Positions 1 to 29,472 of a stretch of 29,472 nucleotides of DNA are shown piece after piece. Under the pieces are notes generated by a model. It was not told the DNA's origin and made no database searches. It saw nothing but the letters and a program-made list of their open reading frames with translations. The stretch's first letter is position 1. The number at the start of each line of letters is the position of its first letter. The DNA is from a virus. A program made the position numbers and the translations under genes. Location of the stretch: positions 1 through 29,472 of IMG/VR virus record IMGVR_UViG_3300049489_000046; one strand, 5' to 3'.

Positions 1-167
1 CGGTTGTTAATCTAATGAATGTGCAGAAGCAACTGGAGACGACTTTGAGAGAATACGAGGCTCGTGCGAAACGGATACAACAGATATGGAATTCGAAAGC
101 GGATGTTCGGGCTCGCTACTTCATGCTACGAGACAATCCGAAAGCTAAGGGTGTGAAGGTGGTATAA
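1..167 (+). CDS. 3' end of an unidentified gene (5' part outside window)
   Basis: The frame beginning at base 3 is open from the window edge to a TAA at 165-167 and gives about 54 residues. The visible part is charged and probably helical (rich in Q, E, R and K, with a LRDNPKAKG stretch near the end). An in-frame ATG lies at base 15, but because the frame stays open upstream it cannot be told whether that is the start. The stop overlaps the start of the J-domain gene by one base (TAATG), so the two are probably translated together. I do not recognise the family; position before the terminase genes is the only hint. Confidence 0.55.
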   Translation, partial: VVNLMNVQKQLETTLREYEARAKRIQQIWNSKADVRARYFMLRDNPKAKGVKVV

Positions 168-781
168 TGAAAGCGAGTCTATACGATACTCTTGAAGTAG
201 ATAAAACCGCTTCATCAAAAGAAATTAAAAAAGCTTATCTGAAAAAAGCTAGAGAAAAACATCCCGACAAAACTAATGGTGATTCAAAAGAATTTCAAGA
301 TGTTAATCATGCCTACCAAGTTCTTTCATGTCCTATTAAAAGAGAACACTACGACAAAACTGGAAGTGACGAGATTATTGCGAGAGAGAGAATAATACAA
401 GCAATATTAAAAAGTTGCTTGAATCCTCAAGATGATGAAAGAGTGCATAAGCCAATAAAAAGGCTAGAGGATAGATTAAATAATCTTAAGCAATCAAAAG
501 CGGTATTTTCAAAACAGTTAATTGATATTGAAGCTGATATTGAAAAACTTACTGAGAAAAGCGCAGATTTTATTCATTATTATAATGGTATAGTTGAAAT
601 GGCTCAATATGTTAAAGGAAGTATTTATCAGATTGATAACGAAATATCTGTATGCAATGAGCTAATGATTGAGTTTGAATCAGTTAAAAAAGTTCTAGGT
701 AGAGATATTATTACAGGTGACTTAAGAATGTTTTTTAATAGTTCAATGTCTGGCGCAACATTTAATTGGAATCGCACATGA
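167..781 (+). CDS. J-domain (DnaJ-like) co-chaperone
   Basis: A 204-residue protein with an N-terminal J domain (about residues 3-66). It has the opening YDTLEV, the lysine-rich helix II, the invariant HPD tripeptide at residues 32-34, and the helix III pattern FQDVNHAYQVLS. J domains stimulate the ATPase of Hsp70 (DnaK) through HPD and deliver clients. There is no Gly/Phe-rich linker, zinc-finger or C-terminal substrate domain of true DnaJ. Instead, residues of about 90-175 look like a long charged coiled coil. It starts by TAATG overlap with the upstream gene and ends in ATGA overlap with terS, so it belongs to the packaging operon. A role in recruiting host DnaK to terminase, portal or head assembly is inference. 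The J domain itself is a firm call. Confidence 0.9.
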   Translation: MKASLYDTLEVDKTASSKEIKKAYLKKAREKHPDKTNGDSKEFQDVNHAYQVLSCPIKREHYDKTGSDEIIARERIIQAILKSCLNPQDDERVHKPIKRLEDRLNNLKQSKAVFSKQLIDIEADIEKLTEKSADFIHYYNGIVEMAQYVKGSIYQIDNEISVCNELMIEFESVKKVLGRDIITGDLRMFFNSSMSGATFNWNRT

Positions 782-1260
782 CATTTGAGTCCGAAAAACG
801 ACAATTCGCCCAAGCACTAATCGACGGACTAGACGCAGGTAGAGCCGCTTTTAAGGTGTTCCCGACAGACGGTGCAAATCGAATGAAAGCGATACTACAA
901 TGGGAAAAAGACACGGAAGTAATTGCTTATACAAAAGAGATATTAGGGATTAAAGAGCCTCAAATTGATAAAAGAGAAGCGCATATTCAGAAGCTAAATG
1001 ATATATTTGACGATGAAGATGTTGCGCCTCGTGATAGGCTTGTTGCTTCGATGCAGATAGCGCAGATTGAAGGGTTTATCGCTGAGAAGGTTGAAAAGAA
1101 TACTACGATTAATAATAAGATTTTAATTATTCCTCGTTCAGCGACAAACGAAGAATGGGAGAAAAGTATTAAAGAGCAACAAGAAAAGCTAGTTGCCGAT
1201 ACTCTTGTTGTTAAAGAAGTCGATATTACCGATGTATCAGAGGAAGAAAATGATACTTAA
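778..1260 (+). CDS. terS: Terminase small subunit (DNA packaging)
   Basis: 160 residues from the ATG at 778, whose ATGA overlaps the stop of the J-domain gene. A TTG further upstream (766) is possible but less likely. The N-terminus (RQFAQALIDGLDAGRAAFKVF) fits the helix-turn-helix opening of small terminases. A helical middle follows (KLNDIFDDEDVAPRDRLVASMQIAQIEGF), as in oligomerising small terminases that match sites on phage DNA and load the large subunit. Identification rests on this pattern and on position directly before a clear large subunit, with which it overlaps by 11 bases. The acidic tail is ordinary for the family. Confidence 0.8.
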   Translation: MTFESEKRQFAQALIDGLDAGRAAFKVFPTDGANRMKAILQWEKDTEVIAYTKEILGIKEPQIDKREAHIQKLNDIFDDEDVAPRDRLVASMQIAQIEGFIAEKVEKNTTINNKILIIPRSATNEEWEKSIKEQQEKLVADTLVVKEVDITDVSEEENDT

Positions 1261-2785
1261 AAACGGCGACTATAAAGAAATTGTTTTCGAGCCTGTTAAG
1301 GGAACATCACAAGAACTAGCACTTGATTCTCGTTGCGACGAAACACTTCTATGCGGTACTCGTGGTAGCATGAAAACTGCCACTCAATTAATACGAATAC
1401 GAATGAATGTTGGCATTGGTTACGGTGCGTTTTGGAAATGTTTGGTTTATGATAGAGAGTTTAAGAATTTAACAGATATTGTTGCACAAGCAAAGAAGTT
1501 TTATCTTCCTTTCGGAGACTGTCATTTCACAGAAGGAACAACTGGAATTAAATGTAAATGGAAAACAGGAGAGGTTGTTGAATTTAGACACTTAAAAAGG
1601 GTGTCAGATTATATGCAAATTCATGGTATGGAGTTCCCTGGTATTTTCCCGAATGAAATCACCAACCACCCAAACGCAGAGCTTTACGATAAGATTTTAT
1701 CAACAAATAGGTCTTCTTTTGTTCCAGAAAAACATACTCCTAGAAACAAAGATGGAAGCTATGCAACTGCTGATGGAAAACCACTTCCGAGAATACCACT
1801 TCAATGCTTTGCGACATGTAACCCTAGTGGTGTTGGCCATAATTGGGTTAAGTCAAGATTTATTAAGCCAGCGCCATATGGCACAGTGGTTAGAAAAGAA
1901 GTGCCTGTTTTTAATCCGCAAACTAAAAAAGAAGAGATATATACAAAGACGCAAATCGCTATATTTTCGTCATACCGAGAAAATCCTTATCTTGACCCTG
2001 CTTATGTAGCGAAACTAGCTTCGATTCGTGACCCAAATTTGAAACTTGCTTGGGAAGGCGGTTCGTGGGCTGTTACTTGTGGCGGTGCAGTCGATGATTT
2101 ATGGCGAGATGATGTTCATGTTGTTGAGGATTTCAAAATACCCGACAACTGGTATCTTGATAGGAGTTTTGACTGGGGTTCATCGACACCATTCGCAGTT
2201 ACATGGTTTGCAGAAGCTAATGGCGAGTCAATTACTTTGCCAAGTGGTAAAGAATTTACGCCTAATCGTGGTTCTTTGATATGTTTTAACGAATGGTATG
2301 GAACTGATGACATAACCACAAATGAAGGATTGAAATTATCAGCCTATGAGGTCGCAAACGGAATACTAGATGAGGAAAAATACCTTTTTGATAAAGGTTG
2401 GATAAGCTCAGAAGTGAATCCTGGTGCAGCCGATAACCAAATCAGCCAAACTCGTGAAAAAGATGTTGAAACAATTGAAAAGAAGATGGCAGATAATGGC
2501 GTTTTGTGGCTGAAATCAGATAAAAGTAAGGGGTCAAGAAAAAATGGCTTACAACTTTTAAGAGAAATGCTAGAATCTAGCCTTACAGGTGAAGGTGCAG
2601 GAATTTATTTCATGAGGAAGTGCGTGGCTTGTATTGAAACAATACCATCTCTTCCAAGGGATTTAAAAGACATCGACGATGTTGATAAAAACGCAATAGA
2701 CCACTTGTATGATGCAGTGAAGTATAGGGTTTTGCAGGGGCAGAATAGACTAGCAGAAAAAATAGACTTACAGGTTCACACCTAA
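1250..2785 (+). CDS. terL: Terminase large subunit (packaging ATPase and nuclease)
   Basis: 511 residues from the ATG at 1250, chosen because GAGGAAG lies just upstream; an earlier in-frame start at 1193 would lie wholly inside terS. The ATPase half has a Walker A (GTRGSMKT, residues 36-43), a Walker B-like strand ending in NE (PGIFPNE, 130-136, with Asn where Asp is usual) and the coupling motif FATCNPSG (187-194). The RNase H-like nuclease half shows FDWGSSTPF (Asp308), GAADNQ (Asp395) and NAIDHLYDAVKY (Asp484/Asp488), the usual metal-binding acids. The protein pumps DNA through the portal into the prohead and cuts the concatemer. All motifs are present and the length is normal, so this is a confident call. 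Confidence 0.96.
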   Translation: MILKNGDYKEIVFEPVKGTSQELALDSRCDETLLCGTRGSMKTATQLIRIRMNVGIGYGAFWKCLVYDREFKNLTDIVAQAKKFYLPFGDCHFTEGTTGIKCKWKTGEVVEFRHLKRVSDYMQIHGMEFPGIFPNEITNHPNAELYDKILSTNRSSFVPEKHTPRNKDGSYATADGKPLPRIPLQCFATCNPSGVGHNWVKSRFIKPAPYGTVVRKEVPVFNPQTKKEEIYTKTQIAIFSSYRENPYLDPAYVAKLASIRDPNLKLAWEGGSWAVTCGGAVDDLWRDDVHVVEDFKIPDNWYLDRSFDWGSSTPFAVTWFAEANGESITLPSGKEFTPNRGSLICFNEWYGTDDITTNEGLKLSAYEVANGILDEEKYLFDKGWISSEVNPGAADNQISQTREKDVETIEKKMADNGVLWLKSDKSKGSRKNGLQLLREMLESSLTGEGAGIYFMRKCVACIETIPSLPRDLKDIDDVDKNAIDHLYDAVKYRVLQGQNRLAEKIDLQVHT

Positions 2786-2796
2786 AGGCAGGAATT

Positions 2797-4335
2797 ATGG
2801 CAACAGTTCAAGAATTAATGTTTTCAATGGGCGCACTTCAATACGCACAATTTGCATCGACAAATGAAGATACAGTCGGTTTTATTCACCCAGAATTAGT
2901 TCGTATGTATCCAAGATATAAGCGAATTCGAGATTGCTTGAATGGTCAAGATGCTATTAAAGAAGTAGGAGATTTTTACCTCCCAAGACCAAATCCAACC
3001 GATACAAGTCCAGAAAACAGAGCAAGATACGAAGCATATTTAAAACGAGCGGTATTCTATCCAGTTCTTAAACAAACATCACAAGGTCTTATCGGGCAAT
3101 GTTTTTTCTACAATCCGATTGTTGAGATTCCAGATTCTCTAAAAGGATTAAAAGAAAATACTGATGGTGTATCTGATTTATTTCAGTTCACAAGAAAAGC
3201 ACATGGCACAAATGTTAATTTTGGGAGAGGTGGACTACTTACAGACTTCCAAACAAATACTCCTAATAATAAATCTGAATCAGATAGTAGCAATCCAACG
3301 ATAACACTGTACGAGCCAGAAATGATTACGAATTGGAAGGAACGAATAGTTAATGGTAAATTAGTATTATCGAAAGTAGTATTAAAAGAATTTTATGACA
3401 CCGAAGAAAACGATTTTAGTCTTGATATTCAATGTCGATATAGAGTTTTAAAGTTAGACAAGAATAACTTATATATTCAAGAAATTTGGGAAGCAAATGA
3501 TAATGGTGATTATAAAATAGCAAGAACATTTACTCCAACGGCAGGCGGAAACAGATTAACTAAAATTCCGTTTGGATTTCTAGGTGCTGAATCAAATTCC
3601 GCTAGAATATGTACACCTCAAATGGACTCAATTGCAACGGTAAATCTATCGCATTTTATAAATTCCGCTGACTACGAGGAATCTTGTTACCAAAACGGAC
3701 AAGGAACTCTTGTAGTGAGCGGCTTAACTGATAAATGGTATAAAGATGTACTAAAATCTAAGATTAGATTAGGTGCGTTAGGGGCAATACCGCTTAATCA
3801 AGGTGCTGATGCTAAAATGCTTCAAATCAACCCAAACTCGATGCCGATTGAAGCCATGCGACACAAAGAAGACCAAATGATTTCTCTAGGTGCGAAATTA
3901 ATTCAACCTAGTGCGATTGTCAAAACCGCTACTGAATCGACAATGGAGAAATCAAGCGAGAACTCGATACTTACTTGCACATCGAAGAACACATCATCGG
4001 GAATAACAGACAGATTAAAAGACGCTTATTATTTTAAGACAGGTAAAAATAAAGGCGAAGAATATGATAAAATAAATTTCGAGATATTAACAGAATCAGC
4101 TATCGCAAATATGACACCTAATGAAATGATGCAAGTCGTTGAGTCATGGATTAAAGGTGCGATTACTAAACGAGAAATGAGAACTCAATTCAGAAAAGCA
4201 GGAATTGCGTTTGAAGATGATTCTTTAATTAAAGACCCTGTGATTGAAGTCCAACAACCACAAGGTGGAATGAAAGGCACAGGAACAGTGAATCCTGCAA
4301 GCGGACGAGATTTTAAAGGTAATGAAAACAATTAA
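2797..4335 (+). CDS. Portal protein (DUF4055 family)
   Basis: 512 residues, with AGGCAGGA placed before the ATG. The N-terminal signature HPELVRMYPRYKRIRDCLNG, followed by YLPRPNP, matches what I know of the DUF4055 portal family, as does the later YLKRAVFYPVLKQTSQGLIGQCF segment. Portals form the dodecameric ring at the unique head vertex that TerL docks on and through which DNA passes. The middle is beta-rich and the region around residues 340-400 (PLNQGADAKMLQINPN) resembles the usual portal stem and wing. The C-terminus is polar and glycine-rich. It follows terL by 11 bases and precedes the scaffold gene, the standard order. Confidence 0.92.
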   Translation: MATVQELMFSMGALQYAQFASTNEDTVGFIHPELVRMYPRYKRIRDCLNGQDAIKEVGDFYLPRPNPTDTSPENRARYEAYLKRAVFYPVLKQTSQGLIGQCFFYNPIVEIPDSLKGLKENTDGVSDLFQFTRKAHGTNVNFGRGGLLTDFQTNTPNNKSESDSSNPTITLYEPEMITNWKERIVNGKLVLSKVVLKEFYDTEENDFSLDIQCRYRVLKLDKNNLYIQEIWEANDNGDYKIARTFTPTAGGNRLTKIPFGFLGAESNSARICTPQMDSIATVNLSHFINSADYEESCYQNGQGTLVVSGLTDKWYKDVLKSKIRLGALGAIPLNQGADAKMLQINPNSMPIEAMRHKEDQMISLGAKLIQPSAIVKTATESTMEKSSENSILTCTSKNTSSGITDRLKDAYYFKTGKNKGEEYDKINFEILTESAIANMTPNEMMQVVESWIKGAITKREMRTQFRKAGIAFEDDSLIKDPVIEVQQPQGGMKGTGTVNPASGRDFKGNENN

Positions 4336-4350
4336 CAAGAAAGAGAGTTT

Positions 4351-5067
4351 ATGCCAGAAGAAAACGAGAAGTTTAAAATACCAGAGAAGGTAACAAAAGA
4401 AGAATTCGAGAAATTTACGCCATTCGAGAAGAATTTATTTGTTTTAGAAGGTGATGTTTATGTACCGAATTTTGAGAAAAAGGAAGACATAAAAGCCTTG
4501 AAATCTGAAAAAGACAGACAGATTTCAGAAAAAAACAAGATTAAAGCTGAGAAAGAAGCTATTGAGAAGAAGCTAAAAGAAATTGAAGAAAAGGAAAAGC
4601 AAAGTAATGTTGTGATTGATGATTACAAAAAAGACATTACACAGTTAAGGCAAGAACTTAAAGACAAGGAAGAAAAGGCTAAAAGAAGAACTGAAAAGAT
4701 TCTTATCGAAAAGACCGCTTCCGAGATTGCTTCGCTATTCAAATCTGATAAAGTTGGCGTTCCTTTTGCCAAAAACAGACTGTCAATCGAGTATGACGAC
4801 CAAGGCGAGCCTGTTACCGTTTTCCATGACGATTTAGGTAATAAAATAACTCGATTTTCAGAAATCAAGCAAATTATTCTTGCAGATGATGAATTAAAGC
4901 CTACACTTAAAGGTATAGAATCGAGTGGTGGGGGTGCATCAGCACATAACACGCATCGGTCGATTCCTTCTGTTAGTGATTTAAAGACGGCAAAAGCCGA
5001 AGATTTGGTTGCAATCGCCAACGCTGACCCAGACGCCTTCCTTAAATTGCTTGAAAAAAGCAAATAA
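4351..5067 (+). CDS. Scaffold protein (capsid assembly)
   Basis: 238 residues, very rich in Lys and Glu. A long predicted coiled coil spans roughly residues 45-120, ending near TEKILIEKTASEIASLF. A short ordered C-terminal part follows, with a Gly/Ser/His linker (SSGGGASAHNTHRS) near residue 195 and a helical tail (VSDLKTAKAEDLVAIANADPDAFLKLL). This layout, together with its place between portal and major capsid genes, is that of internal scaffolds which nucleate prohead assembly and are then removed. The helical C-terminus would be the capsid-binding end by analogy. No protease motif was seen, so scaffold removal may rely on exit rather than cleavage. Function rests on position and composition. 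Confidence 0.8.
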   Translation: MPEENEKFKIPEKVTKEEFEKFTPFEKNLFVLEGDVYVPNFEKKEDIKALKSEKDRQISEKNKIKAEKEAIEKKLKEIEEKEKQSNVVIDDYKKDITQLRQELKDKEEKAKRRTEKILIEKTASEIASLFKSDKVGVPFAKNRLSIEYDDQGEPVTVFHDDLGNKITRFSEIKQIILADDELKPTLKGIESSGGGASAHNTHRSIPSVSDLKTAKAEDLVAIANADPDAFLKLLEKSK

Positions 5068-5093
5068 ATTCCCAATAAATAAATAATCAATGG

Positions 5094-5121
5094 AACGCAC
5101 ATAATAAGTTTTATGTGCGTT
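5094..5121 (+). promoter_or_regulatory. Perfect 11-bp inverted repeat in the capsid-gene leader
   Basis: Arms AACGCACATAA (5094-5104) and TTATGTGCGTT (5111-5121) pair perfectly around a 6-base loop, 39 bases before the capsid start. No T-run follows on either side, so it is not a simple intrinsic terminator. A weak promoter-like pair lies just upstream (TTGAAA at 5051, AATAAA at 5074, 17-base spacing), which would put this hairpin at the 5' end of a capsid transcript. A stabilising or processing hairpin is the most natural reading, but an operator is also possible. Confidence 0.6.
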
Positions 5122-5160
5122 GTCTTGGTTCATATTTCTTACTTTTAAGGAGTAATCCCA

Positions 5161-6177
5161 ATGGCTACTTTTCAATTAACAAATGGCTATAATCCGCTAG
5201 TTTACGGATATTTAGTCAACCAAAGAGCTACACAAAAAAATGCTATTATCCGCTCTGGAATGGCTGCTCAAAGCTCGTATTTGCAAGGCAAACTTGCAGG
5301 TGGTGGTCAAAATTATGAGTTTTCAGATTACAAACAATTAACGCATTCAGCACCGAATTTAAGCGATGACTCAAACTCGAACGCAACTGCCGAAAACATT
5401 ACAAATGCCTTGCAAAAAGGTCGTTTGATTGTTCAAAATAAGATGTGGGCGGTTAAAGATTTCGCAAAAGATTTAGTTGGTCAAAACCCTGTTACAGCTA
5501 TCACAAACCAAATCGGCGATGTATGGGGAACGATTTTACAAAAAGAAATGGTTTCTTCTTTGCTTGGTATTTTAGCCGATAACATCGCTAACGATGCAAG
5601 CGACATGGTTTACAACATTGCAAATGACAATGTTGCAGCCGTTGCTGATGCCGAAAGAATTTCTGCTACTGCGATTATCCGTGCTAAACAAACAAGCGGT
5701 GATATGTCAGACGGTTACCGTTTCATCGTAATGCACTCTCTTTTGAAAGCACGCCTTGCTATTCAAAACCTTATTTCTTTCATTCCAAACTCTCGTGGCG
5801 AAACAATGTTCGAGACTTATGGCGGATTACAAATCATTGAAGATGATGATGCGTTATTGTTGACTACTGGTGTAAACCGTATTACATACACTTGTATCTT
5901 AGCAGGTGCAGATGTAATCGGTCTTGCAAGCGGTGAAGTAAGTCACCCTTTTGCAATGGACAGAGACGAAAAAACTGGTCTAGGTGGTGGTGAAGATTTC
6001 TTCCATTCAAGACGCTCAGACGCTATTCACCCTTGGGGTTTCAGCTTTGCTCACGCTGGTGGTGGTGCATTAGCAGGTCAATCAGCTACTTACGCTGAAC
6101 TTGCAACTGCGGCTAAGTGGGACAGAGTATGGCCTCGTAAAAATGTTAAAATTGCTTTCTTAAAAGTAAATGATTAA
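5161..6177 (+). CDS. Major capsid protein
   Basis: 338 residues, preceded by AAGGAG, the best ribosome-binding site in the region. The sequence shows the order expected of an HK97-fold capsid protein: a polar N-arm (residues 1-80), a helical spine (GDVWGTILQKEMVSSLLGIL), and a beta-rich A domain with conserved-looking turns (IIEDDDALLLTTGVNRITY). The C-terminus has tryptophan-rich WDRVWPRKNVKIAFLKV. Position after portal and scaffold and just before a strong terminator supports an abundant shell subunit. A family match could not be run; the assignment is from context, length and composition. No cleavable N-terminal prodomain is evident beyond the short arm. Confidence 0.88.
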   Translation: MATFQLTNGYNPLVYGYLVNQRATQKNAIIRSGMAAQSSYLQGKLAGGGQNYEFSDYKQLTHSAPNLSDDSNSNATAENITNALQKGRLIVQNKMWAVKDFAKDLVGQNPVTAITNQIGDVWGTILQKEMVSSLLGILADNIANDASDMVYNIANDNVAAVADAERISATAIIRAKQTSGDMSDGYRFIVMHSLLKARLAIQNLISFIPNSRGETMFETYGGLQIIEDDDALLLTTGVNRITYTCILAGADVIGLASGEVSHPFAMDRDEKTGLGGGEDFFHSRRSDAIHPWGFSFAHAGGGALAGQSATYAELATAAKWDRVWPRKNVKIAFLKVND

Positions 6178-6190
6178 TCAATCAAAATAG

Positions 6191-6222
6191 GGAGGGCTAT
6201 TCGGCTCTCCTTTTTTATTTTT
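6191..6222 (+). terminator. Rho-independent terminator after the capsid gene
   Basis: Arms GGAGGGCT (6191-6198) and GGCTCTCC (6203-6210) form an 8-bp stem with two G-U pairs and a 4-base loop, followed by six T, one A and five T. It sits 13 bases after the capsid stop and ahead of the fibre cassette, so it would limit transcription beyond the capsid gene. Confidence 0.9.
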
Positions 6223-6235
6223 AACGAAAGGCTAT

Positions 6236-6427
6236 ATGGCAAAATCAAAAGAAATTACTAAGGCTGACGAACAAGAAAAGGAGCTTGTAACTGAGCAATC
6301 TGAATCGGTTGCAACGCAAGAAAAGCCTTTAACAGAACACCAAAAATTCCAAATATGCAATCTAACTAGTGGTAATCGAATGAGCATGAAAGATGCAATT
6401 GCTTTTGTTAGAAAAAACAATAATTAA
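6236..6427 (+). CDS. Small acidic protein of unknown function
   Basis: 63 residues. AAAGG sits just before the ATG. The first half is highly charged and low in complexity (KSKEITKADEQEKELVTEQ) and probably disordered. The second half (HQKFQICNLTSGNRMSMKDAIAFVRKN) could form two short helices. It follows the capsid terminator and precedes a fibre gene by 15 bases. Not recognised. It might be a minor head protein or a fibre anchor, but nothing in the sequence decides this. Confidence 0.6.
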   Translation: MAKSKEITKADEQEKELVTEQSESVATQEKPLTEHQKFQICNLTSGNRMSMKDAIAFVRKNNN

Positions 6428-6442
6428 TCTGGCGGTATAGTC

Positions 6443-7447
6443 ATGCAAAATGGATTCGCATTCTTGAAAAAAGGAGTTAAGGCTCCAAATAATATATTGC
6501 CTGTTGTTATAAACCCTCATGGTGGTAGTTCTTCTTCTGGTGGCGTATCTACAAGCTATGAAACCTATGCAAGCCTAGCTTCTTTTCCTGTTACAGGTGA
6601 TGTAAATATTTTTTATATCGCTGATGATACCGAAAAGGTTTATCGTTGGACAGGTGCGGTATATATAGAGGTAAGCGCTTCTGGTTTAGCTGACGGTGAT
6701 TACGGAGATGTGACAGTTGGTGGTGGTGGAGCAACAATAACGATTGATGCAGGTGTAGTCACAAACGCAAAACTAGCCACAGTGCCAACATTAACCATAA
6801 AAGGTAAAAACACCGCTGGTACAGGCGCACCACTTGATTTAACAGTCGCACAAGTTAAAACAATGCTTGGTATTAACGGAAGCATTGCCGATGTCACATA
6901 TACCCAACCATCAGCTTCGACTTCATGGACTTTAGTTCATGGTAGAGCAATACCTCCTAACTTTGCTTTCTTTAATGCACTAGGTGAAAGAGAATATCCA
7001 TTAGAAGACCATTCTGTTGCAGGTGAAGTAACGCTTACTTTCGCCACATCAGAAGTCCATACTGCAACATTACCAGGCAATGGTACATCAGCATCAATCC
7101 GTAATGACTCAATAGTTACGCTACTTGCAAGTGATATTAACACTGCATTAGGTGTAATTGATATTACAGGTGCGAAAACAATTATCATTGATATGGATAC
7201 AAATATCACATCAAATATCACATTCACAGGTACGCCTGCTGATTACACACCACTTAGACTTGCTTTCGTTAAAGGTGCGACTGCTTATACGGCTTCACTT
7301 GATACCGCTAAGTTCAAGTCAACAACAACAACTCCGATTCCTTCACCGCTTTTAACTGTTACACCAAACACAGAAGATGTATTTGATTTCTTGCTTGGCT
7401 CATTAAGCGGAAAAATGGCATTAACTGGTTATGTTTACGGAATTTAA
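6443..7447 (+). CDS. Fibre-like virion appendage protein
   Basis: 334 residues. A short N-terminal segment (1-25) is followed by a Gly/Ser linker. Next comes the motif familiar from phage tail fibres, in which a question-like segment (YASLASFPVTGDVNIFYIADDT) leads to YRWTGAVYIEVS (residues 40-79). A Gly-rich stretch and the common fibre repeat LTIKGKNTAGTGAPLDLTVAQVK (about 117-139) follow. The C-terminal 180 residues are Thr/Ala-rich and beta-type. The modules are those of trimeric fibres and appendages that touch the host surface. Its location directly after the capsid gene is odd for a tail fibre and makes a head fibre possible. Confidence 0.75.
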   Translation: MQNGFAFLKKGVKAPNNILPVVINPHGGSSSSGGVSTSYETYASLASFPVTGDVNIFYIADDTEKVYRWTGAVYIEVSASGLADGDYGDVTVGGGGATITIDAGVVTNAKLATVPTLTIKGKNTAGTGAPLDLTVAQVKTMLGINGSIADVTYTQPSASTSWTLVHGRAIPPNFAFFNALGEREYPLEDHSVAGEVTLTFATSEVHTATLPGNGTSASIRNDSIVTLLASDINTALGVIDITGAKTIIIDMDTNITSNITFTGTPADYTPLRLAFVKGATAYTASLDTAKFKSTTTTPIPSPLLTVTPNTEDVFDFLLGSLSGKMALTGYVYGI

Positions 7448-7449
7448 TC

Positions 7450-7725
7450 ATGCACTTGTTATGCAAAGGTGGCGACTGGAAAGACGCAAATAATTTTGAC
7501 CCTGCACAAGTTCCGACTAGTGCTGATAGAGTTATTTTAGACCAAACTACAGAAGATGTAATCGTTGATATAAACGCAACTTGTGGTGAATTGCAAATGA
7601 CTAATTTCAAAAAAGATATTTATTACGGAATTATTGGCGGTTCAATTCGCCAATGCGGAATAATACGTAATGAAGATAGATACGATTTATTTCTTGCTAG
7701 ACCCGATATTGTGAGGGTTGATTAA
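7450..7725 (+). CDS. Small beta-rich protein with one GxW/P-x-x-x-D module
   Basis: 91 residues, starting 2 bases after the fibre gene and ending in a TAATG overlap with the next gene. Residues 7-45 (GGDWKDANNFDPAQVPTSADRVILD and on) follow the same pattern as the start of the 1086-residue neighbour: a G-x-W, then an aromatic, a Pro-Thr-x-x-D turn, a V-x-[IL]-D strand and a second strand. It is thus a single stand-alone copy of a module that recurs in the larger protein. Function unknown; a cap, chaperone or separate subunit of the appendage are all possible. Confidence 0.65.
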   Translation: MHLLCKGGDWKDANNFDPAQVPTSADRVILDQTTEDVIVDINATCGELQMTNFKKDIYYGIIGGSIRQCGIIRNEDRYDLFLARPDIVRVD

Positions 7726-10700
7726 TGGCTTCAATAACAGCTAAAGCAACAGGTGGAAATTGGACAGTTGGAAGCACATGGGTTGGTGATGTTGCGCCAC
7801 TTGCCTCTGATGATGTTATTATTGATGGCACATCGGGAAATATAACTATTGATAGTGGTGCGGTTGCTCGTTCGGTTGACTTCAATGGCTATTCAGGTTT
7901 ATGCATTCACAATGCAAATGTTACATTGAACATTGGTGATGGTACAGCAGGTGCAGGAAATCGGGCATTAAGAATGAGCCCAACAATGACTTATTTAAAA
8001 ATGCACCCACAAACAAGTGCAATTGCTTTCATCTCAACATCTGCTACTCAACAAACAATTGATTGGTGTAGCACTACAGGAAATCACACATTCGGTCATA
8101 CTACATACAATGCTTCAAGCAATGGTTCATGGTTATGGAATGATGATTTTATCTCTAGTTTCGCTGGATTAAATGCAACACTTACATTAACAAAAGGCAC
8201 ATTAAACACAAACGGTAAAACCTTCATTGGTGGTCAAGTAACTGGCTCAAATTCGAATGTCAGAACGCTTACAATGGGCGCAAGTCAATTCTATTGTTAC
8301 GGCGTTGGAAATAACTGTTGGTTATTCGCTACAATTACTTCTCTAACTGTTACCGCAAATACTGCAAAAGTTTGGTTCTATAGAAGTCTTACTTGCTTTG
8401 CCCCATTAATTCAATCGGGTACTGTAAATTGGAATGGCTTAGATTTAGAATGGATTGGTGGTGGTATTTGTACAATCGCAAGTGGTGGCGTGCCAATATT
8501 CGATAATGTTACCGTAAATGGCGGTCAAGATTTAGGTGATGGTCGAGAAGACCGTTTACAACAAAACAATTCATGGACTGCTAACGGCACAGTAACATTC
8601 AATGGCTTATCACAAACAAGACGATTAAGAGTTCATTCAAATGGAGGCGTGAGAACTGTTACGGTTGCAGGTGGTTCATCAGTCACAGGAAAATATGTCG
8701 ACTTCCAAAATACCTCATTATCTGTTTCAAATAACTTATCAGCAATTGTAGGTGGTGCAGGTGATTTAGGCGGAAATACAAACATCGTATTTGCATCAGC
8801 CGTACCGAAATATTTTTATTCTCCGACTCCTGGCGTTAAGTTCTATAACGACGATACTCTATGGTTTTTAGGCACAGGTGGTACAGGTGGGCAAACAACA
8901 AGACCACTTGCACAAGACGATGCTATATTCGATTTGAATAGCTTCCCTGTTGCAGGTGTTACGGTTAGAAACGGCGTCGGTTGTAATCAGTTAGGTAAAA
9001 ATATTAACTGGACTGGTGTTACAAATAACCCTGTTTGGGATTTCCAAGTCGATGTTATAAATTACGGCTCATTAACACTTGACCCAAATATGACAGTGAC
9101 TTCTTATAGTGATGCTTTCTTCACAATGTTTGGAAGTGGTGCGTCTCAATTTTTCACCGTTGATTTTGCAGGATTACAATTACCGCACACACTATTCTTA
9201 ATAAATTTCGCATCAACAAATACTTGTACACTGCAATCTCACTTTGTTGGAAATGCTTTAAATACGACATTATTCCAAACAACTGGATTAATTGATTTCA
9301 ATAATAAAAATGTTACTACTGGTCGCTTCCAACAATCAAGCGGTACAATCACAATGGGCGCAGGAATATTCACACTTAAAGGTGTTGGAACTATTTGGAA
9401 TTGTGCAGGAACAGTCAATGCAAATACAAGCGAAATTATCGTTGATTCTCAAAATGTTACTGCTAAGACATTTACTGGTGGAACAAAAACATACAACAAA
9501 TTAACGCTTCAAGGTAATTACAACGATACACTTACTTTCAGCGGAAATAATTCTTTTGGAAATACTTCGATTACTAAAACAAGTGCTTTCAGTTTAGTTT
9601 TTACCACTGGTTCAACGACAACTTTCACTGGAACAGTTACTAAAACAACTGGTTCTTTATGGAACTTAATGTCAACTACTTCAACTGCTTTCACATGGTC
9701 TAAAGCGAGTGGTTCAATTACTTTCGTTGATGCGATTATCTCTAAATCAACTGCAAGTGGTGGTGCTACATTTACCGCTAACACAAACTCAATAGATGGC
9801 GGTGGTAACAGTGGTTGGGCAGGATTTGTTACTAATCCATTTACTTGGACAGGTGCGGTTGATGGTGATGTAAGTAGAGGTGCTAATTGGTTCGGAGGTT
9901 CTCAGCCTACAACTAATGATGTTGCTTATTTCACTGGTGCTTTTAATATAAACGCTTCAATCACAGATATTTTTGCTTCATTAAATAACTGGAAAGGAAT
10001 GGTTGTTACTTTAGGATATACGGGAACAATCAATTCAGTTATCGGCACATGGAGTTTAGGAACAGAAGGTCTTATTATTAGTGGTGGAACAATATCGGGT
10101 ATGCCTAATACTTCATTTACGAACAATGGTAAATTCAGAATGACTGGCGGTACATTTACGCCTTCAAATAATTGGATTCAAGTTAGTCAAGGTTCAACTG
10201 TTGAGACTGTTTTTATTAACGGTGGTACTTATAGCCATGCAAATGGAACATTCACTTTGACAGGTTCAAGCGATGCTATTTTAACAAACACAAGCGCAAG
10301 ACAATTTTATAATTTTACGACATCATCGTTTACAGGCAAGATAAGCGGAACATTCTTTGTTGATAATAGTTTTACTTTAACTACTCAAGAATTTAACGGT
10401 GATGTTTCATGTAAACTATCTATCACAACAGGTGCTTTGACAGGTACAGGAATAATCAGAATCACTGGCACAACAATGACTTTAAATGCAACAGAAGTAC
10501 CGCAATTGCAATTTAACTGTACTGGTACAGTTACTTTATCCGCTGATGTTATTGTTAATTCAACATTAACTTTAACTGCCGTACCAACTGTTAACGGAAA
10601 TACAGTTAGATGCAAAGGAAATATTTCAACTGCCGTAACGACAATTGCAGGCACAACAAATACAAGTATTGAAGGTACATTATACGAGCAATCAATCACA

Positions 10701-10985
10701 GGTGCAGGTGTTCTAATTGGTTCAGCGACAATCAATAAAACAAACGGTCTAGTAAAACTTTCTAGCCACATGACACCTGTTGACTTAACAGAAAATTTTA
10801 CTGTTACACAAGGGCAATTCAACACGAATGAGTACAATGTTGTGTTTAGTAATAACTTGACTGTTTCTGAAGCAAGTGGTGGTTTGTATTTTGAGACTAT
10901 GAACTCTAGTACGCAAGTAAACGGTACTTTATCAGGAAGAAAAATTAAAAGACAAAAACTTTACGCTGGGATAGCAACGATATGA
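7725..10985 (+). CDS. Giant beta-rich adhesin-like appendage protein
   Basis: 1086 residues, almost wholly Thr, Ser, Gly, Asn and hydrophobic beta formers, with very few charged residues. The composition is that of beta-helix or beta-solenoid adhesins. The module G-x-W...TW.G...P...DD[VA] appears at residues 10-45 (GNWTVGSTWVGDVAP), in looser form at 378-405 (LWFLGTGGTGG...RPLAQDDAIF), and again at 707-737 (FTWTGAVDGD...QPTTNDVAYF). The segment TNSIDGGGNSGWAGF (687-701) is a turn seen in secreted adhesin-like repeats. No catalytic motif was seen. It is coupled to its neighbours by TAATG and ATGA overlaps. A surface-binding virion protein is the likely role, and whether it sits on head or tail is undecided. 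Confidence 0.75.
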   Translation: MASITAKATGGNWTVGSTWVGDVAPLASDDVIIDGTSGNITIDSGAVARSVDFNGYSGLCIHNANVTLNIGDGTAGAGNRALRMSPTMTYLKMHPQTSAIAFISTSATQQTIDWCSTTGNHTFGHTTYNASSNGSWLWNDDFISSFAGLNATLTLTKGTLNTNGKTFIGGQVTGSNSNVRTLTMGASQFYCYGVGNNCWLFATITSLTVTANTAKVWFYRSLTCFAPLIQSGTVNWNGLDLEWIGGGICTIASGGVPIFDNVTVNGGQDLGDGREDRLQQNNSWTANGTVTFNGLSQTRRLRVHSNGGVRTVTVAGGSSVTGKYVDFQNTSLSVSNNLSAIVGGAGDLGGNTNIVFASAVPKYFYSPTPGVKFYNDDTLWFLGTGGTGGQTTRPLAQDDAIFDLNSFPVAGVTVRNGVGCNQLGKNINWTGVTNNPVWDFQVDVINYGSLTLDPNMTVTSYSDAFFTMFGSGASQFFTVDFAGLQLPHTLFLINFASTNTCTLQSHFVGNALNTTLFQTTGLIDFNNKNVTTGRFQQSSGTITMGAGIFTLKGVGTIWNCAGTVNANTSEIIVDSQNVTAKTFTGGTKTYNKLTLQGNYNDTLTFSGNNSFGNTSITKTSAFSLVFTTGSTTTFTGTVTKTTGSLWNLMSTTSTAFTWSKASGSITFVDAIISKSTASGGATFTANTNSIDGGGNSGWAGFVTNPFTWTGAVDGDVSRGANWFGGSQPTTNDVAYFTGAFNINASITDIFASLNNWKGMVVTLGYTGTINSVIGTWSLGTEGLIISGGTISGMPNTSFTNNGKFRMTGGTFTPSNNWIQVSQGSTVETVFINGGTYSHANGTFTLTGSSDAILTNTSARQFYNFTTSSFTGKISGTFFVDNSFTLTTQEFNGDVSCKLSITTGALTGTGIIRITGTTMTLNATEVPQLQFNCTGTVTLSADVIVNSTLTLTAVPTVNGNTVRCKGNISTAVTTIAGTTNTSIEGTLYEQSITGAGVLIGSATINKTNGLVKLSSHMTPVDLTENFTVTQGQFNTNEYNVVFSNNLTVSEASGGLYFETMNSSTQVNGTLSGRKIKRQKLYAGIATI

Positions 10986-12499
10986 GTAACGATTTAAGAA
11001 AAAATATAAAAGCTACTGAGACTATTGATACACCATTATTAAAAATTGGTGGGGTTGATAAGACTTCTGATATTAATGCCGTGACAGGAAAAGAAGCTAC
11101 TGCAAATAAAGATGCTAGTGGTGGATATGCTGGCTTAACTTTATTCAAAATTAACTTTAAGAATGTTGCAAATACATTTATCAGCTTCTTTACAAACTCA
11201 AATACCGCTGCTAGAACTTATACATTTCCAGACAGGAATGGTAGTATTGCCGACGATACTGATTTAACAACAACTCTAAATGCTGCTAAGGCTTATGCTG
11301 ATGCTTTAGTCTCTGGTCTTTGGGACGATAGAGGAAATTATGATGCTTCTGGAAACACTTACCCTGCTAGCGGTGGTAGTGGTACGGCTGGTGCTATTTT
11401 AAAAGGTGATATTTGGACAGTTAGCGTTACTGGGACGCTGAACGGAAAGACCGTTGAAGTTGGTGATACTGTTCGTGCCTTAGTTGATGCGCCTGCACAG
11501 ACTGATGCAAATTGGGCGGTTGCTGAAACAAATATTGGTTATGTAGCAGAAAATTCAGCTAATAAAAATGCAAGTGGTGGTTATGCAGGGCTTTCTTTAT
11601 TTAAAATTGTCATTAGAAACGCTGCTAATACTGTTTCTAACTTTTTTACAAATGCGACAACTGTTGCTAGAACATGGACTTTTCAAGATAGAGATGGAAT
11701 AATAGCTGATGATACAGATATTACATCTGCTAAAGCAAGAGGAAATCATACAGGCACGCAAACCGCATCAACGATTTCAGATTTTAACGCTTCCGCTTTA
11801 TCAGCAGCCCCTGCCGAAACATTAACAACTGGAGGCGCATTAATTACAAGTGGTGCTGATAAAGCCACTCCTGTTGATGCTGATGAATTTGCGATAAGAA
11901 ATAGCGTTGGTGGTTTGCTTGCTAAAGTTACATGGGCAAATATTAAAGCTACTTTAAAAACATATTTTGATTCATTAACAACTACACTTTCAAATAAAAC
12001 TCTTGCATCACCAATTATCACAGGTTTGATTGATGCCTCTGATTCTGGTGCAGGGCAAATTAAATTTCCTGCAACACAGAATCCAAGTGCTGATGCAAAT
12101 ACTTTAGATGATTATGAGGAGGGAACTTTTAATATAGGATTAACTTTTGGTGGTGGCAATACAGGGATTACTTACAGTAAGCAATCTTTTAGATATTTAA
12201 AAATTGGAAGAAAAGTATGGATAGAAGGTGATTTGGACTTGTCTTCTAAAGGTTCGTCAACTGGTGCAGTTCTTCTTACTGGACTTCCTTTCACTATAGA
12301 GAATGCTTATGGTGGCGCTATTAGCGTTGCTAATATAACTGCAATATCATATGTTGGTTCTCTCAGAGGTTTACTACTTTTAAATTCTACGACAATAGCT
12401 TTAGGCCAAATGTCAGAAGCAGGGGTATCAACTGATTTAGACGATACAAATTTTGCTAACAACTCAAGAATAATTTTTTCAGCAAATTACAATATTTAA
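10982..12499 (+). CDS. Tail-fibre-like protein with internal duplication
   Basis: 505 residues, starting within the ATGA shared with the preceding gene. The pieces are typical of phage fibres: LWDDRGNYDASGNTYPASGG (residues 113-132), a GDIWTVSVTGTLNGKTVEVGD stretch, the GNHTGTQTASTISDFNASAL repeat (254-273), and a C-terminal TLDDYEEGTF...GITYSKQSFRYLKIGRKVW domain (about 373-415) that ends many fibres. Two copies of a 55-residue unit (residues 42-96 and 194-248) flank the first module. The conserved end domain is usually a trimerising or receptor-proximal domain. This is the clearest fibre in the cassette. Confidence 0.85.
   Translation: MSNDLRKNIKATETIDTPLLKIGGVDKTSDINAVTGKEATANKDASGGYAGLTLFKINFKNVANTFISFFTNSNTAARTYTFPDRNGSIADDTDLTTTLNAAKAYADALVSGLWDDRGNYDASGNTYPASGGSGTAGAILKGDIWTVSVTGTLNGKTVEVGDTVRALVDAPAQTDANWAVAETNIGYVAENSANKNASGGYAGLSLFKIVIRNAANTVSNFFTNATTVARTWTFQDRDGIIADDTDITSAKARGNHTGTQTASTISDFNASALSAAPAETLTTGGALITSGADKATPVDADEFAIRNSVGGLLAKVTWANIKATLKTYFDSLTTTLSNKTLASPIITGLIDASDSGAGQIKFPATQNPSADANTLDDYEEGTFNIGLTFGGGNTGITYSKQSFRYLKIGRKVWIEGDLDLSSKGSSTGAVLLTGLPFTIENAYGGAISVANITAISYVGSLRGLLLLNSTTIALGQMSEAGVSTDLDDTNFANNSRIIFSANYNI
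11105..11269 (+). repeat. Copy 1 of a 55-residue duplication in the fibre gene
   Basis: Encodes NKDASGGYAGLTLFKINFKN and on to IADDTDLT. It pairs with 11561-11725, sharing the skeleton NK-x-ASGGYAGL-x-LFK, N-x-ANT, FFTN, AART-x-TF-x-DR-x-G-x-IADDTD. Confidence 0.85.
11561..11725 (+). repeat. Copy 2 of a 55-residue duplication in the fibre gene
   Basis: Encodes NKNASGGYAGLSLFKIVIRN and on to IADDTDIT. Same length as copy 1, with no insertion or deletion, and separated from it by about 97 residues of a different fibre module. Confidence 0.85.
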
Positions 12500-12508
12500 G
12501 GAATAAAT

Positions 12509-12757
12509 ATGGCAATAACAAAGACAGTAGCAATCGACCAAACAACAGTAGAATCTAACGGTATAGTTTTATATCGTGAAACCACCAAAATATTAGAAGA
12601 TGGCGTTGAAATAAGTAAATCGTTTCACCGCACTAGCTTATATCCTGGTCAAGATTTAACAGGACAACCAGCCAGTGTTGTGAAGATTTGCAATTTGGTT
12701 TGGACTCAAGATTTAATAGACTCTTACAAAGCTAGCATTATTGCTAATCATGTTTAA
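12509..12757 (+). CDS. Small conserved-type phage protein after fibre gene
   Basis: 82 residues, with AAGGAA before the ATG and a 9-base gap after the fibre gene. The pattern (VLYRETTKILEDGVEISKSFHRTSLYPGQDLTGQPASVVKICNLVWTQDLIDSYK) resembles small proteins often found next to phage fibre genes: a strand-rich half, a P-G-x-D turn and a terminal helix. It has no catalytic features. It may be a fibre-associated subunit or assembly helper. The context is suggestive only. Confidence 0.65.
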   Translation: MAITKTVAIDQTTVESNGIVLYRETTKILEDGVEISKSFHRTSLYPGQDLTGQPASVVKICNLVWTQDLIDSYKASIIANHV

Positions 12758-12772
12758 TTAATAGGAAATAAA

Positions 12773-13171
12773 ATGATTGAATTAGAGGTTATTAGTTACT
12801 CAAAAGAAGGTCATATCAGAACGCTATTAGCAGACCTCCATGTTGAAACAAAGCGATTTGACAACATACATTATGGACAAGGACATATTGTTATTGAAGG
12901 TAATAGAATAATCGTCTTAAAAGGTTTTAAATGGAACGGTTGTACGGTTGTTAAAGACTGTAAAAGGACTGATGTTGCTTGTTGTGTTCACGATGCTTTA
13001 TATTCTCAAAACAATATTCCGATTAGCCGAAAGATTAAAGACCAGATTCTTTATGATTTAGCCAAACAAAAGAAGTTTTGGGGTGCATGGATTTATTATG
13101 CAGGTGTAAGAACATTCGGAAAAGTTGGGTTTAAAGTAATGCGAGCTTTAGGAATAAAGGTTAATAACTAA
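12773..13171 (+). CDS. DUF1353-like phage protein
   Basis: 132 residues; AGGAAA precedes the ATG. The core is KGFKWNGCTVV (residues 50-60) followed by ACCVHDALYSQ (69-79). This resembles the DUF1353-type layout in which a positively charged aromatic strand and a Gly-Cys/Ser turn are followed by an Ala-rich, invariant His-Asp and an aromatic. The C-terminal helix (FWGAWIYYAGVRTFGKVGFKVM) is amphipathic and fits the family. The His-Asp pair could be catalytic or metal-binding, but the activity is not established. It ends in TAATG overlap with the lipoprotein gene, so it belongs with the membrane cluster downstream. Confidence 0.7.
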   Translation: MIELEVISYSKEGHIRTLLADLHVETKRFDNIHYGQGHIVIEGNRIIVLKGFKWNGCTVVKDCKRTDVACCVHDALYSQNNIPISRKIKDQILYDLAKQKKFWGAWIYYAGVRTFGKVGFKVMRALGIKVNN

Positions 13172-13761
13172 TGAATAAATTTTTAATTATCATCATGCTT
13201 GTTTTGATACCTGCTTGTCAACCAGCATCAAAAGAAAGATTAGAAGAAACTCGTCAAGATTTAGCTCAATTATCAAAAGTTGTTAAAAAATTAGCCGAAT
13301 CACAAAAACTAAATACTGAAGCACTTACTACTTATGTTGAGATGCCACCAGAAGTAAAATTGGCTTTATTACAAGATATAGATAATAGGGTAGTTGAGGC
13401 AAAGACAGTAGAAAGTCATATAACAGAAAATGCAAAAAAAGAATGCGGAATATTTAATAAAGGTGCTTTCTTTGCTTTCGTTTTAAATGCTTATGAAGTA
13501 GCTAAACCAGTTTTTAAAACTGTTGTTAAAGCAGCTATTGACGCTTCTAAAGAAACACCTTATGGTCAGATTGCTATGTATGCTATAAGTGCTTTAGGTG
13601 CTTTTTTTGGTAAAAGTACAATAGATGGTTATAAAGAAAAGAAAAGATTAAAACGCAAAGCACTAGTAGCTGAAAGACATGACCCTAAAGATGTTGAAAA
13701 ACACAAGGCAATAGAAAAAGCGGTTGATGAAGATATTAGGGCTGGTCGAGTTAAGATTTAA
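13171..13761 (+). CDS. Lipoprotein with a second membrane segment
   Basis: 196 residues. The N-terminus (MNKFLIIIMLVLIPAC) is a lipoprotein signal with the lipobox LIPAC. Cys16 would be the lipidated residue and Gln17 favours outer-membrane sorting. A coiled-coil-like stretch follows (about 21-50), then a hydrophobic segment near residues 131-148 (YGQIAMYAISALGAFFGK). After it comes a strongly basic tail (KEKKRLKRK). Lipid anchor, periplasmic helix, inner-membrane helix and basic cytoplasmic tail is the topology of a unimolecular spanin, which disrupts the outer membrane at lysis. A superinfection-exclusion lipoprotein is an alternative. Function is inferred from topology only; no endolysin was seen in the window. 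Confidence 0.7.
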   Translation: MNKFLIIIMLVLIPACQPASKERLEETRQDLAQLSKVVKKLAESQKLNTEALTTYVEMPPEVKLALLQDIDNRVVEAKTVESHITENAKKECGIFNKGAFFAFVLNAYEVAKPVFKTVVKAAIDASKETPYGQIAMYAISALGAFFGKSTIDGYKEKKRLKRKALVAERHDPKDVEKHKAIEKAVDEDIRAGRVKI

Positions 13762-13762
13762 T

Positions 13763-13843
13763 GTGGAAACTTTCAATCTGATTGTTTACATAGTTGTTTT
13801 GGTGTTTTTGATATATTTATATAAGCGAGAGGGCAATGGGTGA
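13763..13843 (+). CDS. 26-residue single-helix membrane protein
   Basis: A GTG at 13763 opens a 26-residue frame: a short polar start (ETFNL), a hydrophobic helix (IVYIVVLVFLIYLY, residues 7-20) and a charged end (KREGNG). The GTG follows the upstream stop by one base. The TGA (13841-13843) shares its A with the ATG of the next gene (TGATG). The frame exactly fills the gap between its neighbours, which argues that it is translated. The ribosome-binding site is weak (GAGTTAAGA), so it would depend on reinitiation. One helix plus a basic end suits a small holin-like or spanin-like helper, but this is a guess. Confidence 0.5.
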   Translation: METFNLIVYIVVLVFLIYLYKREGNG

Positions 13844-14208
13844 TGACAAGCGAACAGATAAATACATACTTAGGTATCATTGTTTCAATAATCGTGATAC
13901 TTTCGGCAATAGCACCGATTTTCTATCTTATTCTGAAAGGAAAAATCATGGAAGAAACTAAGCATCTTATTGAGGAATCAATCGAGGCTTTTGATAAAGC
14001 AAACGAGAATGTTAGGACAGAAAGAAGTAAAACCTATGAACTTAAAATCGAGACGATTAACCGTTCGATTAAAGAATTAGGCGATAAGCACAAAGAATCA
14101 TCGGATACAATAATCGTTTGCTTGAACTCTATAAAATCTGATATTCAAGAAAACAACGAAAGACTTCACGACTGCGAAACAGAGATTAAATTATTAAAGA
14201 AGGCATGA
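13843..14208 (+). CDS. One-helix membrane protein with cytoplasmic-type coiled coil
   Basis: 121 residues from the ATG at 13843; an in-frame GTG at 13840 would add one residue. A single hydrophobic helix (about residues 10-32, LGIIVSIIVILSAIAPIFYLIL) is followed by KGK and a long acidic coiled coil with EE and EIK patterns. By the positive-inside rule the N-terminus would face outwards and the coiled coil would lie in the cytoplasm, opposite to a standard inner-membrane spanin. XhlA-like or other membrane-anchored coiled coils are an alternative. It ends one base before the head-tail adaptor gene. It is a membrane protein by sequence; its function is unknown. Confidence 0.7.
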   Translation: MTSEQINTYLGIIVSIIVILSAIAPIFYLILKGKIMEETKHLIEESIEAFDKANENVRTERSKTYELKIETINRSIKELGDKHKESSDTIIVCLNSIKSDIQENNERLHDCETEIKLLKKA

Positions 14209-14209
14209 T

Positions 14210-14776
14210 ATGGCAAGCACGCTAATAATCGAAGACGGCACAAATGTAGCCAACGCAAATAGCTATGTGACTCTTACCGAGTTCAGAGCATACGCTCTTG
14301 CTAGAGGAATCACGCTTTCACTAGTTGATGCAACCGATGACGCCATTATGTACAAAGCAATGGATTATATCGAAACACGCTTAAAAGAAGCGCAAGGTAT
14401 GCGAGCATTTGTTGACCAAGTGCTTGAATGGCCAAGAGCTGAAATCGACTACTACGATACTGAATTAGGCTATGTCGCTTCAACGACTTACGGTATTATG
14501 ATTAACTGCATGAGAGTTGATATTGACTTTATACCGACTCAATTGAAAACAATCCAAATGCAAGTAGGTTTAGCGATTCAAGCAGGTGTTGACTTTGCGA
14601 ATTATTCAGAGGAACAGAAATTCGTGATTGAAGAAAAAGTTGCGGTTATACAACAAAAATATAGCGATAAATTCGGTATGAGTGGAAACGTTAGTATTTC
14701 GTCAATAAACAATCTTTTTGATGTCGTTTTATATGCCTGTGGCAATACTGGTGGTCTGCGAACTGTGAGGGTGTAA
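14210..14776 (+). CDS. Head-tail adaptor (DnaT-like connector)
   Basis: 188 residues. The N-terminus (LIIEDGTNVANANSYVTLTEFRAYALARG) is the pattern of the so-called DnaT-like family, which despite its name is a head-tail adaptor in phages, followed by helices (DDAIMYKAMDYIETR) and an EWPR turn. It would form the ring directly below the portal. A TAATG junction couples it to the next connector gene. Family name and role come from knowledge of the pattern, and no structural check was possible. Confidence 0.75.
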   Translation: MASTLIIEDGTNVANANSYVTLTEFRAYALARGITLSLVDATDDAIMYKAMDYIETRLKEAQGMRAFVDQVLEWPRAEIDYYDTELGYVASTTYGIMINCMRVDIDFIPTQLKTIQMQVGLAIQAGVDFANYSEEQKFVIEEKVAVIQQKYSDKFGMSGNVSISSINNLFDVVLYACGNTGGLRTVRV

Positions 14777-15159
14777 TGTCTGTTTATACGCCATTTATCG
14801 CACTTGCTCAAAGGCTCATTACTAAATGGGGCATGAACTGTAATGTTTATGCGCCTGTTAATGGTGCGCCTGTGGTTCCAGGGCAAGATTGGAAGCCAAC
14901 TAATGGAACTCCTGTTATCGGGAATATAAGGTTAGTTTTCTTTCCAGAGGAAACAATTAACTATTATTCAAAAACCAAAGGTTTAGTAATGAACGAGCAA
15001 TACCAAATAGGCTATGAATATTACCTTGCCCCGACAGGGTTTGAGCCAGAACTAAACCAAGTAGTTGATAAGGCAGGGACTAAATTCAGAGTGAAATATG
15101 TTCAAAAGTACGCCCCAGCAGGTGAGGTCGTTCTTTATATCGTGGGGTTAAAACAATAA
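14776..15159 (+). CDS. Head closure / head-tail joining protein
   Basis: 127 residues. FIALAQRLITKWG at the start, then PGQDWKPTNG (residues 34-43) and a mainly beta remainder (FRVKYVQKYAPAGEVVLYIVGLKQ). This is the usual layout of small neck or head-closure proteins found between the adaptor and tail terminator. It overlaps both neighbours by one base (TAATG on each side), so the connector proteins are translationally linked. Role is from layout and position; residue-level signatures are weak. Confidence 0.7.
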   Translation: MSVYTPFIALAQRLITKWGMNCNVYAPVNGAPVVPGQDWKPTNGTPVIGNIRLVFFPEETINYYSKTKGLVMNEQYQIGYEYYLAPTGFEPELNQVVDKAGTKFRVKYVQKYAPAGEVVLYIVGLKQ

Positions 15160-15638
15160 TGGCTTTAACACAATTGCAAGCTAAAGACGAGATGTTTACG
15201 ATGTTCAGAACCGCTTGGAATGCACTTGTGGGAGGTGCTTTGTCTGTTGTTTCGCCATATCAAGCAACCATTCCAGAAGTCTATTACCATGGTGTCGAGA
15301 AGCCACTTATTCCACCTTCTGACAAGTATTTTGCTATCCTAGACATGATTGTTGTTGACAGAAAACAAAAAACACTTGCGATTGATGTTGTAAATTTCGG
15401 AGATAAGATGTATAATAATCGTGGACTATTGCGGTTGCAAATAGTCTGCCCACTCTCTGATGCCGAGAACTCCGATAGGGGTTTACGACTTGGCATGGTC
15501 GCTAGAGATGCCTTCGATGGGAAAAGAAGTCCTTGTGGTGTTGTATTTTTCAACGGCACAATTACTCCTAGCCTTTCCACTGAAGTTTTTTCCAAACACA
15601 TAATGACTGTCGAATATCAATACGAAGATATAAATTAA
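15159..15638 (+). CDS. Tail terminator / tail completion protein
   Basis: 159 residues. Helical start (QLQAKDEMFTMFRTAWNALV), then beta strands with VYYHGVEKPLIPPSDKYFAILDMIV and a second half with RLGMVARDAFDGKR and a strand-rich end. This matches terminator proteins that cap the tail tube and bind the neck: an N-terminal helix plus a beta sheet. It lies between the head closure gene and tail-tube gene, the canonical place. Assignment is mostly positional. Confidence 0.7.
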   Translation: MALTQLQAKDEMFTMFRTAWNALVGGALSVVSPYQATIPEVYYHGVEKPLIPPSDKYFAILDMIVVDRKQKTLAIDVVNFGDKMYNNRGLLRLQIVCPLSDAENSDRGLRLGMVARDAFDGKRSPCGVVFFNGTITPSLSTEVFSKHIMTVEYQYEDIN

Positions 15639-15655
15639 CTCAAGGAGATTTTATC

Positions 15656-17215
15656 ATGGTTTGTGCAATTAATTCAATCAACTCAAACTTCACAGGTATG
15701 CGTATCTGCGAGGAAGAATGCCCTGGTCAGCTTGATGCCGTTCTAGCTAATCAAAAATGGTATACAAGAGAAGTAAACTCTTACCAAGCATTAGGTGCTA
15801 ATATCAAGACTGTTACAAGAAACCCAATCAATGCCTTGCGTAAAAACAAAAAAGGTACGATTACCGATGTTGAATCTACAGCAGGTTGGAATGAGGATTT
15901 CACTCAAGACAACATGACTGATTTATTGCAAGGGTTTTTCTTCAATGATGCATTTGAGAAATACAATCTTCAACCATTAAACGGTGCAACAAATCTTTGT
16001 ACAGATGTTGAAGCAGGTAACGGTATTTACAATGTTACATCAACGCTTGCGACTTCTATTTATGCAGGTGATTTAGTGAAAACAACTGGATTCACTAATT
16101 CAGTAAATAACACAATGGCACTTGTTTCAAGTGTTACAACAACCGAATTAGATACAGATAATACTGCTTCTGTTGTTGAGGCTTCACCTCCATCTAGCCA
16201 TAATATCAGAGTAGTAGGACATCAATTCGCAAGTGGTGATTTAGTTGCGACAATCGTTTCGAATAAATTAGTGCTTACATCAAGTGCTTATCCTATTGCT
16301 CAATTAGGTTTAAGAGTTGGCGAATGGATTTTTATCGGTGGTGGTTTAGCAGCAAGTGCATTCAGCTTTACAAACGGTGTTGGATATGCTCGTATTTCAG
16401 CATTGTCTGCCACTGAGATTACTTGCGATAAATCAACTGGTTTAATTACCGCTGATACAGGTGCAGGCAAGACAATCAGAATTTTCTTTGGTACTTATAT
16501 CAGAGACGGTTTACAAAATTCTGAAATCATCACTCGCACATACCATGTTGAAAGAACTCTAGGAGAAGATTCAAACGGTACTCAAGCACAAGTTGAAATC
16601 GGTTGTTTCGCTAATGAGTTTGCTTTGAAAGTGCCTGCAAACGCTAAACTTGAAGTCGATATGTCTTTCGTTGCAATGGACGAAGAACTATATGACGGTA
16701 CTCAAACAATTCCAAGCGAAGAAGTTGGCGTTCAATTATTTGCTGCTTTAGGTCAAGAAGCATACAATACTTCAACTGATATGTATCGCATGAAAATGTC
16801 TTTAGTTGAAGACTCTTTATCGCCTACCGATATGTTCGGATACGCTACTGATTTGAACTTCAATATTTCAAACGGTGCGAAACTAAACAAAGCGGTTGGT
16901 GTGGTTGGTGGTATTGATGCAGCGTTTAGTAACTTCAATGTAGGTGGTGCAATTACTGCTTATTTCCAAACAATCGAAGCACAAAGAGCATTAAGAGATA
17001 ATGCCGATGTGACAGTCGATGCTATTTTCGCTAAAAATAACGGTGGTATTATCTTTGATATTCCACTTTTAATGCTAGGCGGTGGCATTCCAAATGTGAG
17101 TCAAGACGAAGCAATTACAGTTCCGCTTGAACAATCAGCGGCTGAATGTGCTGCTGGTTATACATTTGCTCATTGCAATATGCACTATTTGCCAGATGTT
17201 GCGATGCCTGCCTAA
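15656..17215 (+). CDS. Major tail tube protein
   Basis: 519 residues, preceded by AAGGAG. The N-terminal segment (NPINALRKNKKGTITDVESTAGWNEDFTQDNMTDLLQGFF) follows the pattern of the Phage_tube_2 family. Tube subunits stack as hexameric rings to form the conduit around the tape measure. The length is about twice that of lambda gpV, and residues of roughly 100-300 are Ser/Thr-rich and look like an inserted beta domain. It is followed at once by a terminator and then the chaperone genes, the expected order. A contractile sheath was considered and rejected because no second tube gene or baseplate set is present. Confidence 0.85.
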   Translation: MVCAINSINSNFTGMRICEEECPGQLDAVLANQKWYTREVNSYQALGANIKTVTRNPINALRKNKKGTITDVESTAGWNEDFTQDNMTDLLQGFFFNDAFEKYNLQPLNGATNLCTDVEAGNGIYNVTSTLATSIYAGDLVKTTGFTNSVNNTMALVSSVTTTELDTDNTASVVEASPPSSHNIRVVGHQFASGDLVATIVSNKLVLTSSAYPIAQLGLRVGEWIFIGGGLAASAFSFTNGVGYARISALSATEITCDKSTGLITADTGAGKTIRIFFGTYIRDGLQNSEIITRTYHVERTLGEDSNGTQAQVEIGCFANEFALKVPANAKLEVDMSFVAMDEELYDGTQTIPSEEVGVQLFAALGQEAYNTSTDMYRMKMSLVEDSLSPTDMFGYATDLNFNISNGAKLNKAVGVVGGIDAAFSNFNVGGAITAYFQTIEAQRALRDNADVTVDAIFAKNNGGIIFDIPLLMLGGGIPNVSQDEAITVPLEQSAAECAAGYTFAHCNMHYLPDVAMPA

Positions 17216-17224
17216 TTTCGTGTG

Positions 17225-17254
17225 GTGGCTATCATGGTGGTAGCCACTTTTTTT
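17225..17254 (+). terminator. Rho-independent terminator after the tail-tube gene
   Basis: Arms GTGGCTA (17225-17231) and TAGCCAC (17241-17247) form a perfect 7-bp stem with a 9-base loop, followed by seven T. It lies 9 bases after the tail-tube stop and 24 before the chaperone start. Confidence 0.9.
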
Positions 17255-17278
17255 ACATTTATTTATAGAAAGTTTACA

Positions 17279-17716
17279 ATGGCTTTGACAAAGTTCAAAA
17301 CAGATGTTAAGTCGGTTAATGAAGGAATCGACATCAAGTTAATGGATTCAATTAATTCAGACGGCACTATTCCAACTGTAACAGTTGCGAGAATGTCATC
17401 ACAAAACAAAAAATATATGGAGACGATTCGGAAATTCAACGATGCTCAATCGCTTGAATACGGAGTTATTTCTTTAGACAAATTCACGCCCGAACAAAGC
17501 AAGCAATTGAACATTGATACATTTGTTGAATCAATTGTTTTAGGTTGGGAGAATTTTGAATTTTCTGAAGGTGTTAAGACGCCTTATTCAAAGGAAAATT
17601 GTCGTAATATTTTGTGTAGTGATGAATGGTTCGATTTGAAAGACCGTATTGAAAAAGAAGCCGTTAAATCATCTAACTTTAGTGCAGAGTTGTTGGACAA
17701 AAAAGCAAAAAACTAA
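17279..17716 (+). CDS. Tail assembly chaperone (lambda gpG-like)
   Basis: 145 residues from the ATG at 17279; an in-frame GTG at 17222 would run through the terminator hairpin and is rejected. The protein is small, mixed helical and ends in a basic run (LDKKAKN). No strong motif is visible; the assignment rests on position between tail tube and tape measure and on the frameshift site at its end. Such chaperones coat the tape measure during tail assembly and are not part of the virion. The last two sense codons, AAA AAC, lie inside the slippery heptamer, and the stop follows directly. Confidence 0.85.
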   Translation: MALTKFKTDVKSVNEGIDIKLMDSINSDGTIPTVTVARMSSQNKKYMETIRKFNDAQSLEYGVISLDKFTPEQSKQLNIDTFVESIVLGWENFEFSEGVKTPYSKENCRNILCSDEWFDLKDRIEKEAVKSSNFSAELLDKKAKN

Positions 17717-17753
17717 TTGATTGTCTTGTTTATTCTATCAAGAACAACGACAA
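17707..17753 (+). promoter_or_regulatory. Programmed -1 ribosomal frameshift signal
   Basis: The heptamer A_AAA_AAC (17707-17713) is in the correct zero frame (gcA AAA AAC), directly before the stop. After 7 bases, TTGTCTTGTT (17721-17730) pairs with AACAA (17743-17747) and GACAA (17749-17753), with one bulged C at 17748. This gives a 10-bp stem with a 12-base loop. Slippery site, spacer and stem together are the textbook layout. A slip by one base leads straight into the open frame that ends at 18138. Confidence 0.88.
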
Positions 17754-18138
17754 AACGATAAATAACGAGAAGATGATAGAGAAGCAGGCAAAGAACGCTA
17801 AAAAGCCTTTGCCTGAATGGTTAGTAAAGAAGCGAGCAAGCAAGCCTAAATTAGCGTTTGGGCTTGATTTTTACTACAATGCTTTTTGGACTTTATGCAC
17901 TGAAAGAGTTTTCTCTGAAGTTGTTTTGCATCTTGCGTGGTCGAAGATACAAATGTATGCTGATTACTGGGAAATGGACTTCGATGACGCCGAACAATTC
18001 CATTATCTGATGAAGAAAATGGACGATGCTTATGTTGAGAATATGAGGGTTAAAGATGGCAAGACAAAACAAGACCAACCTATCGACACTCGGAAGCCAA
18101 CTAACGAAAGAGTTAAACCAAATCCGCGTAAAAAATAG
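17713..18138 (+). CDS. Frameshift extension of the tail chaperone (lambda T-like part)
   Basis: This frame is -1 relative to the gpG-like gene and is open from the slip site (17713) to a stop at 18138, 141 residues. The fusion would be 286 residues (145 + 141). The first new residues are LIDCLVYSIKNNDKTINNEK, followed by the part from ATG 17773 (MIEKQAKNAKK). It includes LAFGLDFYYNAFWTLCTERVFSEVVLH and ends in a basic tail. An independent start at 17773 has only a poorly spaced GAGAAG touching the ATG, so production by frameshift is favoured. In lambda the GT fusion binds the tape measure through its T part. The gene overlaps the next gene by 83 bases. Confidence 0.85.
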   Translation, partial: LIDCLVYSIKNNDKTINNEKMIEKQAKNAKKPLPEWLVKKRASKPKLAFGLDFYYNAFWTLCTERVFSEVVLHLAWSKIQMYADYWEMDFDDAEQFHYLMKKMDDAYVENMRVKDGKTKQDQPIDTRKPTNERVKPNPRKK

Positions 18139-18514
18139 TGAGAAGGCTAAGGAGATTGCTTTGCGAGTTCTTGATGTTGCAACGAATTTGACTGTTGTCG
18201 ATACGGCTAAGGCAGTTTCGAATTGGCAGGTATCTTTAGATAATCCTATTGAAGGTGGCATTCCTGCTAATGTTAAATTTGATAGAGAAGCGAGTATTGT
18301 TGTGGCAAAAGCAGACGCTAGAGACGAACTAAGAAATAAAAAGGTTGGTCAATCAATATTTATAGTAAATAACGCTGAATCTGTTGCAGAATTTGTTGCA
18401 TGGAATGGTAAATCTTATACTCAAAACGCAAATTTACTAGAAGCCGAAGAACAAGCCTATACAGAAGGCTTAACTTTAGCAGCGGTTGCAAATCAATTGG
18501 CAGGTGAAAAATAA
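18056..18514 (+). CDS. gp10-like minor tail or neck protein
   Basis: 152 residues; GAGGG at a good distance before the ATG. The core (LTVVDTAKAVSNWQVSLDNP, about residues 45-64) matches the HK97 gp10-like pattern: an Asp-Thr-x-[KR] and a Trp-x-[VS] strand. That family is usually a neck or tail-completion protein found before the tail terminator. Here it sits between the chaperones and the tape measure, and its start overlaps the frameshift extension by 83 bases in another frame. It is joined to the tape measure by TAATG. Either its job is the same and only the order differs, or it works with the tape measure. Confidence 0.7.
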   Translation: MARQNKTNLSTLGSQLTKELNQIRVKNSEKAKEIALRVLDVATNLTVVDTAKAVSNWQVSLDNPIEGGIPANVKFDREASIVVAKADARDELRNKKVGQSIFIVNNAESVAEFVAWNGKSYTQNANLLEAEEQAYTEGLTLAAVANQLAGEK

Positions 18515-21500
18515 TGGCGAGGATTACTATTGAGATTTCGGACAGTATTCAGAGTTCGGTTGTTACTAAAATAAAAGAAATAGGCGATAACGCTAAGGCT
18601 TCTCAATTATCAATTGAACAATTGAACAATTCATTAAATACATTAAATATCACAAAATCTAATAAATCGCAAAAAGACCAACAATTTGCAATGGAAAGAA
18701 TGCACACCATAGCACTTGATATGGACGCTAAAAGAAGATTTTCGCAAGAAAGAACACATCAACTGGCGATAGACCAATATAATAAAGTAAAATTAATGCA
18801 AGAAAAGACTCATGTTCTTGCACTAGATATGGAAGAAAAGTTAAAGTTTGCTAAAGGCAGAACACATCAATTAGCATTAGACCAATATGAAAAGATAAAA
18901 ACTAGACAAGAACGACTTCATCAACTAGCCTTAGATATGGAACAAAAAATAATGTTTTCTAAAGGCAGAACTCACCAACTAGCTATTGATATGGACAATA
19001 AAAGAAAATTTTCGCAAGAAAGAACACATACTCTAGCACTTGATATGGACGCTAAGAGAAAATCTTCTATGGAAAAAATGCACGCTATTGCATTAGACAT
19101 GGAAAACAAAAGAAGAATTTCAATAGAAAAAGCCCATGTATTAGCTTTAGATATGGAAAATAAAAGAAAAATTGCTATGGAGAAAATGCACGCACAAGCT
19201 ATTCAGATGAATGAAAAAATGAATAGCAAAGGTGGATTTGAAAATCTATTTACATTAAATAATCTAATGAGGGCTTTCGTTGCAATTAAATCTGTTGAAA
19301 GAATCGTACAGATAGCAGACTCATATACTTTAATGGAAAATAGAATTAAACTTATATCTAAATCAACAGAAAACTTGCTTGGATTGCAATCTGAATTATT
19401 TAGAATCGCAAATAACGCAAGAGTTCCAGTTGTTGAATTAACACAATCTTTTGTTAGATTCGATTATGCTTTAAAAGCATTAGGGGCAACACAAAGAGAG
19501 TCTTTGAAATTCACAAAAACATTATCACAAACCCTTGCAATTAGCGGATTAACAACACAAGAGCAGTCAAGTGCGTTGTTGCAATTATCACAAGCCTTAA
19601 ACAAAGGTAAATTAGACGGTGATGAATTTAGAACAGTTATGGAAACATTACCTACTGTTGCTACTGCTATCGCAAAACAAATGGGTGTTGCTCGTGGAGA
19701 ATTAATTAAACTAGCACCGCAAGGAAAGATTACTTCTGAAATTATTCGTGATGCTATAGCTTCGATTGCAGACGAAACAGATAAAGCATTCTCAAATTTA
19801 ACGCCTACAATTGGTCAAGCATTTACGGTTATGCAGAATAAAATTATTGAGAATATAGGAGTATTCAATCAAGCAACTGGAGCTTCTGAGATATTCGCAA
19901 AAGCATTGCTTGTATTAGCTGATAATCTAGGGACTTTAACTTTAGCAGCAACATTATCCGCAACTATTTTTGCAACTAGATTTATACCTGTTGTTATTTC
20001 TGGAATAACAAGAATAGGAGTTGCAAGCACTGCGCTTTTAGCTAATCCTGTATTCCTACTTCCTGCCGTACTTGCGGCATCATTTATTGCTATAAAATCT
20101 ATATTTGATAAGAGAAATGCAGAAATAGATGCGCAAACAGATAGAGATAATGCAAAAGCTGACGAGTTTGAGAGACAACAAGAAAGAAGAAGAAAGGCGC
20201 TTATTTATGAAACAGAAGCAACAATAAAATTAAGAACAGAATATGGTAAATATTTAGTTTTATTAGCAGAATCAAAAGATGCAAAAGAGAGAGGATTTAT
20301 ATCTGAAAGAGCAAAAGAAGCATTATTGCTTGAAACTGTTATTGGTAAAGGTCAAGAAAAAGCACAGGAATTAATAAATAAAAAACCTCAAGCTGTACTT
20401 TCTGATGCTGAAATATTAGAAAAAGAAAGAAAAGATATTAAATCAGAATACGACAACTCATTGGTCGATTTAGAGAATTTTATAAGGGCATCTGTTGAAT
20501 TAAGAAATGAGCAGACTAAAAAAGAAATTCAATCAAGAAAAGATTTAATTGCAGAGGAAGCAACAAAGCAATCTTTAGCTAAAAAACTTAGCGTTGTAGA
20601 AGCGCAACCAGATACTATTTTTAGTTCTAATAAAGAAGAATTGGCTCAAGTCAAGGAGCTTATAAAGTTAAACGAATCAAGATTAAAAGAAAAAGAAAAT
20701 ATATTTAATTTTGAATTTAAGACAGGTGAGCTAACAACAGAAAACTTAAAAAAGAATATTGATTTACAAAGCAATCTGAAAAAAGCACTTGAGGAAAGAT
20801 TGCTTTTGTTAAATAGGATTGGAATTGAAACGATAAAAGCAGATATTAAAAATAGCAGAGACAGAATGCAAAAAGAGTACAATGATACTTTGCAAGCAAC
20901 TAATGAACTAGTAAAAGAAGGAAATATAAATGAGGCGCAAAAATCAATAATTCTAAGTAATACAAATAAGATAAGAGAGCTTTTAAGAACAAATGAAAAA
21001 GCAGATGCTTTTAGCTATAAAACAGAATCTCAAAAAAGACTAGAAAGCATTAACAAGGAAACAACTGAAACATTAAGATTAGTTGATGCTAATATAAAAC
21101 TATTTGAATCTTATCAGGATTATTTAGACGCTAGAGATAAAATTACAAAAGGTTCAGATAGACAGAAGGATGAATTAAAAAAAGAAATTGATAGAAGTTC
21201 TCTTGTTGCTAGTGGTGGAAGTATAAGCAATGTTAGACTTGAGGAAATTGAAAGAGAAGAACAAAGATTTAAAGATTATCAAAAAACAATTGAATCTCTT
21301 AAAAATGATGAATTGAAAAAAGCAGGAGAGAATGAAAGCCAAAAAGAAGCTATTAAAAAAGAATATTTAGAAAGAGAATTGAGAGCTAAAAAAGAGCATG
21401 AAAACAAATTAAATGCAATTGATAGCGATGCAGCTTCAAAAAGATTAGCAATTGCAGCAAATATGTTCGGTGCTTTGTCTGATTTAGCAGGTGTTTTTGC

Positions 21501-22086
21501 GCAAAAAGGAATGAAAGGTGCTAAGGAAATGTTTTATATTAGCCAAGCACTTGCGCTTGCTCAAGCTACAGTTAGCACGGCTAGCGCTATTTCTAGTGGT
21601 TTAGCTACTCCCCCTGCGCCTAATTATGGTGCTGCTATTGCGGCAGGTATCGCAGGTGCGACACAAATAGCTACTATCACAAGTGCAACAATCAAAGGTT
21701 TTGCAAAAGGCGCAATCGACATCGGAGGCACAGGCACAAGCACAAGCGATTCAATGCTTGCCTATATCGGTAGACACGAATCAGTAATCAATGGAGTTTC
21801 AACAAGAAGACATAAAAATCTACTTGAAGCAATCAATGCTGATAATGGTACATCATCTTCTATTAACAATACTTATGTTGGTGGAAATCAAGTCGGAAAT
21901 GTTATCGTAAATATCCACAACAACGGCTCAAACGAAGTCAGACAAGAATCATCGGTAAACGCTGATGGTCAGAAACAAATTGATGTATTCATTGACCAAG
22001 TAGAAAACCGTTTGGCTCAAAAATACGCTGATGGCAATGGAAAACTAGCAAAAGCAATTGACGGTAAGAGATTGAGGAATTACTAA
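18514..22086 (+). CDS. Tape measure protein
   Basis: 1190 residues. Order of parts: a short N-terminus (1-60); ten tandem 18-residue repeats (61-240); a conserved core (about 241-430), with SADSYTLMENRIKL-like helix and SFVRFDYALKALGATQRE; a hydrophobic belt (about 474-530) that may cross the host membrane; and a long Lys/Glu coiled coil (about 540-990). Then an Ala/Gly-rich hydrophobic region, a Gly-rich GAIDIGGTGTSTSDSMLAYIGRHES turn near 1065-1085, and a small end domain (about 1130-1190). Tape measures set tail length and leave the tail ahead of the DNA. At about 1.5 angstrom per helical residue the maximum would be near 180 nm, an estimate only. No muralytic motif was seen. Confidence 0.93.
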   Translation: MARITIEISDSIQSSVVTKIKEIGDNAKASQLSIEQLNNSLNTLNITKSNKSQKDQQFAMERMHTIALDMDAKRRFSQERTHQLAIDQYNKVKLMQEKTHVLALDMEEKLKFAKGRTHQLALDQYEKIKTRQERLHQLALDMEQKIMFSKGRTHQLAIDMDNKRKFSQERTHTLALDMDAKRKSSMEKMHAIALDMENKRRISIEKAHVLALDMENKRKIAMEKMHAQAIQMNEKMNSKGGFENLFTLNNLMRAFVAIKSVERIVQIADSYTLMENRIKLISKSTENLLGLQSELFRIANNARVPVVELTQSFVRFDYALKALGATQRESLKFTKTLSQTLAISGLTTQEQSSALLQLSQALNKGKLDGDEFRTVMETLPTVATAIAKQMGVARGELIKLAPQGKITSEIIRDAIASIADETDKAFSNLTPTIGQAFTVMQNKIIENIGVFNQATGASEIFAKALLVLADNLGTLTLAATLSATIFATRFIPVVISGITRIGVASTALLANPVFLLPAVLAASFIAIKSIFDKRNAEIDAQTDRDNAKADEFERQQERRRKALIYETEATIKLRTEYGKYLVLLAESKDAKERGFISERAKEALLLETVIGKGQEKAQELINKKPQAVLSDAEILEKERKDIKSEYDNSLVDLENFIRASVELRNEQTKKEIQSRKDLIAEEATKQSLAKKLSVVEAQPDTIFSSNKEELAQVKELIKLNESRLKEKENIFNFEFKTGELTTENLKKNIDLQSNLKKALEERLLLLNRIGIETIKADIKNSRDRMQKEYNDTLQATNELVKEGNINEAQKSIILSNTNKIRELLRTNEKADAFSYKTESQKRLESINKETTETLRLVDANIKLFESYQDYLDARDKITKGSDRQKDELKKEIDRSSLVASGGSISNVRLEEIEREEQRFKDYQKTIESLKNDELKKAGENESQKEAIKKEYLERELRAKKEHENKLNAIDSDAASKRLAIAANMFGALSDLAGVFAQKGMKGAKEMFYISQALALAQATVSTASAISSGLATPPAPNYGAAIAAGIAGATQIATITSATIKGFAKGAIDIGGTGTSTSDSMLAYIGRHESVINGVSTRRHKNLLEAINADNGTSSSINNTYVGGNQVGNVIVNIHNNGSNEVRQESSVNADGQKQIDVFIDQVENRLAQKYADGNGKLAKAIDGKRLRNY
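18694..19233 (+). repeat. Ten tandem 54-bp (18-residue) repeats in the tape measure
   Basis: Residues 61-240 divide exactly into ten 18-residue units with no gaps, for example ERMHTIALDMDAKRRFSQ and ERTHQLAIDQYNKVKLMQ. Consensus: [EG][RK]-x-H-x-[LI]-A-[LI]-D-[MQ]-[DEY]-x-K-x-[KRM]-x-x-x. The last unit is degenerate (EKMHAQAIQMNEKMNSKG). Histidine at position 4 is invariant in all ten. Eighteen residues are five helical turns. Confidence 0.93.
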
Positions 22087-22102
22087 AAGAAAGCAGGATA
22101 AA

Positions 22103-22306
22103 ATGATTGTAAATATTAATAATAATGTTGATTGTAAAGTAAAGTTGGAATACAAAGGTGATGAATTAATTATCACTATTGATAAAAAAGAGAATTCAAT
22201 AGATAAACTTATTGAAAATGTTGATATAGAAATGGCTGAAAAATTCAAGAATGGCACAGGAAAATTTGCTCAAGCAATAGATTCTAAGCGAACTAGAGGT
22301 TACTAA
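22103..22306 (+). CDS. Stand-alone paralogue of the tape-measure C-terminal domain
   Basis: 67 residues, with AGGA before the ATG and a 16-base gap after the tape measure. It aligns end to end with the last 61 residues of the tape measure: MIVNINNN against VIVNIHNN at the start, and KFKNGTGKFAQAIDSKRTRGY against KYADGNGKLAKAIDGKRLRNY at the end (12 identities in 21). Both genes end in the same way, K-R-x-R-x-Y. This looks like a tail-end duplication that became its own gene. A function in capping or in binding the tail tip with the tape measure's end is an inference. It is coupled to the next gene by TAATG. Confidence 0.85.
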   Translation: MIVNINNNVDCKVKLEYKGDELIITIDKKENSIDKLIENVDIEMAEKFKNGTGKFAQAIDSKRTRGY

Positions 22307-22722
22307 TGGCACTAGTCGCCTATCCTTCAAACCTACCGATTCCCGATATTGCTTTAAACGGAAATATCTTATTACCACTTTCAGCCTCAAATATGGACGA
22401 AATCGGAAAGTACGAAACATATCGAAACAAAACAAGGGCATATTACACTGCCTCAAGCGGATACCTGCTTGAACCTTCCGAATGCCCGATTTTCCTTACT
22501 TTCTACAATGCGACTCTAAACAAGGGCGTAAAATACTTTACCGCTGATTGGATTGATTTATTAGGCATTAAAGGCTATATCGGGCGAATTATCGGCTTTA
22601 AAATCAATCTGCAAGGCTACAAGCCTAAATCTTCAATCACCTTTGAGTTTTGCCCTTATCTGCAATATTCGACTGTAGACCCCACTAAACCTTCACCATG
22701 GCCAAATAAAGCCAATGCCTAG
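22306..22722 (+). CDS. Distal tail / minor tail protein (shorter paralogue)
   Basis: 138 residues. YPSNLPIPDIALNGN at the start, then a KYETYRNKTRAYYTASSGYLLEP segment and the motif YFTADWIDLLGIKGYIG. That motif recurs in the next protein as WFKADWFDAIGFTAGDW, so both share the same fold. It ends with a beta-type FEFCPYL. Such proteins sit after the tape measure in many siphophages and form the distal tail or attach the tip. The stop overlaps the next start by 8 bases. Exact lambda equivalent (M-like) not certain. Confidence 0.65.
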   Translation: MALVAYPSNLPIPDIALNGNILLPLSASNMDEIGKYETYRNKTRAYYTASSGYLLEPSECPIFLTFYNATLNKGVKYFTADWIDLLGIKGYIGRIIGFKINLQGYKPKSSITFEFCPYLQYSTVDPTKPSPWPNKANA

Positions 22723-24082
22723 CTATCCTATACCCTCATGCCCTGCGACGATAACGCCTCCGAATGCAAACGGTTTCGGTTTAGAGCAGAAAAAGCACAA
22801 GGTAGGAATGCGTACTGAAATGGGGTCGACTCGTTATCGGGTAATGAATACATCAAATGTTTATGTGGTAAATGCCGAATTTCACTTCTTTACAACTGCA
22901 AAATTCGTTGAGTTCTTGACTTGGCTCAAATATGAGACGAATTACGGAAATCTATGGTTTAAAGCTGATTGGTTCGATGCTATTGGATTTACGGCAGGGG
23001 ATTGGATTTTCAAGTTTGTTGAATTGCCATTCTCGAATACAGGGTATTCACAGACTCATAATGCAACGCTTTTAATGGCACCGTATAACGACAATGTGGT
23101 ATCTGGCAACTACACCGAGATTGGCATGGGTGGTGATTTCATAGATTCAGATTTTCCTTTTGGTTTTGAAATGTTTCAGTTTAGCGACCCGCTTACTTTT
23201 AATCGAATTGCTTATGCAGACCAAGACAGTTTCTTGCGGACATTTGATTTTAATGAGACAAATTGGACTAAGGTTGGAAGCGATTTAGCATTACCAGACT
23301 TTAATTTTTACTCGCTTACTTATTTATCAGAAGATTTTATTGCATATATAGATAAAAATTCGCTTCTAACAGGAAATTATGGCGGTGCAGGTGCAAAACT
23401 TCAAGCGTATAAATTCAATGGGACAACATGGTCAACTTTTGGAAACTCTAAACTTATAGGTGCAGGTGATAGCGTTGAAGTTGTTTCTGTTACATCTATG
23501 AATGATACAAGGGTTGCTGTTTGTTATTCAAGAACCGCATTCTTTGGAAGCAGGGAAGTTAAACTAGCGACATACGACTTTGACGGATTAGATTGGAATT
23601 TGGTTGGAAGTATTTTTACGGTTGTTGCGGCAGGTACAGAGCCAAGCCTTACAAAACTAACATCGTCGATGGTTGCGCTTACTTACATTACAACAGGGCT
23701 AGGGAATATTGGTGCTTTTACATTTAATGGCTCAACATGGTCATTAACAGGAAGTCTTTATTCTAGTGCTACTATAAATAGTTCATTTCCAGATATTTCA
23801 GCAATGACTTCGACAACAATTGCATTTGCTAATTCAACAGGAAAATTAAGATATTTTACTTTTAGTGGTTCAGCATGGACGCTTACATCTGCTGAATTTG
23901 CAGGTGCAGGTAGAGTTGTTGCAGCGATTTCTTCTGATAAAGTAGCAATTGTTACAGATGCTTTTACTGGTTCATTAAGAACATACAAACTTACAGGACT
24001 TGTTTGGACGCAAGAAGGAAATGCTTTAGATGATAATATAGGTTTCTTGAATCCACAAATCGCAGCATTTTACGAGTATTAA
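22715..24082 (+). CDS. Distal tail protein fused to a six-repeat propeller-like domain
   Basis: 455 residues. The first about 155 are a distal-tail-type domain (RTEMGSTRYRVM at 33-44, FKADWFDAIG at 82-91) related to the preceding gene product. From residue 162 there are six repeats of 42-60 residues. Each begins with a strand like [RV]-[IV]-A-[YFV], passes a polar turn and an aromatic strand ([RT]-x-[FY]-x-F or A-T-Y-D-F), and ends in W-x-x-x-G. Six repeats of that size suggest a six-bladed beta propeller, a fold often used to bind sugars or proteins. The repeat continues in the next gene, which lies 3 bases away. Confidence 0.7.
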   Translation: MPSYPIPSCPATITPPNANGFGLEQKKHKVGMRTEMGSTRYRVMNTSNVYVVNAEFHFFTTAKFVEFLTWLKYETNYGNLWFKADWFDAIGFTAGDWIFKFVELPFSNTGYSQTHNATLLMAPYNDNVVSGNYTEIGMGGDFIDSDFPFGFEMFQFSDPLTFNRIAYADQDSFLRTFDFNETNWTKVGSDLALPDFNFYSLTYLSEDFIAYIDKNSLLTGNYGGAGAKLQAYKFNGTTWSTFGNSKLIGAGDSVEVVSVTSMNDTRVAVCYSRTAFFGSREVKLATYDFDGLDWNLVGSIFTVVAAGTEPSLTKLTSSMVALTYITTGLGNIGAFTFNGSTWSLTGSLYSSATINSSFPDISAMTSTTIAFANSTGKLRYFTFSGSAWTLTSAEFAGAGRVVAAISSDKVAIVTDAFTGSLRTYKLTGLVWTQEGNALDDNIGFLNPQIAAFYEY

Positions 24083-24085
24083 TAA

Positions 24086-24988
24086 ATGGCAACTGATTAC
24101 AGAATAGCATTTGTCAACGCAACAACTGATGAATTGCAAACATACATTTGGACTACATCATGGGCAACTGTTGGAAGTCCACTAGTTATTGCAGGAATGA
24201 CAAATCCTGCTATTTGTTATTTTGGTAAAAAGAAAGTCGCATTAACAGAATTAACCGCAAAAACAGTTAAGTGCTTTTCATTTGATGATACAAATTGGGC
24301 GCAATTAGGACAAACATCTATTGCATTCTCAGTTCTAGGAAATCCTTCGGTAGCACCGATTTACCCTAATAGAATTGCATTAATCGGAGATTCTTTACAG
24401 AAATTAATAGCTTACGATTTTAATAATTCATACTTTAGCATAATGGGAAATCAATTAACTGTATCAGCTATCAGTGTTCCTGCCATTTGTGGATTATGGT
24501 ATAACGAAATAGCATATATCGAGCAATCAAATCGACTGTTAAAAAGAATGAAATTCGAGAATAATGATTGGGTTCAAATAGGCTCATCTTTAAATATTCC
24601 AAGTGCTTCAAACATATCAATTACGGCACTAACTAAAAATAGAATTGCATTTATTGATGACACAAACCGTTCGCTTAGAGTTTATGATTGGAATGAAACA
24701 ACATTGACATGGTCACTACTTGCTTCTGGGTTATCAATTCCAACAATCACGATTCCTTGTATTGAAGCTATTGATATTAATAAAATAGCTTTCTTTGACA
24801 CAACAATTAAAGAATTAAGAACCTATACTCTTACAGGAACAACATGGTCGCAAACAGGTGCAGGATTGTCATTAGCAGGGGCGACAACTAATCCTAACAT
24901 CGCAGCTTTTTACAAGCCTTTTTCAACTAATCGTTATAATGAAGTTTCTTTGGAAGGAAACGCCTTATGGCCAGTGTCGGACTACTAG
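24086..24988 (+). CDS. Second six-repeat propeller-like tail protein
   Basis: 300 residues. Six repeats of 44-48 residues cover about residues 3-276, each with N-[RKE]-[IV]-A-[FYL]-x-[DE] near the start, a strand like [LR]-[RK]-[VT]-Y or A-Y-D-F, and W-x-x-x-G or Y-F-S-I-M-G. Repeats 5 and 6 (NRIAFIDDTNRSLRVYDWN, NKIAFFDTTIKELRTYTL) are the clearest. They match those of the preceding gene, including the ending NPNIAAFY against NPQIAAFY. It lacks the distal-tail N-terminal domain. After the repeats, 24 residues (KPFSTNRYNEVSLEGNALW) may be an attachment peptide. It could form a separate propeller or pair with its neighbour. Confidence 0.7.
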   Translation: MATDYRIAFVNATTDELQTYIWTTSWATVGSPLVIAGMTNPAICYFGKKKVALTELTAKTVKCFSFDDTNWAQLGQTSIAFSVLGNPSVAPIYPNRIALIGDSLQKLIAYDFNNSYFSIMGNQLTVSAISVPAICGLWYNEIAYIEQSNRLLKRMKFENNDWVQIGSSLNIPSASNISITALTKNRIAFIDDTNRSLRVYDWNETTLTWSLLASGLSIPTITIPCIEAIDINKIAFFDTTIKELRTYTLTGTTWSQTGAGLSLAGATTNPNIAAFYKPFSTNRYNEVSLEGNALWPVSDY

Positions 24989-25302
24989 AAATGTCGGTAG
25001 GGAAACAAGTAATAAAAGACGATTATAAAGGACTGCTTTACCTTCTTTTTGTCACAAGCGATTGTACTTCATGCCCTGCGACAATGGAGGTTCTAGCAAG
25101 GATTATTCAAGATATTGAATTCAATTCTGATAATCTTTATATCGTTGAAAAGGAATACTTTACATGGATAGGTTTAGTTAAGAAATTCAGACCTAAAGCG
25201 TATCCATGTTTAATAAAAACAATTGATAGTAAGTATGTTGAATCTTACTACAATCAAAATATAATTAAAATATTTCAAACAGGTTTGAAAGATGCCATAT
25301 AA
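24967..25302 (+). CDS. Thioredoxin-like protein with C-x-x-C
   Basis: 111 residues from ATG 24967, which has AAGGAAA at a fair distance; an internal ATG at 24991 would give 103. The opening strand LLYLLFVTSD leads to CTSCPATMEVLARII, a C-x-x-C on the start of a helix, and later RPKAYPCLIK has a Tyr-Pro before a strand, like the thioredoxin cis-Pro. These are the two most diagnostic points of the thioredoxin fold. A redox or disulphide-handling role is likely; in the tail module it might oxidise or isomerise Cys in tip proteins, or be a structural remnant. It overlaps the previous gene by 22 bases and the next by 11. Confidence 0.65.
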   Translation: MASVGLLEMSVGKQVIKDDYKGLLYLLFVTSDCTSCPATMEVLARIIQDIEFNSDNLYIVEKEYFTWIGLVKKFRPKAYPCLIKTIDSKYVESYYNQNIIKIFQTGLKDAI

Positions 25303-25777
25303 TTACACACAAGCATGGAAAGAAGCGGTTGCATCGGTTGACTCTAGGGTTGCTTATGTCGATACAATTGCTTTTAGTCATGCTAGTTTCGCTCAAACCT
25401 ATCGCTATTCAAGAAGCGATACCGATTTAATAATAGGGGCTGATACTTACAAAGGCAAGCAATTTGATTTGTCTCTACCAGAAATCAGTTCGGGAAGTAG
25501 TACAGGAATTAACATAACTCTATCGAATGTGACCTCGCAGATAATTAATATTTTTAAATTAGCGAATAAAAGTAAGACTCCGATACTTGTTGAATTAAAA
25601 TCTTTTGTTGCTGACCAACCAACGGCAACGGCTTCTTTTAGCACAAAACTATTTGTTAAATCAGTTAGCTTTAATAATAGCGATATGGTTTTATCGGCAG
25701 GGTATCCAGACTCGTCAAACCTTAAACTACCAAAAGAAAACTATACGACTTGGGAATGCCCAGGACTAAGGAATTAA
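25292..25777 (+). CDS. Tail tip protein, DUF1833 family (lambda L-like)
   Basis: 161 residues. VAYVDTIAFSHASF and RYSRSDTDLIIGADTYKG, then FDLSLPEISSGSSTGINITLSNVTSQI (about residues 53-80) fit DUF1833, in which a beta domain contacts the tape-measure end of the tail tip. These proteins usually lie just before a NlpC/P60 gene and a J-like gene, as here. The C-terminus (WECPGLRN) has a Cys that might bind a cluster as in lambda L, though the full set of cysteines known for L was not found. Confidence 0.78.
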   Translation: MPYNYTQAWKEAVASVDSRVAYVDTIAFSHASFAQTYRYSRSDTDLIIGADTYKGKQFDLSLPEISSGSSTGINITLSNVTSQIINIFKLANKSKTPILVELKSFVADQPTATASFSTKLFVKSVSFNNSDMVLSAGYPDSSNLKLPKENYTTWECPGLRN

Positions 25778-25779
25778 TA

Positions 25780-26205
25780 ATGTTTACCGACCATTGGGTT
25801 CATAAATTTATCGGTTTTAAGTGGACGATAAATTACAATTGTTTCGACCATTTCTGCCATGTGCAGAAATTGCAATTTGGCATTGAGGGACTAGACTCGC
25901 TTACAGGTATGCCAGAATTTGAAGAACGCTCGGAAGCATTAGCATTTATTAAGACTTGCAAAGACCTTGCTAGGTGGAAAGAGATTCACCCGAATATGGC
26001 AAAAGAAGGTGATGCCGTTCTATTTGGCGTGGAAGGTGCGACATTCCATATCGGAACTTATGTCGATAGCGGTACGGCAGGTAAAGACAAGCATAAAGGC
26101 GTGCTACATTGTGATAAGAAGATGGGGGTTGTTTTAACGAATATGCTTTCGATTAGAAATGCTAAGAGCAACATAACTTTTATGAGATACACTAAACATG
26201 CCTAA
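25780..26205 (+). CDS. NlpC/P60-like tail tip peptidase (lambda K-like)
   Basis: 141 residues from the ATG at 25780, chosen for AAGGA at 25768; the start at 25750 lies within the preceding gene. NCFDHFCHVQKLQFGIE (Cys21) matches the active-site Cys of NlpC/P60 tail proteins, which commonly read D-C-x-x-F-x-x-x-V. GDAVLFG leads to FHIGTYVD (His90), the usual catalytic His strand, and LHCDKK (His110) may supply the third residue. The Asp before Cys is replaced by Asn. The enzyme would open peptidoglycan during DNA entry, at the tail tip. Its stop overlaps the J-like start by 8 bases. Confidence 0.82.
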   Translation: MFTDHWVHKFIGFKWTINYNCFDHFCHVQKLQFGIEGLDSLTGMPEFEERSEALAFIKTCKDLARWKEIHPNMAKEGDAVLFGVEGATFHIGTYVDSGTAGKDKHKGVLHCDKKMGVVLTNMLSIRNAKSNITFMRYTKHA

Positions 26206-29170
26206 TTTCTACTACCGAGATTTCTTTCAAGAGAATAAGCCTAAAAGGTTAGAGTTGCCTAGCGGTTCTACCCCTAATGATTTTAAGAAATTAATTGGTA
26301 TTGATGATAAGAAAAGACCGACTATTTGTTTTCGTAAACATAAAAATAGTGAGCCAGAATTTCTTTCTCGGAAAAGATTCGATGCGGTTGCAGAAGTTTA
26401 CTTTTCTGAATGGGACGAGCCTATTCCCGATGGATATGATTGCTATTTTACCACTTATCCAAATGCAGACGGTGGATTCACAACCGCATTAGTTGTTTCG
26501 TTAATCGTTTCTGTTGTCGTCGGAGTAGGAACATATTTGCTTACTCCTAGACCAAACCTAGGACTAAACCAACACGACCAAGATGTTTCACCGACTTATG
26601 ACCTTACTCAACAAGGCAATCGTGTTCGCTTAAATCAGCCTAAGCCAATCCATTATGGAACAATTAGAGCATATCCCGATATATGGTCGAACTCGTGGAC
26701 TGAATCTGTTAATAATAAGCGGATTTACCATGCTCTTTTGAATATGGGATATAACTACATTGAGATTGATGATTACCGAATTGACGATACTGATTTAACT
26801 ACTTTTCCTTGGGTTGACTTGAATGTCAGATACCCTGGTGATGCGCCTACTTCTAGGTTTCCAAAGCCTGTAGTAACTTCAAGAGAAGTTAAGAATATTG
26901 ATGTAGAGGATTCTTTTAGCGAATATTATACCCTTAACGACCCTAACCCAATAAGCAAAAGTAGATATATTTATTTAGATTTTGTTAATGATAGAGGTTT
27001 TTATTATAGTGGTGGAATTGATGATAGAGGAACAGCAGATAGGGCAACAATGTCAAATATTAATCTTGCTTCACTTCCTGCGACAATTGATGGTGCTGTT
27101 GTTACTGATTTTTTAGCATTGAATCAAACAGACTCATTCGATAATGGTTGGTGGACTCATACTGGTGCTGGAAATCCTGCGACTAGACATGTCAACATGA
27201 ATACTGTTAATGAATTTATTAACGGCTCTGTTTATGTTAGCAATGGAACTTATGCAGGTCAAAGATTTAGACAAACTGTAAGAATTTTAGCAATGTCAGA
27301 CCCAAAGATATTTGTTGATTACAATACTAGTAAAGAAATTAACGAGACAGTTGTTTGGATTAAAATAAGAATACAAGAAATAGATTCTGTAGGTGCTAAT
27401 GTTGGTTCTCCATTAGATGTTTATCATAAAATTCAAGGAGCATCAAACGAGCCTTTCTATACTACTTTTGATTATGATTTAGGTTCAGAAAAAAGAGTTA
27501 AGGTTGAAGTAATTCAAGGTTATTATTATACAACAGACTCTCCTTTTACAGAACATTTCGTAAATGAGACTAGCTACAAAGAATTATCAAGTGTAATGAA
27601 TAAAACAATTTGGATTGGTTTAAGAGGTGATTTAAACTTTTCTGAATATATTGCACCTGATAATACGCTAATAGAAATTCAAGTTCAAGCTAGCGGTAAA
27701 TTAAACGATTCAAACATCGGAATATTTAACTTCCTAGGCGGTGTTCGACTACCTGTTTATGATTTTGGAACAAATACATGGTCTACAATCAGAACTAATT
27801 CACCGATATGGGCTTTCTACGACATTATTACAAATCCAAAATACGGTATGGGTTTAAATCGTGATGATGATGCAGACCTTATCTCTGATTATGTTGATAT
27901 AGGAAACCTAGAAGAAATATTTGATTCAATCGACCCACTTGGAAGCGAATGTAATGCTAGATTTGATACAAGTATGTCAGCTAATGAAATGCTTGCACAG
28001 ATAGCGCAATCAATGAGGTGCGTTGTTTATAATCGTGGTGGGAAATATTTGCTTGCTAGAGACGAGATTAAGACTTCGATAAATGGATTCTTTAGTCGTG
28101 AGAATATTAAAGAAGGTTCTTTGAGCATTGAATTAGTGCCTAAAAACGACTTCTCACCGACTTGGATGCGAGTGACTTATTTCGATTCAGTTACATCAAA
28201 GAAAGAAACTGTTGATTGTGTTTTGCCTAGCGCATTATCTCAATCAGCGCAATATCAAGAACCGTTCGAGGAAGTTGAGTTACGGACAATTACGGACAGA
28301 ACTAAGGCATGGCAAGAGGGCATCTTTCTACTTGCACAACAAAAATATCGTAATGAGATAATTAGATTCTCAACTGATGCGGAAGGGTTCTTTCCATCGC
28401 CAATGGACTTCATATCTGTAACACACCCGATGCTTACAAGTAGTCAAAGCGGATATATTCAAAAAGTTGATGGTGCGATTATCTATTTATCTGAACCGAT
28501 TATATTTAATGGATATGAGACAGGATTAATAAGTTTTAAGAATCTTGACGGAACATGTACGCCTTATTATATTTGCAGACCTTGCGTTAATCAGTATTGT
28601 GTTGAACTTATTGAATTTGATACCGCAACCGATAACTATACGGCATTTCCGTTTTTATCACAGGAAGACCAACCGCTTACCGAAGAAACAACATTTACTT
28701 TCGGGGTTACCGAGCAAGCAATGATTTGTGTTGTGAAGAAAATAACCGCTGAAGGAACTAATGGCGCAAATATAGAGGCGGTAAACCATGAGCCTATGGT
28801 TCATATGTTTGATAAAGCAATTCATTTAATGCCTGAATTAGGAGAGCAATATACTGTATGGGACGAATATATTGTCGATGTTATTGATTGTAAGGTGAAT
28901 CTTGCGACTAAGACAGTAACAGTTCGTTGGACTGGTAGCGGATTTAATTCTTATAATATTCGATATTTATTCAATAATTTAGGTGTTGAGCAAACAACGG
29001 CTAATAATGTTGTTCAAGGTGCGCCAGGGACTCACACTGATACTTTAGTTTATACAGGTGAGCCTCCTAGTCGGGTTTTAGTTGTGCCTGTGATTGATGT
29101 GACTATATCGCCATCAGTTACAGAGGAACTTGAGTTTATGGCAAAGGTTTGTCCGATTGAGACAATTTAA
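26198..29170 (+). CDS. Central tail tip / host attachment protein (lambda J-like, with I-like N-terminus)
   Basis: 990 residues. N-terminal about 90 residues form a basic globular part, then a hydrophobic segment (94-115, TTALVVSLIVSVVVGVGTYLL) and the linker TPRPN. This is the layout of lambda gpI (small domain plus hydrophobic helix) placed before a J-like body. The body has RIYHALLNMGYNYIEIDDYRIDD (about 175-198), as in tip proteins that form the central hub, and ends with a fibronectin-like beta domain (VTVRWTGSGFNSYNIRYLF). J-like proteins recognise the host receptor. The gene is shorter than lambda J (1132). Fusion with an I-like part is known in some phages. Host range cannot be read from the sequence. 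Confidence 0.85.
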   Translation: MPNFYYRDFFQENKPKRLELPSGSTPNDFKKLIGIDDKKRPTICFRKHKNSEPEFLSRKRFDAVAEVYFSEWDEPIPDGYDCYFTTYPNADGGFTTALVVSLIVSVVVGVGTYLLTPRPNLGLNQHDQDVSPTYDLTQQGNRVRLNQPKPIHYGTIRAYPDIWSNSWTESVNNKRIYHALLNMGYNYIEIDDYRIDDTDLTTFPWVDLNVRYPGDAPTSRFPKPVVTSREVKNIDVEDSFSEYYTLNDPNPISKSRYIYLDFVNDRGFYYSGGIDDRGTADRATMSNINLASLPATIDGAVVTDFLALNQTDSFDNGWWTHTGAGNPATRHVNMNTVNEFINGSVYVSNGTYAGQRFRQTVRILAMSDPKIFVDYNTSKEINETVVWIKIRIQEIDSVGANVGSPLDVYHKIQGASNEPFYTTFDYDLGSEKRVKVEVIQGYYYTTDSPFTEHFVNETSYKELSSVMNKTIWIGLRGDLNFSEYIAPDNTLIEIQVQASGKLNDSNIGIFNFLGGVRLPVYDFGTNTWSTIRTNSPIWAFYDIITNPKYGMGLNRDDDADLISDYVDIGNLEEIFDSIDPLGSECNARFDTSMSANEMLAQIAQSMRCVVYNRGGKYLLARDEIKTSINGFFSRENIKEGSLSIELVPKNDFSPTWMRVTYFDSVTSKKETVDCVLPSALSQSAQYQEPFEEVELRTITDRTKAWQEGIFLLAQQKYRNEIIRFSTDAEGFFPSPMDFISVTHPMLTSSQSGYIQKVDGAIIYLSEPIIFNGYETGLISFKNLDGTCTPYYICRPCVNQYCVELIEFDTATDNYTAFPFLSQEDQPLTEETTFTFGVTEQAMICVVKKITAEGTNGANIEAVNHEPMVHMFDKAIHLMPELGEQYTVWDEYIVDVIDCKVNLATKTVTVRWTGSGFNSYNIRYLFNNLGVEQTTANNVVQGAPGTHTDTLVYTGEPPSRVLVVPVIDVTISPSVTEELEFMAKVCPIETI

Positions 29171-29390
29171 TTGAAGCTCGATTTAAAAAAGATTCTGTCG
29201 ATTCATTCGGCAATCTTTCGGCTAATCTTGTCCAATTTTTATCGTTTTCTTTTGGCTCTTCAAGTTTAAAGTCTAATGAATTAGTAAAATCAAATACTCT
29301 TCTTTTGTATCCTGATTGTATTTTTAATAATTCATATAATTGCTTTTTTCTAGCTTGTTTCGCCTTCTTATTTCTTATTCGTTTGTTCAT
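29136..29390 (-). CDS. Small basic protein of unknown function
   Basis: 84 residues on the minus strand; start at 29390 with GGAAGG before it. The first 17 residues are nearly all Lys, Arg or Gln (MNKRIRNKKAKQARKKQ), which fits nucleic-acid binding. The rest is mixed polar with NWTRLAERLPNESTESFLNRA. It is coupled to the upstream minus-strand gene by an ATGA overlap. Its 3' end overlaps the 3' end of the J-like gene by 35 bases (convergent). Not recognised; a regulator or ribosome-associated protein are both conceivable. Confidence 0.7.
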   Translation of the reverse strand: MNKRIRNKKAKQARKKQLYELLKIQSGYKRRVFDFTNSLDFKLEEPKENDKNWTRLAERLPNESTESFLNRASIKLSQSDKPLP

Positions 29391-29472
29391 TTTAAACCTT
29401 CCAAATATTCTTTTTCAGTTATTTTTTCTATATATGATGATTCAACACGCATTCTTGAATACTCTTTATTAT
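29387..29472 (-). CDS. 3' end of a minus-strand gene (5' part outside window)
   Basis: Reading the minus strand, the frame is open from the window edge to TGA at 29389-29387 and gives 27 residues ending YIEKITEKEYLEGLK. The TGA lies in the ATGA shared with the basic-protein gene. An internal ATG (M-R-V-E-S-S) is present, but the frame stays open above it. The family is not recognisable from this piece. Its direction shows that an opposing transcription unit begins here. Confidence 0.55.
   Translation of the reverse strand, partial: NKEYSRMRVESSYIEKITEKEYLEGLK

Follow-up and report, generated by a model that had tools for sequence, protein, structure and literature searches.

It has long been asked whether tape measure proteins (TMPs), which set the length of a phage's tail, are made up of discrete units of length; the published units span 11 or 11-11-18 residues. 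Units of 11 and 11-11-18 residues, marked by Trp or Phe, have been described for ~5% of annotated TMPs (Belcaid et al. 2011; PMC3271669). In phage TP901-1, a 347-aa deletion in the TMP, covering a part that contains 11- and 18-residue repeats, reduces tail length from 118 nm to 65 nm (PMC5099701), and from these figures we computed 0.153 nm per aa. In JBD30, a TMP trimer fills a tail tube of 45 discs at 43.2 Å (PMC11445458). Tails of Septimatrevirus phages are given as ~192 nm, a value averaged with two other siphoviruses and too coarse for a 10 nm difference (PMC12141865), while phiAxp-1, with a TMP of 1044 aa and a tail of 230 nm, illustrates the noise in such length comparisons (PMC4764938).

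The window, that is the whole stretch of DNA analysed, is a 29,472-base record of an uncultured bacteriophage with a GC content of 37%, and may be a partial genome. Its TMP gene is preceded by genes for the terminase, portal, scaffold, capsid and neck proteins, then by the tail tube and two chaperone ORFs (Table 1), and a J-like tail-tip protein is encoded 3′ of it. The overall order is that of Septimatrevirus Kakheti25, a genus in which terminase, portal, scaffold, capsid, tail tube, two chaperones, completion protein and TMP follow one another as in the window. In this comparison the portal is 42% identical over 89%, and all phage matches fall below 60% identity. The first-pass annotation, made from the letters alone, had called the protein a tape measure, and the PF20155 and PHROG matches in Table 1 bear this out, the former scoring 186.8 bits against a gathering cut-off of 41. 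Several neighbours were also recorded. The tail tube protein is long (511 aa in Septimatrevirus). The small ORF adjoining the 3′ end of the TMP gene resembles a stand-alone copy of the TMP's C-terminal domain and has no counterpart in the nearest relative, L048. The stretch at 7725-12499, between the capsid and neck genes, is occupied by a pair of large ORFs, of 1086 and 505 aa, that match PHROG families weakly or not at all; Kakheti25 has nothing but small genes there.

Table 1 Coordinates of the tape measure gene, its parts and the adjoining tail genes in the window
Feature	Position	Strand	Evidence
Tail tube protein, 519 aa	15656..17215	+	PF18906 E 2.5e-19
Tail assembly chaperone (gpG-like)	17222..17716	+	phrog_313 E 1.9e-21
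Second tail chaperone ORF (gpT-like)	17773..18138	+	phrog_3817 E 1.1e-19; gene order matches Kakheti25
Tape measure protein ORF, 1190 aa	18514..22086	+	PF20155 TMP_3 E 4.5e-55; 20 PHROG tape-measure families
N-terminal segment, aa 1-60: short strand, helix 14-43, loop	18514..18693	+	Alignment to relatives' N-terminus; AF2
Array, ten 18-residue (54-nt) units, aa 61-240	18694..19233	+	Translation, TRF, lag statistic; predicted helix 53-235
Array unit starts	18694, 18748, 18802, 18856, 18910, 18964, 19018, 19072, 19126, 19180	+	
Conserved TMP_3 domain, aa 264-453	19303..19872	+	Profile match; modelled confidently as helical by alignment-based AF2
Small ORF, 67 aa, like the tape measure's last 67 residues	22103..22306	+	39% identity, E 1.1e-6

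Between the short N-terminal segment and the conserved TMP_3 domain the protein carries ten consecutive units, in order ERMHTIALDMDAKRRFSQ, ERTHQLAIDQYNKVKLMQ, EKTHVLALDMEEKLKFAK, GRTHQLALDQYEKIKTRQ, ERLHQLALDMEQKIMFSK, GRTHQLAIDMDNKRKFSQ, ERTHTLALDMDAKRKSSM, EKMHAIALDMENKRRISI, EKAHVLALDMENKRKIAM and EKMHAQAIQMNEKMNSKG. Translation agrees with the initial description of ten gapless repeats of perfect length sharing a histidine at position 4: no frameshift, gap or stop interrupts the ten units, and His4, Ala7 and Lys13 are each present in all of them, with Asp9 in 9/10. Identity at lag 18 reaches 82/162, against a maximum of 26 in 2000 shuffles of the same residues over lags 5-59, and TRF independently picks up the array in the DNA with periods of 54 and 108 nt. 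The array's lags are 18, 36 and 54. Unit 10 is degenerate, with 22-44% amino acid identity to the other units, and unit 1 is highly similar to units 6 and 7. This likeness, together with a weak 36-residue super-period (0.44 versus 0.42 at lag 18), hints at duplications of more than one unit.

At the DNA level the units have diverged considerably. Neighbouring units share a mean identity of 0.60, and even the invariant residues are written with different codons (His: CAT 6, CAC 4; Ala: GCA 5, GCT 3, GCG 1, GCC 1). Across the 45 unit pairs pS is 0.72 and pN 0.34, with pN below pS in 44/45, and at columns 4, 6, 7, 8, 9 and 13 the values are 0.89 and 0.12. Since synonymous sites are near saturation while pN is low at the conserved columns, the array is old and purifying selection maintains those columns. 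These data bear directly on the reading of the array as a by-product of recombination that is helical and tolerated but otherwise does little. Repeats are natural substrates for duplication and the segment varies widely among relatives, as this reading would have it; however, six columns are under selection and all ten units have stayed intact, so that drift, already weakened by the codon data, appears improbable.

In composition the array favours a helix (K, A, L, M, E, R, Q), with only 3 Gly and no Pro. Structure prediction, which the first-pass annotation had proposed as a check, supported a continuous helix in one of two AF2 models: the single-sequence model (residues 1-329) has an uninterrupted helix from 53 to 235 with pLDDT of 85-91 across most of the array, whereas the full-length model built on a 26-sequence alignment has helices at 53-167 and 178-236, a break at 168-177 and pLDDT of 38-74 in the array. 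Acid residues followed by a base at i+4 occur 15 times versus 5.5 expected, a count reached in 0/2000 shuffles, and pairs in the reverse, base-to-acid order are not enriched. The acid-to-base order at i,i+4 is the orientation that stabilises helices, and the excess fits a charged helix held by ion pairs.

The array does not have the marks of a coiled coil. Its hydrophobic moment at 100 degrees is 0.107, a value reached by 75% of column permutations; with the moment at chance level and no hydrophobic stripe, an ordinary coiled coil, including the straight 18/5 type, is unsupported. A heptad coiled coil was rejected on the lags and on the moment at 102.9 degrees (0.016, versus 0.159 in Kakheti25). 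The conserved columns do not gather along one helical face (p = 0.97), nor does conservation in the array follow a three-residue period (p 0.40). Thus, of the proposal that each unit equals five helical turns, the predicted helix stands, but the period itself is phase arithmetic with no sign of an amphipathic helix. With ion pairs enriched, no amphipathic face and conservation off any face, the array is best seen, on these predictions, as a charged helical rod whose oligomeric packing is not established. A β-solenoid with 18-residue coils, for which 18 residues would be a plausible coil length and the strongest hydrophobicity harmonic, at 180 degrees (alternation), could speak, is exceedingly unlikely given the helix-forming composition, the helix in both AF2 models and the i,i+4 pairs.

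The absence of a conserved face also weighs on the invariant histidine, for which a structural or pH-dependent contact had been suggested; this we find unsupported, as Ala7 and Lys13 are equally invariant. In its fullest form the idea is of a ladder, in which the histidine side chains of a TMP trimer would stack into ten layers and either bind metal or respond to pH when ejection takes place. His4 is kept in every unit with both of its codons in use, only 4 His occur in the 950 residues after the array, and methionines on the axis of the JBD30 TMP coordinate a putative ion, but at the C-terminus (PMC11445458). His4 lies at 40 degrees, though, away from the most hydrophobic side at ~240-340, and we hold such a ladder to be very improbable. 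It would likewise be a long shot that the array is a phase-locked modular ruler that replaced a heptad coil, with ten TMP-trimer layers setting His4 (plus Ala7 and Lys13) every 2.7 nm as a metal or pH lock that keeps the tape extended and releases it at ejection.

Conservation off any helical face would be in keeping with a different role, the docking of tail assembly chaperones, in which HxLALDM (positions 4-10) would act as a linear motif present ten times over, and chaperone copies loaded onto the array would hold the tape in an extended state until the tube polymerises. The TMP gene is closely preceded by two chaperone ORFs, and in the description of Belcaid et al. the conserved residues of the repeats anchor auxiliary proteins (PMC3271669). 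Linear clustering of the array's conserved columns is not significant, however (p 0.12-0.19), replacing an entire 11-aa repeat of TP901-1 with alanines left infectivity unaffected (PMC5099701), and Kakheti25-like heptad coils do without the motif despite the presence of chaperone genes. We therefore regard docking as rather unlikely, although it can coexist with a spacer role.

The site of the array proved informative. PHROG profiles join profile position ~65 directly to window residue ~242, which indicates that the array occupies a length-variable place. Relatives carry there an Ala/Gln-rich coil with heptad-multiple repeats and widely varying length: the segment between the N-terminal anchor and the ADAYT motif can be as short as 64 or as long as 359 residues among them. 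The L050 TMP has, relative to its close relative L053, a net coil insertion of 133 residues (19 x 7) in an N-terminal part that is otherwise close, a pair that amounts to a natural tape-length variant of 19 heptads. The distribution of segment lengths is no more than suggestive of quantisation in heptads: most distinct lengths among the better-aligned relatives fall in class 5 or 6 modulo 7, but class 5 holds only 8 of all 28 distinct lengths.

In relatives, internal repetition is strongest at lags of 14, 21, 28, 35, 49 and 56, and the strongest N-terminal lags (z > 5) in 80 viral TMPs are nearly all multiples of seven, the exception being L125 at 44. Among 81 related tape measures the array is the strongest repeat and the sole case of period 18, with z = 16.4 at lag 18 versus 9.3 for the next best (L075, lag 21). 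The statement that tape measures are rarely this regular consequently holds for the pure 18-residue array, which is unique in this set, but not for repeats as such, as heptad repeats are common at the site and 11 and 11-11-18 units are published. Three records in the comparison have irregular gene models. In Stenotrophomonas phage DLP2 (L013), around 1240-1420, the TMP frame lacks the conserved N-terminus and starts instead in a frame that is not related, apparently through a frameshift or an error in sequencing; the annotated TMP start of UF_RH5 (L019) is ~470 bases too late; and the TMP of Kaya (L015) is split across two overlapping ORFs.

The distance from the anchor to ADAYT is 228 residues in the window protein, versus 109 in L048 and 115 in L051, the relatives nearest to it. 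Without the array only 48 of these residues would be left, which suggests that the array probably replaced an older coil in the window lineage and was not added to it. At 1190 aa, the window TMP is about as long as those of relatives that lack the array (Kakheti25 1204, L050 1208, L048 1128). The array may therefore make up for losses elsewhere, and does not have to yield a longer tail overall.

Taken together, the array is very likely an N-terminal spacer of the tape: a long helix of ten equal 18-residue, five-turn segments between the N-terminal anchor and TMP_3. In the virion it would be helical and lie inside the tail tube as part of a TMP trimer, as in JBD30. By analogy with TP901-1, at ~0.15 nm per residue, each unit would contribute ~2.7 nm and the array ~27 nm of the tail. 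Unequal recombination among the units is the probable way in which it grew, and units of whole turns (7/2, 11/3, 18/5) may be favoured since they preserve the helical phase of the downstream part. A clean 18-residue unit where relatives have variable heptad coils points to one rule, whole helical turns, followed with different units, and the array offers a regular substrate for the gain or loss of exact 2.7 nm steps.

Searches of the viral, genome and phage collections, which are themselves incomplete, did not turn up another copy of the array. The viral contigs contained no close relative of the TMP, of the tail-tip protein or of the portal, the genome contigs contained none of the TMP, and tblastn of the array against phages gave no match, to which the low-complexity filter possibly contributed. 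A degenerate DNA pattern for three H-A-K units returned 4 viral and 26 genomic stretches, and of the frames that were read none resembled a tape measure; a two-unit HxLALD pattern returned 4 viral stretches, none relevant. An unrelated viral contig (L135, minus strand, ~86-157) holds a stop-free frame of 105 residues built from near-identical nine-residue repeats (RCIAIDRLN).

Among known systems, the TMPs of Septimatrevirus (Kakheti25, PaMx42, DLP1) share the TMP_3 domain with the window protein and have, in the position of the array, a helical segment made of repeats. This segment differs in length by sub-group, with 159 (Kakheti25) or 237 (Kaya, PaMx42 group) residues from anchor to ADAYT and total lengths of 1204 and 1275 aa. 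Unlike the array, it is Ala/Gln-rich, repeats at lags 56, 28, 21 and 14, and has neither the 18-residue unit nor the histidine or the H-A-K columns. The insertion in L050 relative to L053 is a length change by whole units at the array's site, but in heptads and not in 18-residue units. The JBD30 TMP (PDB 8rk3) has a related domain (E 1.7e-16, window residues 223-494); its related stretch starts near chain residue 32, which leaves no room for such an array, and only the C-terminal 33 residues are built in the structure.

The TMPs of the lactococcal phages TP901-1 and p2 resemble the window array in having whole-turn repeats that include 18-residue units. Our lag statistic recovers these published repeats (TP901-1 lags 22, 44, 11 and 29; p2 lags 40, 18 and 11) and finds no comparable repeat in lambda gpH. 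Their units are a mixture of 11 and 18 residues, marked by Trp or Phe and located in the second half of the protein, whereas the window array is purely 18-residue, lies N-terminal to TMP_3, and has an invariant His and no Trp. With Phe16 in only 4/10 units and a single period of 18, it falls outside the aromatic-marked 11 or 11-11-18 class (Siponen; Belcaid 2011). Because 11- and 18-residue TMP units are published and relatives carry a variable heptad spacer at the same spot, the array counts as an uncommon form of a part already known and not as a new kind of thing; its new element is the pure 18-residue unit.
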